64,000 nt of DNA, taken from Anaerolineales bacterium. Its GTDB lineage: Bacteria; Chloroflexota; Anaerolineae; Aggregatilineales; UBA2796. The notes beneath the pieces are model-generated. The model worked only from the letters and a program-made list of their open reading frames with translations, did not search any database and was not told the origin of the DNA. How positions within the stretch are numbered: the first letter of the stretch is position 1; each line of letters opens with the position of its first letter. The stretch covers positions 62,001 to 126,000 of the forward strand of contig JABTTZ010000003.1 in NCBI GenBank assembly GCA_015075625.1, in the 5' to 3' direction. Below, one piece after another: positions 1 through 64,000 of this stretch. The translations under genes and the position numbers were made by a program.

Positions 1-872
1 GAGAAGGCATAAACGGCAGCGCCAATCCCGCCAAAGAATACCAACCGAAATAATGGTGGGATGCGCGGCGGGCTACCGCGTCCATCCTGAATGGCGGCGG
101 GATCACGGCGATCACCGTTGAATGTCCCGCTCATGAAATTCCCATCGATCAACGCCCACACGGTTTGGAAAGAGGGTTTGACAAACTGTGCGGTGAGCGA
201 AGGGACACCATAGATTGGGGCAAAGACTAAGATCGCCCCTAAGCCAAACCCCGTCAGGCTGAGGGCAATTCCCGTTGTGCGGAGTGCCAAGCGCGGGGGG
301 CAAACGCGCCACACCGCCACCAACGCCGCCAATGGGACAAGTTTTGTCAGCGCTCCAAGCGCGATCAGGATGCCCGCTGGCGCATCCCGCTTGGCGATCA
401 GAAGGCGCAGCGAGCCAAGCAAGAAAAACGTCACCACCCCCTCGAAATTCCAAAAACCGAGGATTAGCGGGGCAGGCATGAGGGCGTATGTCCAGGCAAG
501 AGTATCCCCCACCGGAATGCCATAAAGCGCCTTCCCAATCCCCCGCACAAGGAGGATATTTCCTACATCAAAGGCGATCAAGACAAGAGCTAACAGATTC
601 GCATACGAACTAAACCGCCGATCGGAGAGCGCATAAATACCCCCAGATATGAGGGGAATGAGGGGGGGGTATTCGTACCAATAATCGTGATAAGGTAAGA
701 GTCCTTGTTGGGTGTTTTCAGCAATCCCAAAATGGTAGGCAAAATCGCCGTTGACAGTGATCCCCCGCTCAAGAACGCCCCTTGGCGTTTGGACAAACTG
801 CGGTGGATGGGCAATGAGAAGCGTCACCCGCAGGGCAACAACGAGATAAAGCAAGGTGCGTAGATCAGGCAT
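1..872 (-). CDS. Multi-pass membrane glycosyltransferase (GT87/DUF2029-like), 3' end cut by window edge
   Basis: About 290 N-terminal residues are visible; the frame runs open off the left edge. The protein is very hydrophobic with repeated membrane spans. After the first segment it has an acidic loop motif (NGDFAYHF) and then YWYEYPPLIPL; a Y-P-P-L element after an early Asp is typical of GT87-type polyprenyl-phosphate-sugar mannosyltransferases (family knowledge). Such enzymes move a sugar from a lipid-linked donor on the outer face of the membrane. The ATG at 872-870 has no clear Shine-Dalgarno. The assignment to GT87 rather than another GT-C family is inferred. Confidence 0.6.
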   Translation of the reverse strand, partial: MPDLRTLLYLVVALRVTLLIAHPPQFVQTPRGVLERGITVNGDFAYHFGIAENTQQGLLPYHDYWYEYPPLIPLISGGIYALSDRRFSSYANLLALVLIAFDVGNILLVRGIGKALYGIPVGDTLAWTYALMPAPLILGFWNFEGVVTFFLLGSLRLLIAKRDAPAGILIALGALTKLVPLAALVAVWRVCPPRLALRTTGIALSLTGFGLGAILVFAPIYGVPSLTAQFVKPSFQTVWALIDGNFMSGTFNGDRRDPAAIQDGRGSPPRIPPLFRLVFFGGIGAAVYAF

Positions 873-1007
873 GGGGGGGAAACCTGAAGTGAAGGCGCGG
901 GGGCGCAGGGTGTGTCATACTTACCAGTATAGCATGAGGGTTACAGGCGTGAACGAAGCTATTGAGAAGGCAGTGAGTTTCGTGATAGGAGCGGCGCACA
1001 GGAATCC

Positions 1008-1805
1008 ATGATCCGGTTTATCCATATCACCGATACGCATGTGAGAGGGGCAGCGGGGTTTGAACTCTATGGGCGAAACGCTTTCGCTTACCTCGAAACC
1101 CTTGTCGATCATCTAAACAGACACACGTTTCCGATTGATTTCGTCCTCCATACCGGGGATGTCGTTGATGATCGCAGCGAGGCGGCTTACCATCTAGCGA
1201 AAACAGCCCTCTCCAAACTGCGTTACCCAATTTACTACGTGGCGGGCAACCATGATGACCCCGCAGCGCTACGCCGTGTGCTGCTGAATAACTCATCAGA
1301 GAACGATCTCGGCGGGCGGTTCGATTACAGCTTCAGTTTAAAGGGAATCACCTTTGCCGTCTTTGATTCACGCGGGGAACGCGACCCCGCTGGTTGGCTA
1401 AGTGAGGAGCAGTTGGCGGCATTGCGCACCCTTTGCACGGCGGATGGCCCGCCGCTGGTTATTGTCCTCCACCATCCGCCGCTGCCACTTGATTCGCAGT
1501 GGATCGATCATGGTGCGGCACTGGCGCTGATGCTGGTGGAAAACCACGCAGCGTTTCGGGCGGCAATCGCCCCGGCGCGGGGACGGCTGCGCGGGGTATT
1601 TTTTGGTCATATTCACCGCGCATATCAGGCATATCACGAGGGGATTCTCTACGCCAGTGCCGCCTCTGCCCTCGCCCAGTTGGAAAGCTACCCGGAACAG
1701 CCCTACCCCAACACCGCACCGGATGAGCCAGCGGGATATAGTATTGTTACGATGACGGGAGAGACAACCATCCTTCGTCATATTTTTTTGCGCCTCCCTT
1801 CATAG
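1008..1805 (+). CDS. Calcineurin-like metallophosphoesterase (CpdA/Icc-like)
   Basis: A 265-residue cytosolic metallophosphoesterase. All expected metal-site blocks are present: D9-x-H11, G-D51, G80-N-H-D83, H155-H156 and G200-H-I-H203, in the order of class III cyclic nucleotide phosphodiesterases (CpdA, GpdQ). Known members hydrolyse cAMP or phosphodiesters with a two-metal centre; the substrate here is not determined. The ATG at 1008 follows an AGGA Shine-Dalgarno with short spacing. The gene is followed 51 bases later by the HEAT/membrane protein on the same strand, so co-transcription is possible. Confidence 0.85.
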   Translation: MIRFIHITDTHVRGAAGFELYGRNAFAYLETLVDHLNRHTFPIDFVLHTGDVVDDRSEAAYHLAKTALSKLRYPIYYVAGNHDDPAALRRVLLNNSSENDLGGRFDYSFSLKGITFAVFDSRGERDPAGWLSEEQLAALRTLCTADGPPLVIVLHHPPLPLDSQWIDHGAALALMLVENHAAFRAAIAPARGRLRGVFFGHIHRAYQAYHEGILYASAASALAQLESYPEQPYPNTAPDEPAGYSIVTMTGETTILRHIFLRLPS

Positions 1806-1856
1806 GGACTGTGTTCACTGGCGATCATACGCCATCTCAAAAAGGAATGCCGCACT

Positions 1857-3242
1857 ATGTTCGAGCAGTATGTCCAGCAATTGAACCACCCAAACGCTGA
1901 TAAGCGCCGAGAAGCGATTTTGTGGTTGGGAAAAAGCGGCGATCCCCGCGCTCTAAAACCGCTTGCCACCGCCTACAAAACAGACCCCGTGAACGATCTC
2001 CGCGAACTGGCGTTGAAGGCGGGGCGTTACATCCAGAAGGTGAACCAAGAGCGTGGCAGCGCGGCGCTCCCTCCCAGTGATCCGCCCACACCAAGCGCCG
2101 ACAGCGAGTCTCACCTTCCCGATATTTTGAAGGCGTACACGCAGCCAGCGATGGGTGGAAGTTACGGGGAAACGCCGCCGCCACCTGTGTCAACGACACA
2201 TACCAATACTAATGAAGGCAACTCGAACCTGCCTGACATCTTACGGGCGTACACCAAGCCACAGGGATCATCAGGATCGGCGGGGATGGCGCTTGCCGCC
2301 CCTAGTGGTGAAGGGCAACGCGAGCGAGCCACAGGTGGGGCGGGTGGTGGAAGCGGCGGCGGGGCAAAGGCGATCCCGGAGATTGATCTCTCGAATGCCA
2401 AAGCGGTGAACAGCGCACGGGTGAATCAGGCGAAAAGTCGCCTAAATTCTGCCTTTACCCATATGACACAGGGCAAAAAAGATGAAGCTGTTCTTGAGCT
2501 TGCCCGTGCGCTTATGATAAACCCTGGTCTAGTCGATGATCCTGGGGCGCAGGGCTTGGCAACTTCGCTCAGCGGGATGGGCGGAAAAGCCGCTTTCCAA
2601 GAGGTGCTGCGCATGGCGAACGCTGTACCACCGAAAACGACTGCCCCTTCCCATGACCGCGAATTCTGGGACATGATCCTTTCGGGGGTCATCTTGTTGA
2701 TCGTGATCGCCCTGTTCAGCATTGTGTTCTTTTATGGCTCATACGTCATCCAAGCCTATGTAGAGGCGCTGGTTTATAACCAACCCCTGCCAAATATCAG
2801 AAGCCTGTTTGTCGTATTCCCCCTGAATATGGTTTTGCCGTGGGTGCTGCGGCTTGGCGCACTGACGCTTGGTTCAACCTTCTTCCAATTCACCATTGTC
2901 TATGCTGTTGCCACCCTAATGATGGGCGGGACAGGATCGATGATCCGCCATTTGCGCGTGAGCATGAACGTCGCCGTGATTGGCTACATCTCTATCATGA
3001 TTGGCTTTGCCATCTTGATCGGCGCTGTGACAGGCTATGTACCAACCTCACTGGCAAATGTAGGGTTGCTTATGCTTGTTGGAAGTGGGTTGGGGACATT
3101 TATTCTGCAAGCCTTCCTCTTAGGGCGCGTCCACGAGTTTGGGGCGATTAAGGGGGCATATTCGGTGATTTTGGGGAGCATAGGGGCGGGGATCATTGCT
3201 GGACTGCTTGGGATGTTCCGTCCTCAGGAGATACGCTTTTAA
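1857..3242 (+). CDS. HEAT-repeat protein with disordered linker and C-terminal multi-pass membrane domain
   Basis: A 461-residue protein. Residues 1-65 form a HEAT-like helical repeat (NADKRREAILWLGKSGD). A Gly/Pro/Ser-rich linker (about 66-175) carries the same short motif twice: LPDILKAYTQP at 87-97 and LPDILRAYTKP at 125-135. A helical TPR-like segment follows (about 180-265). The C-terminus (about 270-461) has around five hydrophobic spans and resembles YIP1-type membrane domains. I do not recognise a named family for the whole chain. The duplicated linker motif suggests a docking site for a partner (inference). It ends in a convergent junction with hpt, separated by a hairpin. Confidence 0.75.
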   Translation: MFEQYVQQLNHPNADKRREAILWLGKSGDPRALKPLATAYKTDPVNDLRELALKAGRYIQKVNQERGSAALPPSDPPTPSADSESHLPDILKAYTQPAMGGSYGETPPPPVSTTHTNTNEGNSNLPDILRAYTKPQGSSGSAGMALAAPSGEGQRERATGGAGGGSGGGAKAIPEIDLSNAKAVNSARVNQAKSRLNSAFTHMTQGKKDEAVLELARALMINPGLVDDPGAQGLATSLSGMGGKAAFQEVLRMANAVPPKTTAPSHDREFWDMILSGVILLIVIALFSIVFFYGSYVIQAYVEALVYNQPLPNIRSLFVVFPLNMVLPWVLRLGALTLGSTFFQFTIVYAVATLMMGGTGSMIRHLRVSMNVAVIGYISIMIGFAILIGAVTGYVPTSLANVGLLMLVGSGLGTFILQAFLLGRVHEFGAIKGAYSVILGSIGAGIIAGLLGMFRPQEIRF

Positions 3243-3307
3243 CCAATACGGCGCGTCTGGTTGCTGCGGGGAAATCCCTTGCAGGCTTCACCGGGGTGCT
3301 GCTCTCA

Positions 3308-3329
3308 GCCCGACGCTTTCGCGTCGGGC
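3308..3329. terminator. GC-rich hairpin between convergent genes
   Basis: A perfect 9-bp stem (GCCCGACGC / GCGTCGGGC) closed by a 4-base TTTC loop (GAAA on the minus strand) lies between the end of the HEAT/membrane gene and the stop of hpt at 3334-3332. Its place, three bases after the hpt stop, suggests a bidirectional transcription end or mRNA 3'-end stabiliser. There is no long T tract on either side, so intrinsic termination is not certain. Confidence 0.55.
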
Positions 3330-3331
3330 GA

Positions 3332-3874
3332 TCAACCCGTCTTTGCCACCGCAATATAGGGCAAGTTCCGGTACAGCTCGTCCAAATCCAACCCGTAGCC
3401 AAAGACGAATGTGTCGGGGATATTGAACCCGATATAATCGACAGGAATATCAATTTTGCGGCGTTCGGGCTTGTTCAGCAAGGCGCAGATTTTCAGGCTG
3501 GCGGGAAGGCGATCCAACAAGAGTTTCCGAATGTAGGCGAGGGTGATCCCGCTGTCGATGATGTCCTCGACAATCAGCAAATGCCGTCCCTCAATACTCT
3601 GCTTCAAGTCCATATCAATGCGCACCACACCAGAGTTCGTCCGCGCCCCCGTCCCATAGGAGGACACCGCCATAAAATCAATGGCATGGGGGATATGGAT
3701 GCAGCGCATGAGATCGGCAAGGAACAGGACACTCCCCTTGAGAACACTCACCAACAACAGCCCATTCACCCCCCGATAATCGACGTTGATTTGGCGTCCC
3801 AACTCGGCAATGCGGGTTTGAAGGCGGTCTTCATCGATCAGAATTGATTGAACGGGCGGGTGTGATTCAGTCAC
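3332..3874 (-). CDS. hpt: Hypoxanthine phosphoribosyltransferase
   Basis: Purine salvage enzyme joining hypoxanthine or guanine to PRPP. The PRPP-binding loop VEDIIDSGITL and a length of 180 residues match the family. I place the start at the GTG at 3874-3872, two bases after the TAG of the upstream DUF971 gene and behind a GGGGAG Shine-Dalgarno; an ATG at 3922 would add 16 residues overlapping DUF971 that fit no family member. It is the last gene of a tight minus-strand operon (argS, dcd, membrane lectin-like protein, DUF971, hpt). The near-abutting junction suggests translational coupling. Confidence 0.92.
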   Translation of the reverse strand: MTESHPPVQSILIDEDRLQTRIAELGRQINVDYRGVNGLLLVSVLKGSVLFLADLMRCIHIPHAIDFMAVSSYGTGARTNSGVVRIDMDLKQSIEGRHLLIVEDIIDSGITLAYIRKLLLDRLPASLKICALLNKPERRKIDIPVDYIGFNIPDTFVFGYGLDLDELYRNLPYIAVAKTG

Positions 3875-3876
3875 GG

Positions 3877-4236
3877 CTACTCCCCAGTTGGCGAGGTTGG
3901 CGAGGCGCTTTCGGGCGGGCAAAGGCGGCGCAGATACTCAAAGGTATACATACCGGTGTGGTGTCCATCATCCCAAAAGGGCTGAAGAGCGTAATTGCCA
4001 ACAAGTTCGAGTTTTTCCATTGTGTAGGATCGGGCAGGGGTGAGGGCAAGAATGTGGTCGGGGTCGGTATGCCGCCCCATGTTCTCATGCCCGCCGCGAC
4101 ACTCCACACAGGGACACGCCTCGCGGAGGTTTGCCAGCGGGTAATGACAGGTTGCCCCATCTGCCCAGGTGATGATCAGTTCGCCGGTCGTCTTGTTTAG
4201 CGTGACGCCTGTCGGTTTGGGTGTCATGGGGTTCAT
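3877..4236 (-). CDS. DUF971 domain protein
   Basis: A 119-residue single-domain DUF971 protein, related to the N-terminal domain of gamma-butyrobetaine hydroxylase. Visible family features are a beta segment ending in ITWADG, the CPCVEC cluster (three Cys near residues 40-45, a likely metal site), and a conserved C-terminal block with WDDGHHTGMYTFEYL. Standalone DUF971 proteins have been linked to iron-sulfur or metal handling, but no reaction is established. It lies between a membrane lectin-like gene and hpt with gaps of 12 and 2 bases, so it is co-expressed with housekeeping genes. Confidence 0.85.
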   Translation of the reverse strand: MNPMTPKPTGVTLNKTTGELIITWADGATCHYPLANLREACPCVECRGGHENMGRHTDPDHILALTPARSYTMEKLELVGNYALQPFWDDGHHTGMYTFEYLRRLCPPESASPTSPTGE

Positions 4237-4248
4237 CGGAAAACGCCT

Positions 4249-5043
4249 TTACTGCGGTCTCGCACCGAGGATAATCACATTGTCAAAGCCCACCGACGCG
4301 CCCAAATCGCCCGCCACCATACCCACGCCAATTTTGCCTTCCTCAAAGGTTGCCTCTGCCAATTGATCGCGGGTGCGCCCGCCGTTGCTGAGGCACTCGC
4401 CGCTGGTCAGGCTGCGCCATGTAGAGCGTCTGTCGTTCCCTTTGGGGCAAACAGGGAGTTGGATGCCGTTCACGTAGAATTCAAAGGTGTAGCGGCGGGC
4501 AATGATCTGAATCAGGTTTGTGGCGTTTGGCTCGGTGTGGATGGCGGGATTGATCTGCCACTGGCTGAGAGGGATTTCATCCTCGCCCTGCGCCTTCATC
4601 CCCACAAGGTAGGCGCCATCGCTGCGAATCTTGAAGGTGTAATAGTTATCGGCGTTTTGATAGCGAAAGAGGACGCCGATCTGGTCTGCTGGACTGCTGA
4701 TCGTCCGCCACTCCGTTTGAACGGTCAGATCAAAATCCCTGATTTGCTGGTTCAGCAGGGAAAATGCGCCGGCGTTACTGCTATCGCTGGTAATGACCAA
4801 CACCCCATCGCTGATCTCGGCGCGGATTTGCCCCGGAAAGGTAGACCAATGCTCATTGAAGGCGTCAAAGGTCGTCACGTAGATCAGCGCTCGCGGAGGG
4901 TAATCGGGGGCGCTGTCGGCGGCGCGAAGGGCAACCAAGCCCAGATTGAGCAGCCCCAAGACAAAGATCGCCCCCATGAGAACAAGCGTCAACAAACCAA
5001 AGGGACGTTTCGCCATACGGCGGATAGTGCGGATGAGGAACAT
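4249..5043 (-). CDS. Membrane-anchored lectin/laminin-G-like (DUF1080-type) protein
   Basis: A 264-residue protein with a basic N-terminus and one membrane span (about residues 14-40), followed by an extracytoplasmic beta-rich domain. The pattern of Trp/Phe-rich strands (FNEHWSTFPGQIRAE, GVLFRYQNADNYYTFKI, IQIIARRYTFEFYVNG, KIGVGMVAGDLGASVGFDN) is that of concanavalin-like jelly-roll domains such as DUF1080/laminin G. It probably binds carbohydrate or protein outside the membrane. No catalytic residues are recognisable. Two Cys (in PVCPKG and GECLSN) could form a disulfide. It sits inside the argS-dcd-hpt operon, 3 bases from dcd. Confidence 0.7.
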   Translation of the reverse strand: MFLIRTIRRMAKRPFGLLTLVLMGAIFVLGLLNLGLVALRAADSAPDYPPRALIYVTTFDAFNEHWSTFPGQIRAEISDGVLVITSDSSNAGAFSLLNQQIRDFDLTVQTEWRTISSPADQIGVLFRYQNADNYYTFKIRSDGAYLVGMKAQGEDEIPLSQWQINPAIHTEPNATNLIQIIARRYTFEFYVNGIQLPVCPKGNDRRSTWRSLTSGECLSNGGRTRDQLAEATFEEGKIGVGMVAGDLGASVGFDNVIILGARPQ

Positions 5044-5046
5044 AGG

Positions 5047-5610
5047 TTAGGACTCGCTCACTTTGGGGAGGACGATCCCCTGTTGGTTTTGATATTTTCC
5101 GGCGCGGTCAGCGTAGCTCACCTCACACCCCTCATCCGCTTCAAAAAAGAGGACTTGGGCAATGCCCTCCCACGCATAGATGCGGGCGGGAAGCGGCGTT
5201 GTGTTGGAGATTTCGAGGGTGACGTACCCCTGCCATTCAGGCTCGAAGGGAGTCACGTTTACGATCAATCCACAACGTGCATATGTACTTTTCCCTAAAC
5301 AAATTGTTAATACGCTGCGCGGGATGCGAAAGTATTCGACGCTGCGGGCAAGGACGAACGAATTCGGCGGGATCACACAAATATCCCCTGTGTAATCAAC
5401 AAAGGAGGAAGGGGCAAAGTTCTTCGGATCAACAACGGCAGAATGAACATTCGTGAAGATTTTGAATTCGTCTGTCACGCGCATGTCATAGCCATACGAG
5501 CTTAGCCCATAACTGATCACACCCTTTTCCTGCGTCCGTTCGGCAAAGGGGTTGATCATATCTTGTTCATGCGCCATGCGGCGAATCCAATGATCGGGTT
5601 TGAGTCCCAT
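5047..5610 (-). CDS. dcd: dCTP deaminase
   Basis: Converts dCTP to dUTP for dTTP synthesis. The 187-residue length and the conserved blocks [46 protein letters not shown] (split here: the Glu in TLEISN is the expected general base) and GKYQNQQGI near the C-terminus are diagnostic. It might be a bifunctional deaminase/dUTPase, which the sequence alone cannot separate. It starts 6 bases after the argS stop and ends 3 bases before the next gene, so it is part of the five-gene minus-strand operon. Confidence 0.95.
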
Positions 5611-5616
5611 GTGTTG

Positions 5617-7326
5617 TTATTCCTCCCCTTCAGGGGTTGGAGCTGTCTGGTTTTTCGTCTCGCGGCGTTCCATAACCTCTGGGGCAGACATGCCCATGAG
5701 CGACAACAGACGAGCGAAGACGACCTTCACAGCGGCATAAAAGCGCAGCCGCGCCTTTTGAACAGCGGAGGAGAGGTCTTCCTGTTCGGAGAGAACGCGG
5801 ACATTATCGTAAAGGGGATGGAACGCTCCGGCGAGTTCGAGGGCAAAAAATGCCACCCGCTGCGGCGCCATCTCTGAGATCGCAATGGCGATCCGTTCGG
5901 GAATCTCAATCACTTTGCGCAGAAAGGCGCGTTCCTCCGCGCCGAGGTGATTCAGGTCTGCACCTTCGATGGTGAGTCCCTTTTCGGCGGCTTTGCGAAG
6001 GATTCCGGCGCAGCGCACGTGGGCGCTCTGGATGCGGTAAACGGCGTTCTCGTCGCCTTGCGAACGCGCCAAGTCCAGATCAAAGTTCATGCTTGTGTTT
6101 GGGCTTTGCGCCAACATAAAGTAGCGCACAGCGTCAGCGCCAACATCGTCAAGCAGTTCGTCTAATTCGACAAAATCGCCGCGCCGTGTGGACATCCGGC
6201 GCGTTTCGCCCCCCTCCACAAGTTCCACCATCTGGTGGATGATCGTGCGCACCACAGAGGGATCATAGCCAAGTGCCCGCACGCCGAGAAGAACCTGCGG
6301 GGCGGTGGCGGCGTGATCTGCCCCAAAAACATCTACGATCAGGTCAAAGCCGCGATCCAGCTTGTTTTTGTGGTAGGCAATATCGGGAAGACGGTAGGTT
6401 GGCTCGCCCGTCCGTTTGACAATGACGCGATCTTTTTCATCGCCCAAAGCGCTTGATTTGAAGAACACCGCGCCATCCTGCTCGTAAGCGTAGCCGCGTT
6501 CGCGCAGCGCCTCAATCGTCTCTTGAACAGCGCCCTCCGTGTAGAGGCTGCTCTCGTTGAAAAACGAGTTATGGCGGATGTTCACACGGTGCATACTGTG
6601 TTTGATGCGCTCAATAATCGCCCGCGCCCCGAATTGGCGGAAGTCATCCAGGGGGGCATCGCGCAGAGAATCCCCTTTGAGGGCAAGAAGAGCGGCGGCA
6701 AGCATCCGAATGTAAAGCCCCTTGTAGCCCCCCTCAGGGTAAACAATCGGCTCACCGAGAAGTTCAAGGTAGCGGGCGCGAATGCTCTCACCGAGTTTGT
6801 TCATCTGCTGACCAGCATCGTTGAAGTAATATTCGCGGGTGACGCTGTACCCCTGTGTCTCCAGCAGATTGGCAAGGGTATCCCCCAGAACACCACCCCG
6901 AATACGGTGGACGCTGAGGGGTCCGGTGGGGTTGGCGCTGACATACTCTACTTGGGCGGTTTTTCCCGCCCCGTCGCTGGTGGTGAAGGCGCGTTCGCCC
7001 GCTCCCAAAAGGTAATCGACTTGGGCAGCCACCCACACCTCGGAGAGCCGAAGATTAACAAACCCCGGTGGGGCAACCTCTGCCGCGCTGACGAGTTCGG
7101 AAGGCGGGAGGTGGGCGACGATGATCGTGGCAATCTCTAAGGGAGGCTTTCCCGCTAGTTTTGTCACCTGTAGGGCAACGGCGGAGGCATAATCGCCCAT
7201 CTCTGGGCGCTTCGGGCGCTCGATGCGCACATCGGGAATGGCAAATGAGGGCAACACGCCGGCGGTTTGGGCGGCGATGATTCCCGCCCGAATTAGCGTA
7301 GATAGTTGGTGCGGAAGAAGGCTCAC
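5617..7326 (-). CDS. argS: Arginyl-tRNA synthetase
   Basis: Class I synthetase charging tRNA-Arg. An N-terminal tRNA-binding domain is followed by the HIGH-like signature in SANPTGPLSVHRIRGG, a KMSKS-like RRMSTRRG, and a C-terminal DALR anticodon domain ending near the C-terminus. I prefer the GTG at 7326-7324 (569 residues; AGGAG about 13 bases upstream, rather far) over an ATG at 7425, which would add 33 hydrophobic residues not seen in the family. It is the first gene of the minus-strand operon and is divergent from the DgkA-like gene. Confidence 0.95.
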   Translation of the reverse strand: MSLLPHQLSTLIRAGIIAAQTAGVLPSFAIPDVRIERPKRPEMGDYASAVALQVTKLAGKPPLEIATIIVAHLPPSELVSAAEVAPPGFVNLRLSEVWVAAQVDYLLGAGERAFTTSDGAGKTAQVEYVSANPTGPLSVHRIRGGVLGDTLANLLETQGYSVTREYYFNDAGQQMNKLGESIRARYLELLGEPIVYPEGGYKGLYIRMLAAALLALKGDSLRDAPLDDFRQFGARAIIERIKHSMHRVNIRHNSFFNESSLYTEGAVQETIEALRERGYAYEQDGAVFFKSSALGDEKDRVIVKRTGEPTYRLPDIAYHKNKLDRGFDLIVDVFGADHAATAPQVLLGVRALGYDPSVVRTIIHQMVELVEGGETRRMSTRRGDFVELDELLDDVGADAVRYFMLAQSPNTSMNFDLDLARSQGDENAVYRIQSAHVRCAGILRKAAEKGLTIEGADLNHLGAEERAFLRKVIEIPERIAIAISEMAPQRVAFFALELAGAFHPLYDNVRVLSEQEDLSSAVQKARLRFYAAVKVVFARLLSLMGMSAPEVMERRETKNQTAPTPEGEE

Positions 7327-7463
7327 GGTGTTCAGCGGACTCCTAGTGACGGTGCGGAGTGCGATTGTAGCAGGCTTCACAAAGAGGATCAACCAAAAAT
7401 GAAGAAAAAGGGGAGAAATGGGCAATCGCCGCTATACTTGATGGTGAAAAGGTGCGCTAAAAA

Positions 7464-7979
7464 ATGACAGCCATGCTCGACAACATAAATCCAGACTCTC
7501 CGTCGCCCCGTCCCACCCGTCCTCTGCTCCGTTGGCATCCCGATACGCTAGAGACGCTTGGCACACAACCGGAACACTATAGTCCAATGACCAGCACCAG
7601 CCGCCTAAAAAGCCTCCGCTATGCGCTGGCGGGGTGGCTGTATATGCTGAAGTACCAAAAAAACACCCGTATTCAGGCGGTGGTATCAATCATCGTGTTT
7701 GGGGCAGGGCTGTGGCTGGCGCTGCCGCCTTTTGAGTGGGCAATCCTCATTTTGATCATCACTATCAACTGGATGGCGGAATTTGTCAACGCCGCCATTG
7801 AAGCGGCGGTAAACCTTGCCAGCCCTGACCTGCACCCTATGGCGCGGGTGGGGAAGGACGTTGGGGCGGCGGCGGTACTGCTGACCTCTGTTGCGGCGGT
7901 GATCATCGGAGCGCTCATTTTGGGTCCGCCGCTGCTGGCAAAACTTGAGCCGCTGATCATTGATCTGCTGCGGCGCTGA
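7464..7979 (+). CDS. Diacylglycerol kinase / undecaprenol kinase family protein
   Basis: Small membrane lipid kinase. The core carries the DgkA signature: WMAEFVNAAIEAAVN followed by ARVGKDVGAAAVLL, with three membrane spans. Gram-positive-type members phosphorylate undecaprenol and recycle the cell-wall carrier lipid; that role is the likely one here but is inferred. The frame has a 41-residue Pro-rich extension before M42 (ATG at 7587); either start is possible, and the shorter one (130 residues) matches the family length. Directly upstream of the infC promoter. Confidence 0.85.
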   Translation: MTAMLDNINPDSPSPRPTRPLLRWHPDTLETLGTQPEHYSPMTSTSRLKSLRYALAGWLYMLKYQKNTRIQAVVSIIVFGAGLWLALPPFEWAILILIITINWMAEFVNAAIEAAVNLASPDLHPMARVGKDVGAAAVLLTSVAAVIIGALILGPPLLAKLEPLIIDLLRR

Positions 7980-8018
7980 GCGAAAGAGAATAAGTCACCC
8001 TCCGGCAACCGATCACAA

Positions 8019-8047
8019 TTGACTCCGCCTGTCTCTTGTGCTAGGAT
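8019..8047 (+). promoter_or_regulatory. Sigma-70-type promoter for infC-rpmI-rplT
   Basis: A TTGACT -35 box at 8019-8024 and a TAGGAT -10 box at 8042-8047 are separated by exactly 17 bases. The predicted transcription start near 8054 leaves an untranslated leader of about 60 bases before the AUC start of infC. Seen by pattern only. Confidence 0.6.
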
Positions 8048-8112
8048 AATCTTTCAATCATGTTTAAGGTTTGCGATTCAGTGGCGCACGGCGCTTGAGA
8101 AGGTAGGTTCGT

Positions 8113-8763
8113 ATCAGTACGGAAGAATATCGCGTTAACGAACAAATTCGGGGTGTGCAGCGTGTGCGCCTGATCGTCACCGGCGCGGATGGCGCGAATG
8201 AGAACGTTGGGTTGGTGACATTCCGTGAGGCAATGACCATTGCCCAAGAACGCGGATTGGATTTGGTAGAAGTTGCCCCGAACGCGGACCCGCCTGTGTG
8301 CCGTGTCATGGATTACAGCAAATTTCTTTACGAACAGTCAAAGAAGCAACGCGAGGCACGCAAGGCGCAAAAAGTCATTGAGGTCAAGGAAATTCGCCTT
8401 CAGATGAAGACGAATGACTATCACCTCGGCTTTAAATTGCGCGATGCGCGGCGGTGGCTTGGGGAAGGGATGAAGGTAAAGGTGAAGCTCGTCTTTCACG
8501 GGCGGGAGATCACCTATGCCGATATTGCTCGTAACCAGATGAACGAGATCGTCAAGGAACTTTCCGATGTTGCCATTGTGGAACAGTATCCGACGATGGA
8601 AGGGCGGGCGATGTTCATGCTATTTGCCCCTAACGCCAATGCCGAAAAAGCGGAAAAAGCTGAACGGGCTGAGAAAGTGGCGAAGAAATCTGCCGAAGCT
8701 GCTGGCGCGAAACAACCAGCAATGCCGCCCACCGAAGGGGATAGCAAACCGCCCAAAGCTTAA
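8113..8763 (+). CDS. infC: Translation initiation factor IF-3 (non-canonical ATC start)
   Basis: Selects the initiator tRNA and blocks premature subunit joining on the 30S ribosome. The usual N-terminus STEEYRVNEQIRG is in frame and begins directly after an ATC codon at 8113; the only in-frame upstream codon boundary is a TAG at 8104, and the first ATG/GTG-type alternative (GTG at 8155) would delete this conserved segment. An AAGGTAGG Shine-Dalgarno lies just upstream. AUU/AUC/AUA starts in infC are known and allow autoregulation through IF-3's own discrimination. The two-domain body is complete; a 40-residue Ala/Glu/Lys-rich tail (about 175-216) is extra. First gene of the classic infC-rpmI-rplT operon. 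Confidence 0.93.
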   Translation: MSTEEYRVNEQIRGVQRVRLIVTGADGANENVGLVTFREAMTIAQERGLDLVEVAPNADPPVCRVMDYSKFLYEQSKKQREARKAQKVIEVKEIRLQMKTNDYHLGFKLRDARRWLGEGMKVKVKLVFHGREITYADIARNQMNEIVKELSDVAIVEQYPTMEGRAMFMLFAPNANAEKAEKAERAEKVAKKSAEAAGAKQPAMPPTEGDSKPPKA

Positions 8764-8833
8764 CCTGCTCCACGTTGCTGTTTAGGCAAAGGCAATGGGT
8801 GAGGTCAAGACAAACCGTAAGTCGTCTATGTAC

Positions 8834-8859
8834 ACACCGCATGGGTCTACCTGCGGTGT
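8834..8859 (+). promoter_or_regulatory. Perfect hairpin in the infC-rpmI spacer
   Basis: ACACCGCA and TGCGGTGT form an 8-bp stem around a 10-base loop, 24 bases before the rpmI start. There is no T tract, so it is unlikely to be a terminator. It may be a processing site or an L20/L35 autoregulatory structure (inference). Confidence 0.45.
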
Positions 8860-8883
8860 TGCCATGCTAGGAGAGAGAAGACC

Positions 8884-9120
8884 GTGACGAAGTTCAAGCT
8901 GAAAACGCATAAGGCGACGGCAAAGCGCTTTCGCATGACGGGTTCTGGGAAACTCGTCCGCACGAAGGGTGGCAAAAGCCATTTGCGCCGTCGCACCACT
9001 AAACGCACGAAACGCTTGTTCCAGCGGATGTTGGAGGTTTCCAACAAGGCGGAACGCCGTCGTGTCCGTCGTCTTGCCCCTTATTTGGGCAAGCACAAAG
9101 CAAACCCGCCGCGTGGCTGA
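8884..9120 (+). CDS. rpmI: Large-subunit ribosomal protein L35
   Basis: The N-terminal half is canonical L35: TKFKLKTHKATAKRFRMTGSG followed by a Lys/Arg-rich segment. At 78 residues it is about a dozen residues longer than the common 64-66, the extra length being a basic C-terminal tail (LGKHKANPPRG). The start is a GTG at 8884 behind a GGAGAGAG Shine-Dalgarno. It lies between infC and rplT in the usual order. Confidence 0.93.
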   Translation: MTKFKLKTHKATAKRFRMTGSGKLVRTKGGKSHLRRRTTKRTKRLFQRMLEVSNKAERRRVRRLAPYLGKHKANPPRG

Positions 9121-9175
9121 TCGCTAAGCCGGCACCCTACCCTGTTACTGAGTATAAGACGAGAGAGAATAGCCA

Positions 9176-9529
9176 ATGGCGCGTACAAAAGGCGGTTACG
9201 TTACCCGCCGCAGTCATAAGAAAATTTTGAAGTTGACCAAAGGGCAGTGGGGCAGCAAACATTTGCTATTCCGCCGCGCCAACGAAGCGATGATGCAAAG
9301 CCTGTGGTATGCCTACCGTGACCGCCGCCAGCGCCGCCGCCAGCTGCGCCGCCTGTGGATCGCCCGCATCAACGCGGCAGCACGACTCTACGGCACAAGC
9401 TACAGCCGGCTGATCAACGCCTTGAAGAAGGCGGACATCATCCTTGACCGGAAGATTCTTGCCGACCTTGCTGTGCGTGATATTGACACCTTTCAGAAGA
9501 TTGTCAGCGCCGCGCTGAAATCCGCCTAA
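9176..9529 (+). CDS. rplT: Large-subunit ribosomal protein L20
   Basis: 117 residues, the normal length. The start [20 protein letters not shown] and the middle block [20 protein letters not shown] are diagnostic of L20, which binds 23S rRNA early in 50S assembly and in several bacteria represses this operon. Third gene of infC-rpmI-rplT; the ATG at 9176 follows GAGAGAG. Confidence 0.96.
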
Positions 9530-9579
9530 AAGCCTCCACCGCGCCGCCTCTCCACAAGAGGGTTGGCGTTTCGGGGGAA

Positions 9580-10356
9580 ATGGGTCACATGATCAGCAGC
9601 CCGCACAACGAGCGCCTCAAGTATATTCGCGCCCTCCAAAGCAAGCCGCGCCTCCGTCGGGAGGATGGACGGGCTGTTTTGGAGGGTGTTCGTTTGATTA
9701 GCGATGCGTTGGCGGCGGGCATTCGCCCCGAATTTGTCGTCTACAGCGCAGAGGCAACCCAAGAAGGCAAGGGAGGGGCGGCACTCTTGAACACCCTCAA
9801 CGCCCACCATGTGCTATGCCTTGAGACCACAGCGGCGCTTCTTACCCAAGCAGCGGAGACGACCACCCCACAAGGGGTCATTGCCGTTGTCCCGCTGCCG
9901 CACCTTGCCCTGCCGCACCCCTTACGCCGCGCTCTGATTTTGGATGCCATAAGCGACCCAGGCAACCTCGGTACAATCTTGCGAACGGCGGCGGCGGCGG
10001 GCGTGGATGCCGTCTTTTTGGCGCCGGGCTGCGCTGATCCTTACAGCGGCAAGGCACTGCGGGCAGGGATGGGGGCGCATTTTCGTATTCCAGCAAGCCC
10101 CACCGGATGGGCGATGATTCAGGAAACATGTGGGGGATTGACGGTTTACCTTGCCGATGCCGAAGGAGAACGATCCTACCGAGCGGTGGATTGGGCGCAG
10201 CCTCATGGCGTGATCATTGGCGGCGAGGCACGCGGCGCGGGTGACGCGGCACGGGCGCTGGCGACAGGGCGCATCCGCATCCCAATGGCGAACGATGCGG
10301 AGTCCCTCAATGCAGCGGCAGCGGCGGCAGTCATTTTATTCGCCGCGCAGGGCTGA
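9580..10356 (+). CDS. TrmH/SpoU-family RNA 2'-O-methyltransferase
   Basis: SAM-dependent methyltransferase with the trefoil-knot SPOUT fold. It has an N-terminal substrate-binding domain (KYIRALQSKPRLRREDG) and the three SpoU motifs: N-x-G-x-x-x-R in PGNLGTILRTA, GVIIGGEARGAG, and the C-terminal RIPMANDAESLNAAAA. Members methylate ribose in 23S rRNA or tRNA; the target is not deducible. Start could be the ATG at 9580 or, more like relatives, the ATG at 9589. It follows rplT by 50 bases and may be read from the same transcript. Confidence 0.88.
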   Translation: MGHMISSPHNERLKYIRALQSKPRLRREDGRAVLEGVRLISDALAAGIRPEFVVYSAEATQEGKGGAALLNTLNAHHVLCLETTAALLTQAAETTTPQGVIAVVPLPHLALPHPLRRALILDAISDPGNLGTILRTAAAAGVDAVFLAPGCADPYSGKALRAGMGAHFRIPASPTGWAMIQETCGGLTVYLADAEGERSYRAVDWAQPHGVIIGGEARGAGDAARALATGRIRIPMANDAESLNAAAAAAVILFAAQG

Positions 10357-10376
10357 TCAGGCTATAATAGGCGCTT

Positions 10377-11144
10377 ATGAGTTCTCTAAAAGCTGTCCTT
10401 TTTGATATGGATGACACGCTTCTCGATTGGTCGCGGCGAAGCGGCGATTGGGCAAGCCATGAACGCGCCCACCTTCAGCACGTCTTTGATTACGTTGTGG
10501 AGACCATCCAGCCCATTTTTTCCCCCGTCGCAGACTTTTTCGATGAGGTGCGGCGTATTTCTCGGCAGGCGTGGTTGGACGCCGAATACACCTATCACGC
10601 CCCTCACTATGGGGAGGCGCTGCTCATGGCGTTTGATCTGATGGGCGTCCCCCGCGCCAAATTGGATATCAATGTCTGTCTGCGGCGCTATGATTGGCAG
10701 GTTGCCTCCGGTGTCACCTGTTTCCCCGATGTGCCAGAGGCGCTGGCAGCCCTACAACAGCAAGGAATTGCGATGGGTGTGGTGACGAATGCCAGTGTTC
10801 CGATGTGGATGCGTGATCAGGAATTGGCAGCTTTCAACCTCCTCAATTACTTTGGAGCGTGCCGCTTCGCCGCCGCCGATGTGGGCTTCATCAAGCCGCA
10901 CCAAGCCATTTTCCGCGCAGCCCTCGATTGTTTAGGCGTTTCTCCCTCAGAGGTCGTCTTTGTGGGCGATAACCCCGTTGCTGATGTTGCCGGAGCGCAA
11001 AAGATGGGAATGCGTGCAGTCTTGCGTCTTTTGGATCACCGTCCGCCGATGGTGGCGCTAGGGGAGATCGTCCCCGATGGAGAGATCAAGACGCTTCTCG
11101 ATCTGCTGCCGCTGTTCGATGACTGGTATCCAGGGTGGCGGTAG
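10377..11144 (+). CDS. HAD-superfamily hydrolase
   Basis: A 255-residue phosphatase-like enzyme. Motif I D10-M-D12-D-T gives the nucleophile and general acid, motif II lies in GVVTNAS, motif III Lys in FIKPHQAIF, and motif IV in VFVGDNPVADVAGAQ. The cap domain is the C1 helical type common in phosphoglycolate phosphatase-like proteins. The physiological substrate is unknown. It starts 20 bases after the methyltransferase. Confidence 0.88.
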   Translation: MSSLKAVLFDMDDTLLDWSRRSGDWASHERAHLQHVFDYVVETIQPIFSPVADFFDEVRRISRQAWLDAEYTYHAPHYGEALLMAFDLMGVPRAKLDINVCLRRYDWQVASGVTCFPDVPEALAALQQQGIAMGVVTNASVPMWMRDQELAAFNLLNYFGACRFAAADVGFIKPHQAIFRAALDCLGVSPSEVVFVGDNPVADVAGAQKMGMRAVLRLLDHRPPMVALGEIVPDGEIKTLLDLLPLFDDWYPGWR

Positions 11145-11294
11145 TCCGTCCTTCAGCGTCAGCCAGAGTTCTTGAGGGGATGCTTGATTCTTTCCTCGGA
11201 ATCGTTTCCCCTGCCAACCTATGTTACAATGCTCTGCGGTGAGATCATTTTGGTTTGGGTAAGCTAGAGATATAGACAGGGAAAGGGCAAATCT

Positions 11295-11978
11295 GTGGCG
11301 CAGTCAATTCTTGAAAAAATCCAAATCGCCATCTCCGCTAGCCTTCACAGCATTGTGGATAAGGCGCTTGAATCGAATTCGATCAAAGTCATGGATGAAT
11401 ACATCCGCCGCGCCGAGCGCGACCTTGATCAGTTGGAGACGGCAATTGTCACCGTTGGTGGGAGCGTTCGCACGCTGAAGCGGAAACACGAAGAAATTGC
11501 CGCCCAAGCCGAAAAGCTGGATCGGGATATTGATACCCTTCTGACGCGGGGACAGGCAGATATTGCGGCGAAGATGCAGGCAAAGCTGAACACGCAGCAG
11601 CAGCTTGCCCAAAGCTACTACGAACAATGGCAGGGGCAAGAGTCAGAATATAAGAAGATGCTCGACGCCAAACTGAAGATGGAATCGAAACTTGGCACGG
11701 CGCGGCAAGAACGCGAACACCTTGCCGAACTGATGAAACTTGCCGAGGCAAAGGCGCAGACAACAAAAACCATTAAGAGCCTTGCCGATATTCAAGGGAT
11801 TGGCGATACAGACATTAAGCGTGTTGCCGATGCTATTCGTGAGCGGCTCGATCAGGAAGACGCTAAGCTCGAACTTGCTGGCACGCGCCTTTCCGAACAG
11901 GTGGAAGATGTCCTTGAAAGTACGGTGGTCGATCAGCAGCTTGAGGAACGCAAGAAGCGCCTCGGCTTGACCTCTTAG
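11295..11978 (+). CDS. pspA: PspA/IM30 (Vipp1) family membrane-stress protein
   Basis: A 227-residue, almost wholly helical coiled-coil protein of the ESCRT-III-like PspA/Vipp1 family, which coats and repairs the inner face of the cytoplasmic membrane under stress. Family features are the amphipathic N-terminus (LEKIQIAISASLHSIVDKAL), heptad-rich middle with many Lys/Glu/Gln, and an overall length near 225. GTG start. No pspF or pspBC genes are nearby, as is usual outside Proteobacteria. A 150-base spacer upstream suggests its own promoter. Confidence 0.88.
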   Translation: MAQSILEKIQIAISASLHSIVDKALESNSIKVMDEYIRRAERDLDQLETAIVTVGGSVRTLKRKHEEIAAQAEKLDRDIDTLLTRGQADIAAKMQAKLNTQQQLAQSYYEQWQGQESEYKKMLDAKLKMESKLGTARQEREHLAELMKLAEAKAQTTKTIKSLADIQGIGDTDIKRVADAIRERLDQEDAKLELAGTRLSEQVEDVLESTVVDQQLEERKKRLGLTS

Positions 11979-12001
11979 GTCACCACTGCAATGAGTCTGC
12001 T

Positions 12002-12736
12002 ATGAGTGCACCGCGCACGATTGCGCTTGATGGACCCGCCGGCGCGGGCAAAACGTCGGTGGCATCCGCTGTTGCCCGCCGCTTGGGATACGTGTTTGTG
12101 GATACGGGGGCATTTTACCGTGCCGTAACCTTTGCCGCCCTCCGCGAGGGTGTCATTGAGGACGGCGCGGCGGCGATCACAGCGCTTGCCCAACGCCTCC
12201 ATTTGGAGATCAGACCCGCTCTCGAGGATACCCAGACACCGTACCGCATCTTCTGTGATGGAGAGGATATCACCGCCGCCCTCGGTGAAAAACGGGTGGA
12301 AGCCCGCGTCTCTACTGTCGCTGCGATTCCCGCTGTCCGTGTGGCGTTGGATGCTGCTTACCGCATAATTGCCGCTGCCCACGAAAAAGTGATCATGGCA
12401 GGACGCGATATTGGGACGGTTGTCCTTCCCGACGCTGATCTGAAGATTTACCTTGACGCCTCGCTCGATGTCCGTGCTCAGCGGCGCTTTCGACAATCCA
12501 CTTCGGTACAGTCTGCTTCTGCCACAGAGGGGCGGACAGCAACCATTGACGACACGAAACATGCTATCGCCGGACGGGATAAGCTGGACTCGGAACGCGC
12601 TGTCGCGCCGCTCCGTCCGGCGGAAGACGCCCATCACATCCTCACCGATGCGCTCAGCACAGAAGACGTGATCGCCCATGTGATTGCCGTTATTCAAGCA
12701 TGGGCGCCGAAAACGGCGGATGACAGCCGCCCGTGA
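12002..12736 (+). CDS. cmk: Cytidylate kinase
   Basis: Phosphorylates CMP and dCMP with ATP. The P-loop GPAGAGKTS (residues 11-19), the VDTGAFYRAVT substrate-binding segment, the AGRDIGTVVLPDADLKIYLDA block and the lid region with RRF are all present. At 244 residues it is slightly longer than average owing to a Ser/Thr/Ala insertion near residue 170. Its last four bases overlap the GTG start of the MBOAT gene, so the two are probably translated together. Confidence 0.93.
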   Translation: MSAPRTIALDGPAGAGKTSVASAVARRLGYVFVDTGAFYRAVTFAALREGVIEDGAAAITALAQRLHLEIRPALEDTQTPYRIFCDGEDITAALGEKRVEARVSTVAAIPAVRVALDAAYRIIAAAHEKVIMAGRDIGTVVLPDADLKIYLDASLDVRAQRRFRQSTSVQSASATEGRTATIDDTKHAIAGRDKLDSERAVAPLRPAEDAHHILTDALSTEDVIAHVIAVIQAWAPKTADDSRP

Positions 12737-13977
12737 CACTTGGCGGGCTTGTGCTGATGGCTGGCGCGGCGTTGGCTACCCGCCTTGCCGTTGGTCTAGG
12801 GGCGGCGCGGCGACGTGATTTGCTCTGCCTTCTGAGCCTTGTCGCACTCTACGCCCTCCAAACGGATGCCCCGCCCACCGCAGCGCTGATCACGGCGATC
12901 AGCATCGGGCTGATTGGTGCGGTGTGGTGGATCGCCCTACGGACGACGATCACCCCCACCCCATCCCCCACCGAGGACGAAGCAGCGCAGATGCGTTTGG
13001 CATTGGCGCTCATGGTCGGGATTGTCGCCATTTTCATTGTCCTCAAACTCCCTGCCTTGTGGCGGGCGCTGAGCGCCCTCAGCAGCGGTAAAAGCGCCGC
13101 CCTCATTGCGTGGATCGGCTTTTCCTACATCGCCTTCCGGCTGCTTCATGTCTTGCTCGATTTTCGGGCGCGGCGCATGGCTGCCGTCCCCCCACGTGAT
13201 TTTTTGACCTATGTCTTATTCTTTCCAACGCTTCCGGCGGGACCGATTGCCCGTATTGAATCCTTCACAAAGGCGTTGGATGCCCCATTGGAACGCGATC
13301 AGCTTGCCGAAGGGGCGCGGCGGATCGCCGTGGGCTTGCTGAAGAAATTTGTTTTTGCGGATACCTTAGCCCTGATCGCCTTGAATCCGACGCTTGCCGC
13401 GCAGACGGAACACACACTCGCTTTATGGGTGATGCTTTACGCCTACGCCCTTCGCCTTTTCTTCGATTTCTCCGGCTATGTTGATATTGCCATTGGAATT
13501 GGTCTGTGGGCGGGCGTTCGCCTGCCGGAAAACTTTGCTGCACCGTACCTCAGGACGACGATTACCGCCTTTTGGAATGCATGGCATATCACGCTTTCTA
13601 CATGGTTTCGCCTCTACTTTTTCACCCCGCTTAGCCGCACCCTCTTACAAGGCGGCGTAAAGGCGCGACTACTGGTGATCTTCATCGCTCAAGTCAGCAC
13701 AATGATCGTCATTGGTTTGTGGCACGGAATCGCCCTCAATTTCGTCTTGTGGGGGGCGTGGCATGGCGTGGGGCTATGGGCGCACAAGGTGATTGTGGAT
13801 CGGACGCGGGGCTGGACTGCTTATGTCAGTGAACGCCCGCTGCTGAAAGGGATGATCGCCTTTGCTGGGTGGGCGCTGACCTTCCAATTCGTCGTCGTTG
13901 GGTGGGTCTTTTTTGCCCTTCCCGATGGGGCGTTAATCTTAAAAACATTGCGCGGCTTGGTGGGGATTCATGGCTAA
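12733..13977 (+). CDS. MBOAT-family membrane O-acyltransferase (AlgI-like)
   Basis: A 414-residue multi-pass membrane protein with the MBOAT features: the FFPTLPAGPIARIE block, the catalytic-type His331 in IGLWHG and the second His344 in WGAWHGVGL. Such proteins pass acetyl or acyl groups across the membrane to extracellular polysaccharides or lipids, normally with an SGNH-type partner. The adjacent gene, overlapping by 8 bases, is that partner. The polymer acylated is unknown. Confidence 0.88.
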   Translation: MTLGGLVLMAGAALATRLAVGLGAARRRDLLCLLSLVALYALQTDAPPTAALITAISIGLIGAVWWIALRTTITPTPSPTEDEAAQMRLALALMVGIVAIFIVLKLPALWRALSALSSGKSAALIAWIGFSYIAFRLLHVLLDFRARRMAAVPPRDFLTYVLFFPTLPAGPIARIESFTKALDAPLERDQLAEGARRIAVGLLKKFVFADTLALIALNPTLAAQTEHTLALWVMLYAYALRLFFDFSGYVDIAIGIGLWAGVRLPENFAAPYLRTTITAFWNAWHITLSTWFRLYFFTPLSRTLLQGGVKARLLVIFIAQVSTMIVIGLWHGIALNFVLWGAWHGVGLWAHKVIVDRTRGWTAYVSERPLLKGMIAFAGWALTFQFVVVGWVFFALPDGALILKTLRGLVGIHG

Positions 13978-15091
13978 ACCACTCTGGGGGGCGCTGCGGG
14001 TGGGACTGAAGGTGGCGATTCTGTTCGCCCTTTTTAATCTTCTTTATGTTCTGGTTCAGCCCTTGAGCCTGTTAAATCGTCTGACGGTCTATAACCTCTA
14101 TGTACCCGGGCGGGCACGCCTGCCCTTCAGCGAATTTCCGGCGGAGTCCTACAATCTGACGCTGACGACACTTGATCACATGATCGCCTCGCACGAGATC
14201 GCCCGCCTAAAAGGGGCGGATGAATTTCGGGTGGCGCACCTCGGTGATTCTTCTGTGTGGGGCTACCTCTTGAAACCCTCCGAAACACAGGCGGCGTGCC
14301 TGACGGCGCTTCAGCAGAAAAGCGCCGATGGACGGATGATTCACGTTTACAACCTCGGCTACCCAACGCTCACCGTCGTCAAGGATTTGCTGATTCTGCG
14401 GCGGGCGCTTAACCAGCAGCCCGATTTGATCCTATGGTCAACCTCCCTTGCCTCGCTTTATCCAGGCGATCAACTTGATTTTCCGATCATTCGTGGGCAG
14501 TATGCAGAGGTGGCGCGGCTGATTGCCGACTATGATTTCCATTTTGGGGAATGGGCAACCCTTACGCCCCCCTCGGTATGGGATCAGACCTTTTTCGGGC
14601 AGCGGCGGGCGCTGGCAGATTGGCTGCGTTACGAACTTTACGGGGTGGCGTGGGCGGGGACGGGGATCGATCACACGATCTCGAAGGTTGTCCCCCCACA
14701 CCCAACGAGTTTTCCCCCCGATGAAAATGTCCTCTCAGTGAATGTCATTTCCCTTCAAGAGGCAGGGCGTTTCAGCGCAGAGGATTTAGCGTGGCGCGTG
14801 ATTCAAGCGGGGATTGACGAGGCGGCGGCGCGGGGCGTACCGGTGATCCTCGTCAACGAGCCGATCTACCGCCACCCCGACCATCCCACCCGCTACAACA
14901 CCTATTACCCGCGTTGGGCGTATGACAGCTACCGTGAGACGATGACGGCGCTGGCGGAAAAGCAGGGGTGGCGCTATGCTGATTTGTGGGATGCTGCCCC
15001 CGCCGATCACTTCACCGACACCGATTTTCATTTGAGGGTGGGGGCAAACTGTGCCTATGCTCAGGAACATCTCGCCCCGCTGATTCATTAG
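13970..15091 (+). CDS. Membrane-anchored SGNH-hydrolase-like protein (MBOAT partner)
   Basis: A 373-residue protein with one N-terminal membrane anchor (about 11-36) and an extracytoplasmic SGNH-type domain. GDSS at residues 92-95 carries the candidate nucleophile Ser, and a C-terminal TDTDFHL supplies the Asp and His of a catalytic triad. In alginate and cellulose acetylation systems an AlgX/AlgJ-type protein accepts the acyl group from the MBOAT and transfers it to the polymer; the overlap with the MBOAT gene supports this role here. Confidence 0.75.
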   Translation: MAKPLWGALRVGLKVAILFALFNLLYVLVQPLSLLNRLTVYNLYVPGRARLPFSEFPAESYNLTLTTLDHMIASHEIARLKGADEFRVAHLGDSSVWGYLLKPSETQAACLTALQQKSADGRMIHVYNLGYPTLTVVKDLLILRRALNQQPDLILWSTSLASLYPGDQLDFPIIRGQYAEVARLIADYDFHFGEWATLTPPSVWDQTFFGQRRALADWLRYELYGVAWAGTGIDHTISKVVPPHPTSFPPDENVLSVNVISLQEAGRFSAEDLAWRVIQAGIDEAAARGVPVILVNEPIYRHPDHPTRYNTYYPRWAYDSYRETMTALAEKQGWRYADLWDAAPADHFTDTDFHLRVGANCAYAQEHLAPLIH

Positions 15092-15121
15092 ATCACCCTG
15101 ACAAAACCACCCACAAACCGC

Positions 15122-18100
15122 TTAGATGATCCGTGCCAAGCGCTGCTGCACGGCTGCCAATTCTGCCTTTAGCCCATGCTTTTCAAAGAGTTCTGCGGCG
15201 TGTGTCCACTGACTCTTTGCCCCGTTTAGGTCGCCACGTTGGTGAAGCGCCGCACCCCACAGTGTGCGCGTCCGCGCCAATTCTGGTGGGGAGATGTTCC
15301 CCTCAAGCAGTTCGACGGCGCGGCTCATGTGGGTATCAGACTCAGCCCATTCACTACGTTGGGCGCAAACACGCCCCAACGTCCGGCGGGCAATTGCCTC
15401 GCTTGTGGGGTTACCAATTTTTTCGGCAATTTGAAGAATCGCGGTGGCAAGCCCTGCGGCTTGGTCAAACTCCCCCGCATTTGCCAAAACCTCGGAGATG
15501 AGCGCCCCAAAAATATCATCCATGATGATCGGTCCACCCCCCAACTCCGCTTTGAGGGCACTGCGTTGGGCAACGACGGTCAGGGCGTCTTTATGATTTC
15601 CACGCTGGCTGTGAGCAATTGCCTGATAGCCAAGCGCCATATATTCAAAGACTTTGTTGCCCATCTTCGCCGCCGCCGCCGCCGAATGTTGGCTTTGGTT
15701 GACCATCTCGTCAATATCGTTCGTTTGGTAGTACACCCAACAGGCCGGTCCGTGCGATGATGCCAACAAACTGTGATCATTCATTTGGATTGCCCGTTGG
15801 ATTGCCGCCTGAACGCTTTGCTTCGCCTCTTCAAATTCGCCCATAGAGGCAAGGGCAACACCATAGAACGAGCTTGCCGAAACCCATTCCCGCCAATTCC
15901 CCAGTTTTTCAAAGAGCATCCGCGCTTGTTGCAGAAGCGGTTTGCCCTTCGCGTGCTGCCCTCGGAAGGTGGTGGCAACCCCAATGGCGTTGGAGGGGAT
16001 AGCGATCATCTCTGGATCGTTCAGTTCCTTTGCCCCTGCCAAAACTTGTTGAAACTGCCCCAACGCTTGAAGAAGTTCGTTTTTATACATGAACGCCCGC
16101 CCGCGCCAATAGGCGATGGTCAGTTCACGACGACGATCCCCTTCAGGAAGGCTTTTTAGAAGGGTTTCTGCCTCCTCCAAACGGGTGAGTTGGGTGGCGG
16201 GAGGGTCAGCGGCGATGGATGCCTGTACAAGCGTCAGAAGGGCGTCGATCCGTTCACGGCGGGCTGCTTCACTATCGGGGAGGGTTGCCAAAACCTCCAA
16301 CGCCCGCGCCAAATGCTTACGGGCATCCAGATAGGCATTCAAACTGAGGGCATAATTGCCAGCGGCAATGGCGTAATGGGCTTCCTTTACCGCCTCGCCC
16401 GCCATACTCCAGTGATGGGCAAGCGCTGCCGAAAATGCCTTCCCTTCAGGGTATGTTTCTTCCAGCGCCCCCGCAATCACGCGGTGTAGACCGGGGCGTA
16501 TGTCCTCTGGAAGGTCAACCAAAACAGCCGAGCGCAGTTTGTCATGGACGAACCGCCATAGTTTATCTTGGCGCTCCAACACAGCGGCAGCGGCACAGCG
16601 CGTCAGCCACCCTTCGTCTGCTTGCTTGGCAGTAGCGTGTTCTAGTACGACGAGATCAAGATCGCGCCCTAAGACCGCCGCCAAACGGAGGATGGCAAGA
16701 TCGGCTTCGGTGATGAACGTCAGGCGGCGCTGAAGAATCTGTTGTATGCCTCCGGTGATGACGGTTATAGGCAATTCAGCGGTGCTGATTTTGTTCAAAC
16801 TTCCGGCATGTTCGGCAAGGGCGCGGACAACCTCTACCACAAAGAAGGCATTTCCTTCTGTTTCCTGCCTCAAAAGGTTGACGAGATTGGGGCTGTTCCC
16901 CGCTGAACCAAGTATTGATTGGCTGAGCATGGCAATTTCCGGGGATGCCAACCGTTGGAGCGTGAGCGTTGCCACGTCGGGATAGCGCGTCCCTAAGGCG
17001 GGCATTTCATCATCACGGTATGTGCCGATGACCAAGACTGGCAGATGGGATAAGGCGGGGATAATTTTTCCCAATAGTTCAAGGCTGGCTTCGTCTGCCC
17101 AGTGAAGGTCTTCCAATTTGATTAAAAGAGGGCGGCGTTGGCGGCTGAGAAGGGCGGTGATCACGCCTACCAACCGCTCTTGGGCGGCTTTCGCGTCCAG
17201 CGGGGGCGGATCGCTTACGGGGCGCTCTAGATAATCGCCAATATCGGGGAGGAGCATTTTGATCGTTGAGGCTTCCTCATCAGAAATATCGGTGAGAATC
17301 ACCAACCAGCGCAGGACATCCCGCCATACTTGGTAGGGAGAGCTTCCATCTTGAACTGCTTGCCCCCGTGCCACGTTCAAGCCCTTGACCAACGCCAACG
17401 TGCGTATCTCAGCGATCAGACGGGATTTACCAATGCCGCTCTCGCCGCCAATCAGCACCGCTCCACCTAGCCCCTGCCCAGTTTGTTTGAGGCGTGCTTC
17501 TAAAATCTCCATCTCGGTTTGCCGTCCAACAAAGCGTGCTGCTTGGAGAAAACTCTCCCGAATAGCGACGGTTTCTTGGACAAGCGGCTTCCCCGTAATC
17601 TGATTGATCGCCTCTAGCGATTCATTGAGATCGGCAAAGCGTTGGTCAGGTTGTTTCGCTAAAAGTTTTGTCAAAATGTGTTGGAGAGGGGGCGTCAGTT
17701 CGGGATGATCCATCGTTGGCATGACATTCATAGTGTCATGGAGAAAGTGCGAGAGGTCGTTCGTATTGAACGGATGCCGCCCGACAAGCAGTTGATAGGC
17801 GATCACCCCAACGGCATACTGATCAGAGGCAGGGACGACATTTCCCTGACGGAACATTTCCGGCGCCATATACGCCAGTGTTCCAGAGGCGTTGTCTTTG
17901 GCTGTGGGCTGATCCGCCTCCATCGAAAGACCGAAATCCAACACCTTCACGTTGTTGCTCACAACCATGACATTGGTAGGCTTCAGATCACGGTGGATGA
18001 TTCCCCGCCGGTGCAGGTAGATCAACGCCAGAATAAGTTCCCCAATCAGACACAGTTTCACCTCGAAAGGGCGCTCGGTGCCGTAGTGGATAATCGTCTG

Positions 18101-18424
18101 CGCCTCGGTGAGCAAGTCCATCGTGAAGAAAGGCTGTGCCTGAGCATCAAAGCCGTAATCCAAGACGCGGATGATGTGTGGGTGTTGAAGGGTTGCCAAA
18201 AGTTGAAATTCGCGTGCCAGCGCTAAGCGCAGGGTTTGGGTATCCGTGCTTTGCGAATCGAAGGAGGACGACCCCATATCGAGTTGAAGAAGTCGCTTAA
18301 GCGCCACCATACTTCCCGTTAGGCGATCTTGGGCGCGGTAGACAACCCCCATCCCGCCGGAACCAATCTCCTCTCCTAAACGATAGCGCGTATTGATAAA
18401 CAAGGTTGGCGTTATAGTCGTCAT
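15122..18424 (-). CDS. Ser/Thr protein kinase fused to AAA-type ATPase and TPR domain
   Basis: An 1100-residue signalling protein. Residues 14-275 are a complete Hanks kinase: GSGGMG loop, Lys43, HRDLKPTN (144-151), DFG (163-165) and APE. A predicted STAND/AAA_16 ATPase follows, with Walker A GESGIGKS (327-334) and Walker B-like LEDLHWAD. The C-terminal 450 residues are TPR-like helical pairs. This layout matches the large cytosolic 'STPK-AAA ATPase-TPR' regulators of filamentous bacteria; the ligand is unknown. I choose the ATG at 18424; an ATG at 18532 would add 36 residues without family match and would nearly touch the divergent gene. No transmembrane segment is seen. Confidence 0.88.
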   Translation of the reverse strand: MTTITPTLFINTRYRLGEEIGSGGMGVVYRAQDRLTGSMVALKRLLQLDMGSSSFDSQSTDTQTLRLALAREFQLLATLQHPHIIRVLDYGFDAQAQPFFTMDLLTEAQTIIHYGTERPFEVKLCLIGELILALIYLHRRGIIHRDLKPTNVMVVSNNVKVLDFGLSMEADQPTAKDNASGTLAYMAPEMFRQGNVVPASDQYAVGVIAYQLLVGRHPFNTNDLSHFLHDTMNVMPTMDHPELTPPLQHILTKLLAKQPDQRFADLNESLEAINQITGKPLVQETVAIRESFLQAARFVGRQTEMEILEARLKQTGQGLGGAVLIGGESGIGKSRLIAEIRTLALVKGLNVARGQAVQDGSSPYQVWRDVLRWLVILTDISDEEASTIKMLLPDIGDYLERPVSDPPPLDAKAAQERLVGVITALLSRQRRPLLIKLEDLHWADEASLELLGKIIPALSHLPVLVIGTYRDDEMPALGTRYPDVATLTLQRLASPEIAMLSQSILGSAGNSPNLVNLLRQETEGNAFFVVEVVRALAEHAGSLNKISTAELPITVITGGIQQILQRRLTFITEADLAILRLAAVLGRDLDLVVLEHATAKQADEGWLTRCAAAAVLERQDKLWRFVHDKLRSAVLVDLPEDIRPGLHRVIAGALEETYPEGKAFSAALAHHWSMAGEAVKEAHYAIAAGNYALSLNAYLDARKHLARALEVLATLPDSEAARRERIDALLTLVQASIAADPPATQLTRLEEAETLLKSLPEGDRRRELTIAYWRGRAFMYKNELLQALGQFQQVLAGAKELNDPEMIAIPSNAIGVATTFRGQHAKGKPLLQQARMLFEKLGNWREWVSASSFYGVALASMGEFEEAKQSVQAAIQRAIQMNDHSLLASSHGPACWVYYQTNDIDEMVNQSQHSAAAAAKMGNKVFEYMALGYQAIAHSQRGNHKDALTVVAQRSALKAELGGGPIIMDDIFGALISEVLANAGEFDQAAGLATAILQIAEKIGNPTSEAIARRTLGRVCAQRSEWAESDTHMSRAVELLEGNISPPELARTRTLWGAALHQRGDLNGAKSQWTHAAELFEKHGLKAELAAVQQRLARII

Positions 18425-18546
18425 AAGGCGGCTCACTTTGTATCGATGTATATCAATGGAGGTGACGCAGATCGAACCAAAACCGTCTCTAGAGTATATA
18501 CTATTTCTTCGTTGAGCTAAGCCATTCACCATGAGAGGGAGTTTTT

Positions 18547-19992
18547 ATGCCAGATATCACGATCATTGGGGCAGGGTTAGCGGGAATGGTTGCCGGTCTG
18601 CGGCTGCTCCAACGTGGTTGTACGGTGACCATTTACGACTCGGACGTCCGCACCGGCGGGAAAGCTGGTTCAATTTTAAAAGATGGACGCTATGAAGATC
18701 ACGGCTACCATGTGTTTCCGGCTTGGTACTTGAATGTTTGGAGCTTAATCAATGAACTGGGCATTTATGATAACTTTGACCGTACCGTAGGCTTTCGTCG
18801 TTTGGGGCGGGGGGATCGACAAAACCCGCAATACATGCCTTTTTTCACGCCTTCCGTGCTGCTGCTCTATTCGATCCTCGATCTGATCAGTCGGGGGGAT
18901 TCGTACCTCGGTGATGAGAGCATCTACGGCTTTTTGCACTCCCGCACGTACTACACAGATGATCTCGCCTTTCAGTATCAAGACCTCATTCTAAAGGCAC
19001 TCTCCGACCCTAGCTACGAAGTCTCCGCGCTGACGATGCGCGATGTGTACCGTCAGCAACTGCGCTACCCCAACCCGGCGTGGAGTTGTACTAAGGGCAA
19101 CCTTCAAGAGTTTTGGGTCAAGCCCATCGAAGACGCCGTGCGCAAACTTGGCGGGACAATCCATCTTCAAAAGACCCTGACACAGATCAACTTTGAGGGA
19201 AACAGCGTCAAAAGCATCGCCATTCGGGATAACGAGGGGACAGAAACGACGCTCCCCGTTGAGCGCTTACTGATGACCGTTCCCCCAGAGCAGTTTTCGC
19301 GCTTGGTGAACGACGCCATGTTCCGCACCGACCCCGAACTACTCGAAGTGGAGTATCTGAAATCAGGACCGCAGGCGTCCTTGAATGTTTATCTAAACAA
19401 GAAAATCCCCGGCATTCCGCGCCACCACATTAGCCTTATTCATTCAAAATATGCTCAGACGTTTATCGACATCTCCCAAATTTGGGAGGGGCTAAACGAC
19501 GGAAATACCGTCCTCCAGAGCCTTGCCTCAGACATTACAACCCTGCTTCCGCTCAGCAAGGGGCTGATTGAGGAAGAAATCTTGAACGAACTTATGGCAT
19601 ATCTCCCCTTTGATAAAAGCAATGTGGTACGCACCGTCTTACAAACGAACGCCGATTCGCCTCTGTTCAAAAACGATGTTGGGTCGGAACTTTACCGCCC
19701 GCACACCCGCACAAAAATCCCGAACCTCTACATGGCGGGGGATTGGTGCATCTCCCATGTGAATCTTGCCTCGATGGAAAATGCGGTGACAACGGGGCTG
19801 ATGGCGGCGGAAGCCATACGCTTTGACCTAAAAATCGACAAGCCGGTGACGATTTTGATGCCCAAGCTCTATCCGCAGTGGGCGCTGGCGGTGCTGCGCT
19901 TTGTCTTGACGCCAGTGGCATGGATAGCAAAGGTGGTTGATACGGTGCAATCGCTCTTCCAGCGGGGGAAAAAGGCAGCCCCTGTTGCCTGA
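18547..19992 (+). CDS. FAD-dependent oxidoreductase, phytoene-desaturase/amine-oxidase type
   Basis: A 481-residue flavoprotein. The N-terminal Rossmann motif ITIIGAGLAGMVAGLRL and following YDSDVRTGGKAGS bind FAD, and the C-terminal block LYMAGDWC...NLASMENAVTTGLMAAE is the usual FAD-closing segment of phytoene/zeta-carotene desaturases. A final hydrophobic stretch (near residues 445-470) could tether it to the membrane. The substrate may be a carotenoid or other isoprenoid, but no other carotenoid genes are in the window. Divergent from the large kinase. Confidence 0.8.
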   Translation: MPDITIIGAGLAGMVAGLRLLQRGCTVTIYDSDVRTGGKAGSILKDGRYEDHGYHVFPAWYLNVWSLINELGIYDNFDRTVGFRRLGRGDRQNPQYMPFFTPSVLLLYSILDLISRGDSYLGDESIYGFLHSRTYYTDDLAFQYQDLILKALSDPSYEVSALTMRDVYRQQLRYPNPAWSCTKGNLQEFWVKPIEDAVRKLGGTIHLQKTLTQINFEGNSVKSIAIRDNEGTETTLPVERLLMTVPPEQFSRLVNDAMFRTDPELLEVEYLKSGPQASLNVYLNKKIPGIPRHHISLIHSKYAQTFIDISQIWEGLNDGNTVLQSLASDITTLLPLSKGLIEEEILNELMAYLPFDKSNVVRTVLQTNADSPLFKNDVGSELYRPHTRTKIPNLYMAGDWCISHVNLASMENAVTTGLMAAEAIRFDLKIDKPVTILMPKLYPQWALAVLRFVLTPVAWIAKVVDTVQSLFQRGKKAAPVA

Positions 19993-20007
19993 TGCTGACT
20001 GACAATT

Positions 20008-20039
20008 CAGGGTGTGTCTGTTATGAGAGAAACACCCTG
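20008..20039 (+). terminator. Hairpin after FAD oxidoreductase gene
   Basis: CAGGGTGT and ACACCCTG form a perfect 8-bp stem with a 16-base loop, 16 bases after the stop at 19992 and before the next promoter. No T run follows, so it is a weak terminator candidate. Confidence 0.4.
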
Positions 20040-20065
20040 GGTCGCCCATACACCACAACAAACTT

Positions 20066-20074
20066 TGCTATAAT
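20066..20074 (+). promoter_or_regulatory. Extended -10 promoter for the sulfite-oxidase-like gene
   Basis: TGCTATAAT is an exact extended -10 element (TG-n-TATAAT). No convincing -35 box lies 17 bases upstream, as is allowed for extended -10 promoters. The start codon is at 20111, giving a short leader. Confidence 0.55.
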
Positions 20075-20110
20075 TTCAAGGAAGTTTGTTTTGTATAGGA
20101 TGTTCTCATC

Positions 20111-20758
20111 ATGAGTTTCCTACTCCGTCGTGAAAAGGAAGAGCAGGTCAAGAATCAAGGGCGGCTGCCCCCCGGTCAATCCCTCACACAGAAGTTCCCC
20201 GTCCTACATTACGGCGGCGTACCCATGTATGAAACCCTTGCCCGCTGGACATTCCGCATCTTTGGCTTGGTGGAACAAGAAAAAACGTGGTCGTGGGAAG
20301 AATTCAACAAACTCCCCCGCCACCAAGTGACCCTCGACATTCACTGCGTAACCAGTTGGAGCAAGTTTGATTGTCTGTGGGAGGGCATCCATGTCAAGAC
20401 GCTCGTTGAGGCGGGCTTGATCAAGGTGAAACCAGAGGCAAAATTTGTTATTCAACACTGCGAGTTTGGCTACACGACGAATACCCCGCTAGAAGCTGTC
20501 TTCAGCGAGAATTTTTTGCTTGCCACCCATTTTGATGGCAAACCGCTTGACCCCGAACATGGCTACCCCTTGCGCGGGCTGATGGGAGCGGTGGCAACGC
20601 AAAAAACAGACACAGATCTTTACCTCTGGAAGGGCGGAAAGTGGCTGCGGGGGCTGGAATTTACGGCGACAGATCGCCCAGGCTTTTGGGAGATGGCGGG
20701 GTACTCGAACACTGCCAATGTGTGGCGGGAAGAACGTTATTGGCATAACCGCCGCTAA
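20111..20758 (+). CDS. Sulfite-oxidase-like molybdopterin oxidoreductase
   Basis: A 215-residue single-domain protein of the oxidoreductase molybdopterin-binding (SUOX/MsrP) fold. Cys79 in DIHCVTSWSKFD is the expected molybdenum ligand, followed by WEGI, and the C-terminal LEFTATDRPGFWE block is typical. No signal peptide or Tat motif is seen, so it is cytosolic by sequence, unlike periplasmic MsrP. The physiological substrate is unknown. It is read from its own promoter and followed 29 bases later by a glycosyltransferase gene. Confidence 0.85.
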   Translation: MSFLLRREKEEQVKNQGRLPPGQSLTQKFPVLHYGGVPMYETLARWTFRIFGLVEQEKTWSWEEFNKLPRHQVTLDIHCVTSWSKFDCLWEGIHVKTLVEAGLIKVKPEAKFVIQHCEFGYTTNTPLEAVFSENFLLATHFDGKPLDPEHGYPLRGLMGAVATQKTDTDLYLWKGGKWLRGLEFTATDRPGFWEMAGYSNTANVWREERYWHNRR

Positions 20759-20787
20759 GCGCGGGCAGTAACTAAAAAGGAGAGGCA

Positions 20788-22689
20788 ATGAGGGTAAGAT
20801 CACAGCACCTTGCTTGGCTTGTGGCGCTTGTCCTCATTGGGGCGGTCTTGCGCTTTTATGGTATTGGGCGCGAACCGTTGCGCGGAGACGAGGCGTTCGC
20901 CGTTCGTTATTGGGCGTCCTCATCAACCTTCCTCTTGAATGATAAAACGGGTTTGGCATGGCGCGAGCCGCACCCCCTCGGTACGTTTTTCTTGTTTGGG
21001 GCATGGAAGGCACTGGTAGGCGAGAGCGAAATAGCCATGCGCCTTCTGCCCGCCTTGCTCAACCTGCTTGGGATTCCCGCCCTCTATGTCATAGGGCAAA
21101 GGTGTGACCGTCGAACTGCTTCCGATAATGTAATTTATCAGCAAAAAGACCATCCGCCTCTCAAGCCTTTCTCGGTTGGGCGTTTTGCTGCCCTTTTGTG
21201 GGCGATCAATCCCTTTCTCATTTGGCACAGCCAAGACGTGCGCAACTACGCGATTTGGGCGGGGTTGGCGGCGGTTTCCCTATGGACGATGGTACGCCTT
21301 TTCCGCCCAAATCCGTCTCGTTGGGATTGGGCCGCCTTTGCTGTGGTGAACACCGCCGCCCTCTATGTCTTTTTCCTCCATGGCTTTTTGATCCTCGCCT
21401 ATATGGTATTCATTCTGGTGCAGCAGCGGGAGCGCCTCCAAATTTGGGTGGTTGTTGTCGGTGGGATGAGCATCGCCTGTTTCCCCTTGTTCTATCAAGC
21501 GGTGCGTTTGGCAGGGAGCGGCTATCAAGGGGCGCTCACCCCCGCCGAGGGCGGGAAATTAGCCCAGTTTGCCAGCATTTTGCTTTGGGGAGAGACTCTC
21601 CCTCTCGCCCTGCGCCCCTTTGCCATCCTCGCCTCTCTTTTTATTGGTGGGCTGTGCCTAGCGGCGGCGATCACGATGGGGGGAGGACGCTCAGCAGAGA
21701 GGAGAACGCTAGGGCTGTGCAGCGCTCTAATTGGTATTCCCCTCGTTCTGTTGATTGTGGCGGCGGGACGCTTGGCGGTTTTTGACGCTCGCTATCTCAT
21801 TGGCTCACTTCCTGCTCTGTTGATGATTGTTGTTTTGGGAGCGGAGGCGCTCCCACGCCTGCTTGGGCAAGGGGTGATTGCCCTCTGTGTGGGCATATCT
21901 TTGGCGGGAATTGTTGGCTACCACGCGCCGGATTATCACAAAGCGCCAGATTGGTACGGACTTCGAGACTATCTGCTGAGGAACGCCAATACGGGTGGAA
22001 CGCTGCTGATGGTTTCCCTCGATCCGGCAACGGGTGTTCTTGACCCCGCCCTTGATTATTATGTGCGCCATATTCATACCCTTCCTTTTCCGCTACCCGG
22101 AGCAGATATGCCAGGCTTGATCAGGGAACGCTTGGAACATGGGCGAGTGTGGTTCATCCCTAGTGGGGAGGGCAGTGCCGAGGCAGAAGCGGTGCTGCGG
22201 GGGCGAGGTGTTCTGATCAGCGACGACAGGGCGGGGCGCTCCTTCCTTGTGCGGCAGTACCGCGCCCCGACGCTGATTTGGGATGAGCCGGATAAACGCC
22301 TAAGCGCCGCTTGGGTCAATGGTGCACGTTTGAACGGCTATGGGCTGACGGGGATTCCCAACACGGGAGGTGCGCTAACGCTGATCCTCTATTGGGAGAC
22401 TCCTCCTCCTGCTGGCGTCACAACCTTTGTCCATCTGCTGACCGATCCAAGCCGGCCACCCACTGCCCAAGCCGACAAACCCAGTGACGGAACGCCCCGT
22501 GACCTCTATCGGCTTGATCTGACAAAGACAGCCCCTGCGGAATATGGTCTCGTCATTGGGCTGTATGATCCGCTCACAAACACCCGCATCCCTCTCAGCG
22601 ATGGCACAACAGGGCTGCGCTTGGAGACTGTTTCCGTTGATCCAGAAGGGACTCCCTTTATAGTAAAGATAATACGGATAGTAAACTAG
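20788..22689 (+). CDS. GT39/ArnT-like membrane glycosyltransferase
   Basis: A 633-residue protein with about ten membrane spans in the first 400 residues and a soluble C-terminal beta-rich domain. The acidic D34-E35 in EPLRGDEAFA, just after the first span, is the catalytic-type motif of GT-C enzymes (dolichyl-phosphate-mannose or ArnT type), which use polyprenyl-phosphate sugars on the outer face of the membrane. The acceptor is not deducible. The gene ends just before a strong repeat hairpin. Confidence 0.78.
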   Translation: MRVRSQHLAWLVALVLIGAVLRFYGIGREPLRGDEAFAVRYWASSSTFLLNDKTGLAWREPHPLGTFFLFGAWKALVGESEIAMRLLPALLNLLGIPALYVIGQRCDRRTASDNVIYQQKDHPPLKPFSVGRFAALLWAINPFLIWHSQDVRNYAIWAGLAAVSLWTMVRLFRPNPSRWDWAAFAVVNTAALYVFFLHGFLILAYMVFILVQQRERLQIWVVVVGGMSIACFPLFYQAVRLAGSGYQGALTPAEGGKLAQFASILLWGETLPLALRPFAILASLFIGGLCLAAAITMGGGRSAERRTLGLCSALIGIPLVLLIVAAGRLAVFDARYLIGSLPALLMIVVLGAEALPRLLGQGVIALCVGISLAGIVGYHAPDYHKAPDWYGLRDYLLRNANTGGTLLMVSLDPATGVLDPALDYYVRHIHTLPFPLPGADMPGLIRERLEHGRVWFIPSGEGSAEAEAVLRGRGVLISDDRAGRSFLVRQYRAPTLIWDEPDKRLSAAWVNGARLNGYGLTGIPNTGGALTLILYWETPPPAGVTTFVHLLTDPSRPPTAQADKPSDGTPRDLYRLDLTKTAPAEYGLVIGLYDPLTNTRIPLSDGTTGLRLETVSVDPEGTPFIVKIIRIVN

Positions 22690-22705
22690 GGTCTGTTGAC
22701 GGTTT

Positions 22706-22775
22706 GGGGTTAGAACCCCTAACCTCCCCTGCCCCCTTTCCCCGTACACAGGGAAAGGGGGCAGGGCGCGTCCCT
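22706..22775 (+). repeat. C-rich intergenic hairpin repeat, copy A
   Basis: A 16-bp perfect stem (CCCTGCCCCCTTTCCC / GGGAAAGGGGGCAGGG, 22727-22766) encloses an 8-base loop; a smaller hairpin GGGGT/ACCCC precedes it and GGGCGCGTCCCT (22764-22775) ends it. The 20-mer CCCCTTTCCCCGTACACAGG (22733-22752) is repeated exactly at 33816-33835. The spacer to hisF (22690-22962) holds no gene that I can see. Confidence 0.7.
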
Positions 22776-22962
22776 ACGGGCGTGCGGGCGGAATGGCGGG
22801 TTAGAATGTCAACACACTCTAGTTCCCGGACACGCCTTTTAGCGGCGGGATCATGAGCGAGCTTAGCCATTTTGACAGCCGAAATTCATTATTCAGCGGT
22901 GCATTATGAACAACGACTCAGTACAATCTACGCCCTAGTGAGCGTGGAGACTCTGAGACTTT

Positions 22963-23718
22963 ATGCTGGCAAAACGGATTATCCCTTGTCTGGATGTGAA
23001 TGGTGGGCGCGTGGTGAAAGGCGTTAATTTCATCAATCTACAGGATGCTGGCGACCCTGTTGAACACGCCCAAGCCTATGACCGCGAAGGGGCAGATGAA
23101 CTTGTTTTGCTCGATATTACCGCCTCTCACGAGGGGCGCGAGACGCTTCTTGATGTGGTGCGGCGCGTTGCCGATTCTGTGTTTATACCGTTTTGCGTAG
23201 GGGGGGGCTTGCGCAGCGTGGAGGATATTCGGGCAACGCTCCTCGCCGGGGCAGATAAAGTCTCGTTGAATTCCAGCGCGGTGCGCACACCAACCTTGAT
23301 CACCGAGGGGGCGCGGTACTTCGGCAGCCAGTGTATCGTTGTTGCCATAGACCCCAAATGGGCAGGTGATCATTGGGAGGTCTATATCAATGGTGGGCGT
23401 GTCCCCACAGGGCTGGATGCGCTTGAGTGGGCAAAACAGGTTGAAGCATTGGGCGCGGGCGAGATTTTGTTGACGAGTATGGATCGGGATGGGACGCGAG
23501 AGGGGTATAACATCCCACTCACTCGCGCCATTGCCGAATCCGTTTCCATTCCGGTGATAGCCAGCGGGGGCGCCGGGTCAAAAGATCATTTTGCCACTGC
23601 CTTCAGCGAGGGAAAAGCAGACGCCGCCCTTGCCGCCAGCCTCTTTCACTACCGCGATCTGACCATTGCCGAGGTCAAGGCATATCTTGCCGCGAAGGGT
23701 ATTCCTGTACGCGCCTAA
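22963..23718 (+). CDS. hisF: Imidazole glycerol phosphate synthase cyclase subunit HisF
   Basis: TIM-barrel enzyme of histidine synthesis that makes imidazole glycerol phosphate and AICAR from PRFAR, using ammonia from HisH. The catalytic Asp11 ([10 protein letters not shown]) and Asp130 (VVAIDPKW) are in place, and the length of 251 is normal. No hisH or other his gene is adjacent, so the pathway genes are scattered. Its stop overlaps the convergent MBL hydrolase gene by four bases. Confidence 0.96.
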
Positions 23719-24602
23719 ACGGTGAGGATCAAGGTGTCGTAGGCAAACATAACCTCCGGTATGATCCCCTGTCGTGCCGCATTGATCCGCCGTGCCACCT
23801 CCTGATACTCGGTGAGGTGAAGGCGGTCTGTCTCGTTCAGGTGAACGAACACTACACGTTCGGCATCAAGGCAGCGTAATAGGTCTAAAACCTGCCCATG
23901 TGTTATTTCTCGTTTCAAAAGCGGGTGATTCAGCGGGATGCGGCGCTCGCCCGTAAGTGGGTGGAGATCAAAGACCCCTGCCGGTATAAATACGAGGTCA
24001 AGATGTCCTAAATCCGGCGGGGGCAACCACCCGAACACCTCATCGATCAGAATCAACACTCGTTTGGGGCGTTCGTCTGTCCATTCCAAAAGAAAACCAC
24101 AGGCGATCTCCTCAGCGAGTTGGAGCGGGGTTACTTTTACACCCTGAATGATCACTGACTCATGGGTAGGGATGATGGCAACCGTGATCACCCCTGCCGC
24201 CACTGCGTAATCGCACTTTGTTTTGAGGGCGTGGTATTCCTCGAAGGTTGCTGCGACATTGACGGGAAGGTAGACGGTTGTTGGGTTGACGACGGGTGGA
24301 AATTCATAAAGCGACTCAGGATTTGAGTTCCAATTTCCCTCCCACACGCGAAACCCCGCCGTATGATCGGGATGCCAATGGCTGTAAAAGACAGAATCAA
24401 CGCGGAGGATGCCTGCGCGGTTAAGCTGCACAGCGATTTCTTCTGGGGTGTCGATCAACAGCTTCAGATCGTGAATGAATAGGGAAGGACCATAACGCGT
24501 GTAGGGTGCGCCTTTTTGCCGTGCTTCAACACAGATGGGGCAAGGGCAAAACGGGCGCGGAACGCCCCATGCCCCGCCTGCCCCCAAAACTTCGATTCGC
24601 AT
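23715..24602 (-). CDS. MBL-fold metallohydrolase, PhnP-like
   Basis: A 295-residue metallo-beta-lactamase fold phosphodiesterase. It has the PhnP-type start [17 protein letters not shown], a Cys cluster [11 protein letters not shown] for an extra zinc, and the HWHPDH metal motif. PhnP acts on cyclic ribose phosphates; PqqB and related proteins share the fold, so the substrate is open. I use the ATG at 24602, because a start at 24791 would overlap the divergent P450 gene. Confidence 0.82.
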
Positions 24603-24678
24603 TCCGCTTGGCTTGCTCCATTCATACAAAAGGTACAATGCAGTGTAATTGTACACATCCATAAGGTGATAGGCGCTC

Positions 24679-25974
24679 ATGCCCCCCATCCCAACGCCCA
24701 ACCCACACACCGCTCGCCGCGCCCTACGTGCTATTCTTGAGGCGCGGTCACCTCTTGCGGGCTTAGCTGTTTTCGCCCGCGATCTCGGCAATGTTTACCG
24801 GATCACCTTGCCCGGTTTTAATCCGGTAATGGTGGCGGGGGCAGAGGCGTGCCGTTGGGTTCTGGTGGAGGCACGTGAGGATTTACGCTGGAACTCTCCC
24901 GGCGATCCTATTGCTGTACTGCTGCGGGAGGGATTACTTGTTGCGGATGGTGAGATTCATGACACAATGCGGGCGCGGATGAACCCTGCTCTGCACAAGA
25001 CAGCGCTCACCAGTTACCTTGAGACGATGATACACCACACCGATCGGATCGCCGCTGGGTGGTCACCGGAAACACCGGCTGACATGCTCACCGATATGCG
25101 GCGGCTGGCAATGCTCATCCTCATGGAGACGATGTTTCAAGTGGACGCCACCGCAGAGCTTGGGGCATTGTGGCGGGCGCTGCTGAAAACATTGCAGTTC
25201 ATCTCGCCGGGGCTGTGGGTGATCAGCGGGCGGCTGCCCCGTCCGGGCTATGCCGGAGCGCTGAGGCAGATGGATGACTACCTCTACCGCTTAATCGCCC
25301 TACGGCGGCTGCTCCCCGAACAGCCGAACGATCTTTTGGGGCTGCTGTTGGCAACACCGGGAATCACGGATGGCCATATCCGCGATCAAATGTTGACAAT
25401 GATCATCGCCGGACATGATACCAGCACCGGCTTGCTCAGTTGGGTACTCTACCTCCTCGGCAAACACCCTGATATTCAGGCGCGGGCGCGGGCAGAGGTA
25501 GCGGCGGTCTTGGGCGATGCCCCGCCAACGATGGAGAGCCTCGGCAGGTTGAAATTCGTGGGGCATGTCATTGATGAAACGCTCCGCCTTTACCCACCTG
25601 CCCATTTGGGATCGCGCATTGCCGCCCGCGATTTGGAATTCAATGGCTACACTATTCCGGCGGGGGTGCGCGTGACTTATTCTATTTATGTCACCCACCG
25701 TCACCCCGATCATTGGGAGAATCCCCTTTGCTTTGATCCAGATCGTTTTTTGCCTGAACGGTCACGAGGACGAGCGCCCTACAGCTTTTTGCCCTTTGGC
25801 GGCGGGGCGCGAAACTGCATTGGAGCAGCCTTCGCCCAAGTGGAGGCAAAGGTCATCCTTACGCGGCTACTAAGCCGCTACCGGTTTGTCTTGCTACGGG
25901 AAGCTGTTCACGAACACATGGCGGTGACGATTGAGCCGCGTCCGGGGGTCTTTATGAGGGTGGAGCGCCTTTGA
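24679..25974 (+). CDS. Cytochrome P450
   Basis: A 431-residue heme monooxygenase, soluble by sequence. The I-helix AGHDTSTGLL, the E-x-x-R in DETLRLYPP and the heme-binding loop FLPFGGGARNCIG with Cys380 are all intact. The pattern is closest to class II-like, fatty acid/terpenoid P450s (CYP102/CYP4-like E-T-L-R-L-Y-P-P), but the substrate cannot be told. No ferredoxin or reductase gene is adjacent, so electrons must come from elsewhere. Confidence 0.93.
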   Translation: MPPIPTPNPHTARRALRAILEARSPLAGLAVFARDLGNVYRITLPGFNPVMVAGAEACRWVLVEAREDLRWNSPGDPIAVLLREGLLVADGEIHDTMRARMNPALHKTALTSYLETMIHHTDRIAAGWSPETPADMLTDMRRLAMLILMETMFQVDATAELGALWRALLKTLQFISPGLWVISGRLPRPGYAGALRQMDDYLYRLIALRRLLPEQPNDLLGLLLATPGITDGHIRDQMLTMIIAGHDTSTGLLSWVLYLLGKHPDIQARARAEVAAVLGDAPPTMESLGRLKFVGHVIDETLRLYPPAHLGSRIAARDLEFNGYTIPAGVRVTYSIYVTHRHPDHWENPLCFDPDRFLPERSRGRAPYSFLPFGGGARNCIGAAFAQVEAKVILTRLLSRYRFVLLREAVHEHMAVTIEPRPGVFMRVERL

Positions 25975-26137
25975 CTGAGAAGCGGGTACCAGAATAGGAG
26001 TCATGCTGGTGAGGATGGTCTGGGGTGGGCAGTGGTTGCTGTTGGCAGGACAACCTACCGTACCATCGCCCCATAAGGGCAGCGAGAAGCAATCGCAAAG
26101 TCGTGGCATATGGTGTTCAACCGGTGCAGGCGAATGG

Positions 26138-26165
26138 TTGACAGGTCTGCTCATCATGCTATACT
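26138..26165 (+). promoter_or_regulatory. Sigma-70 promoter upstream of the helical hypothetical gene
   Basis: A consensus TTGACA -35 (26138-26143), a 16-base spacer and TATACT -10 (26160-26165) lie about 100 bases before the gene at 26269. The rest of the 25975-26268 spacer shows nothing else recognisable. Confidence 0.65.
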
Positions 26166-26268
26166 CGCGAATGGGATAGCGTGAGGTGATCACTGGGCAA
26201 AACAACTCAGCCCATATTTCTTGTAAGAAGCTGATTGCAGCCCAATCAGCGAGAGTGCTGCAATCACT

Positions 26269-26886
26269 ATGAATCGACTCTTCGATAAACTGCGTCGGAT
26301 CATTGAAAAGCCCGCCCTAACCCCCATCGTTGATGCGCCACCCGCCCCTGCCCTTAGCAATTTTGACGCCCGCGCCGAGGTGCTATGCAAACACGCCGAA
26401 CAAGCCGCTGCCTATGAAACTGATTTGATGGAACACCTAGAGCGCGTCGAGGGACAGCTTGCCCAATTGCAAGTGGGAATGGAGGCCGCCCTGGATGCCG
26501 GAGCAGACCAGCAGGCTTATGAAATTTTGCGGCTGGCAGCACGCTTTCGCCCTCAGAAAGACCTTTTGCACAATGAGATCACCGCCTTTGGGTTGGTTGC
26601 CGGGGCGCTCATCCAGCGGGTGGATGCGCTTGTTGATAATCTTGACGAGGCGCGGACATTGGCGGCGGATGGTTCGCTGAACCCTGTCGCCACAAAGCTG
26701 TTGGATACGGCGATCACGCGCCTGACGCGCTATTTTGTCCTCTTAGAGCGCGTTGCCCAGACGCGCCGCCGCGCTTTACCAGATCGCTTAGCGGAATCCC
26801 TTCTGACGGTGATCGATGACCGCCAGTTGGATTTTGAATTGGCACGATATGTCATGGCACGGCGGCGGGCGTTGGGGTCGGGGTGA
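26269..26886 (+). CDS. Hypothetical helical/coiled-coil protein
   Basis: A 205-residue protein that I do not recognise. After a Pro/Ala-rich start it is almost entirely alpha-helical, with heptad-like stretches (YETDLMEHLERVEGQLAQLQ) and several Leu/Ala/Arg-rich helices. Neither signal peptide nor membrane span is seen, so it is probably cytosolic. It has its own consensus promoter and its stop overlaps the region just before the next small gene, so the two may form an operon. Confidence 0.6.
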   Translation: MNRLFDKLRRIIEKPALTPIVDAPPAPALSNFDARAEVLCKHAEQAAAYETDLMEHLERVEGQLAQLQVGMEAALDAGADQQAYEILRLAARFRPQKDLLHNEITAFGLVAGALIQRVDALVDNLDEARTLAADGSLNPVATKLLDTAITRLTRYFVLLERVAQTRRRALPDRLAESLLTVIDDRQLDFELARYVMARRRALGSG

Positions 26887-26924
26887 TACACGTTAGCGGA
26901 TTACGGTTGCAAGAAGGAGGTATC

Positions 26925-27236
26925 ATGGGAACACTTTGGGTTCATTCACAATATCGGTATGAGAAAAATCGCCCGTTTAGTGAAAGCCTTTCGGGAGATA
27001 GCGTTCATGTGGATTCGGTGATAAGGCTGATTGATAGCGCCTTTTTTTCACTCCCCAATGCCGTCCAACAAAACGCATCGGCACAACGGGCTGTAGAAAA
27101 ACTCAAAAGCCGAATTAGCCGATTAAGAGGCACATCTGCGACGGGCAGCGGAATGGGGCGCAATTGGCTTTCAGAGGATATGGCAGACGGGTGGCATATT
27201 GACATTGAATTATCTGGCACAGTCGCGTTCACGTGA
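26925..27236 (+). CDS. Small hypothetical protein
   Basis: A 103-residue protein starting at the ATG at 26925 behind a very strong AAGGAGG Shine-Dalgarno; the frame is open upstream to 26883 but that part has no ribosome site. The first half is polar (WVHSQYRYEKNRPFSES), the middle helical, and the end beta-rich. No family is recognised. It follows the helical hypothetical gene by 38 bases on the same strand. Confidence 0.55.
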   Translation: MGTLWVHSQYRYEKNRPFSESLSGDSVHVDSVIRLIDSAFFSLPNAVQQNASAQRAVEKLKSRISRLRGTSATGSGMGRNWLSEDMADGWHIDIELSGTVAFT

Positions 27237-27354
27237 GGGGCTAGGGGAGCGGCCATCTAAGAGAGGTTAGAGAATCCACACCTGCGGCGCAGCGCCTAAA
27301 CCCAGAACACGTGTTGGTGGGGCGGCTATCCCTGCTCCACCAATGTAACCCACA

Positions 27355-28146
27355 TTATTTATCCAAAAACCGCGCCAAAATCCCTCGGTAGCGGTTGATC
27401 ATGGCAACTTCGGTCAGGCGGGGGTAGATGTCGTTCAGCCGAGAGAACACAACCGGCAAAAGCCCGCCCATGATGTGAATCTTTTTCTTTTTCGCCACTG
27501 CGTTCAAAAGCGCCGCCGCCACCTTCTCTACCGGAACAACAGGTTGCCCCAATTTCCGCCACATGGGATGGAAGGGCTTTTCTGCCTCGGTTTCCGCCGG
27601 ACTTGGCGAGAAAAACAAGACGGTGACACCCGTTCCGCGATACTCGCGGTTGACCGCCTCGCTGAAGGACATGATGCCGGCACGGGTGGCAACATCGGCG
27701 CTGAAGAAAGGGAATGCCAAGCGCCCATCGGCATAGCCGCCCATATGGGCGATGACACCCCCACCAGCGCGGCGCATGTCCGGCGCAAAGGTGCGGGTGA
27801 CAAGGATTGCCCCTAGAAGATTTGTATTGAGCGTGCGCTGGATTTCCTCATCGGTCAGCAGTTCAAGCCGCTTACGAGGGCTGAATCCGGTGGCGTTGAC
27901 GACAACATCAATCTGCCCCTCTGTTTTCACAACCTGATCGCGCAGGCTATTCAGACCTTCGCCATTGGTGAGATCAACGGTAGCGACACTGCCCCCTATT
28001 TCCTTTGCCAAATCAATAAGGGTGGTGGGCGTTCGGGCGGCAAGCGTTAGCCGCGCCCCCTCTGCTGCAAACGCCCGCGCATAAGCACCGCCCAATCCTC
28101 CTGATGCCCCAATAATGATGACTTTTTTTCCCTCAAAGCGTTTCAT
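27355..28146 (-). CDS. Short-chain dehydrogenase-like protein lacking the usual catalytic Tyr/Lys
   Basis: A 263-residue Rossmann-fold SDR. The cofactor motif IIGASGGLGGAYAR and NATG (84-87) fit classical SDRs. At the catalytic site, however, the expected S...Y-x-x-x-K is replaced by MGG near 135 and F148-S-A-D-V152, so neither Tyr nor Lys is present. It may bind a nucleotide without classical oxidoreductase activity, or use other residues. The start at 28146 follows GGGAGG; an ATG at 28197 lacks this. Convergent with the small hypothetical gene, divergent from tRNA-Gln. Confidence 0.8.
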   Translation of the reverse strand: MKRFEGKKVIIIGASGGLGGAYARAFAAEGARLTLAARTPTTLIDLAKEIGGSVATVDLTNGEGLNSLRDQVVKTEGQIDVVVNATGFSPRKRLELLTDEEIQRTLNTNLLGAILVTRTFAPDMRRAGGGVIAHMGGYADGRLAFPFFSADVATRAGIMSFSEAVNREYRGTGVTVLFFSPSPAETEAEKPFHPMWRKLGQPVVPVEKVAAALLNAVAKKKKIHIMGGLLPVVFSRLNDIYPRLTEVAMINRYRGILARFLDK

Positions 28147-28221
28147 AATGTCCCTCCCACAACTGCGTGACACGCTAGGTATAGGCTGATTCGGCACTTA
28201 ACGCGAGTCGGAAATCTGGCA

Positions 28222-28251
28222 TTGTCGAACCCACAGAAGCTATGCTAAAAT
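28222..28251 (+). promoter_or_regulatory. Putative promoter of tRNA-Gln
   Basis: TTGTCG (28222-28227) and TAAAAT (28246-28251), 18 bases apart, lie 12 bases before the tRNA. Confidence 0.45.
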
Positions 28252-28262
28252 GATGCGCAGAT

Positions 28263-28334
28263 TGGGGAGTGGCCAAGCGGCAAGGCAGTGGACTTTGGAT
28301 CCATTATTCGCAGGTTCGAATCCTGCCTCCCCAG
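28263..28334 (+). tRNA. tRNA-Gln(TTG)
   Basis: A full cloverleaf can be drawn: acceptor stem TGGGGAG/CTCCCCA, D arm with GGCCAAGCGGCAAGGC, anticodon loop CTTTGGA with anticodon TTG, and T arm GCAGGTTCGAATCCTGC. The discriminator is G at 28334, followed by CAG in the genome; the 3' CCA is therefore not fully encoded. Confidence 0.95.
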
Positions 28335-28341
28335 CAGATAA

Positions 28342-28371
28342 ACCCTGAAGAATTCCTTCGGGGTTTTTTCT
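28342..28371 (+). terminator. Intrinsic terminator after tRNA-Gln
   Basis: AACCCTGAAG and CCTTCGGGGTT form an imperfect stem around AATT, followed directly by TTTTTTC. Position and T run fit a rho-independent terminator for the tRNA transcript. Confidence 0.75.
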
Positions 28372-28462
28372 TGCCTGTGCCAAGCCAATGGCGCTCACTT
28401 CTCAAAATGGCTGAAACCTGCTATCCTCATAAAATCTTCGAGAAAAGGGACGCATTCCTGAC

Positions 28463-28912
28463 ATGACGATACAGAACACACCCAAAAGCGGCGTAATGAA
28501 GTTGGATGGTGCCCATACGGGCGTTCGCGTGGTGCGCAGTTCCGAACACGAGCGCGAGTACACACACGGGTTTACCCGTACATGGGGCATTACCAGTGAG
28601 ACAACGGGAACAACCGCGCTCAGCATGGCGTATGGAAAGCTCCCCTCTGGCTCAAAGGCGCAAGCCCATTACCACCCTTTTGATACAGCAATTTACACCA
28701 TTGCCGGACGCGCCCTCCTTCGTTTTGGTAAAGACCTCGAATACACAGTAGATACAAAGGCGGGGGATTTTGTCTACATCCCGGCTTTTGTTGTCCATGC
28801 GCCAGAATCCTATGGGGATGTTGAATTAGAATTCGTCGTCGCACGGACTGCCCCCGACGATGTGTATTTCCTCGCTGGTGAGGGTCCTCTTTACGAAGGA
28901 GAAGGGAATTAG
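28463..28912 (+). CDS. Cupin-domain protein
   Basis: A 149-residue single-domain cupin. The first cupin motif is in AHYHPFDTAIYTIAGRALLRFG, the second in AGDFVYIPAFVVHAPES. The expected Glu of motif 1 is replaced (HYHPFDTA), so metal binding rests on three His at most. Small cupins of this type bind metals or small carboxylates; function is unknown. Followed 24 bases later by the Ldh-type dehydrogenase, so they may be one operon. Confidence 0.75.
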   Translation: MTIQNTPKSGVMKLDGAHTGVRVVRSSEHEREYTHGFTRTWGITSETTGTTALSMAYGKLPSGSKAQAHYHPFDTAIYTIAGRALLRFGKDLEYTVDTKAGDFVYIPAFVVHAPESYGDVELEFVVARTAPDDVYFLAGEGPLYEGEGN

Positions 28913-28936
28913 TAAGGGAGGCGCATCGTCAAAGAG

Positions 28937-29959
28937 ATGACCACGATCACAATCCCCATTGAGGATGCCCGTCAGGTTGCCATTCGCATTGGGGTGAGGC
29001 ATGGTTTGATGCCCCCCGAAGCAACCCTTGTAGCAGAGGATTACCTTTCCGCTGAACTGAGTGGGATTCGCACACACGGGCTGCTAAAACTGATTGTTCT
29101 TCCCGCCGCCCTCCAAAAACGCCTCGGCGCCCCGCTGCCCTTGTGGGAACATGAGGCATTGATGATGCTCGATGGACAGCGAGAGATTGGTCCATTGGCA
29201 GCGCGGATGTGTGTTGATCGTGCTATAACAAAGGCAAAGACACACGGAATAGCCTTTGTCGGCGTGCGTAACATAAGCCGCTACGGACGGCTTGCCCCCT
29301 ATGGTGAGCGTCTAGCGCGGGCGGGGTGTATTGGGATTATTGCCAATCAGGGCGGACTCGCCATTGCCCCGCCAGCGGGCATCACCCCCGTTTTAGGGGC
29401 AAATCCGTTGTGCCTTGCCTTTCCCCGTCCCAACGGTGAGCCTTTGGTGATTGATCTATCCACCTCGAACGCCGTCTGGAGCGAGGTGATTCTCGCTGAT
29501 GTCGAAGGGCGTGAACTTCCCCCAAACTACTTTATGGATGCGGCGGGGGTGATGACCACCATGCCAAGCGCCGCCTATAGCGTAGACTCCTTTGCCGGAG
29601 GGCGAGGGTTTGCCCTTGCTCTGGCGTTGGAAGTCCTTTGTGGGGCGCTGCTTGGCGCACGGCTAGGGCGTGCCGTTCGCGATGAATATGATCTCGGTTA
29701 TGTGTTTATCGCCCTTCACGCCGAGGCGTTTTGGGCGCATGGCGAGGATATAGGAAGTGGGGCAACAGCTTTTGCCGCTACAATTGCCACCCTTGCCGAG
29801 GACATTCACCACGCCACGATGCGCGATCCTCACCTGCGGGGGCGGCTGCCCGGGGAGCGTTCCGCGGCGACCTACCGAACCGCACAGGAATCCGGCATCC
29901 TAACCATTCATCCCCGCTTATGGGAGCGTTTAACTCATCTTGCCGAAGGGAATGCCTAA
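28937..29959 (+). CDS. Ldh-family (malate/lactate-type) NAD(P)-dependent oxidoreductase
   Basis: A 340-residue enzyme of the non-Rossmann malate/L-lactate dehydrogenase family (YlbC/ComC/AllD-like), which reduce 2-oxoacids or oxidise ureidoglycolate and related 2-hydroxyacids. Family landmarks are SGIRTHGLLKL near the N-terminus, VGVRNISRYGRLAPYGERLARAGCIGIIANQGG, and the DLSTSNAVWSEV block. The usual S-H-G triad is altered to T-H-G. The substrate is not deducible. Confidence 0.82.
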   Translation: MTTITIPIEDARQVAIRIGVRHGLMPPEATLVAEDYLSAELSGIRTHGLLKLIVLPAALQKRLGAPLPLWEHEALMMLDGQREIGPLAARMCVDRAITKAKTHGIAFVGVRNISRYGRLAPYGERLARAGCIGIIANQGGLAIAPPAGITPVLGANPLCLAFPRPNGEPLVIDLSTSNAVWSEVILADVEGRELPPNYFMDAAGVMTTMPSAAYSVDSFAGGRGFALALALEVLCGALLGARLGRAVRDEYDLGYVFIALHAEAFWAHGEDIGSGATAFAATIATLAEDIHHATMRDPHLRGRLPGERSAATYRTAQESGILTIHPRLWERLTHLAEGNA

Positions 29960-29970
29960 GCCCCCCCTGC

Positions 29971-31044
29971 TTACTGATGGCGACGCTGGAAGGTAAGCCG
30001 GAACAAGGCGACAATGAAGGCAAGCCCAATGAGGATGGTCACCACCAGAAGTATGACGGCGAACACCCCTGGTTCACTGCGGCTGCTTGCCCCATTGAGC
30101 GGTGTGCGCGGTACATTTCCCGCCAAAAGTGTATACACTAGCCGTCCGCCAGATGGAATCACCCCCTCTAGGGTGAATTCGGTATAGGGACGGTTGGGAT
30201 TCAGCGTTGTGTTGGGGGCAGTCGCGAAGGAACGGTGTTCGGGGGCGGTGGAGAGGGTGATTTTTGCGTCATTGGGGATCAAGATCGTTACATCCTCTGT
30301 CTGGTACGGTTGATCTTGATCGACAATTGCCCCCACTTCATAGGAAAGCTGATAGGAAACGATCACCTCGTGGGCTTGTCCGGGAATGACCGGGCGTGTG
30401 TCTTGGACGATAGGGGCAAAAGATTCCCCCCCAACAGAAAAGCGCCCCGCCTCGTCAAAGGCGACCCCCACTGCCCCAATTGGAAGGGGGGCAATGACGG
30501 AAACTGCTTGCCCCGTTTTCGTCGTCGTTTTACTCAGGTAAAGACGATCTCCGCTGGCGCGGTAGAGGAATGTTGCCAAGAATTGGACAACGCCGCCCGG
30601 TTTCGGATCAAGGACATAGCGAGAGCGCAGTAAGGTAATCACACTTGGATCATCGGTAGCAGCGTAGACTGTCAGGGGAATTGTGTACTCGATTCGTTCG
30701 CCGTTTAGCTCGATTAGAGGACTACTTTGGGGGACACCCTCAAAAACAACGGTGATGAACAGGGCATCACCGGGCTGGATGATGATACCCTCAAGGCGGT
30801 AATTGCCGTCCGCTTGGGTTGCTGTCTCGTATTCGGCGCGGTAGCGGGAATCGCTAGGGCGGGCAAGACGCACCGTCACAGGCAGTCCGGCGGGGATGCT
30901 CACCCCGGCAGTGCCGCTGGTGATCTGCCCCTGAACGCGAATGGCGAATGTTGTGGGGGCTTGGGCAGCTATTCCTTTGAGGGGAATAAAACTCAAAAGA
31001 AGCACCAGCCCCCAATAGTGGAGGCGGGTAGATTTAGATAGCAA
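29971..31044 (-). CDS. Secreted membrane-anchored protein with carboxypeptidase-regulatory-like domain
   Basis: A 357-residue protein with an N-terminal signal peptide (LLLSFIPLKGIAAQA), a long extracytoplasmic beta-rich region and a C-terminal membrane span (VILLVVTILIGLAFIVALF) followed by RRHQ. Residues 35-120 resemble the carboxypeptidase regulatory/transthyretin-like fold. It lies 36 bases downstream of ccmE on the same strand, so it may serve cytochrome c maturation or envelope assembly (inference from position). No catalytic residues are seen. Confidence 0.68.
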   Translation of the reverse strand: MLSKSTRLHYWGLVLLLSFIPLKGIAAQAPTTFAIRVQGQITSGTAGVSIPAGLPVTVRLARPSDSRYRAEYETATQADGNYRLEGIIIQPGDALFITVVFEGVPQSSPLIELNGERIEYTIPLTVYAATDDPSVITLLRSRYVLDPKPGGVVQFLATFLYRASGDRLYLSKTTTKTGQAVSVIAPLPIGAVGVAFDEAGRFSVGGESFAPIVQDTRPVIPGQAHEVIVSYQLSYEVGAIVDQDQPYQTEDVTILIPNDAKITLSTAPEHRSFATAPNTTLNPNRPYTEFTLEGVIPSGGRLVYTLLAGNVPRTPLNGASSRSEPGVFAVILLVVTILIGLAFIVALFRLTFQRRHQ

Positions 31045-31080
31045 GGAAAATCATACTCCGTGTGGGGGGTGAACGGCGTT

Positions 31081-31626
31081 CTAGCCAATCCGCTTTTCTG
31101 CCTGTTTGGGAACATCGCTCTGGTATTTGGAAGGGCATTTTAGCTGAAGCTCGTCCACATAAAACAGCCCATCCGTCCCCATTTTACCGGTCATAATCGC
31201 CTGTGCCTCATGTTGGAGAAGGTCGGGGACGGGTTGGTTGCGGACGACCACCTGAAGGCGCGTGGCGGAACGATCATTCACGGCAACGGTGAGTGCTTGG
31301 GCAAGCCCGCCAAGTTTTTCTAATTCTTGAGCATTGTCGGTGATATGGGCGACAGTGAAGGTGATCGTTTGCGTATCGGCGTCAAAATGGATTGTATCAC
31401 CGAGGACAGCACCAGTGATTTTCACCGTTTTGCCGACGAGTTCGTTATTGCCAACCACCTCGTTCACGGTGATGAAAAACCGCCCACCGAGGAGCGTCCC
31501 TACAAGGATGAGGGCAACCACCGCCAAAATTGCCGCAAACCCAACGCCAGAAACAAGGGTACGAAGGTTTGTTTCGCTCTTTTTAGGGATAGCAACCGAT
31601 GCCTTTTCCCATGTTGTGTTGGTCAT
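31081..31626 (-). CDS. ccmE: Cytochrome c maturation heme chaperone CcmE, Cys (CxxxY) variant
   Basis: A 181-residue protein with one N-terminal membrane anchor (about 24-50) and the OB-fold CcmE domain. In classical CcmE a His in the HxxxY motif binds heme covalently. Here the position is Cys164 in C-P-S-K-Y168, the CxxxY form described in Desulfovibrio-type and archaeal Ccm systems. The upstream QPVPDLLQHEAQAIMTGK block matches the family's VPDLFREGQGVVAEG. No other ccm gene is in the window. Start at 31626 follows an AGGAG. Confidence 0.85.
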   Translation of the reverse strand: MTNTTWEKASVAIPKKSETNLRTLVSGVGFAAILAVVALILVGTLLGGRFFITVNEVVGNNELVGKTVKITGAVLGDTIHFDADTQTITFTVAHITDNAQELEKLGGLAQALTVAVNDRSATRLQVVVRNQPVPDLLQHEAQAIMTGKMGTDGLFYVDELQLKCPSKYQSDVPKQAEKRIG

Positions 31627-32139
31627 AAACAGAAACTCCTGTCAATCATGACCATAGTTCTAGCGCAAAGGAACGCTAAAAGCAACGATCTCTCATCGAA
31701 CTGAGTGAGGTAGACGTTACGCAGTTGCCCTCATTGCCTACCTACCTCCCGGTGGGAGAAGGGGGAATCCATTTTTTGAGGGGGAAGCCCCCTCAAATGT
31801 CCTCTTTCGATGAATACAGAGTAAACACGTTCAACCGCATACATCCTAGTCCTTAATTAACCTTCGTCACTTTCTCTCTTAGAAACAGTTTCAATGTGTT
31901 CTTCACGTGTTTAATTTACGGATGGATGTTTGGCGCTTCTGGCTTTTTGAGGCAAAGCCAGCGACTTTCCTAAATGTTGGATCGCAAGGTCATAAAAATT
32001 GTATAAATCACGCCCTTCTGGTTGATTAATCGAAAGGCGATTCGTTGACTCACCCCCCAACCTCCCGTAAACTGTTCGTATGTCTTGAACGCTCAACAAG
32101 ACAACCAAACATCAAAATGAGCGGGAGGAAGAAAACACT
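31627..32139. other. Non-coding region before the ESX-like cassette
   Basis: About 510 bases, more AT-rich than its surroundings. It contains TTACGCAGTTGCCCT (31717-31731, repeated at 37959), the CTCCC/GGGAG palindrome, a 10-bp hairpin TTTGAGGGGG/CCCCCTCAAA (31775-31797), a second hairpin CTGGCTTT/AAAGCCAG (31939-31961), and a promoter at 32045. A 65-codon minus-strand frame at 31911-32108 is not supported by a ribosome site or family and is not called. Confidence 0.6.
32045..32073 (+). promoter_or_regulatory. Promoter of the ESX-like cassette
   Basis: TTGACT (32045-32050), a 17-base spacer and TAAACT (32068-32073). The predicted start near 32080 leaves a 60-base leader before the first gene at 32140. 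Confidence 0.62.
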
Positions 32140-32436
32140 ATGGCAGGGAAAATCCAGTGCGATTACGACCAGATGGGCAAGGTGGCGGATACCTTTAGCA
32201 AAGAATCTGGTCAGACGCAGCAGCTTTTCCAGCAATTGTCCAAGATCGCGGGCGATCTCGCTGGTGGTGGCTGGGTCGGTGAAGGAAACGATAAGTTTCA
32301 GACAGAATTCAACGATATTGTGAAGAAGGCGATGGACAAACTTGTCCGCGTCCTCGAAGATGCGGCAAGCGCCAGCAAGCGTATTTCCGACGCCCTCAAG
32401 CAGGCGGAAGACGAATCGGGCGGGTTGTTCGCCTAA
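32140..32436 (+). CDS. WXG100 (ESX-like) small protein 1
   Basis: A 98-residue helical-hairpin protein of the WXG100 family, whose known members are substrates of type VII secretion. The W-x-G turn is in GGGWVGEGND, flanked by two helices with spacing typical of the family. There is no secretory signal and no C-terminal Y-x-x-x-D/E export motif. A GGGAGGAAG Shine-Dalgarno precedes the ATG. It is the first of four tandem small genes; no EccC/EssC ATPase or other secretion gene is in the window. Confidence 0.85.
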   Translation: MAGKIQCDYDQMGKVADTFSKESGQTQQLFQQLSKIAGDLAGGGWVGEGNDKFQTEFNDIVKKAMDKLVRVLEDAASASKRISDALKQAEDESGGLFA

Positions 32437-32500
32437 GGGTCTTAACACCGCTTAGATATATCACTAGAAACGCAATCAGAATCAGTGGAGGAAATCAATC

Positions 32501-32800
32501 ATGTCTGTTGATGTGCAAATCGACTATGAGATGGCAGATGAGGCAGTGAAGTTGTTTGCCAATGGGCAGCAGCAGCTTAACGAAACGCTTCAGGCAATGG
32601 AGCAGTTGGCGAACACGATGGAGCAGGGTGCGCTCCTCGGTGATGGTGGCGATATGTTCGCCCAAGCCCTGCGCAGCCGTCTTGGGCCCCGTCTGCGTAA
32701 ATTGGCAGCGAAACTGGGCGAGATTTCAAAGGATATTAAGGCAGCCAGCGCCGACATCCGTGCCGCAGACACGAAGGGCAAGCAAGGCTTCAAGAGCTAA
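32501..32800 (+). CDS. WXG100-like small protein 2 (no Trp in the turn)
   Basis: A 99-residue helical protein that aligns by layout with the preceding one. The central turn reads GALLGDGGDMF, so Leu replaces the Trp of W-x-G. The C-terminal helix is basic (LRKLAAKLGEISKDIK). A GGAGGAAAT ribosome site precedes the ATG, 64 bases after the first gene. Probably an ESX-like partner or paralog; function unknown. Confidence 0.72.
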   Translation: MSVDVQIDYEMADEAVKLFANGQQQLNETLQAMEQLANTMEQGALLGDGGDMFAQALRSRLGPRLRKLAAKLGEISKDIKAASADIRAADTKGKQGFKS

Positions 32801-32861
32801 GTTCGCCTCAATTAACAGCACAGCGAAAGCGACAATCACAGGGAGCTAAGGAGAAGCAATC

Positions 32862-33185
32862 ATGTCGGTATTTACCTTCGTTGCAAACGAAATCGTTGAA
32901 CAAATCAACACCTATAAGGGTCAGGGCGAGCAATGTGATCGCGTGGTTTCCCAGATCAAGACCGGCGTTCAACCCATTCAGGGTGGCGCGTGGAAGGGTC
33001 AGGGCGCCCGTGCCTACATCGGCGTGATCATCGGGCAGGTCATCCCCCACATCATCGAATTGATCGCCGCCATCACCGGCTTCGGGGGCAACCTCGGCAA
33101 GGCGCTCAATATCATGAACCAGGCGGATAAGATGGTCAGCGGCATTGTTGGGCAAGTCAGCGACATGTTCGATCAGGTGTTCTAG
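32862..33185 (+). CDS. WXG100-like small protein 3
   Basis: A 107-residue helical protein with a W-x-G type turn (GGAWKGQGARAY), followed by a rather hydrophobic second helix (IGVIIGQVIPHIIELIAAI). The hydrophobic helix could be membrane-active or a dimer face. A TAAGGAGAAG site precedes the ATG. Third gene of the cassette, co-directional and similarly spaced. Confidence 0.75.
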   Translation: MSVFTFVANEIVEQINTYKGQGEQCDRVVSQIKTGVQPIQGGAWKGQGARAYIGVIIGQVIPHIIELIAAITGFGGNLGKALNIMNQADKMVSGIVGQVSDMFDQVF

Positions 33186-33255
33186 GCTTTAACCGCCTAA
33201 AACCACAGCGAATTCACACTCAATTTAGAACAATTCCCACAGGAGGACTACGGTC

Positions 33256-33549
33256 ATGGCTGATGTCTCGATGGACTATGGTATCTGCGAGAAAATGGCG
33301 AACATTCACGGTGTTTCGTCCGATGTGTTGAAGGGTGTTTCGAAGGCGCTCAAGATCGCCTCGGACATTTTGAAAGCGACTGCGATGTTTGGGATGGTCG
33401 GGAATCTGGCGCTTGCCTACTACCTCGACAACATTCGTCCGAAGGTCGATCAACTCGCCGAAGACAATGCCGAATTGAAAAAAGACGTTCTAGGTGCGAT
33501 TGCCGCGCTGCGTGACGGGGATAACACCGGTTCACAGCGGTTCGTCTAA
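33256..33549 (+). CDS. ESX-like small protein 4 (diverged)
   Basis: A 97-residue helical protein at the end of the cassette. It lacks the W-x-G turn altogether; the middle is hydrophobic (GMVGNLALAYYLDNI) and the C-terminus is an amphipathic helix. It shares size, strand, spacing and a strong ACAGGAGGAC ribosome site with the other three, which is why I group it with them; homology itself is not proven by reading alone. Confidence 0.65.
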   Translation: MADVSMDYGICEKMANIHGVSSDVLKGVSKALKIASDILKATAMFGMVGNLALAYYLDNIRPKVDQLAEDNAELKKDVLGAIAALRDGDNTGSQRFV

Positions 33550-33624
33550 ACCACTAACCTTTATTATTGCGCGGGGCGTCCCACCGGGTTACGCCCCACG
33601 TCACAACCAAATACCCCATTATGG

Positions 33625-33655
33625 GGGCGGTGCAGAACCGCCCTTTTTGTTTTTT
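33625..33655 (+). terminator. Strong intrinsic terminator after the ESX-like cassette
   Basis: GGGCGGT-GCAGA-ACCGCCC (33625-33643) followed by TTTTTGTTTTTT. A textbook rho-independent terminator, 75 bases after the last stop, closing the four-gene unit. Confidence 0.9.
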
Positions 33656-33798
33656 ACCGTTTGGAGCTTTAGCCCGCAAGAACCGCACACAGCCGAATGC
33701 AGCGCCCCTGCCTATGCCGAAAGGCAGCGCAAGGCGCAAGCGCATTGTAGAATCTGTACGACTTGTACCTTAGTCATTTGTCAGGAGAATGTCTAAAA

Positions 33799-33874
33799 GA
33801 ACCCCTATCCCCCGTCCCCTTTCCCCGTACACAGGAAAAGGGGCGAAATGCTGCGGGCAAGGGGGTGAGGGTTG
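33799..33874. repeat. C-rich intergenic hairpin repeat, copy B
   Basis: Contains the same 20-mer as copy A (33816-33835), with an inner stem CCCCTTTCC/GGAAAAGGGG (one bulged A) and an imperfect outer stem between ATCCCCC and GGGGGTGA. The 33550-33917 spacer otherwise holds only the cassette terminator; I see no gene there. Confidence 0.65.
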
Positions 33875-33917
33875 TCTCTTTCTGTAGTTACCTTCTTGAT
33901 GAACTACAAGCAGCGGG

Positions 33918-35147
33918 TCACGAAGTACGCTTGACCAGATGCTCGGCAATGTACTCGGCATCTTCTGCCACGCCCCAAAATAGGTTCGACTTGGACTTAT
34001 GCAGCCACATCAGCCCAATGAAGTATAATCCGGGGTGTTCTGTAATTCCCCGCTGGTGGATTGGATAACCAAAGGCATCGAAAATAGGGTACTTGATCCA
34101 GCTAAAGTCACAGCGATACCCACCTGCCCATAGGATGGTTCTGATGCCTACCTTATCTAAATCTAGCTCAGTAATTACCTCGGAGTCATAGCGTGTGAGC
34201 AAATCCGGGGTAAATTGGTCTTGCACTGCTTGCAGATTGTTCTGATCGATATAGGTATCGACTGCCTTCTTGAACTGCGCTTCTGCTTTATCAGAGACGG
34301 CAAGGTTTTCCATTAAATCTCCGGCAATCGCTAATGTTGTTCCATCCGCCCCTTGTAAGTGACCCAAGAGGGTCACACCATCTGATGCAAATCGATGCAG
34401 ATTCAGGGATCGTCCCCCATCTTTCCCTGTTAACTGAGGATTAGGATCAAAGCGCTTAGACGGTGAAGTGAGGGTGTTCACTGTCTGATCAAACATTCCT
34501 AGAGCATTAACCCACCAGAACGCGTCTTTACCACGATAACGGCGTGGAATTCTTCCCACTTTGCTGGTGCAAAGATAGACAGTGCGCCCACTTTTGTAAA
34601 GTTCCTCGGCAATCTGGCAGCCAGACTGCCCGCTGCCCACAACCAGGATTGCGCCGTCCGGCAGCGATGTTGGATTGCGGTATTGGCTAGTATGGATTTG
34701 GTGAATATGGGATGCAATCTGTGAGGCATAGGCAGGAATACGAGGTTTGGGAAAAGCACCTGTGGCGACCACAACATTTGCTGCTCGGTAGGTGGCTGCA
34801 TCGGCTTCAATTATGAATTCACCAGCATCATCATGGATACTGGTTACGGTGATACCTGTTCGCACTGGTGGGTTAAACAGACTCGCATACTCCTCAAGGT
34901 AGTGTAGAACTCCCTCACGAGTGAGATAGCCATCAGGCTCATCACCTTGATAAGGAAAACCAGGAAGTTGCAACGTCCAATTGGGGCTGACAAGCGTGAA
35001 TGAATCCCACTTCCCGCTACGCCATGCTTCCCCAATACGATCTTTTTCGAGGATAACATGTGGATGTTTGTGCTGTGTCAGACAGTAGCTAACTGCCAAT
35101 CCAAATTGCCCTGCTCCTATGATCACAGTGTCGATCTGTTCGGACAT
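33918..35147 (-). CDS. CzcO-type flavin monooxygenase / NAD(P)-binding oxidoreductase
   Basis: A 409-residue flavoprotein with an FAD motif (VIIGAGQFGLAVSYCL) and a second, NADPH-type motif (ILVVGSGQSGCQIAEEL) around residue 165, as in flavin-containing monooxygenases and CzcO-like proteins. The substrate is unknown. Its base composition looks visibly more AT-rich than the neighbours and it is flanked by AT-rich spacers, which may indicate a transferred gene (inference by eye). The spacer 35148-35397 shows no gene. Confidence 0.85.
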   Translation of the reverse strand: MSEQIDTVIIGAGQFGLAVSYCLTQHKHPHVILEKDRIGEAWRSGKWDSFTLVSPNWTLQLPGFPYQGDEPDGYLTREGVLHYLEEYASLFNPPVRTGITVTSIHDDAGEFIIEADAATYRAANVVVATGAFPKPRIPAYASQIASHIHQIHTSQYRNPTSLPDGAILVVGSGQSGCQIAEELYKSGRTVYLCTSKVGRIPRRYRGKDAFWWVNALGMFDQTVNTLTSPSKRFDPNPQLTGKDGGRSLNLHRFASDGVTLLGHLQGADGTTLAIAGDLMENLAVSDKAEAQFKKAVDTYIDQNNLQAVQDQFTPDLLTRYDSEVITELDLDKVGIRTILWAGGYRCDFSWIKYPIFDAFGYPIHQRGITEHPGLYFIGLMWLHKSKSNLFWGVAEDAEYIAEHLVKRTS

Positions 35148-35397
35148 CGGTAAAATCCTCGTCGCTATTTTATGGGATACTGGTCACTATGAGGCTACTT
35201 TACAATCAACACTAGTTCATAAATCGAACTGGTTAATTGACGGGTTGCCAAGTGTAATACGCGCCCTTCCAAAATGGTTTGAGTGGCTCACTCCCTAATG
35301 GACTTCCTTAGCGACGAATTATGCCACTCATCATAGCTCACCACACACCACAGGCAATTCACTTCGAACAAACCTTAAAAGACTTTCATACAGGAGA

Positions 35398-37077
35398 CTA
35401 CGGCAGTGTGATCACCCACAGCGCCGAATCGTCGGCATTCCAATAGACCACCCTTCCCCCATCAGGAGAAACCGTCCACTGATCATTCAAGACACGAATC
35501 CGTTTCACGGCGGGGTTTGTCAGCGCCCGAACAATTCCCGTCGTGACGCTGAATGCCATCAAGACTCCCTGATTTTCCCCTTCATAGGGCAAAAACAAGA
35601 CGGTTTCGCTGTCCCGCCAGCGGTATGACCCAATAAAGGGAAGTTTCACGGCTGGCGCCCCCCCTCGCGCGGCTATGCCATACACGCCGCTGGCGTTGGC
35701 GTCGTCTTGGAAGGGTGCATAAAAGAGCAAGACAGCGCCACCGGGGGCAATCTGCACACTGCGTAAATCGCGGATGGTGATGATCGCTTCCATCTTTTTG
35801 GTGGCAAGGGTGAACACGTTCAAGGTGCGCCGGTTCGTGCGCTCTATCGGCTCAATCACCAACAGGCGCTCATCGTCTAACCAGGCTACGCTGCCGCCGT
35901 TTTGCGTGCGTAAAAGGGTGCGCCCTTCACCATCAGAACGGCTGATCCACACCTCGGTGAGCGGTGGAATCCCACCGGGAATGTTATCGGCGGGGAAACG
36001 CTGCCAGAGCAAGCGGCTGCCCGATGGCGAAAAAGCTGGAATCGCCCCGCCTGTGGCAAGCGGCGTTTCTTGCTTATCGGCAAGGCGGATCATGCTTGTC
36101 CGTTCAGTGATGTAGACAAGTTCGAGTGTTCCATCGGGCGAGGTTTGGCGGTAGCGCCCGTCCTTGATTGGGCGTGGTGTGGTGTCCCCTGTCACATTGA
36201 CGGCGATCAGGTTTGCCAGTTGGCCGTCCACCCCATCGTAGAAGGTTATGGCGGAGCTATCCGCCGTCCACCGCGCATGGGCGCAGCAGCCCCCTTGTGT
36301 CACTTGCCGAAAGATGGCAGGGCTTTCGCTGAAGGGTTTGGCATTGAAGGCTGGCGGGGTGTATGGTGAGGGGGCAACACGGGTAAGTGGCGGATTCGGG
36401 TAGCGGTATTCGTTCAGCGGCGTTTCGTTGAAATCGACATCGGGCTGATCAAGGAAGGTTTGCCAGCGGCGGGGAAAGAGCAAATCTTGAGTAAACCCGC
36501 CAAACCCCTGATAACCCAAATTAGAGAGCGCCACCCAATCTGCTTCAATATAGTTCACCGGATTATGGGCAATCTGATAATTTCCGCTGCGCACCTCAAG
36601 GTGGAGATGTGGGCGAGAGACACAGGTGCTGTCAGGATCGCCGGAATAGGCGATCACTTGCCCTTTGCGCACTGCCTGCCCACGAGTGAGATCAGGTTTG
36701 GCGTTCAGATGTCCATAGACAGAAGTGATTCCCAGATCACGGTGAAAAATCGTCAGGTTGTGGGGGTCTAAGCCAAAACTGAAATTATCAACCTGATCGA
36801 CCTCCCCATCGCCAATGGCGACGACGGGTGTTCCGCAAGGCGTCCAGAAATCGATCCCAAAATGGAGGTTGCGCCCGCCAGCGTACCAGTAACGCCCATA
36901 ATTGAACGCCCCAATCGTGTTTCCATAGGGTTGGCTCAGCAGCCATGTCGTGACCCCTGGCGGGGTGGTAAAAGGTAGGCTGAAGGGTTTCCCCGGCGGG
37001 GGCGTTTGCGCCCCACTGGTAAACGATGGCAAGACGAAGACGAGGAGGAGACAGGCGAACCAAAAACGACGAGCCAT
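35398..37077 (-). CDS. Secreted M23 peptidase fused to a TolB/WD40-like beta-propeller
   Basis: A 559-residue exported protein. The signal peptide is MARRFWFACLLLVFVLPSFT...SGA at the N-terminus. An M23 (LytM/lysostaphin) domain follows with the metal His/Asp in HFGIDFWTPCGTP and the C-terminal HLHLEVR motif, so it can cleave peptidoglycan cross-links. The last 300 residues form repeated beta segments (SPDGTLELVY, SPSGSRLLW, APGGAVLLFY, SPDGGRVVYW), like TolB/WD40 propellers. I start at the ATG at 37077; an ATG at 37191 would put 38 residues before the signal peptide. Confidence 0.85.
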   Translation of the reverse strand: MARRFWFACLLLVFVLPSFTSGAQTPPPGKPFSLPFTTPPGVTTWLLSQPYGNTIGAFNYGRYWYAGGRNLHFGIDFWTPCGTPVVAIGDGEVDQVDNFSFGLDPHNLTIFHRDLGITSVYGHLNAKPDLTRGQAVRKGQVIAYSGDPDSTCVSRPHLHLEVRSGNYQIAHNPVNYIEADWVALSNLGYQGFGGFTQDLLFPRRWQTFLDQPDVDFNETPLNEYRYPNPPLTRVAPSPYTPPAFNAKPFSESPAIFRQVTQGGCCAHARWTADSSAITFYDGVDGQLANLIAVNVTGDTTPRPIKDGRYRQTSPDGTLELVYITERTSMIRLADKQETPLATGGAIPAFSPSGSRLLWQRFPADNIPGGIPPLTEVWISRSDGEGRTLLRTQNGGSVAWLDDERLLVIEPIERTNRRTLNVFTLATKKMEAIITIRDLRSVQIAPGGAVLLFYAPFQDDANASGVYGIAARGGAPAVKLPFIGSYRWRDSETVLFLPYEGENQGVLMAFSVTTGIVRALTNPAVKRIRVLNDQWTVSPDGGRVVYWNADDSALWVITLP

Positions 37078-37254
37078 GCGACGGCAAATCCTTGTTTGTG
37101 GATAGCATCGGAAAGTATAGAGGGACGCCCTCCCCATGCAAAATTTCGTAAAGAGCAGAGTGGGGGTAACCCATGTGAGGTGGACGATCAAAAAGAATAA
37201 CCCCTATAATCGACAATGGACAGAGGGCTAACATAAATACGGGAGTTTTTGATT

Positions 37255-37944
37255 GTGAGAAATACACTGATCGGTCAGGGCATTGCCGAGTTCATTGGCA
37301 CATTTATGCTCATTTTTGTTGGGGCGGGGGCAGTGACGGTCTTTTCGAGAGGAGGGATCGATGCAGCCCTCGTTGTTGCGGCGTTAGCACATGGGCTGAT
37401 CCTGATTGCCATCATCGCCACTTTTGGCAGTATTTCCGGCGCGGCGGTCAATCCGGCGATCACCTTTGGGCTGCTGCTCGGCGGGAAAATCAACGGATTG
37501 AAGGCACTTGTTTTTTGGGCAGCGCAGTTTGCCGGGGGTATTTTGGGGGCATTTGTAATCACCCTAGCGATCCCTGACATTGCCCGCGTAAACGGTGTTC
37601 AGCAGATTGGGCAAACCGTTCCCACCGCCAATATCACAACGCTCCAAATTCTCCTCATCGAAGGATTATTAACCTTCTTCCTCACCAGCACTGTTTACCA
37701 AACGGCAATCTACGGGCGCGGACCCGTCCCGGCAGGGGTTGCCATCGGGTTTACATTGGCAGCGTGTATCCTCCTCGGCGGAGCGATTACTGGCGCTTCG
37801 CTCAATCCGGCACGGACACTCGGACCTGGATTGATCAGCGGCGATATGAATCAGATTGGCATTTATCTGGCAGCACAGTTCATTGGTGGCGCAGTGGCGG
37901 GTGTGCTGCATGGGTACATCTTTGGTTTTAGCAGCGGGAAGTAA
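37255..37944 (+). CDS. Aquaporin / glycerol facilitator (MIP) family channel
   Basis: A 229-residue six-span membrane channel. Both pore signatures are present: GAAVNPAITF in the first half and GASLNPARTLGPGL in the second. Length and motif type fit water-selective aquaporins more than glycerol facilitators, but selectivity is not certain. The GTG at 37255 lies 9 bases after GGGAG; a TTG at 37249 is a less likely start. Confidence 0.92.
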   Translation: MRNTLIGQGIAEFIGTFMLIFVGAGAVTVFSRGGIDAALVVAALAHGLILIAIIATFGSISGAAVNPAITFGLLLGGKINGLKALVFWAAQFAGGILGAFVITLAIPDIARVNGVQQIGQTVPTANITTLQILLIEGLLTFFLTSTVYQTAIYGRGPVPAGVAIGFTLAACILLGGAITGASLNPARTLGPGLISGDMNQIGIYLAAQFIGGAVAGVLHGYIFGFSSGK

Positions 37945-37958
37945 CCCGATCCCTTCCA

Positions 37959-38000
37959 TTACGCAGTTGCCCTTAGCCACTCATGTAGAGGGGGTGAGGG
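37959..38000 (+). repeat. Dispersed repeat element after the aquaporin gene
   Basis: Begins with TTACGCAGTTGCCCT (37959-37973), identical to 31717-31731, followed by a CCCT...GGGTGAGGG imperfect palindrome. It belongs with the C-rich intergenic repeats. Confidence 0.5.
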
Positions 38001-38065
38001 CTTGTGTCTAAAGGTCATTTCTTCAGAAGTTTGAGGGGAGGTTGAGGCCGGTGGGAGAAATGACA

Positions 38066-38085
38066 ACGCCCGCTTTCGCGGGCGT
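38066..38085 (-). terminator. Hairpin downstream of the Flp pilin gene
   Basis: An 8-bp stem ACGCCCGC/GCGGGCGT with a GAAA tetraloop on the minus strand, 25 bases after the pilin stop. It resembles the hairpin at 3308-3329. The T run is short. Confidence 0.6.
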
Positions 38086-38110
38086 CGCCATAAGTGCAGG
38101 ATACGAAGGA

Positions 38111-38257
38111 TTAGAGGGCGCGAACGATGTTCGAGAACACGTTAGCAATCGCCGGACCCAACAGCGCCAAGATGATGATCACAACGATGGCGACCAACAC
38201 GAGGATGAGGGCGTATTCGACGAGACCCTGACCTTCTTCACGAGGAAGATACAACAT
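38111..38257 (-). CDS. flp: Flp/Fap-type pilin, orphan
   Basis: A 48-residue Flp pilin. The start MLYLPREEGQGLVEYALIL gives the processing site G-Q-G-L-V-E-Y for a prepilin peptidase, with the conserved Glu and Tyr, followed by a single hydrophobic helix. The ATG at 38257 has an AAGGGG ribosome site; an upstream ATG adds 22 residues that do not fit. No TadA, CpaB or prepilin peptidase gene is nearby, so the assembly machinery must lie elsewhere. Confidence 0.88.
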   Translation of the reverse strand: MLYLPREEGQGLVEYALILVLVAIVVIIILALLGPAIANVFSNIVRAL

Positions 38258-38411
38258 GATGACTACCCCTTTCAAGGATGAACATAAACTGTAGTCAAGG
38301 TAAAGAATAACATGGATTTGCAAAAAGCCAAGATCACAAAGATCAAACAGAGCCAGATGTGTAGAAGGTCTAACATTGGCGAATTTTGTAAAGGTTTTTT
38401 GATGATTTTCA

Positions 38412-39197
38412 TCACGATTCGTTCAATTCAGCAATAATGCGTAGCCCATCAAGAGTCAGTTGGGGAGCGACGATCTCAATCATCGTCGAATATTTGCTGA
38501 CGAGCGCAGCCAAACCGCCTGTAGCAACCACCTTTGCCCCTGCGCCAGCGGGAAATGCTGCCCGAATCCGCCGCGTGAGTCCATCAATCATATCGACATA
38601 ACCGAGGAACAGCCCACTTTGAATGGCATGTGTTGTGTTTCGTCCGATGGCGGAGGGTGGTGGTTCGAGCGTCACTTTGTAGAGTTGGGAGGTTTTGCCC
38701 ACCAGAGCATCCAGAGCAATGCCAATTCCTGGCGCAATGCTCCCCCCAATATAGCGTCCCTCTGTGAGGACATCAAAGGTGGTTGCTGTCCCAAAATCAA
38801 TGACAATCACCGATCCACCATAGAGAATGTGCGCCGCCGCCGCATTGACCAAGCGATCCGCACCAACCTGTTCAGGGCTGTCCACATCAACGCCGATTCC
38901 TAAGGGGATTTTCACAGTCACCACCAATGGTTCAAGGTGCATGTAGCGTTCTGAAAGTTCGGTGAAGGCAAGCGTCAGTGGTGGGACGACGCTGGCGATT
39001 ACAACCCGCCGAATATCGGCAAAGGTGAGGTCAGAATCCCGCAAAAAACTGCGGACAAGGGCAGCATATTCATCGGGCATTTTGTTGTGGACGGTGCGCA
39101 CTCGCCAATCATGTCGCCATGTGCCATCTTGCCACAGCCCCATCGTGACGTTCGTATTCCCAATATCAATAGCAAGAAGGGTTGAGGGGAGGGGCAT
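38412..39197 (-). CDS. coaX: Type III pantothenate kinase
   Basis: First step of coenzyme A synthesis. ASKHA fold with phosphate-1 motif LLAIDIGNTNVTMGLW, the pantothenate-site block GADRLVNAAAA, the DFGTATTFD phosphate-2-like motif and GGSIAPGIGI. Length 261 matches CoaX. The ATG at 39197 follows GAGAGTG; the ATG at 39242 would add 15 residues. Monocistronic, with a repeat-bearing spacer upstream. Confidence 0.93.
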   Translation of the reverse strand: MPLPSTLLAIDIGNTNVTMGLWQDGTWRHDWRVRTVHNKMPDEYAALVRSFLRDSDLTFADIRRVVIASVVPPLTLAFTELSERYMHLEPLVVTVKIPLGIGVDVDSPEQVGADRLVNAAAAHILYGGSVIVIDFGTATTFDVLTEGRYIGGSIAPGIGIALDALVGKTSQLYKVTLEPPPSAIGRNTTHAIQSGLFLGYVDMIDGLTRRIRAAFPAGAGAKVVATGGLAALVSKYSTMIEIVAPQLTLDGLRIIAELNES

Positions 39198-39295
39198 AGT
39201 GACACTCTCGATTGTAAGGTTGAAATGGTTTGGAAAAGTCACTCAAGTGTATCGAATTATTCTAGCAGTCCACCAAAGAGGTAAATAGTAGGTTC

Positions 39296-39345
39296 ACCCA
39301 ACCCTCTAGCGCCCTCTCCCACAAAGGGGTTGAGGGAGAACGCAT
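39296..39345. repeat. C-rich intergenic hairpin repeat, copy C
   Basis: CCCTC-TCCC-ACAAA-GGGG-TT-GAGGG (39312-39336) forms an interrupted stem. Of the same style as copies A, B and D. Confidence 0.5.
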
Positions 39346-39458
39346 CCTCCCTTTTTCCTTGCCTGTGGGGGTAGGAAGATGGGGTTCTTTTAGAAAGTAC
39401 TGAGGTGCGGTACTACTCTCACTGTCCGCACTTCTTGCCGCTATGCTATGATCGTCCT

Positions 39459-39941
39459 ATGCGTTACCTAACACTCTCTGAAGCCATTTATATCAATGGG
39501 CGGGTGCTGGCGAATCCCCAAATTATGAGCGGCAAACAAGGCGTGCGCGATGTGATCTTGCTAGATGCGGCGGTAATGCGTCCAGCATCTAGCGCGTTTG
39601 GGGCGGACGCCTACCCCACCCTGCGGGAAAAAGTGGCTGCCCTTTTTCATTCCATCGTGCGCAACCATCCCTTTGCCGATGGCAATAAACGGACGGCAAC
39701 CGTCGTCTCTATTTTTATGTTTGCGGTGAATGGTGAGCGCATCGTGTGGAATCAAGTTGAGGCGCTGCCTTATATCCTTGCCGCCGCCCAACATCAACGG
39801 GAGATCGCTGATCTTGCCGCGTGGTTTCCGCTGACACCCTGTCCACCGGCAGGCGAACCCGATGCCGAGGCAGACATGCGGCATATTGACCAGATTTGCC
39901 TTGAACAGGAATGGCTGCTCAATGAACTCCGAGATCGCTGA
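39459..39941 (+). CDS. Doc/Fic-family protein 1
   Basis: A 160-residue protein of the death-on-curing branch of the Fic fold. The active-site loop HPFADGNKRTA fits H-x-F-x-D-[GA]-N-K-R, so it may transfer a phosphate or AMP to a target (Doc of phage P1 phosphorylates EF-Tu). The ATG at 39459 starts the conserved YLTLSEAIYINGRV block. No Phd-like antitoxin gene lies upstream. Its last 20 bases overlap the next gene. Confidence 0.85.
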   Translation: MRYLTLSEAIYINGRVLANPQIMSGKQGVRDVILLDAAVMRPASSAFGADAYPTLREKVAALFHSIVRNHPFADGNKRTATVVSIFMFAVNGERIVWNQVEALPYILAAAQHQREIADLAAWFPLTPCPPAGEPDAEADMRHIDQICLEQEWLLNELRDR

Positions 39942-40311
39942 GACGATTCGCTACCTAAGCGCGGCAGAGGTCGTCGCTATCAATGAGGCGGTGACGGGCG
40001 GGGCGGGCTTGCGTGATTTGCGTTTGTTTGATTCGGCACTTCGTCGTCCGGCGCTTGTCTTGTTTGGGGAGGTTCAATTTCCAACGCTCATCGATAAAGC
40101 CGCCGCCTATATGGAATCCTTCGCCTACCACCACCTCTTTTTTGATGGGAACAAGCGGACGGCAGTACAAGCAGTAGCGCTTTTTCTTCGTCACAACGGG
40201 CGGACGTTTCACTATGAGGCAGGGCGCGATCAGCCTTTTGTGTTAGAGATTGCACAAGGCTGGCACGATAAAGCGGCAATTGCGGCGTGGTTGGCGCAGC
40301 GCGTGGACTGA
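39922..40311 (+). CDS. Doc/Fic-family protein 2
   Basis: A 129-residue second Doc-type protein. The start block IRYLSAAEVVAINEAVTG parallels that of the preceding gene and the active loop HLFFDGNKRTAVQAV is intact. The two differ widely otherwise, so they are old paralogs rather than a fresh duplication. It overlaps the first gene by 20 bases in another frame, which suggests coupled translation. No antitoxin is found downstream either; the next gene is convergent. Confidence 0.85.
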   Translation: MNSEIAETIRYLSAAEVVAINEAVTGGAGLRDLRLFDSALRRPALVLFGEVQFPTLIDKAAAYMESFAYHHLFFDGNKRTAVQAVALFLRHNGRTFHYEAGRDQPFVLEIAQGWHDKAAIAAWLAQRVD

Positions 40312-40339
40312 TATGGACGGATAAACGATGTGCCGGTTG

Positions 40340-41092
40340 CTAGGTGAGATATGCCACCACTGCGGCTCGTACCGCCTGATCCATCGCTTCCTCAACAGCA
40401 GCGACACGCTCTTTTGAAACGCCCTTCCAGACAAGTCCCATGTCTTCCGCTACTGCCCGTGCCAAGACCTCAGCGCCGACTCCGGCTGCTTTTCCTAAAA
40501 CCTCAGTTGTGCGGCTGTGTGCGCCGGGTAGAAGCTGCGCAGCAATGGTATCGCGCCAGACGGTTAAATCGACATCGCTCATGAAAGGCAGCCACCCATG
40601 TGGTGCGGCATTGCTAAGCGCCTCCTGAGTTCTCTCGGTGAGCGCCACCCGATCTTGTTCGTCAAGGTGGGTCAGCAAGAGATGAAACGCCCACATCGAT
40701 TCGCTTTGATTACGCCAAATGGTTGGAATGGCATTCACAAAGTGTGGGAATAACATCGTCTCGCACCAGACCTGATCCATGGTCAAATGCCCGACATAGC
40801 CAGCGACAAAGGCACGTTGCTGCGGATCGTGGAGCGCCTCCCGTTTTAGCGATGGGTAGCGGGCAAACATGACCTCCACAGGGGGCGGCATCAGCACCGC
40901 CGCATACTCGTAGAAATGCGTCTCGGAGCGCCGTATTTGGGACGTGACACGCGCATCGGCGGCAACACTGCCGAGGAGGAACGCGCCCCACATATCGGGG
41001 GTGTTCGTGAGGGTGGCGCGAACGGAAAGCGGAAGTGTCAGATCACGATGAAGGCGCTCCGCCAGCGCCAAGTGCATGAACGGTGTGGGCAT
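40340..41092 (-). CDS. Zinc-dependent phospholipase C-like protein
   Basis: A 250-residue helical protein of the Zn-dependent PLC fold (PF00882-type). Metal-ligand candidates are in the N-terminal TPFMHLALAERL, GSVAADARV, and the FVAGYVGHLTMDQVWCE block, the arrangement seen in bacterial members often annotated 'zinc-dependent PLC domain'. No signal peptide is seen, so it is probably not a secreted lipase. It follows the kinase gene by 13 bases on the same strand. Confidence 0.7.
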   Translation of the reverse strand: MPTPFMHLALAERLHRDLTLPLSVRATLTNTPDMWGAFLLGSVAADARVTSQIRRSETHFYEYAAVLMPPPVEVMFARYPSLKREALHDPQQRAFVAGYVGHLTMDQVWCETMLFPHFVNAIPTIWRNQSESMWAFHLLLTHLDEQDRVALTERTQEALSNAAPHGWLPFMSDVDLTVWRDTIAAQLLPGAHSRTTEVLGKAAGVGAEVLARAVAEDMGLVWKGVSKERVAAVEEAMDQAVRAAVVAYLT

Positions 41093-41105
41093 GGCGGAAG
41101 CACGA

Positions 41106-42302
41106 TCAGCGTGAATTAATGAGGAGGATGATCACAATGAGCAGGATAACAATCAAGCCGCCCATCCCGATCAAGACGATGCGGTTATTCATTGCCCCCA
41201 TAATCCCCCCCGTAGAGGCGGGCTGCGCCGGACGCGGTTGGGGCATTCCGGCTCGGGCGCTATTGCTTGCTTGCGGTTGTGGCATTTGCTGCGGCATTGC
41301 TGATTGCTGCGGCTGTGGCTGTGAGGGCGCATGTGGAACGTCCATGGGGCGGCTTGGCGTCTGGCGTGCTCGTGCTACGGAATCATCCGCCACAGCAGCT
41401 CTCGGCGCTTGTTCAGGGGGGAGCGGAATATTGGACATTCCTCGTGCCGTTGTCGAACCGCGCACAGGCAGCCCTAAGACCATCCGCAGGTTTTGGACAA
41501 ACTCCGTCGCCGTGCGGAAGCGATCATTGCGGTTCTTTGCCAATGCCCGGTTGAAAACGACCTCCACCCCATCGGGGAGATCGGGGCGTGCCGCCCGAAT
41601 CGAGGGAATCGGATCATTAATGTGGCGCATCATCAGGCGGGCGGGGGCTTTTTCCACATAGACAGGCTGACCAGTAACCATTTCAAAGAGAATCACCGCC
41701 AGCGAGTAAATATCCGTCTCAGCGCTAGGATCTTCCCCGCGCCACGCCTCCGGCGCCATGTAAATGGGGCTGCCGACGACCATCCCCTGTGCCGTCAGTT
41801 TTGTTTCTCCTAAGCGGCGGGCAATGCCAAAATCGGTCAGGAAACAATTGCGCTGCTCATCAAGCAAAATGTTCGCTGGTTTGAGGTCGCGGTGAATGAC
41901 CCCGCGTGAATGGGCGAGGTCAAGCGCACTGGCGATTTGTCCGGCAATGCGAGCGATCTCGCGCATCTCCAGACGTTCGCCCGATTTAATCAGATCACCC
42001 AGATTACCGCCCGTCTTGAGCGCCATGACAAGGTAGAGGATGCCCCCTTCTTGCCCATAATCATACACGGGGATAATGTGCGCATGTTCGAGCGCCGCAA
42101 TCGCCTCCGCCTCGCGCTGAAACCGCGTGATGAACTGATCTGAATCAGCAAGATCGGCGTTGATGACTTTCAGTGCCACCTCGCGGGAGGTATTCACCTG
42201 ACGGGCGCGGTAGACCGTCCCCATACCACCACCGCCCAATACGCCATCAATCACATATTTGCTGATGGTACGCCCTAACAAGGGATCATTTGGTCTGTCC
42301 AC
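41106..42302 (-). CDS. Membrane-anchored Ser/Thr protein kinase
   Basis: A 398-residue Hanks-type kinase. Residues 15-275 are the kinase domain with GGGGMG loop, HRDLKPANILL, DFG and MAPEAW. A Pro/Gln/Met-rich linker (about 295-370) leads to one C-terminal membrane span (about 373-395) ending in NSR, so the kinase faces the cytosol with no extracellular sensor. GTG start behind AGGA. It is followed by the PLC-like gene, which may be its operon partner. Confidence 0.9.
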   Translation of the reverse strand: MDRPNDPLLGRTISKYVIDGVLGGGGMGTVYRARQVNTSREVALKVINADLADSDQFITRFQREAEAIAALEHAHIIPVYDYGQEGGILYLVMALKTGGNLGDLIKSGERLEMREIARIAGQIASALDLAHSRGVIHRDLKPANILLDEQRNCFLTDFGIARRLGETKLTAQGMVVGSPIYMAPEAWRGEDPSAETDIYSLAVILFEMVTGQPVYVEKAPARLMMRHINDPIPSIRAARPDLPDGVEVVFNRALAKNRNDRFRTATEFVQNLRMVLGLPVRGSTTARGMSNIPLPPEQAPRAAVADDSVARARQTPSRPMDVPHAPSQPQPQQSAMPQQMPQPQASNSARAGMPQPRPAQPASTGGIMGAMNNRIVLIGMGGLIVILLIVIILLINSR

Positions 42303-42357
42303 GTTTTGTGTCCTGTTTGAACCGCTGCCAGATGGTCACCTACCTTATAAACCATTT

Positions 42358-42363
42358 ATTATA
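42358..42363 (-). promoter_or_regulatory. -10 box of the membrane kinase gene
   Basis: TATAAT on the minus strand, about 55 bases upstream of the GTG start; no convincing -35 box. The whole 42303-42488 spacer is AT-rich. Confidence 0.4.
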
Positions 42364-42488
42364 CCCTACACAAACGAGGATATTCTAGGCAAGTTTATAT
42401 TGGCGGAGAAACATCCTTCCAAACACACCCACGATTTGCCCTTTCTGGGTATAGTAGGTGGGAAGAAGACGGGCAAAGGGTGCAGCAT

Positions 42489-44006
42489 ATGATTCATACA
42501 ATTTCCCCGGCGGTACGCGCCACAACCGATGGAACGCCTGATATTTTGCTGGTGAACCCCCTCATTGTGGTGACCGACCCTGTTGAAGAACGCCTGATGA
42601 CGCCCTATTTCCCGCTTGGCTTGCTCTACCTCGCCGCCGTTCTGCGGGAGAATGCCTATAGCGTGGCGATGTACGACGGCGCGTTCCAGCCCAATTACGC
42701 CAGTTTCGAGGCGGCGATGATCCGCCTGAAACCAAAGGTAGTCGGCATTACGGCGCTAATCACCACCCGCCGTAACGCACTGGCATTAGCTGAGATTGCC
42801 AAAAAACACGGAGCGTTCGTCATCTTTGGCGGACCCGACCCGACAGGCAAACCAGACGCCTATTTGAAACACAAAAACGCCGATGGTGGGCGCATTGTTG
42901 ATCTGATCGTCTGGGACGAAGGGGAAAACACCCTGATCGAGGTGATGAATCACCTGACGGGGCGGAACGGCGCAGACCTACTGAGTCTTCAGCAGATCAA
43001 GGGACTGCGCTACCTTGCCGATGATGAATCCCTCATCAGCACGCCGCGCCGCCCTCCGATTGACGACCTTGACAGCCTGCCCTTCCCCGCTCGTGATCTG
43101 ATCGACGTGGACGCCTATCGCGTTAATTGGAGCGCCCGACACGGCTATTGGAGTCTGAGCCTGATCAACACACGGGGCTGCCCCTACGCCTGTACATGGT
43201 GTCAGAAGGGGATTTTCGGGCGCTCTTACCGCTCTCGTTCAGCGGCGAATGTGGCGGAGGAAATGCGCCTGATCAAAGATCACTACAAGCCCGATCAGGT
43301 GCGCGTTGTGGATGATATTACGGGTGTGGATCGGGAATGGGTCTTTGAATGGCGTGATGAGGTTGCCAAGCGCGACGCGGCGATTCCCTTTGAGTGCCTC
43401 AGCCGCGTCAACCTTGTTGATGTGCCGATGTTGACGGCGTTGAAAGATATTGGCTGCCAAAAGATTTACTTTGGGGCGGAGAGCGGATCGCAAAAAGTGC
43501 TGAATGCGATGAAGAAGGGGTCAAAAGTAGAGCAAATCTATCGGGCGGCGGAAGCCTGCCGTCAGGTGGGGATTCACGTTTACTACTTCATGATGGTTGG
43601 CTATCCGGGCGAGGATATGGACGATTTGTATCAATCGGTGAAACTGCTGACGGAGACCGTCCCTGACAGTTTCAGCACGACAATTGCCTACCCACTGCCG
43701 GGGACGGAGTTTTACCAGCAAGTGCGGGATCGGATCATGCACGACGGCGACGATTGGGCGTTCACCGCCGAAAATCGCCTGTTATTCCAACGAGGCAAGT
43801 ACAATACAGAATTCTACCGGTGGGTGCAGCGCTGGTTTAACAAGGAATGGGAAGTGGCGCGGGCGCGTTCGGGGCGGGCGCCCGTCTCCGGGCTGCGCTA
43901 TCTGCGCAGCCTGATGGGGTTACACCTCAGTCGGGGGATGGTGCGGCTGATCGCTCGTCTACCCGGGGGAACAACGATTGAGTTCACCCCAGCGCCGGGG
44001 AGGTAG
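42489..44006 (+). CDS. B12-binding radical SAM enzyme
   Basis: A 505-residue protein with an N-terminal cobalamin-binding Rossmann-like domain (PLGLLYLAAVLRENAYSVAMYDGA), followed by a radical SAM core with the cluster motif C231-P-Y-A-C235-T-W-C238. These proteins methylate unactivated carbons or rearrange lipids and cofactors. The 'WCQKGIFG' and later YFGAESGSQ blocks match the Elp3/MiaB-like superfamily, common in hopanoid, bacteriochlorophyll and lipid modification. Substrate unknown. The ATG at 42489 has AAGGG 8 bases upstream. Confidence 0.85.
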   Translation: MIHTISPAVRATTDGTPDILLVNPLIVVTDPVEERLMTPYFPLGLLYLAAVLRENAYSVAMYDGAFQPNYASFEAAMIRLKPKVVGITALITTRRNALALAEIAKKHGAFVIFGGPDPTGKPDAYLKHKNADGGRIVDLIVWDEGENTLIEVMNHLTGRNGADLLSLQQIKGLRYLADDESLISTPRRPPIDDLDSLPFPARDLIDVDAYRVNWSARHGYWSLSLINTRGCPYACTWCQKGIFGRSYRSRSAANVAEEMRLIKDHYKPDQVRVVDDITGVDREWVFEWRDEVAKRDAAIPFECLSRVNLVDVPMLTALKDIGCQKIYFGAESGSQKVLNAMKKGSKVEQIYRAAEACRQVGIHVYYFMMVGYPGEDMDDLYQSVKLLTETVPDSFSTTIAYPLPGTEFYQQVRDRIMHDGDDWAFTAENRLLFQRGKYNTEFYRWVQRWFNKEWEVARARSGRAPVSGLRYLRSLMGLHLSRGMVRLIARLPGGTTIEFTPAPGR

Positions 44007-44064
44007 GGTGGTTTGCGGCGTGCCGCCGAATATTCCCATGCGGACACGGTGTGACCCACAATAC

Positions 44065-44084
44065 GGACACGGCGTGCCGTGTCC
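44065..44084. repeat. Palindrome beside the transposase remnant
   Basis: GGACACGGC-GT-GCCGTGTCC forms a 9-bp perfect stem with a 2-base centre. A partial copy (GGACACGGTGTGACC) lies at 44042-44056 and a GCGGCGTGCCGC palindrome at 44014. Such repeats are often mobile-element ends or REP-like elements. Confidence 0.6.
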
Positions 44085-44175
44085 CTAAAGTTTGGCATAT
44101 ATTGCAGGAGAGAGTCTTTGGCGTTAGGTTCAAGTTGGAAACAAGAAGCCGACCACAAAGACTTAGAGGGGAATG

Positions 44176-44640
44176 ATGGCACGAACAAAAGAACTCATTA
44201 AGCAGGTGCTGAAACTATGGGAAGCACACGGCGAGAGTTTCGGTCAGCAGCGGGTGTATGTGCGGGTGCTGGCTTTGTTTGTGGGGAGTTGTTTGCCTAT
44301 ATCAGCCATCGGGTAACCGACCGGCTGAGAGGGCTAGGTTTAGTGAAGGACGATTGGAGCAGTTGGTATCGGGTGCTGGAACGGGCGCTTGACGAAAAAG
44401 CAACTAAGGATTATGAAGCGGGGGGGACCTATGTCCAATGGTTACGGCAGAACTTGAACCGGCTCGGTCTCGGTCAACGCCCGTTGTTGGCTTTAGCCGA
44501 TGGCAGCTTCGATAAGGTCGAGTTCTGGAATCACTTACCGGCTCAGACGTGGACCCTCGTGCGCACCGCCTTCTCCCTGTTTTGTCCCCGTCACCCACCT
44601 TTTGGTCTAAAATTGAGCCTCTTTTCGACCCTTTTTACTC
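44176..44640 (+). pseudogene. Decayed DDE transposase fragment
   Basis: The plus strand encodes MARTKELIKQVLKLWEAH...QQRVYVRVLALFVG in one frame, which stops at 44314; the sense continues in the next frame from about 44290 (ELFAYISHRVTDRLRGLGLVKDDW, then ALADGSFDKVEFWNHLPAQT). The latter block has the 'xxDGSF' catalytic-Asp context of IS4/IS701-like DDE transposases. The sequence loses homology after TWTLVRTA and never reaches a C-terminal Glu motif. So it is frameshifted and truncated. Palindromic repeats flank it; clean terminal inverted repeats were not found. Confidence 0.7.
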
Positions 44641-44688
44641 CTCATTCACCTCCCCTCCTTTTCCTTCCCCCTAAAAAGTGCCAACTTC

Positions 44689-44810
44689 AGGGACGCGCCC
44701 CAGGGGACGTCCGCCTATGCCTGACTCCGCGCTAATGCACGGGCATGAAATCAGGGTTTTAGAAGCGTTCTCAAACCTCCCCTTGTGGGAGAGGGGACTA
44801 GGGGGTAAGG
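44689..44810. repeat. Repeat cluster: inverted copy of GGGCGCGTCCCT and C-rich hairpin copy D
   Basis: AGGGACGCGCCC (44689-44700) is the exact reverse complement of 22764-22775. CTCCC-TTGT-GGGAG (44777-44791) with flanking GGGG runs follows to about 44810. No gene is seen in 44641-44886. Confidence 0.5.
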
Positions 44811-44886
44811 GTACATTTTAAGTCCCGAAGGGGGGTCACTCGTTGCCCGCTGCTTCAGCAGTGGGCAAACGACATAAGGTCGCCTG

Positions 44887-45618
44887 TTACAGTGCGCCCG
44901 CGCCGCCCACTGAGGGTTCCTCCCGATGAACCAGACGGTAACCAACGCCCGGCTCATTGAGGATATAAAAGGGGTTTGTCGGGTCGCGCTCAATTTTTTG
45001 GCGCAGCCGCCAAATCGTCGCCCGCAGGATATGAACATCCTCCGAATATTCCGCCCCCCACACATGCGCCAACAAATAATCGTGGGTCAGGACGCGATTC
45101 GTGTTCTCCGCCATCGTCACCAAAAGGCGGTACTCCGTTGGCGTCAGGTGAACCTCGCTGGCATCGACCTTCACCAACCGAGCGGCATAATCAATGAGCA
45201 AGCCGTTGTTGGAATAGACTGTCGCCCGTTCAACGGGCGCATCGTTTTGACGGTAGCGGCGCATCACAGCGACGATGCGGGCTTGCAGTTCCCGCGTCCC
45301 AAAGGGTTTCGTCAGGTAATCATCGGCGCCCAACATCAGCGCCTTCACTTTGTCGTCCTCGGCGTCATTCGCCGTCAGGATGATGATGGGCATGTCATGT
45401 TGGCGGCGGATATTCTCCAAGACTTCCAAGCCATGCATCCTCGGTAAGCGCAGATCGAGCAAGACGAGATCGGGGCGGTTTTCCCCCACCAGTTCAAGTG
45501 CTTTCACCCCATCAGGGGCAACCAACACCTCATAGCCCATCGTTTGCAAACTGCTCCGCAGATAGCGGGAAACTCGTGGTTCATCTTCCACAACCAAAAT
45601 GAGTAAGGTATCACGCAT
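44887..45618 (-). CDS. OmpR/KdpE-family response regulator, orphan
   Basis: A 243-residue two-domain regulator. The receiver has the full set E11-D12, phospho-Asp55, Thr82 and Lys104. The C-terminal winged helix carries LTPTEYRLLVTMAEN and GVGYRLV. It binds DNA and acts on phosphorylation. No histidine kinase is adjacent, so its partner is elsewhere. I start at the ATG at 45618, behind AGGGGA; the longer frame adds 12 residues. Confidence 0.92.
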   Translation of the reverse strand: MRDTLLILVVEDEPRVSRYLRSSLQTMGYEVLVAPDGVKALELVGENRPDLVLLDLRLPRMHGLEVLENIRRQHDMPIIILTANDAEDDKVKALMLGADDYLTKPFGTRELQARIVAVMRRYRQNDAPVERATVYSNNGLLIDYAARLVKVDASEVHLTPTEYRLLVTMAENTNRVLTHDYLLAHVWGAEYSEDVHILRATIWRLRQKIERDPTNPFYILNEPGVGYRLVHREEPSVGGAGAL

Positions 45619-45927
45619 AATTTTTCCCCTGCCCTGGATGCTTGTTGCAAACATGCCTTCTCCCCTCAGTATATGTCAAGCTAGGGAAATCTGCACACCG
45701 CTTCCATACGGTCTGCTGCCTTGTGAGCCTCCCAAAGGAACGGCGGGGCGCCCTTCGTTGGGGGGATGTTTTCCGCGATCCCACGCCGGAATACGGGCAT
45801 AATCCGTGTGTAAGAAATATCACCGCTTGTCACAAAAATATGACGTTCAGATCACCCTGATTTCTTGTATGATCAGCGCTTATGATGATCACCGAAAACG
45901 TAGTGAGATTCCACTCCCCAACCCAAC
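45619..45927. other. Intergenic region between divergent response regulator and potA
   Basis: About 310 bases with no open frame of note. It must hold the promoters of the two divergent units. A TATGAT -10-like box lies at about 45867 (plus strand) and TGATCA/GATCACC repeats occur near 45860-45895. No clear terminator or RNA is seen. Confidence 0.35.
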
Positions 45928-47070
45928 ATGTCCTATGCGATTGAACTGGTTCAGGTAACCAAATCGTTTGGAAATTACGTCGCTGTCGATAACGTCTCCT
46001 TGCAGATCAAAGACGGCGAGTTTTTTTCTCTGTTGGGTCCTAGCGGGTGTGGCAAGACAACCTCCCTGCGGATGATCGCCGGATTTGAAATGCCCACCAG
46101 CGGCGAGATTCACCTGCACGGGCAATCCGTTGGCGACCTCCCCCCCTTCAAGCGCCCCATCAACACCGTCTTTCAAAATTACGCCCTCTTTCCGCACCTC
46201 AGCGTTGCCCAAAATGTGGGCTTTGGCTTGGAGATGCGCCACATCCCTAAACCAGAGATCACCGCACGGGTGGGCGAAGCACTGGCGATGGTGCGCATGG
46301 CTGAATTTGCCAACCGCCGCCCGAATCAACTCTCTGGCGGGCAGCAGCAGCGCGTGGCGCTGGCACGGGCGTTGGTCAACCGCCCAGAGGTGCTGCTTTT
46401 GGACGAGCCGCTAGGGGCGCTTGATCTCAAGCTCCGCAAGCAGATGCAGCTTGAGCTAAAGGCGATGCAAGCAGAAATCGGGATCACCTTTATTTATGTC
46501 ACCCACGATCAGGAAGAAGCCCTGACGATGAGTGACCGGATCGCCGTAATGCATCGCGGTAAAGTGCTGCAATGCGCCTCCCCCCGTGAGATTTACGAGC
46601 GTCCGCTCTCTCGCTATGTTGCCGATTTTATTGGCGAGACGAACTTTCTAGAGGGCGTTTTGACCGCGAACGGCGACCTTGCCGAAGTGACCGTAGGCGA
46701 TGCTGTGCGCGTTATTGCCGCCCCCACCACGGACACCACCGCCGGACAGAAAGTGACTGTCGCTATACGCCCAGAGAAAATCAACGTCGTTTGGCTGCGT
46801 GACAGCGAGGGAAACCCGCTTGATCCAGAGGCGAAAGCGGCGCAAATCATGGCAGAGGAAGGTTGTGTCTCGGCGCGGGCGGCGATCAAAGAGTCGATCT
46901 ACATCGGCACGGACACTCGTTACGTTGTGCGGCTGACGGGGAGCGCCGAAGGGACGGAAATGGTGGCGCGGATGCAGAATTTCGGCACTCGCTACGATCA
47001 ATACATCCCTAAAGGCGAAGCCGTTCTTGTTTATTGGACGCCCGAAAATGCCCGTATTTTGTTGGATTAG
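45928..47070 (+). CDS. potA: Spermidine/putrescine ABC transporter ATP-binding protein
   Basis: A 380-residue ABC ATPase. Walker A GPSGCGKTTSLR, signature LSGGQQQRVALARAL, Walker B LLLDEPLGALD and the C-terminal TOBE-type regulatory domain (VAIRPEKINV) fit PotA, which drives uptake of polyamines. The ATG at 45928 begins the family's IELVQVTKSFG. First gene of a potABC operon on the plus strand. Confidence 0.93.
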   Translation: MSYAIELVQVTKSFGNYVAVDNVSLQIKDGEFFSLLGPSGCGKTTSLRMIAGFEMPTSGEIHLHGQSVGDLPPFKRPINTVFQNYALFPHLSVAQNVGFGLEMRHIPKPEITARVGEALAMVRMAEFANRRPNQLSGGQQQRVALARALVNRPEVLLLDEPLGALDLKLRKQMQLELKAMQAEIGITFIYVTHDQEEALTMSDRIAVMHRGKVLQCASPREIYERPLSRYVADFIGETNFLEGVLTANGDLAEVTVGDAVRVIAAPTTDTTAGQKVTVAIRPEKINVVWLRDSEGNPLDPEAKAAQIMAEEGCVSARAAIKESIYIGTDTRYVVRLTGSAEGTEMVARMQNFGTRYDQYIPKGEAVLVYWTPENARILLD

Positions 47071-47142
47071 CCTGCTTTTAGCCGAGTGCTTTAGCACTGG
47101 AAAGACGAACGCATACAGCGGAGGTGACTAGAACCGACAAGG

Positions 47143-48444
47143 ATGATCAGCACAGCAGCAGCACCTACAGATTCAAGGCAAGACGCCGGGGCGCATTACC
47201 GTTTGCGCTTTGACCGTGCCGCCGGATGGGTGGCACTCCTGAACGCCCTCCTGTGGACGGCACTTCTGCTGCGCGGGACAGTCTTCGGCAGTTGGCTGCT
47301 CGCCGTGCGGGAAGGTGTTTCCCTCCTCCCTATCGAGGCGTCGCTCCAAGCACTAGGGATGAGCCGAGGGGCGTTCCTCATTGGGGCGGGGCTACTCGCC
47401 TTTGCCGCTGCCGATGGGGTGCTTGGTGTTGGGCTGCTGCGAGGGCATCGCTTGGCGCGTCCCGCTGCCTTCCTGCGGGCGGCGGCTGGCTTGGGCGGTT
47501 GCCTCGCCTATTACCTGCTGACACAGGATTTTGTCACGGCGCTTGTCCTTGCCTCGCTGCAAGGGTTGATCCTCGCTTTCCTCTCGCGCAGTGCGGGTTT
47601 GATCATTGCCTATCCAGGGATCACCTTTGTGATCGTCTTTTTCCTTGTGCCGCTGCTGAGCATCTTCGCCTTCAGTCTAGGGCGGGGGACGGCGCTAGGC
47701 ACAGTGGATGTGAGCAGCCCCAATTTCGACAATTTTCTGCGCATTGTCTCACCCGTTGGCAGAAGTGGTCTGGTCTACATTGATACCATCCTGCGAACGG
47801 TCTGGATCGCCTTCCTAAACACAGCGATCTGCCTGATCATCGCCTACCCCTTTGCCTTTTGGATGGCACAACAGCCGGAAAAGCGGCGGAACATCCTCAT
47901 GGTGCTGGTGATGATTCCTTTTTGGACAAACCTCTTGATTCGCACCTATGCGTGGCTGGTAATCCTTCGCAAAGATGGCTTGCTCAACAACTTGTTGATT
48001 GATGTTTTTGGCGTGATCGATAAACCGCTCGAACTGACGAATACCCCCGTCGCGCTCTTGCTTGGGTTGGTTTACGGCTACCTCCCTTTTATGATCCTCC
48101 CTCTCTACACAACGATAGAGCGGCTGGACAAGCGCTACATCGAAGCGGCGTCCGATCTTTACGCCCGCCCCACCCAAACACTCTGGCGGGTGATCTTCCC
48201 GCTGACGATGCCGGGTATTGTGGCGGGCTGCATTTTGGTGTTCATCCCTTCGGTGGGGACATATGTCGTGACAAACGTCCTCGGCGGCGGCAAGATTTAC
48301 CTGATTGGCAATCTGCTGGAGCAACAATTCATGACCAGCAACGGCGATAAAGCGTTCGGGGCGGCGTTTGGCGTTGTCCTCACGCTCCTCATGCTGGCGG
48401 CAACGATGATCTACTTCAGGCTTGGGCGGAAGGAAGCATACTGA
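47143..48444 (+). CDS. potB: PotB-type ABC permease with an N-terminal membrane extension
   Basis: A 433-residue permease. From about residue 155 it is a normal PotB/CysU-type permease, with the EAA loop IEAASDLYARPTQTLWRVIFPLTMPGI. The first 150 residues are additional: three or four predicted spans (LLNALLWTALLLRG, FLIGAGLLAFAAADGVLG, AGLGGCLAYYLLTQDFVTALVLASLQGLILAFL cut by loops) that resemble a small DoxX/YphA-like four-helix unit. Known PotB proteins have about 275-290 residues. The extension could regulate or assemble the transporter. Confidence 0.85.
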   Translation: MISTAAAPTDSRQDAGAHYRLRFDRAAGWVALLNALLWTALLLRGTVFGSWLLAVREGVSLLPIEASLQALGMSRGAFLIGAGLLAFAAADGVLGVGLLRGHRLARPAAFLRAAAGLGGCLAYYLLTQDFVTALVLASLQGLILAFLSRSAGLIIAYPGITFVIVFFLVPLLSIFAFSLGRGTALGTVDVSSPNFDNFLRIVSPVGRSGLVYIDTILRTVWIAFLNTAICLIIAYPFAFWMAQQPEKRRNILMVLVMIPFWTNLLIRTYAWLVILRKDGLLNNLLIDVFGVIDKPLELTNTPVALLLGLVYGYLPFMILPLYTTIERLDKRYIEAASDLYARPTQTLWRVIFPLTMPGIVAGCILVFIPSVGTYVVTNVLGGGKIYLIGNLLEQQFMTSNGDKAFGAAFGVVLTLLMLAATMIYFRLGRKEAY

Positions 48445-48445
48445 C

Positions 48446-49312
48446 ATGGCACAAACTCACCTTAGCACCCGTGTTGCGCCAAATGCGCTGCCTCGCCTGC
48501 ACCTGCCCCGCCTGCGCTTGGGGCGCTTGGCGCTGCCAACGGTGGGCATACTGGGCTTTGCCTTTCTCTATATCCCCATCTTCGTCCTGATCGTCTTTTC
48601 CTTCAACAGTGGCTCACGGATGGGGCAGTGGGAAGGCTTTAGCCTGAAGTGGTACGAAAGCGTCTTTCAAGATCGGCGCATCATGGCATCCTTCGAGGTC
48701 TCTTTGTGGGTTGCCCTCCTCTCGACGGTGATCAGCACCCTTTTGGGGACAATGGTCGCGCTGGCACTAGATCGCTTCAGATTTCGCGGGCGGACAACCT
48801 TCGACGGTATTCTTTACCTGCCGGTGATCATCCCCGATATTGTCATGGCGTTGGCGCTGCTGCTGTTCTTTAGCTCGGTGGAGATGAAACTGAGCCGCTG
48901 GACGATCCTCTTGGGGCATATCGCCTTCAGCGTGTCCTATGTGTGCGTTGTGGTGCGGGCGCGGCTGGCGACGATGGATCGCCGTTTAGAAGAAGCCGCT
49001 GCCGATCTCTACGCATCGCCCTTCGCCGCCTTCCGGCGGGTGACTCTCCCCTTGCTAATGCCCGGAATCATCGCTGGCGCACTCATGGCGTTCACCCTCT
49101 CCATTGATGAATTCGTGATCACGTCCTTTATCGGCGGGCAAGGCGATACAACCATCCCCGTGCGGATTTTCTCCATGCTCCGCTTTGGCTTGAAACCAGA
49201 GATCAACGCGCTGGCGGTGATCATCCTGATGATGTCCTCTGTGTTGGTCGTTTTTTCATTAGTCATGCAAAATAGAGGGCTAAAGGTACAGGCAAATTAC
49301 ATGGGGCAGTAG
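48446..49312 (+). CDS. potC: PotC-type ABC permease
   Basis: A 288-residue six-span permease with the EAA loop LEEAAADLYASPFAAFRRVTLPLLMPGI. The ATG at 48446 sits one base after the potB stop, so the two are translated in tandem. No substrate-binding protein (potD) gene follows: the next gene encodes a NERD-helicase. The binding protein must be encoded elsewhere. Confidence 0.92.
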   Translation: MAQTHLSTRVAPNALPRLHLPRLRLGRLALPTVGILGFAFLYIPIFVLIVFSFNSGSRMGQWEGFSLKWYESVFQDRRIMASFEVSLWVALLSTVISTLLGTMVALALDRFRFRGRTTFDGILYLPVIIPDIVMALALLLFFSSVEMKLSRWTILLGHIAFSVSYVCVVVRARLATMDRRLEEAAADLYASPFAAFRRVTLPLLMPGIIAGALMAFTLSIDEFVITSFIGGQGDTTIPVRIFSMLRFGLKPEINALAVIILMMSSVLVVFSLVMQNRGLKVQANYMGQ

Positions 49313-49319
49313 AACCCTT

Positions 49320-51017
49320 ATGGCGGAGATGATCCCCACCGAATGTCACCCCGACACGGCGAGTTATGCGGAGAAAACGCTCTTTCCCATCTTTCAGAAA
49401 GGGCTGGACTCAACGTTCATCGTCTTTCATGGAGCGGCACTGCAAGCGGTGAACACCGCACAAGGGGGGGTGAATGACCGCGAGATCGACTTTCTGATCG
49501 CCCATCCTCAACACGGACTGTTGGCGCTTGAAGTGAAGGGTGGGCAGATTAGGGTGGAACGCGGGCAGTGGCGGCAAAACGGCAACCCGATGCGGAAAAC
49601 CCCGATCAAGCAGGTGAAACAAGCCACCTATGACCTCCACGCCCACCTGAAAAAAGCCCCCCAAACAAAATCCTTCCACTACCCGCTGTGGTATGGGGTC
49701 GCCTTCCCCGATGTCGATGTGGAGGGCGATCTGGGGACGGATGCCCCTCGTGTGATCATCCTTGACAAGCGCGATTGCCGCTCCGATGCCCTCCAAGAGA
49801 CCCTTGTGGCGATATACCAGCATTACGTAAAAACGGAGGACACCTCCCCCGGCGAAGCGGGGATCGCTGCCCTCGTGAGCCTTCTTGCGCCAAGCTATAC
49901 ACTCCGTTCCCTGTTAACAAAGGATTTCGAGGATGAGGCAGCGCGGATCAAGGTTCTGACAGAAGAACAATATGAGGTGTTGGAAGAACACCTTGCCAAA
50001 AACACGAATTACCTGATCACCGGCGTTGCCGGGTCGGGCAAGACGATGCTGGCGATGGAACATGCCTCCCGTTTGGCAAAGGCGGGCAAGCGCGTCCTGT
50101 TCACCTGTTTCAACCGCGCCCTCATGGAATGGCTGCGCCACACCTACCCAAGCGAGGCAGCCATCCAGATCACAAATTTTCATGATCTGTGCGCCACCTT
50201 TCCACCCAAATATGGCATTCCTGTTCCCAACCATTCAGAGGCAATGGAGAAAGCGGGGATCAGCCAACAGGATTATTTTCAAGGAATTTTGCCGCAAAAG
50301 CTGAGCGATGCCGCCGAAAAAATGCCCGATGCGGATCGCTTTGATGCCATTCTGGTTGATGAGGGGCAGGATTTTCGACAGACGTATTGGACGCCGCTGA
50401 TGATGCTTTTGAAAGACCGCAGCGCCAGCCATTTTTACATTTTTTGCGACGACAGCCAGACCCTTTATGGACGGCACACCTTCCCTTTTGAAGCGCCCAC
50501 CTACCACCTGAAGAAAAATCTGCGTAACACGCGCCCCATTGGGGAGCGCGTCGGAAAGTTCCACCGAGGGAAGGGGGACTATCGGGCGGCGGGACCGGAT
50601 TCGGTGAATGTTGTCCAAATCCGTGAGGGGAAGGATCAACGCGCCCTCCTTGCCGATGCTCTCGCCACCCTAAAACGGGAGCAGATTCCCGCCCACCATA
50701 TTGTCTTGCTCACCCCGCTGCGCGGGCAAAGCCAATGGAAAGAGGGCGAGACGGTAGGCGGCTTCACCCTCCGCTGGCGTGGCGCAGAGGGACTGCCCAC
50801 CGCAGAGGGGGTGGAGACGATCTCCGTCCAGACAATCCAGAGCTTCAAAGGGCTGGAACGCCCCGTCGTGATCGTCTCTGAACTGCGCCGCGCCATTCAT
50901 ATGTACAAAGAACCAGAAACCTACGAAAACCTTGTCTATGTGGCGCTCTCGCGGGCAAAACATTACCTCATCGTGATCGGCGGACTGCCCGCGTGGACGA
51001 ATAATCCGCCCCTCTGA
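49320..51017 (+). CDS. NERD-domain / superfamily 1 DNA helicase-like protein
   Basis: A 565-residue protein. Residues 10-125 are a NERD nuclease-related domain (VNDREIDFLIAHP...LLALEVKGG). It is joined to an SF1 helicase-like ATPase: Walker A GVAGSGKT (to Thr242), Walker B LVDEGQDF and the C-terminal VQTIQSFKGLE and YVALSRAKHYLIV motifs of UvrD-like helicases. The NERD domain likely acts in nucleic-acid processing. It begins 8 bases after potC, but no functional link is clear; some NERD helicases occur in defence contexts. Confidence 0.85.
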   Translation: MAEMIPTECHPDTASYAEKTLFPIFQKGLDSTFIVFHGAALQAVNTAQGGVNDREIDFLIAHPQHGLLALEVKGGQIRVERGQWRQNGNPMRKTPIKQVKQATYDLHAHLKKAPQTKSFHYPLWYGVAFPDVDVEGDLGTDAPRVIILDKRDCRSDALQETLVAIYQHYVKTEDTSPGEAGIAALVSLLAPSYTLRSLLTKDFEDEAARIKVLTEEQYEVLEEHLAKNTNYLITGVAGSGKTMLAMEHASRLAKAGKRVLFTCFNRALMEWLRHTYPSEAAIQITNFHDLCATFPPKYGIPVPNHSEAMEKAGISQQDYFQGILPQKLSDAAEKMPDADRFDAILVDEGQDFRQTYWTPLMMLLKDRSASHFYIFCDDSQTLYGRHTFPFEAPTYHLKKNLRNTRPIGERVGKFHRGKGDYRAAGPDSVNVVQIREGKDQRALLADALATLKREQIPAHHIVLLTPLRGQSQWKEGETVGGFTLRWRGAEGLPTAEGVETISVQTIQSFKGLERPVVIVSELRRAIHMYKEPETYENLVYVALSRAKHYLIVIGGLPAWTNNPPL

Positions 51018-51077
51018 TTCGGACACCCTTTCTGACTCGTCCTTATGGAGCGGGTGCGGAGTAAAGATGCCCTGCGA

Positions 51078-52202
51078 TTAATACGGTTGATTCTGTTGAA
51101 ACTCAATCACAGTGACATTCTCATCGCAGCCAGAGCGCGTTTGGACACTCACCTTGTCGGAGATGGGCGCACCTGTTGAGCCGATTAACTGGACAGTGTA
51201 ATCCTCTACGATGGGGATCGGATTCACAAAGGTATTGAAACTCCCATCACCAAGCGTTGCCGTTTTGCCAACAACCTCAATCGTATCGATGCGCGGTTGG
51301 ACAGAGGTAATCCGCACGGCAAGCGGTTTACTTCCCACATTGAAGGGCTGCCCATCCAGATTCAAAATGACCCCGGCAATGCTCTGCCAGCGGCAGGCTT
51401 CCGTCCCGCTGTGCGGTTGGTAGCGAATAGCCCCAACGGTGAAGGGGAACGGCGCGGGGGTAAAACGCGGCGTCACGGTGGGGGGCAGGGCAAGCGTGGC
51501 AGATGATTCCGTCGCGGGGGGTTCGTCGGTTGCCCCTCCGCCCACCACAGGGGTATTCGTGACCGTTGGAGTGGCGGTGGGGGTGATTGTCGGGGTTTCG
51601 GTGGGCGTTGCCGTCGGGATCGTCGGCGTTGGCGGTTCAGGGGTGAAGCTCGCCGTTGGTGTCAGCGTTGGGGGGAAAGTTGCCAAGACGAGGATCGGTG
51701 GGTAGGTTGCCACAGGGAGGGGGTTCAACGGCGAACGCGGGTTGGCGATCAGCAGAATGGTGTAGGCGATCACCCCCACCGTCAGCAGCAAAAATATCGC
51801 CGTGATCATATCGGCACAACCGCCCCCACGCCGAACGGGAGCGCTGTATTCAGCATATTCCGGGGCAGCCACGTCTGGCGCTGGGCGCCGCCGTCGGCGT
51901 GAGGGAAGTGGCGCTACCGGAACGTCGGGCGGATCAATGATCTCGAAGGGCGGCTGTTCTTCAGCGGGAGACTCATCATCGCCCTCATCGGCTGCTGTGG
52001 GCAGGGGGGGGCGACGGCGGCGGGAACGGCGGGACCGCGCAGCACTGTCCTGTTCGGCGTCGTCAAAGGCGCTGCGTGGCTCGTTTGGCTCGGACGGGTG
52101 TGGCGGCTTGCGGCGTGTGCCAGCAGGCAGCGGCAGTTTCTCAGAGAGATCGTCGTAATCGTCTCCCCCATCAGCAGGGGGAAGGGTTGGGTTAGTCGTC
52201 AT
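51078..52202 (-). CDS. Membrane protein with cytosolic basic region, Pro/Thr stalk and C-terminal beta domain (family member 1)
   Basis: A 374-residue protein of an unrecognised family. Residues 1-125 are polar, rich in Asp/Pro/Arg. One membrane span follows (MITAIFLLLTVGVIAYTILLIA), then a Thr/Pro low-complexity stalk (SFTPEPPTPTIPTATPTETP), then a 110-residue C-terminal domain with EACRWQSIAGVILNLDGQPF and SGCDENVTVIEFQQ. The last two blocks recur in the next gene. The stalk suggests a surface display role. It is transcribed with the next two genes; gap 9 bases. Confidence 0.7.
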   Translation of the reverse strand: MTTNPTLPPADGGDDYDDLSEKLPLPAGTRRKPPHPSEPNEPRSAFDDAEQDSAARSRRSRRRRPPLPTAADEGDDESPAEEQPPFEIIDPPDVPVAPLPSRRRRRPAPDVAAPEYAEYSAPVRRGGGCADMITAIFLLLTVGVIAYTILLIANPRSPLNPLPVATYPPILVLATFPPTLTPTASFTPEPPTPTIPTATPTETPTITPTATPTVTNTPVVGGGATDEPPATESSATLALPPTVTPRFTPAPFPFTVGAIRYQPHSGTEACRWQSIAGVILNLDGQPFNVGSKPLAVRITSVQPRIDTIEVVGKTATLGDGSFNTFVNPIPIVEDYTVQLIGSTGAPISDKVSVQTRSGCDENVTVIEFQQNQPY

Positions 52203-52211
52203 AAAAGCCCC

Positions 52212-53102
52212 TTAGAATGGGCGTAGCTGAACAAAATGAACACGCGCCACATTTGTATCACACGTTCCGCGAAAATCAACGAGGATACGGGGCGTCAGGA
52301 TGCCCCCCTCGGCAGAGCGCAGTTCAACGGCATATTGCCCCCGCATGGCGCGGCGTCCCACCGGCACAACCCACCCCAAAAAGGTATCGGTATCAATGGG
52401 GACGCTCATAGAGAATCCTTCCGCTCCGGTGATCAGCACATAAACACCTGTGTCGGTGGTCAGCCGTTCCCCTTGTAAGCCATAGACAAGCCCGCTCAGG
52501 GCTTGGTAACGGCAGCCCTCTACCCCATCATGCGGGGTAAAGAGCGGCGCATCGGGCGCCGGGGCAAAGGGGAAGGCATAGGTGGGCGTGGGGCTTGGCG
52601 GCGTTGTCGTCGGTGTTGGGGAAGGACCGGGCGTGTGGCTGGCGGTGGGCGTGGGGCGGAAAATACTGCGCGTGGGGGCGGGTGTGCGGGTGGGACGCGG
52701 CGTGTTTGTCAGGGTGGGTGTCTCAGTGGGGAGCGGTGTCTCGGTGGGCGTTGGCGTCTCGGTGATCGTTGGTGCGCCGGGGGGGAGCAGCGTTTCGGTA
52801 AAGGTGGGGAGCAGTGTCACCGGAAGATTCGTCGGCGTGATCGTATTCGTGGGCGTATCTGTCGGGGTGGCAGTGGGGGTTTCAGTGGGTGTGGCAGAGG
52901 GGGTGTGGCTGGCGGTAGGCGTCACGGTAGGCAGGGCAAGGACGACAATCGACGTAGGAGTCTGCGGGGCAAACAGGGCGGGGGGGGGAATCACCTTCCC
53001 CACCACCAGCGCCGTCCCTACCGCTACTACTGCGGTCAGGCTGAGCAGGATCAGCGTGATCAGATTCAGGCAGCCCGTCCAGCAGCCGCTTCGCTTTCGC
53101 AT
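52212..53102 (-). CDS. Membrane/stalk/beta-domain protein (family member 2)
   Basis: A 296-residue paralog of the neighbouring protein without the long cytosolic part. Near the N-terminus is a membrane span ([23 protein letters not shown]), then a long Thr/Pro stalk with many TPTETPT units, then the same C-terminal domain with [20 protein letters not shown] and [14 protein letters not shown]. Two Cys are conserved between the paralogs and could form a disulfide. I do not know the domain. Confidence 0.72.
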
Positions 53103-53134
53103 TGACGTGCTTCCCGAAATACGGATAGAGCCAC

Positions 53135-53440
53135 TCAGCCGTTCGGCGTCCCCGTCCCACTGGGCGCACCTTCCTCAACGGGTGTGCGCGAAGGCGTCGC
53201 CGTCTCGGTGGGGGTGAAAGTTGCCGTTGGGGGTAGCGTGGCGCTAGGGGTAGCGGTGGGTGTCTCGGTGGGCAAGACCACCGTCGCCGGAATGGTCGAA
53301 TTGTAGGGCGCAAAGAGCGCCGGCGGCTTGATCACATTGACCAAGAGCAAAATCGAACACAGGCAAATAAAGACGGTCAGCCCGATGAAGACCAACGTCA
53401 CTGTGTTGTAGAACCCATCGTTCCCGGATCGTGCCGTCAT
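53135..53440 (-). CDS. Short membrane/stalk protein without the C-terminal domain (family member 3)
   Basis: A 101-residue protein with one membrane span ([24 protein letters not shown]), the shared [20 protein letters not shown] segment also found as [11 protein letters not shown] in member 2, and a Thr/Pro stalk that ends without the beta domain. It may be a truncated paralog or a separate short form; the ending SGTGTPNG stays in frame to a normal stop. Confidence 0.65.
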
Positions 53441-53473
53441 CGAACCCCGCCCCCTTGTGTATGCGTGTGTGTG

Positions 53474-54385
53474 CTAAATAAACCGCTCAATCTGCGCTTT
53501 GGTGACGAGGGCTTGCAGCCACGCCTCAAAAGCCGTCTCGCTCAGGCGAAAACATGTTTCCTGATCGATAGGACGATCTGACGCCCGTTCAAGCGTCTGG
53601 ATGATATGATAACCCAACTCGCTCTTTACGGGGGCGCTGAATGTATTCATTGGTTGGGTAAAGGCGGTATCTTCCACAATGGGTTGAAGCAACTGCCCCC
53701 GCGCAAACCAACCAAGATCGCCGCCCACGTCGCGCGTCGTCACGTCCAACGAGAACTGCCTTGCTAGGGCAACAAAATCGCCGCCCTTCATCAGTTGATC
53801 GTACAATGCTTTCGCCACACTTTCCTCTAGAACGAGGATATGCCGCGCCCGAACTTGCTCCACCGCAAGGCAGGTGTTCGCTGTGACAACATCGCGCATT
53901 TTTTGGGTGATCAGCGCCGAGCGCAAAACGCCCCGAAAATCGTCCTCGCTAAGGCGATCCGCCGCCAACTGTGCCAGCCAGTTTTCGCGGTTTCCGGCAA
54001 TACCGACCATCACGGCGATTTCGGCGTCCACTTCCGCCTCCGTCACTGTAATCTGCTGAATGGCTGCCGCTTGCTCAATCAACACCTGCTGGATGAGCGT
54101 CTCTAGGACAATAGCGCGAAAGGCGGGGAGATCAAGGGGCGGCGCTTCTCCGGCGAAACTTAAGCCTTCCAAACGCCGATTCGTCTCGTGATCGAGGGTG
54201 GACATCAAAATTGCTTGTCCGTTCACCGTTGCCGCAACGGGATCAGGTGTCCCTTGCGCCGCCGCCAAACGAGGATAGCCCACAATGGACACAGCGAGAA
54301 GAAACATCCCCACCCCAATCACGGCGCGGGTTAGGAAACGAACGGTCAAGGCTGAGGCTGCGATTCGGTAAAGGGTGAGATTCAA
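53474..54385 (-). CDS. Extracytoplasmic parvulin-type peptidyl-prolyl isomerase (PrsA/SurA-like)
   Basis: A 303-residue exported protein: signal/anchor (VGMFLLAVSIVGYPRLAAAQG), a SurA-N-like helical domain (NGQAILMSTLDHETNR), and a parvulin domain with RARHILVLEES, GGDLGWFARGQL and ELGYHIIQTLER. Parvulins help fold secreted proteins, and the proline-rich stalk proteins encoded right after it are plausible clients (inference from position). It is the first gene of that four-gene minus-strand run. Confidence 0.85.
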   Translation of the reverse strand: MNLTLYRIAASALTVRFLTRAVIGVGMFLLAVSIVGYPRLAAAQGTPDPVAATVNGQAILMSTLDHETNRRLEGLSFAGEAPPLDLPAFRAIVLETLIQQVLIEQAAAIQQITVTEAEVDAEIAVMVGIAGNRENWLAQLAADRLSEDDFRGVLRSALITQKMRDVVTANTCLAVEQVRARHILVLEESVAKALYDQLMKGGDFVALARQFSLDVTTRDVGGDLGWFARGQLLQPIVEDTAFTQPMNTFSAPVKSELGYHIIQTLERASDRPIDQETCFRLSETAFEAWLQALVTKAQIERFI

Positions 54386-54546
54386 GCAGGATTACTCCCC
54401 AAAAAGGATGCGCTGGACGACGGCGCAAGTATAGCGCGGCATAGCATCCATGCAAGCGGCACTACTGCATTGCCAGAGTGCGGCACTCTATGAGCGTTGG
54501 GGGTTCTGTTCTGTCCGGTTGCCGCACCCCTTAGTGTTTACATTGT

Positions 54547-55785
54547 TTACAGCCCTTCCTCAAGAGCGACCAAATCATCCCATGTTTCGCGGCGACGTGC
54601 TATCCGCCACTGCCCCCCTTCGGCAACGATCTCTGGTGGGCGGGGACGGGCGTTGTAGGTTGACCCCATCACCGCTCCATACGCTCCGGCGTGCAGCACA
54701 GCTAAAATATCCCCTTCCTTCAGAGGATGGAGGGCTACCCGCGCCCGCAGCACATCGGCGCTCTCGCACACCGGACCAACAATTTGGGTGGGGATCAACG
54801 TAGAATCAGCCATACCCTGACGTTCATAAAGGGGTAAGACGCCGTGTGTTGCTCCGTAGAGCGCCGGACGAATCAACTCCGTCATGCCGCCGTCGGTGAC
54901 GGCAAGGCACGCCACATCGCCTCCGCCGGGCTTTAGGTATTGCACCGTGATCAGCAGGACACCCACATCAGCAGCGATGTACCGCCCGGGCTCAAGGATC
55001 AGATGGATGGTTCGCCCACGCAGCAGGGGGCGAACCGCCTCGGCAAAGGTCTCGATTGAGGGGACGCTCTCGCCCATATAGGCAACGGGAAAGCCCCCCC
55101 CTAAATCAAGCGTGTGAAGAAAGGGGTGTGCCTCAAAAAGAGGTAAGACTGCCTGAAGTGCTTCCGCTGTTCGTGTCGCATTGCCCACCTGACTGCCAAT
55201 ATGGATGTGCAGTCCAGCAATATCAAGGTGCGTCCGCAGGGATTCATCCGCCAAGATCGCCTTTGCCTCGTCAAGGGCGATCCCAAACTTGGAGGCGGCG
55301 TGACCGGTATCAATGTAACTGTGGGTATCGGCGTGAACATCGGGGTTCAGGCGCAGGGCGACGCGGGGGTGCTTGCCCGCTGCTTGTGCTACCGCTGCCA
55401 AACGGCGGAATTCGCCGCTACTCTCCACGTTGATCCAGCCAATGCCCATACCTACTGCGTACTCAAGTTCGGCGCGTGTTTTCCCGACGCCAGCAAAAAC
55501 AATCTGGTCGGGACGCGCCCCCCCCCGCCGCGCCCGAAAAATCTCTCCGGCAGAGACGGCATCTAGCCCGCAGCCCATGCCTACCAGCGCCCGAATCAGA
55601 GCAAGATTGGCATTTGCCTTCAGGCTGTAATGGATCTCCGCTTCAGGAAATGCCGCCTGTAAGCGGCGGACATTTTCTCCCACTCGATCTAGGTCATAGA
55701 TGTAGCAGGGTGTCCCCACCGCAGAGGCAATCGCTGCCAGCGAAACGCCGCCAGCGTGCAGCACCCCTTCGTGATAGGCGATCAT
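54547..55785 (-). CDS. lysA: Diaminopimelate decarboxylase
   Basis: Last step of lysine synthesis, PLP-dependent, 412 residues. The PLP-Lys lies in IHYSLKANANLALI; HIGSQVGN, LDLGGGFPV, the PLP-phosphate loop EPGRYIAADVG and the CESADVL and GAYGAVMGSTYNARPRPPE blocks at the dimer active site all match. Its start overlaps the preceding alpha/beta hydrolase gene by four bases (ATGA), so coupling is likely. Confidence 0.95.
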   Translation of the reverse strand: MIAYHEGVLHAGGVSLAAIASAVGTPCYIYDLDRVGENVRRLQAAFPEAEIHYSLKANANLALIRALVGMGCGLDAVSAGEIFRARRGGARPDQIVFAGVGKTRAELEYAVGMGIGWINVESSGEFRRLAAVAQAAGKHPRVALRLNPDVHADTHSYIDTGHAASKFGIALDEAKAILADESLRTHLDIAGLHIHIGSQVGNATRTAEALQAVLPLFEAHPFLHTLDLGGGFPVAYMGESVPSIETFAEAVRPLLRGRTIHLILEPGRYIAADVGVLLITVQYLKPGGGDVACLAVTDGGMTELIRPALYGATHGVLPLYERQGMADSTLIPTQIVGPVCESADVLRARVALHPLKEGDILAVLHAGAYGAVMGSTYNARPRPPEIVAEGGQWRIARRRETWDDLVALEEGL

Positions 55786-56537
55786 GACTTATCCACGTCC
55801 TTCAAAAAGGCGCGGTAGGCGGCAATGAATGCCTCTGGCTGCTCACTATGAATGGCATGACCAGCCCCTTTGAACGCCTCCAAACGGCGGATCATCTTTT
55901 CCCGTGCGGCTTGGCGGATGAACCGCTCTCCGGCAACGATGGGGTTCAACGTGTCATGCTCGCCAAGCATCAAAAACAGCGGGCAGAGGATTTCCGAGGC
56001 ACGCCCCAAACTGAGATCGCCGCCCGCCTCAATCATGGCGGCGAACCCTTCCACCCACGCCCGATGCCAACTGTACACATCCTGTCCGGGATGCTTTGCC
56101 TCTAAGCTGGTGTCAAACCAACTGGGCATTTTGCCCTGCCGAGCGCGTTGGGCGGCATCCAAGCCAAACGCGCCCACAGCCCCCCATGCCATCACCGAGC
56201 GGCATAAATCAGGGCGCATAATGGGCATCAGCAGCGCCACCTCGCCGCCATCGCTAAAGCCGGCAATATGGACATCCTTCAGGCTGATTTCATCGAGAAA
56301 GGCGCACATGACGCCCGCATCCCGAAAGTAAAAATCCTGGGGAAAGGTGCGGTGGGGGGGGACACTGTTTCCATAGCCCGGGAGGTCAGGGAGAATACAC
56401 TGATACTCTGGCAGGGATTCAGCAACGGAGAGTAGATCGCGCCCGACATCCGTCCAGCCATGCATAAGCAGCAGCGGACGCCCCTCCCCAACGGTTTGGT
56501 AGTAAATGGTGTGATTGAGTGCTTCGATGGTTGGCAT
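55782..56537 (-). CDS. Alpha/beta hydrolase
   Basis: A 251-residue hydrolase. HGW (LLLMHGWTDVGRD), the nucleophile-elbow-like GFSDGGEVALL with Ser in G-F-S-D-G, and a C-terminal GAGHAIHSEQPEAF His complete the triad. The substrate could be an ester, lactone or similar; not deducible. The ATG at 56537 begins the conserved PTIEALNHTIYYQ; an ATG at 56570 adds 11 residues. Confidence 0.85.
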   Translation of the reverse strand: MPTIEALNHTIYYQTVGEGRPLLLMHGWTDVGRDLLSVAESLPEYQCILPDLPGYGNSVPPHRTFPQDFYFRDAGVMCAFLDEISLKDVHIAGFSDGGEVALLMPIMRPDLCRSVMAWGAVGAFGLDAAQRARQGKMPSWFDTSLEAKHPGQDVYSWHRAWVEGFAAMIEAGGDLSLGRASEILCPLFLMLGEHDTLNPIVAGERFIRQAAREKMIRRLEAFKGAGHAIHSEQPEAFIAAYRAFLKDVDKS

Positions 56538-56721
56538 GAGGACACCTAATGAGTTCATAATGGTCTTCATTATAGATCAAGGCGCTATCACGCCAATCTC
56601 TCAATTTTGAGGGGAAACAAAGGACGGATGGGCGGTTTCGTGCCTTGCCCCTTACCCCATTCCGTAGGAACGCCCCCTAGAGTGTCCGGCGGGCGGTGGT
56701 GTTGGAGCCGCTCAGGTCTAT

Positions 56722-58281
56722 TTAGCCCGATTCCGCCTCGGACATACTTTCCGCAAGGGCAATCAGAGCAGATTCCGCTGCCGCCAAGCGTGTCGTTTCG
56801 CCCTCCACCCATCCGCGCAGCGCGTCTGCCAGCGCCCGCCCTTCAGCAATCATGGGCGTCACCGAGGTGGGGCTTGCCCCTCCCAGTCCCCTTCGGCTAG
56901 CGACAATGCGCAGCGGGTCCTGGGCGTCGCGGACGGCATCAGCGGGGAGGGCGAGCGTCCGCCCAATGGTTACCTGCGCTGCCGCATCAAGCGCCTCGGT
57001 GGTGAGGATCGGATCGCTCTCGGTGGGGATGCCCATCTCCAGCATGGTGCGGATCGCGTAGCCAATAACCTTATGCGCCGTGCGTGGATCAAGCCCCGCC
57101 GCCTCGCTGAGGTAATCGCCCAAATCGGTTGCCCCGCTGAAACCCGCCCCTGCCCGCGCCGACAGCCGCTCCGTGTGAAACTCTGCCCGTTTCAGAAGCC
57201 CGCTCATCAGGCTGATCACCCGCGTTGTTAGGTCAAGGGCGCGGGGGACTTCGCCATAGGGAAAGAGGCGATTATCCGGCTGCCCAGAGGGGGTCATGTT
57301 CGTAGCAATCACGCTCTGCAAAATGGTTGGGACATGCCGCGCCGCCCCGCGCACATAGGCAAGGCTGTAGGGGTTTTTCTTCTGGGGCATGATCACACTC
57401 GTCCGCGAGTGGGCGTCGGCAAGCGTCAGATAGCCGAATTCTTCGGTGGCAAAGAGGTACAAATCCTCGGCAAGGCGATCCGCTGTGACAAGCATCGCCA
57501 CCGCCGCCGCCAAAATCTCTACTGGAATATCGGCTTGCCACATGGCATCCCGCGTATGGGTGATCACTCCCCCAAAGCCAAGCAGCGCCGCCACCCGCCC
57601 GCGATTCAACGCCAAGCGTGAGCCATTCACACTGCCGCCCCCCGCCGCACACTCGTTGGCGTTGGCATAGGCGCTCTGCACCCGCCGCATATCCCGACAC
57701 AAGGGCATGGCAAAAGTCAGCAGGTAATGGGCAAGCGTAGTTGGGTGCGCTTTTTGGAGGTAGGTGTAATCGGGCATGAGCGTCTCGCGGTGGCGCTCTG
57801 CCAGTGTGCAGAGTGTCGCCAAGAGATCGCCCAACGCCCCCGCCAGCTTGAGCAGCCCCTCCCGCACGACAATTTGGTAGCCAACGGTGGAGGATTCCCG
57901 CCGCGCCCGCCCCGCCCGCAGCCAACCATCAAACCCCTGTTCACGCTCGGTCGGGGGCATCACCTCGCGTAGTTTCTGCTCCCGATTTGTGTAAATATCA
58001 CCAAAGATGGGGTCGTAGGGAAATTCATCGGGTGGAATCGCGTGAAGAGTGAGTAGCCCTCGGAGCAACGCCGCCCCCGCATCTTGGGGGAGCAAGCCTT
58101 CTTCCTTGAGCATAATCACGTAGGCTAGGTCGGTTAGGCTCATCGCCTGATAAAGGAGCGGACCATCCCCGACCTCGTGGGCAAAGGCGGTATTTAGAAG
58201 TTCTTCGGCGGGCTGTTCCTTCAGGCGTGAGCCAACGCCCATATGCCCGCTCTGCCGTGCCTTATCGCGGTTATCGGTCAT
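56722..58281 (-). CDS. argH: Argininosuccinate lyase-family protein
   Basis: A 519-residue member of the fumarase/aspartase superfamily. The SxIMPQKKNPYSLAYVRG signature with the catalytic-type Ser and the EDLYLFATEEFGYL block are like ArgH. However the usual GAGALAGTTLPIDR loop reads GGGSVNGSRLALNR, and the protein is about 50 residues longer than typical ArgH. It may be a true ArgH of this lineage or a lyase with another substrate. No argG lies nearby. Confidence 0.75.
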   Translation of the reverse strand: MTDNRDKARQSGHMGVGSRLKEQPAEELLNTAFAHEVGDGPLLYQAMSLTDLAYVIMLKEEGLLPQDAGAALLRGLLTLHAIPPDEFPYDPIFGDIYTNREQKLREVMPPTEREQGFDGWLRAGRARRESSTVGYQIVVREGLLKLAGALGDLLATLCTLAERHRETLMPDYTYLQKAHPTTLAHYLLTFAMPLCRDMRRVQSAYANANECAAGGGSVNGSRLALNRGRVAALLGFGGVITHTRDAMWQADIPVEILAAAVAMLVTADRLAEDLYLFATEEFGYLTLADAHSRTSVIMPQKKNPYSLAYVRGAARHVPTILQSVIATNMTPSGQPDNRLFPYGEVPRALDLTTRVISLMSGLLKRAEFHTERLSARAGAGFSGATDLGDYLSEAAGLDPRTAHKVIGYAIRTMLEMGIPTESDPILTTEALDAAAQVTIGRTLALPADAVRDAQDPLRIVASRRGLGGASPTSVTPMIAEGRALADALRGWVEGETTRLAAAESALIALAESMSEAESG

Positions 58282-58370
58282 ACCCCTATCACCCTGTGAT
58301 CACCTTATGAGGACGCCTCGCCGGAAACGTCGTGAGGCTGTCGCTGATTGCGGCTGATAAGGGGACTATT

Positions 58371-58730
58371 CTAGACCGCCGCCCGCACCTCACGCAACCG
58401 TTGGAGGTAGGTTTGCAGTGTTGCGATCACCGCCTCAAAGGGGACGGTGACGTGATCGCGGTATGTTTCCACCCCTAAGTTGGATATTTCAGGGCGATCC
58501 AAGTAGATGTTGTAATAGCCCGCCCCTTCAAAATCAAGATGGACTCGTTGGCTGGTGTTGTGGGGGGAAAGCGTCAGCGTCAGGTGCGTCAAGCCCGGCT
58601 CTATATCAGCGAACATGGGCGCGTTTTGCAGCAGGGGGATCACCTTCAGCAGCGCCATGACATAGGGGGCGTAACGGGTGTTATGGAGTAAGAGATTGAG
58701 GTATTCCGTAATGCGCGACCAGTCTTTCAT
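58371..58730 (-). CDS. Hypothetical protein
   Basis: A 119-residue protein that I do not recognise. It begins with a helical WSRITEYLNLLLHN segment, has a beta-rich middle (LTHLTLTLSPHNT, HLDFEGAGYYNIYL) and a C-terminal helix. No membrane span or signal. Upstream gene is the response regulator at 58847; downstream is the lyase gene; all on the minus strand. Confidence 0.6.
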   Translation of the reverse strand: MKDWSRITEYLNLLLHNTRYAPYVMALLKVIPLLQNAPMFADIEPGLTHLTLTLSPHNTSQRVHLDFEGAGYYNIYLDRPEISNLGVETYRDHVTVPFEAVIATLQTYLQRLREVRAAV

Positions 58731-58846
58731 GGGATGTTCCTTTGCGGCAGCACAAGCGAACGGGACGAGTATATATAGCGGTTGGCTCTAGCCCGCTGTC
58801 ATTCCAGCGGGAGAAAAAACGGATATAGTGTGGGGCATCAGATCCC

Positions 58847-59515
58847 TTAGCGCCGCAAAAAATCAATGCTGACGGTGTAACCCCGTCCATGTGCCGAGAT
58901 GATGATTTTCGGGCGGTCTGGGTCGCGTTCGATTTTGCGCCGCAGGTTGCGAATATGGTTGCGGACGAGCGCCGGATCGCCATCGCCGTGCGGGTAATGC
59001 CACACCACATGAAGGAGATCAAGGGCGGTCAGATATTCCCCCCGCCGCTGGCAAAGCATATCCAGCAGATCGAATTCAGTGGGCGTTAGATCAACTATGT
59101 TGCCATCTAGACGCGCCGAACGGGAGGCTGTGTCAAGGTGCAGCGGTGGGACACGGCCCGATACCCCACGCCGCAAGAGCGCCCGCACCCGTGCCGCCAA
59201 CTCCCGCCCATTGATCGGCTTCCGTAGGCAATCATCGCCACCAGCATCCAAACAGGCAGCAACACTCTCCCCATTCGATTCCTCGATCAGGCACAAAATG
59301 GGCATCCGGTTGTACCCACCCATCGTCCGCAACCGGGCGCATATGGTGGCACAGTCATAGCGCATTCCACCACTATCCACAATGGCAAGGGCAGGGGACT
59401 CGGACGGCAAGGCATCCAAGTGGAGCGCATGTCTTGTGCGGAAATCCCCTCCTAGTGATCCCTGGAGGGTTTCAACAAAAGGTTTATCCCCGCTGACGAT
59501 CAAAATAGTCGCCAT
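58847..59515 (-). CDS. OmpR-type regulator with a degenerate receiver domain
   Basis: A 222-residue receiver plus winged-helix protein. Phospho-Asp47 and Lys99 remain, but the Mg-binding acidic pair is S8-G9 (in ILIVSGDKP) and the conserved Thr/Ser near 78 is lost (LCLIEES). So phosphorylation is doubtful, and it may bind DNA constitutively or sense something else. The winged helix is normal (LTPTEFDLLDMLCQRR, HGRGYTV). The ATG at 59515 starts the domain. Confidence 0.88.
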   Translation of the reverse strand: MATILIVSGDKPFVETLQGSLGGDFRTRHALHLDALPSESPALAIVDSGGMRYDCATICARLRTMGGYNRMPILCLIEESNGESVAACLDAGGDDCLRKPINGRELAARVRALLRRGVSGRVPPLHLDTASRSARLDGNIVDLTPTEFDLLDMLCQRRGEYLTALDLLHVVWHYPHGDGDPALVRNHIRNLRRKIERDPDRPKIIISAHGRGYTVSIDFLRR

Positions 59516-59640
59516 GCCCGTGCGTACCTCAGTGGGATTTTCCAGAGTTGGTGCAGTGTACTGTGATGCTATCATGATTTGAAGTATAGAGGATTATCCT
59601 ATGCATTATTGTGAAAAGTTTGTGAATTCTAAATAGGGAA

Positions 59641-60720
59641 TTACCCCAAAAAACGAATTCTGTAAATTTTCCCCTGCGCCACACCAATATAAAGCCAGCC
59701 GCGCCCATCGATGGCAAGCCCCGTCAGGCGATAGGGGTAAAAACTCGTGCGGATCAGCGCCGCATCAGAGGGGGTTCGCCCGGTGACGGGTAAAAAGCGT
59801 TCGCTGCGGCGGGTAGCCAGATCAAGGCTGATAATCTCGTAGCCAGCAATTTCTGGGGCGTTCCACGATCCGGCAAGGGCAACCATCAAACGCCCTTGCA
59901 GCGCCGGAAACGATGCGCCGTCATAGATCATCATGCCCATGGGGGCGCTTTGCGGGGGCAAGGTGATGAATGGCTCACCGAGGGGGTAAGGTGGCGTCCC
60001 ACTCAGCGTAATTTGGTACATGGCTGCCGGAACGCCTGCGGGCAAATCGTCTGCAATGTAGAGGGAATTCCCAACCCACGCCAGATCGAAGGGGTGGCGC
60101 AGCCCCCTCGCAATCACTTCTGGCGCACCGCGATGGTCAGGATCGAGCCGCAAAAGCGCCCCGCGATCCCCTGCCTCGTCAGGGGGACACGTCTCACAGG
60201 CAACGCCCATCCCCACATAAAGCATCCCGTCAGGGGCGATCCGCACATTACCAAAACCATAGCCCGCGCCATCGGAGGGCGATTCATAGAGCGTTGTCAG
60301 CACCCCTGTGCGGCTCACAGCGAAGATGCGCCGCGTACCGCTGATATAAAAGCGATCCCGCTGCCCGTCATAGGTCAACCCATAGGGCATTTCAGGGAGA
60401 TCGCCAAGAAACGTCTCCGGCGGGCTGAAATTTCCCGCCTGATCGGAGATCAGACGGGCGATACGCCGCCCGCCGGAGTCGGCAAAATAGAGTGTCCCAT
60501 CGGGGGTGAAGGTCAGCGCGGCAGCCCCTACCGTCCCCGGAACTGCCCATCCTTCGGCAAGAATTTCCACACAAAGCGTCTCTGTTGGGCGGAACAGCCA
60601 GCGCACCGGATTCTCACAGGGGAGGGCAGCCCCATGAACAGCTACAGGATAGGCGCACAGGAAACCACCTAAGCAAGCCAATATGATGGCATATAGACGG
60701 CGCAGGTTCTTGTCTCCCAC
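59641..60720 (-). CDS. Secreted six-bladed beta-propeller protein (sugar dehydrogenase/NHL-like)
   Basis: A 359-residue exported protein. After a basic start there is a signal-like hydrophobic stretch (LYAIILACLGGFLCAYPVAV). The rest consists of repeated four-strand blades with 'F-TPDGTLYFADSG', 'IAPDGMLYVGMG' and 'IDGRGWLYIGVAQGKIYRI'. This layout fits PQQ/soluble glucose dehydrogenase or NHL/SMP-30 propellers; the GDH active residues are not clear. GTG at 60720 is preferred since an ATG at 60795 would overlap the divergent gene. Confidence 0.75.
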   Translation of the reverse strand: MGDKNLRRLYAIILACLGGFLCAYPVAVHGAALPCENPVRWLFRPTETLCVEILAEGWAVPGTVGAAALTFTPDGTLYFADSGGRRIARLISDQAGNFSPPETFLGDLPEMPYGLTYDGQRDRFYISGTRRIFAVSRTGVLTTLYESPSDGAGYGFGNVRIAPDGMLYVGMGVACETCPPDEAGDRGALLRLDPDHRGAPEVIARGLRHPFDLAWVGNSLYIADDLPAGVPAAMYQITLSGTPPYPLGEPFITLPPQSAPMGMMIYDGASFPALQGRLMVALAGSWNAPEIAGYEIISLDLATRRSERFLPVTGRTPSDAALIRTSFYPYRLTGLAIDGRGWLYIGVAQGKIYRIRFLG

Positions 60721-60755
60721 CAGTAAACGGGCTATAGTCTGCCCCTTATTGGCAG

Positions 60756-61430
60756 ATGAGCATTGAAGCACTGAGGCATAGTGTGGCACGATCACGGTCT
60801 TTCACTTTCCGGGCAGGCGGGTTGGGCTATCTGGTCGCCTTCGCTGTGTTTTACCATTATGCCATTCGCCCGCGTATTTTGTCTGTAGGGGTGGAAGGCG
60901 ACGAGGCGACCTGCCCACTTCCCGGCGATGCGTTTGTGACGATTCCTAGCTACCAAACGACCCGCGCCCTCACCGTTCACGCCCCGCCAGCGGCGGTATG
61001 GGGCTGGTTAGCGCAGCTTGGGCGCAAGGGGACGGGCTTTTACGGGTTGGACGCGCTCACCAACAATGGGCAGCCAAGCGCCGCCTACCTCCGCCATGAC
61101 CTCCCCCCGCTCAGCATCGGCATGAGCATGGATGGCGGCTATGAGGTGCTGGACGTTTCTCCTGCCGAGTGGCTCGTTTATGGGAGCTTCGGGTTATCCA
61201 CGCCCATTGGGCAGCCCATGTCGCAAACCGTGAGTTTCAACCTTACTCCCCATCCTGAAGGGACGCGGCTGATCCGCCGTGTGCGAGGGTATGTCTTGGG
61301 GCGCTTGGGGAAACCCTACAGTCGCCTCTTGGAGGTGATCGATCATTTCGAGGGGACTGTCCAAATGGACAACCTTCGCACACGGGCGGAGGTCATGGCA
61401 AGCCTCGTGAAAGCCCCCACCTCCCCATAG
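60756..61430 (+). CDS. SRPBCC-domain (polyketide cyclase/START-like) protein
   Basis: A 224-residue protein with an N-terminal hydrophobic span (YLVAFAVFYHYAI) and a C-terminal SRPBCC fold (TRALTVHAPPAAVWGWLAQLG...), which forms a hydrophobic ligand pocket. The GGYEVLDVSPAEWLVYG block is typical. It is probably membrane-anchored with a soluble ligand-binding domain on one side. Function unknown; divergent from the propeller gene. Confidence 0.75.
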   Translation: MSIEALRHSVARSRSFTFRAGGLGYLVAFAVFYHYAIRPRILSVGVEGDEATCPLPGDAFVTIPSYQTTRALTVHAPPAAVWGWLAQLGRKGTGFYGLDALTNNGQPSAAYLRHDLPPLSIGMSMDGGYEVLDVSPAEWLVYGSFGLSTPIGQPMSQTVSFNLTPHPEGTRLIRRVRGYVLGRLGKPYSRLLEVIDHFEGTVQMDNLRTRAEVMASLVKAPTSP

Positions 61431-61524
61431 GAGCGATCCTAGGAGGTGACCCACTCTGATGATCCCCTCATCGTTCATTTCTCAGGTACAATGAGCGCCC
61501 ATGCGAACGGAAGGCGCATGATTC

Positions 61525-62562
61525 ATGCTCAAACTTTTCTACGCCCAACTGCCAGAATTTGCCCGCCCCACCCACCCCGTGATGCGCTACCTTTTACTGC
61601 GCGAGGGGCGAAAAGCCGGACGCGGAGCGCGGCTGCTGCGCTTCATTCTCATTGGAGGGATGGTCGGCTTGTTAGCGGCAATCAGCTATATTGTTGCCAC
61701 GCGCTTTGGGCAAGGGGCGCTCCCTCGTGTGAACCCCCACGAAAATCTGTACCTTGCCTTGTATTGGGGCTTGGTGATTTTGCATGTCCTCTTACGGCTT
61801 TTTGCCCTGAACGGGACGGTGGGGGGCATTGCCGCTGAAAAACAATTTGGGACGTGGGAGACGCTGAAAGTGACAACGGATGGGGCGCTGCTGACCCTTC
61901 GGGCGCGGTGGTCGATGGTCTTTTACCGCCTCGGTCTGCTGCTGACCATTATCACCGTTGCACGGCTGGTCTTTATTGGCGTGGCGCTCTTTAACCTCGT
62001 CTCCATTCAGGGGCATTACCTCGATAACATGCTTTCTGGCACAACGCCTCTTGGACAGCCAAGCCTGATGGATAGCTCTATCCTGAGCGGTGTCCTGATC
62101 CTCGCTATGATGTTCACGGCGGCGCTGATCGCCCCCTTCACCGCCGTCGCCTTTGACGCCGCGCTAGGGACGCTGATCGGGACGTTTACACGGGGACGCA
62201 TCGGCGGCTTGTTGGGGCAATTGTTCCTCATGCTGCTACGGGTTGCCATTGTCGCTTGGGCGCTGTGGGTGGGGGCGGCGGCACTCTCGCTCTCGCCCTT
62301 TCCCGAACTGCTCGCCTCGTTAAACCCTAGCGGGGGGGCATCCTCGCTGATGGGTGTCTTGGGGGCATTTTTCGGGATTGCCGAAGGCGATTTAGGCTTG
62401 ACGGCGCTCCACTTGCCCCATGTCCAGCGGATGTGGGCGGATTATGATAACGGGGTCTTTATCGGGGTTGCCTTCTTGGGCTATGTCTTGCTTCAAGCGC
62501 TGCTGGCAAACCTGATCATGGCGTGGGCAGGGCGGCGGGCAATCCGCGCTGAGAAGGGGTAG
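61525..62562 (+). CDS. Multi-pass membrane protein (permease-like, unknown)
   Basis: A 345-residue protein with about seven hydrophobic spans and polar loops (FGTWETLKVTTDGALLTLRARWSMVFYR between spans, cut here). The loop element 'FGTWE-LKVT' and the general layout resemble integral components of ABC-2-type exporters, but no named family is recognised and no ATPase gene is adjacent. The next gene starts 17 bases later on the same strand. Confidence 0.65.
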   Translation: MLKLFYAQLPEFARPTHPVMRYLLLREGRKAGRGARLLRFILIGGMVGLLAAISYIVATRFGQGALPRVNPHENLYLALYWGLVILHVLLRLFALNGTVGGIAAEKQFGTWETLKVTTDGALLTLRARWSMVFYRLGLLLTIITVARLVFIGVALFNLVSIQGHYLDNMLSGTTPLGQPSLMDSSILSGVLILAMMFTAALIAPFTAVAFDAALGTLIGTFTRGRIGGLLGQLFLMLLRVAIVAWALWVGAAALSLSPFPELLASLNPSGGASSLMGVLGAFFGIAEGDLGLTALHLPHVQRMWADYDNGVFIGVAFLGYVLLQALLANLIMAWAGRRAIRAEKG

Positions 62563-62579
62563 GGTAGGATACAGTCACC

Positions 62580-64000
62580 ATGTCGCAAGAGATCATCGCC
62601 GCCCTTGAAGAGCGTGTTCACGAACTGGAAAAAGCCCTTTTCCTCAGCCAAGAGGAAATCGCCCATCTCACGGAAAATGCCCTCTCCCGCGAGGATCACA
62701 TCCGCCGTCGGGAAACCTCTATCCTTGCGCTGTATACCGAGATAGAGGCACTCAGCGAGGCACACGCCGCTGAACGGGATGCCCTCCAAGCGCGACTGGA
62801 GATGCTTCGTCTAACGTTGGAACAGAAAGACCTCGCCCTGAGCGAGGGGGCGTTCTACGCTGAATCCCTTGAGGCAGCGCGGTTGGAAAAAGAAGATGAG
62901 ATGGAAGCACTCCGCCGTCAGCTTGCCGGCGTGACGAAGGTGGCGGCAAAACGCCACGCGCCGCCCGTCCTTCTTCCCCCTAACCGCAACCCAACGCACG
63001 ACGGCTCAATTCCCGCTGAGGCAACGCTTGTTTGCACTGTTGCCGCCAAAAATTACCTTGCCGCTGTGCGCGTCTTTATGGCGTCTCTCCAAGCCTATAA
63101 CCCCGCTGTTGTGCCGATTTTGCTTTTGGTCGATGAACCAGACGGGGCGTTTGACCCTGCCGTCGAGCCGTATCATATCCTTCAGGCAAAGGACATTGGC
63201 ATTCCCAATTGGGATCACTTCACATTCAAATACGATGTGCTGGAACTCAGCACAGCGGTGAAGCCCTACCTGATGGAATACCTCTTTGATACCTACGATG
63301 CGGCGAACGTGATCTACTTCGATCCCGATATTCAGGTGTTCGGCAGTTTGGATCGGCTGCGGCGCGTGTTGGAAAGTTACATGTGTGTCCTGACGCCGCA
63401 CATCACCGCCCCACTAACCGATGATCGCCACCCGAATGAACTGACGTTCCTTAGGGTGGGGACGTACAACCTCGGTTTTTGCGCCCTCAGCAAGCGCGGC
63501 GCGTGGCGCGATCTTCTCCGCTGGTGGCAAGAGCGACTCTACACGCAATGCACCCGCGAGGTAGACAAGGGGTTGTTTACCGACCAACACTGGATGGATT
63601 TTGCCCCCTCGCTGTTCCCCGGCGTCTATGTCCTGCGCGATGTCGGGTACAACGTCGCCTATTGGAACATTGCCACCCGTCCTCTCCAATGGGGAACAGC
63701 AGGCTACCTTGTCGGGGAATACCCTCTGATCTTCATGCACTTCAGCGGCTTTGAGCCGGATGAACCGGATTCGCTTTCCAAACATCAGGATCGCTTTCGC
63801 CTTTCCGAGCTTGCCCCGCCCTACCAAGAGTGTTTTTGGGAGTATGTAGCTCATCTGACGGCGCACGATTACTACACCACGCGCACCTATTCGTATGGCT
63901 TCGAGCGCTTCCCCGATGGAGTGCCCATCCCCGCGCAGCTTCGGGCGTGCCTGCGCACGACAGACCCTTACGGGCGGCGGTGGCAGAACCCCTATGACCT
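62580..64000 (+). CDS. Coiled-coil protein with GT8-like glycosyltransferase domain, 3' end cut by window edge
   Basis: 473 residues are visible and the frame is open at the right edge. Residues 1-120 are a long coiled coil (LEERVHELEKALFLSQEE and further heptads). From about 145 there is a GT-A-type domain: the ACT of TLVCTVAAKNYLAAVRVFM, and the DxD-like YFDPDIQVFGSLDRL at about 240, typical of GT8-like and related glycosyltransferases that use nucleotide sugars. A metal site Asp-x-Asp is present. The substrate is unknown. The ATG is at 62580. Confidence 0.75.
   Translation, partial: MSQEIIAALEERVHELEKALFLSQEEIAHLTENALSREDHIRRRETSILALYTEIEALSEAHAAERDALQARLEMLRLTLEQKDLALSEGAFYAESLEAARLEKEDEMEALRRQLAGVTKVAAKRHAPPVLLPPNRNPTHDGSIPAEATLVCTVAAKNYLAAVRVFMASLQAYNPAVVPILLLVDEPDGAFDPAVEPYHILQAKDIGIPNWDHFTFKYDVLELSTAVKPYLMEYLFDTYDAANVIYFDPDIQVFGSLDRLRRVLESYMCVLTPHITAPLTDDRHPNELTFLRVGTYNLGFCALSKRGAWRDLLRWWQERLYTQCTREVDKGLFTDQHWMDFAPSLFPGVYVLRDVGYNVAYWNIATRPLQWGTAGYLVGEYPLIFMHFSGFEPDEPDSLSKHQDRFRLSELAPPYQECFWEYVAHLTAHDYYTTRTYSYGFERFPDGVPIPAQLRACLRTTDPYGRRWQNPYD

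Follow-up and report, generated by a model that had tools for sequence, protein, structure and literature searches.

What are four small genes of the WXG100 type doing in tandem where no type VII secretion system (T7SS) is in sight? The stretch of DNA analysed here, 64 kb long and referred to as the window, corresponds to G000:C3:62001-126000 in a 4.68-Mb assembly of five contigs from a Chloroflexota bacterium. Between window positions 32140 and 33549 it carries four intact ORFs, arranged head to tail on the plus strand, and the rest of the 64-kb window contains no ORF recognised as a T7SS gene. A first-pass annotation had described four small genes of 97-107 aa, spaced by about 60-70 bases and each with a Shine-Dalgarno sequence, which agrees with the ORFs (98, 99, 107 and 97 aa), with the gaps between genes 1/2, 2/3 and 3/4 (64, 61 and 70 nt) and with the GGAGG- or AAGGAG-type motif found 5′ of every gene. 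The features are listed below in window coordinates.

32045..32073, + strand: candidate sigma-70-like promoter, TTGACT-17-TAAACT (consensus scan, 9/12)
32124..32128, + strand: Shine-Dalgarno GGAGG of gene 1 (sequence)
32140..32436, + strand: gene 1 (type A), WXG100, 98 aa, W-V-G turn (PF06013, TIGR03930; always first in the quartet)
32487..32491, + strand: Shine-Dalgarno GGAGG of gene 2 (sequence)
32501..32800, + strand: gene 2 (type B), WXG100, 99 aa, L-L-G turn (PF06013)
32848..32853, + strand: Shine-Dalgarno AAGGAG of gene 3 (sequence)
32862..33185, + strand: gene 3 (type A′), WXG100-like, 107 aa, W-K-G turn (PF06013 under cut-off; hhalign to gene 1)
33241..33246, + strand: Shine-Dalgarno AGGAGG of gene 4 (sequence)
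33256..33549, + strand: gene 4 (type B′), WXG100-like hairpin, 97 aa, Trp-free F-G-M-V-G turn (hhalign to gene 2; tree; AF2; Foldseek)
33623..33655, + strand: intrinsic terminator, 9-bp stem and T-tract (terminator scan)

The terminator had already been noted and was recovered with its nine pairs and T-tract. The promoter string proposed at 32045 is likewise present, but it is no better than shuffled sequence: the scan yields one site in the real sequence against 1.4 in shuffles, hence the promoter is not used as evidence. Chance ORFs were ruled out by conserved orthologues in a conserved order. Another genome of the same genus holds the orthologues in the order 1-2-3-4 between different neighbours (aroE and a CoA ligase), at 50-75% amino acid identity and with codon position 3 taking roughly half of all base changes, indicating that the four ORFs are real genes.

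Family membership and descent of the four proteins

Genes 1-3, with 98, 99 and 107 aa, have the approximately 100 residues of the WXG100 / ESAT-6 superfamily. Searched against the family models, as had been proposed, gene 1 exceeds the cut-offs of both TIGR03930 (E 4e-16) and PF06013 (E 3e-13, 50.2 bits, cut-off 27.3), gene 2 exceeds that of PF06013 (E 1e-7, 32.3 bits) and falls below that of TIGR03930, and gene 3 lies just under the PF06013 cut-off (E 1.2e-5, 25.9 bits). Gene 4 has no match to PF06013 and passes no family cut-off (PF06013, TIGR03930). The turns read as first described, with W-x-G in genes 1 and 3 (W-V-G and W-K-G), Leu in place of Trp in gene 2 (L-L-G) and no such motif in gene 4. 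The turn Trp is invariant in the orthologues of gene 1 (24/24) and gene 3 (26/26). The L-x-G turn of gene 2 keeps Leu in 25 and Gly in all of 26 orthologues, and satisfies only the relaxed definition [WHLF]-x-G (PMC3935865). Gene 4 carries two highly conserved glycines, G46 and G49, instead of the Trp (G-x-x-G). At the C-terminus, H-x3-D/E-x6-H occurs in 102/102 tails of all four families, compared with about 50% of shuffled tails; a pattern HxxxD/ExxhxxxH has been described at the C-terminus of WXG100 proteins (PMC3935865).

The AF2 model of gene 4 is a helical hairpin (helices 8-43 and 48-86, pLDDT 85), whose top Foldseek match is EsxA of S. aureus, with a TM score of 0.71-0.73 but an E-value of 0.13. 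The Foldseek/VIA matches include EsxA/EsxB and, at equal Z, FadA, ESCRT-III and coiled-coil hairpins. Because unrelated hairpins score alike, the fold match alone is no proof of the family of gene 4. The AlphaFold model of gene 3, built on a 9-sequence alignment, was poor (pLDDT 56) and was left out of the fold searches.

The relationship between the four proteins was read from hhalign comparisons of the orthologue alignments of each cassette gene. The best match joins genes 2 and 4 (E 8e-21), followed by 1 and 3 (E 1.3e-15) and by 1 and 2 (E 2e-13); 1~4 and 2~3 reach E about 1e-6, and 3~4 gave no match. A tree of 74 domains places types 2 and 4, together with one gene-4-type fusion, in one clade (100/99) and type 3 in another (100/100), and mixes type 1 with fused proteins; the deep forks lack resolution because the tree has only 109 columns. 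Gene 4 had been grouped with the others by layout alone, a view now ruled out by its homology to gene 2. The claim that all four proteins are ESX/WXG100-related is supported, with gene 4 included through gene 2, and the lack of a shared fold that would have spoken against the grouping was not found. On its sequence, gene 4 is filed as a WXG100-like paralogue of gene 2 only, having neither a W-x-G turn nor a Pfam match. The simplest reading of these relationships is that the cassette consists of two related pairs, which would have arisen by duplication of an A-B pair to A-B-A′-B′. When the genes were compared by mirror-tree partial correlation, no dimer partner stood out: the values for 1-2 (0.39), 1-3 (0.44) and 3-4 (0.43) are about equal, and that for 2-3 is 0.03.

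Linkage to EssC and dispersal of the secretion genes

The order 1-2-3-4 is kept in all of roughly 35 cassettes read from Chloroflexota, relatives as distant as Herpetosiphon aurantiacus included. It is found throughout the cassettes read in the family and in the order, as well as in 8/8 loci read outside the order from a phylum sample of 400 genomes, so that the conserved order on which the first reading had staked its grouping is present. Gene 4 is carried by 32 of the 154 genomes of the order, and EssC (E<=1e-60) occurs in 32/32 of these versus 24/122 of the others (Fisher 4e-18, a value which, the genomes being related, is not an independent-event probability).

At 17 loci the cassette has a Ser/Thr kinase and EssC for neighbours, and a YukD-FHA gene usually comes next (G008, G010, G016, G024, G028, G066, G067, G068 and BE2012, some of these cut by contig ends, and eight from outside the order). 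The usual arrangement is cassette, Ser/Thr kinase on the other strand, EssC and YukD-FHA. In G263 (C1), identified with H. aurantiacus DSM 785 (PMC3368417), positions 3304389-3305788 hold the cassette and 3307356-3316232 EssC. The loci read showed no recognisable EccB/D/E, MycP or EssA/EssB beside EssC and no recognisable Lap or EsaE gene. The cassette has moved out of the kinase/EssC locus in genera g1-g3 of the family to which the window's genome belongs.

The search for EccC/EssC elsewhere in the window's genome returned a single EssC of 2862 aa on the minus strand at C1:629028-637616, far over the cut-offs of TIGR03928 (1710 bits) and TIGR03924. It is adjoined by a Ser/Thr kinase (both at C1:629-639 kb), and a YukD-FHA gene, which accounts for the ubiquitin-like YukD/EsaB component of a T7SS, lies at C2:118205-118855 (62% identity); the orthologue of the latter in G008 matches PF08817 below cut-off (E 7e-4) and has an FHA domain. 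With the cassette at C3:94-95.5 kb, the T7SS core is spread over three contigs, C1, C2 and C3. The unlinked type VII system suspected by the first-pass annotation therefore exists, but "self-contained" or "stands alone" is not supported as a description of the cassette as such, the same four genes lying beside EssC in most relatives. Since EssC is present elsewhere in the genome and the linkage is kept in most relatives, the isolation is a local rearrangement of this lineage and a truly orphan cassette is ruled out.

The motor itself is unusual. An EssC-type motor usually has three ATPase domains. The EssC of the window's genome has seven FtsK/SpoIIIE stretches with seven Walker A motifs; that of G008 has three, that of G007 five, and those of G001, G004, G005, G006, H. 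aurantiacus, G187, G214 and G511 seven. The D1-like copies are 60-65% and the D2-like copies 53-57% identical to D1 and D2 of G008, and the last domain matches D3. Together, the module tree and these pairwise identities show an organisation (D1-D2)n-D3 that arose by tandem duplication, the window's genome having (D1-D2)x3-D3. Four C-terminal NTPase domains are reported for the ATPases of T7SSc-j (PMC11217815). No mention of an EssC with multiplied modules was found in the literature searched, mostly outside subscription journals. Proteins with 3, 5 or 7 ATPase domains offer a natural experiment on the division of work among motor domains.

A spot-check of EssC-positive genomes of the order that lack gene 4 revealed five whose EssC differs from the quartet type and shares about 28-31% identity with it (G098, G103, G109, G076 and G084). 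Three of the five have two or three short WXG100s directly beside EssC; in another the pair lies some 5 kb off, and in the fifth the stretch read contains no such gene. This second EssC type represents another Chloroflexota T7SS subtype in the same order. G063 combines a quartet-type EssC with a single adjacent WXG100. G008 contains two clusters with at least six small WXG100-like genes each (C33:49250-52273 and C13:81532-84841), one of them interleaved with longer helical proteins, as expanded versions of the quartet.

Candidate cargoes and the role of the quartet

Apart from the products of genes 1-4, the window's genome encodes no stand-alone WXG100 protein. Besides genes 1-3, PF06013 matches ten longer proteins (about 355-500 aa), each with its WXG100 domain at the N-terminus. 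The gene-1 model gives the highest score for all ten (89-123 bits versus 38-57 for the next model); one is the sister of the window's gene 1 (tree 100/98). Among their long, variable C-termini are two copies of an M91-type metallopeptidase, neither of which reaches the Pfam cut-off, and one DUF900 alpha/beta hydrolase, the others matching no family. By architecture, and by analogy with LXG toxins, the fused proteins are probable antibacterial toxins.

The preferred reading, with a probability of about three in four, is that the quartet represents the small WXG100-type proteins of the only T7SS in the genome, whose core is dispersed in this lineage, and comprises two paralogous pairs that are co-exported with gene-1-type fused cargoes. 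It draws on homology, pairing by descent, gene order, linkage, EssC co-occurrence, the C-terminal motif and the gene-1-type domains on the fusions; dimer partners, co-export and toxin function are predicted. The products of genes 1 and 2, and those of genes 3 and 4, would most likely pair up as helical-hairpin heterodimers, unless all four join in a single hetero-tetramer. EssC may recognise the quartet through the conserved C-terminal acidic/hydrophobic motif and export it together with the gene-1-type WXG100-fused proteins, the N-terminal domain of the cargo replacing gene 1 and pairing with gene 2, while pair 3+4 would complete the export shaft. Control by phosphorylation is suggested by the kinase and by the FHA domain on YukD. 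Most likely, the quartet would supply obligatory co-exported partners of the fused cargoes. The earlier suggestion that the four are secreted effectors is less likely than a role as export partners: effector candidates are found in ten other genes, whose products join a gene-1-type N-terminus to a large C-terminal domain that varies between them.

A division of labour between the pairs is a tentative alternative, pair 1+2 escorting gene-1-type fused toxins and pair 3+4 another class with a gene-4-type carrier domain. Such a carrier is seen in G027 (C40:17013-18212), where a protein of 399 aa joins a gene-4-type domain to a putative alpha/beta hydrolase/lipase (VAHSQGG); it scores 133 bits with the gene-4 model and is sister to the gene 4 lineage of the window's family. 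However, this is a single such fusion, the window's genome has no gene-3- or gene-4-type fusion, and both pairs are always kept together. It is rather unlikely that the quartet represents the main secreted products, acting outside the cell like ESAT-6/CFP-10 rather than helping toxins. Its being the only stand-alone WXG100 set of the genome, and its retention in every cassette read, even at loci where no cargo gene lies next to it, would fit such a role, but gene-1 domains recur on ten cargo proteins, which indicates docking, and the S. aureus partners are export factors (PMC10653861, PMC10765036). That the cassette is a remnant left by loss of its secretion locus, as the lack of any T7SS gene inside the window might suggest, is highly improbable given the intact EssC with kinase and YukD-FHA elsewhere in the genome and the conservation of the genes between species of the genus, with its share of third-position changes.

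Co-export of several hairpins with a fused cargo has a parallel in S. aureus, where three small WXG100-like proteins, which the toxin EsaD requires, attach to its transport domain and direct its export (PMC10653861; reviewed in PMC10765036). In EsxA-EsxD/EsaD (T7SSb), too, a single EssC works with several WXG100 or WXG100-like hairpins, of which some lack the motif (PMC10653861, PMC10765036). The S. aureus esxB/C/D genes lie beside the toxin with EsaE, whereas in relatives of the window's genome the quartet lies beside kinase and EssC, apart from cargo genes. The mycobacterial EsxA/EsxB (CFP-10/ESAT-6) pairs of T7SSa are likewise adjacent genes for paralogous WXG100 partners, and some pairs of this type in M. 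tuberculosis lie away from any ESX locus (PMC3935865). Here, unlike in mycobacteria, two pairs share one operon, with a degenerate turn in the second member of each, and no EccB/EccD/EccE gene was seen beside EssC in the loci read. The T7SSc-T7SSj of Bacillota and Actinomycetota also combine an EssC-type ATPase, WXG100 protein(s) and a ubiquitin-like protein, with a kinase in c, d and e and an ATPase without FHA domains in c, g and h (PMC11217815). They have one or two core WXG100 proteins (PMC11217815) compared with four here, and differ from the present system, in which a separate protein combines YukD with FHA and the number of FtsK domains in EssC can be 5-7.

Chloroflexota WXG100 proteins are known in outline, from passing mentions (PMC3935865, PMC4010439, PMC10765036), and the main text of PMC11217815 does not mention Chloroflexota. 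No report of the fixed quartet, of the quartet locus or of its dispersal in this lineage was found in the literature searched, mostly outside subscription journals. To our knowledge, T7SS work has been almost wholly on Actinomycetota and Bacillota. The chances appear even that Chloroflexota possess a distinct T7SS class, in which the quartet would act as a four-chain export adaptor and EssC as a serial motor of 3, 5 or 7 ATPase domains, delivering WXG100-fused toxins in predatory and environmental members of the phylum. H. aurantiacus is a cultured predator. With its quartet, of an order invariant over the phylum, and roughly fifteen long ORFs that match WXG100, it is a tractable case for asking why a T7SS needs several hairpin partners and whether a T7SS takes part in bacterial predation.

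Three further loci deserve mention. At C1:1158134-1162418 of the window's genome, two fused genes, nearly identical at the N-terminus but different at the C-terminus, enclose two paralogous lipoprotein-like genes, a layout reminiscent of toxin and immunity genes and likely to represent a twofold toxin/immunity pair. At C4:279766-280272, a DcrB-domain protein (PF08786), possibly an immunity or chaperone partner, is encoded directly 3′ of a WXG100-fused gene. Finally, the window itself contains two overlapping tandem genes of the Fic/Doc family at 39405-39941 and 39862-40311 (PF02661, E 5e-14 and 2e-13).

Follow-up and report, generated by a model that had tools for sequence, protein, structure and literature searches.

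A run of four closely spaced genes in a Chloroflexota genome raises the question of what a proline isomerase is doing at the start of a set of membrane-anchored, proline-rich proteins: acting as their foldase on the way to the cell surface, or merely sharing their operon. The run lies on the minus strand of the window (the whole 64,000-nucleotide stretch of DNA that was analysed) at 54385-51078 and encodes, in transcription direction, a parvulin and proteins of 101, 296 and 374 aa, separated by gaps of 33, 32 and 9 bases. The gene lysA lies upstream on the same strand, and a NERD/UvrD-like gene lies downstream in the opposite orientation. A promoter and terminator scan returned fewer terminator-like sites than in shuffled sequence and no promoter-like site, so that it is the close spacing of the genes which suggests co-transcription of the run. 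The anatomy bears out what a sequence-only reading of the locus had described: the parvulin is the first gene, ahead of three stalk genes; each of these three adjacent genes encodes a single hydrophobic span and, after it, a stretch rich in Thr and Pro; no C-terminal domain (hereafter the head) is present in the 101-aa protein; and the two larger proteins share conserved C-terminal blocks (CRWQSI and CRYQAL, CDENV and CDTNV).

The first gene (53474-54385, minus strand, TTG start) encodes a parvulin-type peptidyl-prolyl isomerase of 303 aa, built from an N-terminal secretion signal without a lipobox, a SurA-like N-domain and one rotamase domain (Pfam SurA_N_3, E 6e-16; Rotamase_3, E 9e-19); its N-terminal hydrophobic segment supports its earlier description as secreted. 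Among PDB sequences it matches SurA (E 2e-18) and PrsA chains (E 1e-16 to 1.5e-11), and H168 and H246, which we take to be the two histidines of the rotamase site, are invariant across 24 orthologs. A lipobox-like motif is present in 82 of the 88 parvulins found at the loci described below, a count that includes the window's own, and two of the six without one are cut by contig ends. Since the window's parvulin lacks the lipobox cysteine, we term it PrsA-like rather than PrsA.

The three stalk genes follow on the same minus strand. The headless protein (53135-53440) comprises a short N-terminus, one membrane span, a PPALFAP segment and a Thr/Pro tail. The first headed protein (296 aa, 52212-53102) has its span at residues 15-33 (53004-53060, the hydropathy maximum), a Thr/Pro stalk of 143 residues with 57% T+P (52575-53003) and a head of 120 residues with two cysteines (52215-52574). 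In the second (374 aa, 51078-52202) a long charged N-terminal tail precedes the span at residues 135-153 (51744-51800), which is followed by an NP-rich juxtamembrane segment, NPRSPLNPLPV, a stalk of 98 residues with 52% T+P (51450-51743) and a head of 123 residues, again with two cysteines (51081-51449). The two heads are homologous (27% identity over 128 columns, BLASTP E 2e-14). Judged by alignment, the likeness of their conserved blocks is far beyond chance, and C19, G26, C108 and N111, that is two cysteines, one glycine and one asparagine, are the four invariant columns among 74 head relatives. Both conserved cysteines occur in all 74 relatives, and 73 of these have exactly two.

The heads had been thought unrecognised, which holds for family searches: at E <= 1, Pfam claims none of the window's three stalk proteins, and NCBIfam gives weak matches only, far under its cut-offs. 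The idea of a novel fold was rejected as stated. AlphaFold2 modelled both heads confidently (mean pLDDT 95.9 and 95.8), and structural alignment places both near prealbumin-like beta-sandwiches, namely the CNA-B type domains of TIE and CnaB2, transthyretin and carboxypeptidase D. Comparison with CNA-B domains gave Z 8.9 and 8.1 for the 374-aa protein's head (6fwv, 2.7 A over 85 residues; CnaB2 8bdw, 2.8 A over 87) and Z 7.8 and 7.1 for that of the 296-aa protein (6fwv, 2.6 A over 83 for the former), values near the level that a common arrangement alone can score, with the best, 8.9, slightly above it. Foldseek found no match to the head below E 0.001, and a profile search of PDB sequences none below E 0.03. 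CarboxypepD_reg (PF13620) matches 22 of the 74 relatives weakly (best E 6e-7) and neither of the window's headed proteins at E <= 1. No alignment column holds lysine in more than 7 of the 74 heads, which leaves no conserved lysine for a Lys-Asn/Asp isopeptide bond. The sequence YRGS, the C-terminus of the transthyretin-related enzyme hydroxyisourate hydrolase, is absent from the eight commonest head endings (NRPF, NHPY, NHAY and TRPF among them); those of the window's two heads are NQPY and LRPF. As modelled, then, the head probably represents a known fold in divergent form and has no isopeptide lysine of the CNA-B kind. In the model of the 374-aa protein's head the cysteines sit in short turns directly ahead of the second and last strands, which makes a disulphide between them likely.

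The headed proteins mostly occur as a tandem pair in the window's order, for which we sampled 61 genomes (the window's own and 60 relatives) and found a head at E <= 0.01 in 53. A quick tree of 145 heads separates the first position from the second only roughly: two broad groups emerge, but first genes need eight label changes and second genes seven, and in families f3 and f7 the first genes are placed away from the main first-gene group. Clean first and second clades were not obtained, so an early duplication giving the two paralogs is likely rather than proven. A juxtamembrane motif, NPx(3-5)NP[FLI]xP with N or D as its first residue, occurs in 33 of 43 second genes and in none of 44 first genes; a motif of the same type occurs in 9 of 23 single-copy stalks of other orders, and this shared feature suggests that, of the two, the second gene departs less from the ancestral form.

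The proposal that the parvulin and the stalk genes belong together is upheld far beyond this genome. At a threshold of at least 260 bits, a parvulin ortholog is present in 54 of the 61 genomes, and we inspected all 54 loci. Four (G008, G015, G040 and G048) have fewer than 500 bases downstream; a gene with a membrane span and Thr/Pro stalk follows the parvulin in 49 of the remaining 50, the exception being G029, in which parvulin and head lie at separate loci. The controls behave differently: a longer paralogous parvulin is followed by a stalk gene in 0 of 18 cases (Fisher p 1.5e-15, ignoring kinship) and random genes in the fetched loci in 7 of 501 (Fisher p 3e-61, likewise ignoring kinship). 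Parvulin ortholog and head co-occur in 51 of the 61 genomes, with three holding the parvulin only, two the head only and five neither (Fisher p 1.8e-4, a guide only, as the genomes are related). In the three parvulin-only genomes the parvulin stands at a contig end, and the start of a stalk gene is visible in two of them. Across loci, the parvulin and the stalk genes are the only constant neighbours.

The linkage extends to other orders. A head match at E <= 1e-5 was found in 86 of 199 genomes sampled from the class, many of the weaker matches probably being ordinary carboxypeptidase-regulatory-like domains, and a match at E <= 1e-9 in 24 of 251 genomes sampled from the phylum, all of them in the window's class. 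We took 28 strong-head loci from outside the window's order, setting aside seven class matches that had similar E-values and were weaker or differently built. The parvulin lies upstream in all 25 that are readable there, next to the headed gene in 17 and separated from it by one gene in eight. The phylum sample added 14 loci from 11 genomes, with the parvulin upstream in 11; the other three encode lipoprotein-type heads, in genomes of family f58 that also carry a linked copy. No description of the operon was found in the open-access literature, which was covered mostly as listings and abstract openings, with subscription journals largely outside; the gene cluster is widespread and probably undescribed.

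We consider it best explained as a foldase-coupled cell-surface display operon, a reading to which we give a probability of roughly 0.55. The PrsA-like parvulin, usually a lipoprotein, would act at the membrane's outer surface, and the stalk genes would yield single-pass proteins with the N-terminus inside and the C-terminus outside, each consisting of a homologous anchor, a Thr/Pro stalk of about 80-140 residues and, mostly, a small beta-sandwich head presumably tied by a disulphide. In a bacterium with a single membrane, the stalk most likely carries the head across the cell wall, leaving it exposed at the surface, where it may bind something outside. The parvulin from the same operon would isomerise the proline bonds of each stalk just after export, and this would keep the stalk extended and safe from proteases until it has crossed the wall. 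An extended stalk measures about 0.3 nm per residue, so that 80-140 residues could span 25-40 nm, enough to traverse the wall. The Chloroflexi envelope is described as single-membrane in PMC5481317. The sequence-only reading had likewise proposed a display system in which the foldase helps the stalks. The architecture of the proteins fits display and the gene linkage is conserved; the partnership, however, is not exclusive, and display and help to the stalks are what we infer. We counted against this reading the lack of a promoter-like site, the window's lipobox-less parvulin, the separate loci in G029 and the parvulins of the class that have no stalk gene beside them. The Thr/Pro stalk is also probably disordered or polyproline-like, and might need no foldase.

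The main rival, which we judge unlikely, sees in the parvulin a foldase for exported proteins at large, encoded in an ancient housekeeping neighbourhood, with the stalk genes sharing its promoter as envelope genes and no specific client relation between them. The parvulin is present at E <= 1e-40 in 132 of the 199 class genomes, and we chose 40 of its loci, the families sampled being mostly ones that lack a strong head; four of the loci were too short (L185, L186, L192 and L196, with a stalk-gene start showing in L192). Where 500 bases or more can be read downstream, a stalk gene begins within 500 bases in 3 of 37 loci; where the readable stretch reaches at least 1500 bases, an anchored stalk lies within 1.8 kb in 13 of 36. 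Ten of these 13 stalks sit behind a homologous membrane/TPR-like protein of about 440 aa (a weak TPR match in one case); this protein also fills the gap between parvulin and stalk in families f13 and f14. The remaining 23 of the 36 have no stalk gene within 1.8 kb, a count that includes three more distant automatic stalk calls (L216, L218 and L219) resembling ordinary signal peptides or a lipoprotein with a Pro/Thr stretch behind. The expectation that the parvulin is always trailed by a stalk thus failed on the class loci: an anchored stalk with a strong head is accompanied by the parvulin, the reverse need not hold, and the parvulin is not a dedicated foldase everywhere. Its neighbours at the stalk-less loci include a CbiA/ParA-type ATPase, a metallo-beta-lactamase-fold protein, an RsmI-like TP_methylase and a KaiC-like ATPase, as a general foldase would have it, and part of the window's order likewise has TP_methylase-like and KaiC-like genes behind the stalk genes. 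A mere shared neighbourhood, however, accounts poorly for a linkage between parvulin and stalk that holds across many orders while other neighbours change, or for the failure of the paralogous parvulin to appear beside a stalk. It also sits badly with G002 and G006, two genomes in which the operon is split: the parvulin is followed only by a headless stalk of 96 or 97 aa, and the single headed gene lies elsewhere in the genome.

Headless stalks bear on what the stalk itself is for. Family f1 has the window's 101-aa gene in 10 of its 11 genomes (the copy in G008 is cut by the contig end, and G004 has none), and headless genes also occur in six genomes of family f4 (G013, G020, G026, G031, G049 and G056) and two of family f8 (G046 and G057). 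The f1 anchors are nearest to one another, the f4 anchors are nearest to one another or to f4 first genes, and each f8 anchor is nearest to that of the first headed gene in its own or a sister genome. Given these separate nearest anchors, the head was probably lost at least three times, from anchors of first-gene type, and diversification by domain loss, as had been suggested from the window alone, is real and recurrent. Comparison of four f1 genomes gave dN/dS of 0.11-0.19 in the membrane block and 0.13-0.31 in the tail, ratios that are qualitative because dS exceeds 1 in most pairs; such low values indicate that the f1 headless genes are under purifying selection, and are genes, not debris. 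That headless forms recur and are selected, and that stalk lengths fall in a fairly narrow range (median 117 residues and interquartile range 108-127 in 41 first genes, median 99 and 87-115 in 43 second genes, and median 83 in single-copy genes), would suit proteins that are structural, spacers or tethers from membrane to wall or S-layer, with heads as attachment points and headless forms as a brush. We find this distinctly unlikely: Pfam finds no wall-binding or S-layer domain in the four genes, and the one weak structural match to an archaeal S-layer protein (Z 7.9) is within noise.

Less probable still is that the parvulin serves the heads, assisting the folding of a disulphide-bonded beta-sandwich, and not the stalk. 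Most linked stalk proteins do carry a head, and the heads contain prolines; G002 and G006, however, pair the parvulin with a headless stalk alone, and it is missing both from the three lipoprotein-type loci and from all 12 loci (3.4-15 kb each, some near contig ends) at which heads occur in SH3, solute-binding or other proteins. The parvulin thus stays with headless stalks and is absent beside heads in other proteins; in its linkage it follows the anchored stalk rather than the head, which indirectly supports the suggestion that it serves the former. Family f28 points the same way: where the window has its headless gene, all five f28 genomes sampled encode the same kind of anchor and stalk bearing a different head, one that the 74-sequence profile does not recognise, that has no Pfam match and that recurs, weakly, in one other of the 199 class genomes. 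A transmembrane receptor, with the head sensing outside and the N-terminal tail signalling inside, is suggested by the single span and long charged tail of the 374-aa protein and is highly improbable, as the inside tail of stalk proteins varies from about 10 to over 200 residues and in the window's protein holds no Pfam domain, and no neighbouring gene is constant beyond the parvulin and stalk genes.

Within the display reading, the constant unit would be anchor plus Thr/Pro stalk, with the head duplicated (the two paralogs of the window's order), replaced (f28) or lost (the headless genes). More tentatively, and with somewhat more doubt than belief, we suggest a class-wide display platform of constant foldase and anchored Thr/Pro stalk, its head optional and exchangeable; if so, a proline isomerase would be paired with a disordered proline-rich spacer rather than a folded domain. 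Loci with headless stalks only offer a natural test of how extracytoplasmic parvulins recognise clients, domain folding against the handling of proline-rich linkers. Sludge, sediments and digesters are rich in Chloroflexota, whose surface proteins are, to our knowledge, hardly known; the run supplies a compact conserved operon to seek on their cell surface.

Several known systems are comparable in part. As described in the accessible text of PMC3921577, PrsA-type foldases work at the membrane-wall interface, and the clients of Listeria PrsA2 include the surface protein ActA. The parvulins here resemble these foldases of single-membrane bacteria in secretion, in a SurA-like N-domain with one rotamase domain and, for most, in the lipobox-like motif, which the window's parvulin lacks; they differ in that their gene adjoins its putative clients, an arrangement that the same text does not describe for PrsA. 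The heads as modelled resemble, in the arrangement of their beta-sandwich, the CNA-B/prealbumin-like (transthyretin-fold) domains of Gram-positive pili and adhesins, at Z-scores near those of a common arrangement, but have two invariant cysteines in place of a conserved isopeptide lysine, and identity in aligned rows is 5-13%. The carboxypeptidase regulatory-like domain is matched weakly by some head relatives but not by the window's proteins, and no link to a peptidase is seen. Proline-rich wall-spanning regions are known from Gram-positive surface proteins, and there as here a long proline-rich stretch leads from the anchor to an exposed domain; the difference lies in the anchor, which here is an N-terminal membrane span and not a C-terminal sortase signal.

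Across ten families of the class, parvulin and stalk gene are separated by a homologous protein of about 440 residues, single-span and TPR-like, so that the order reads parvulin, ~440-aa protein, stalk gene. It is encoded at 4027-5394 of locus L094 and at 6382-7638 of L115, and it occupies the parvulin-stalk interval of L187, L188, L189, L190, L198, L204, L207, L209, L210 and L213. At L051, L057, L061, L065, L069 and other loci, the genes 3' of the stalk genes repeatedly include one for a KaiC-like ATPase and one for an RsmI-like methylase. As these same types directly follow parvulin in families f41 and f11, the arrangement hints that they represent an older neighbourhood. In the window, the stalk operon is convergent with a plus-strand gene (49320-51017) for a 565-aa protein combining a NERD nuclease and a UvrD-like helicase.

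Within f1, the family of the window's genome, the parvulins (53474-54385 in the window) carry a matched Cys pair, with one Cys before the RHIL motif and the other near the C-terminus. The pair is present in 10 of the 11 f1 genomes, the exception being G004. This genome is also the only one in f1 without the headless gene, which in the window encodes the 101-aa stalk protein lacking the C-terminal head domain.

The head is also found in other protein architectures. Family f5 genomes (loci L078, L079, L080 and L082) join this same head with SH3_3 domains in secreted proteins, which stand in tandem in L078 (5191-8653). Further fusions, from two different genomes, link the head to a bacterial solute-binding protein (L085, 796-2313) and to a larger repeat-like protein in which a Thr/Pro stretch is present (L139, 995-2734).
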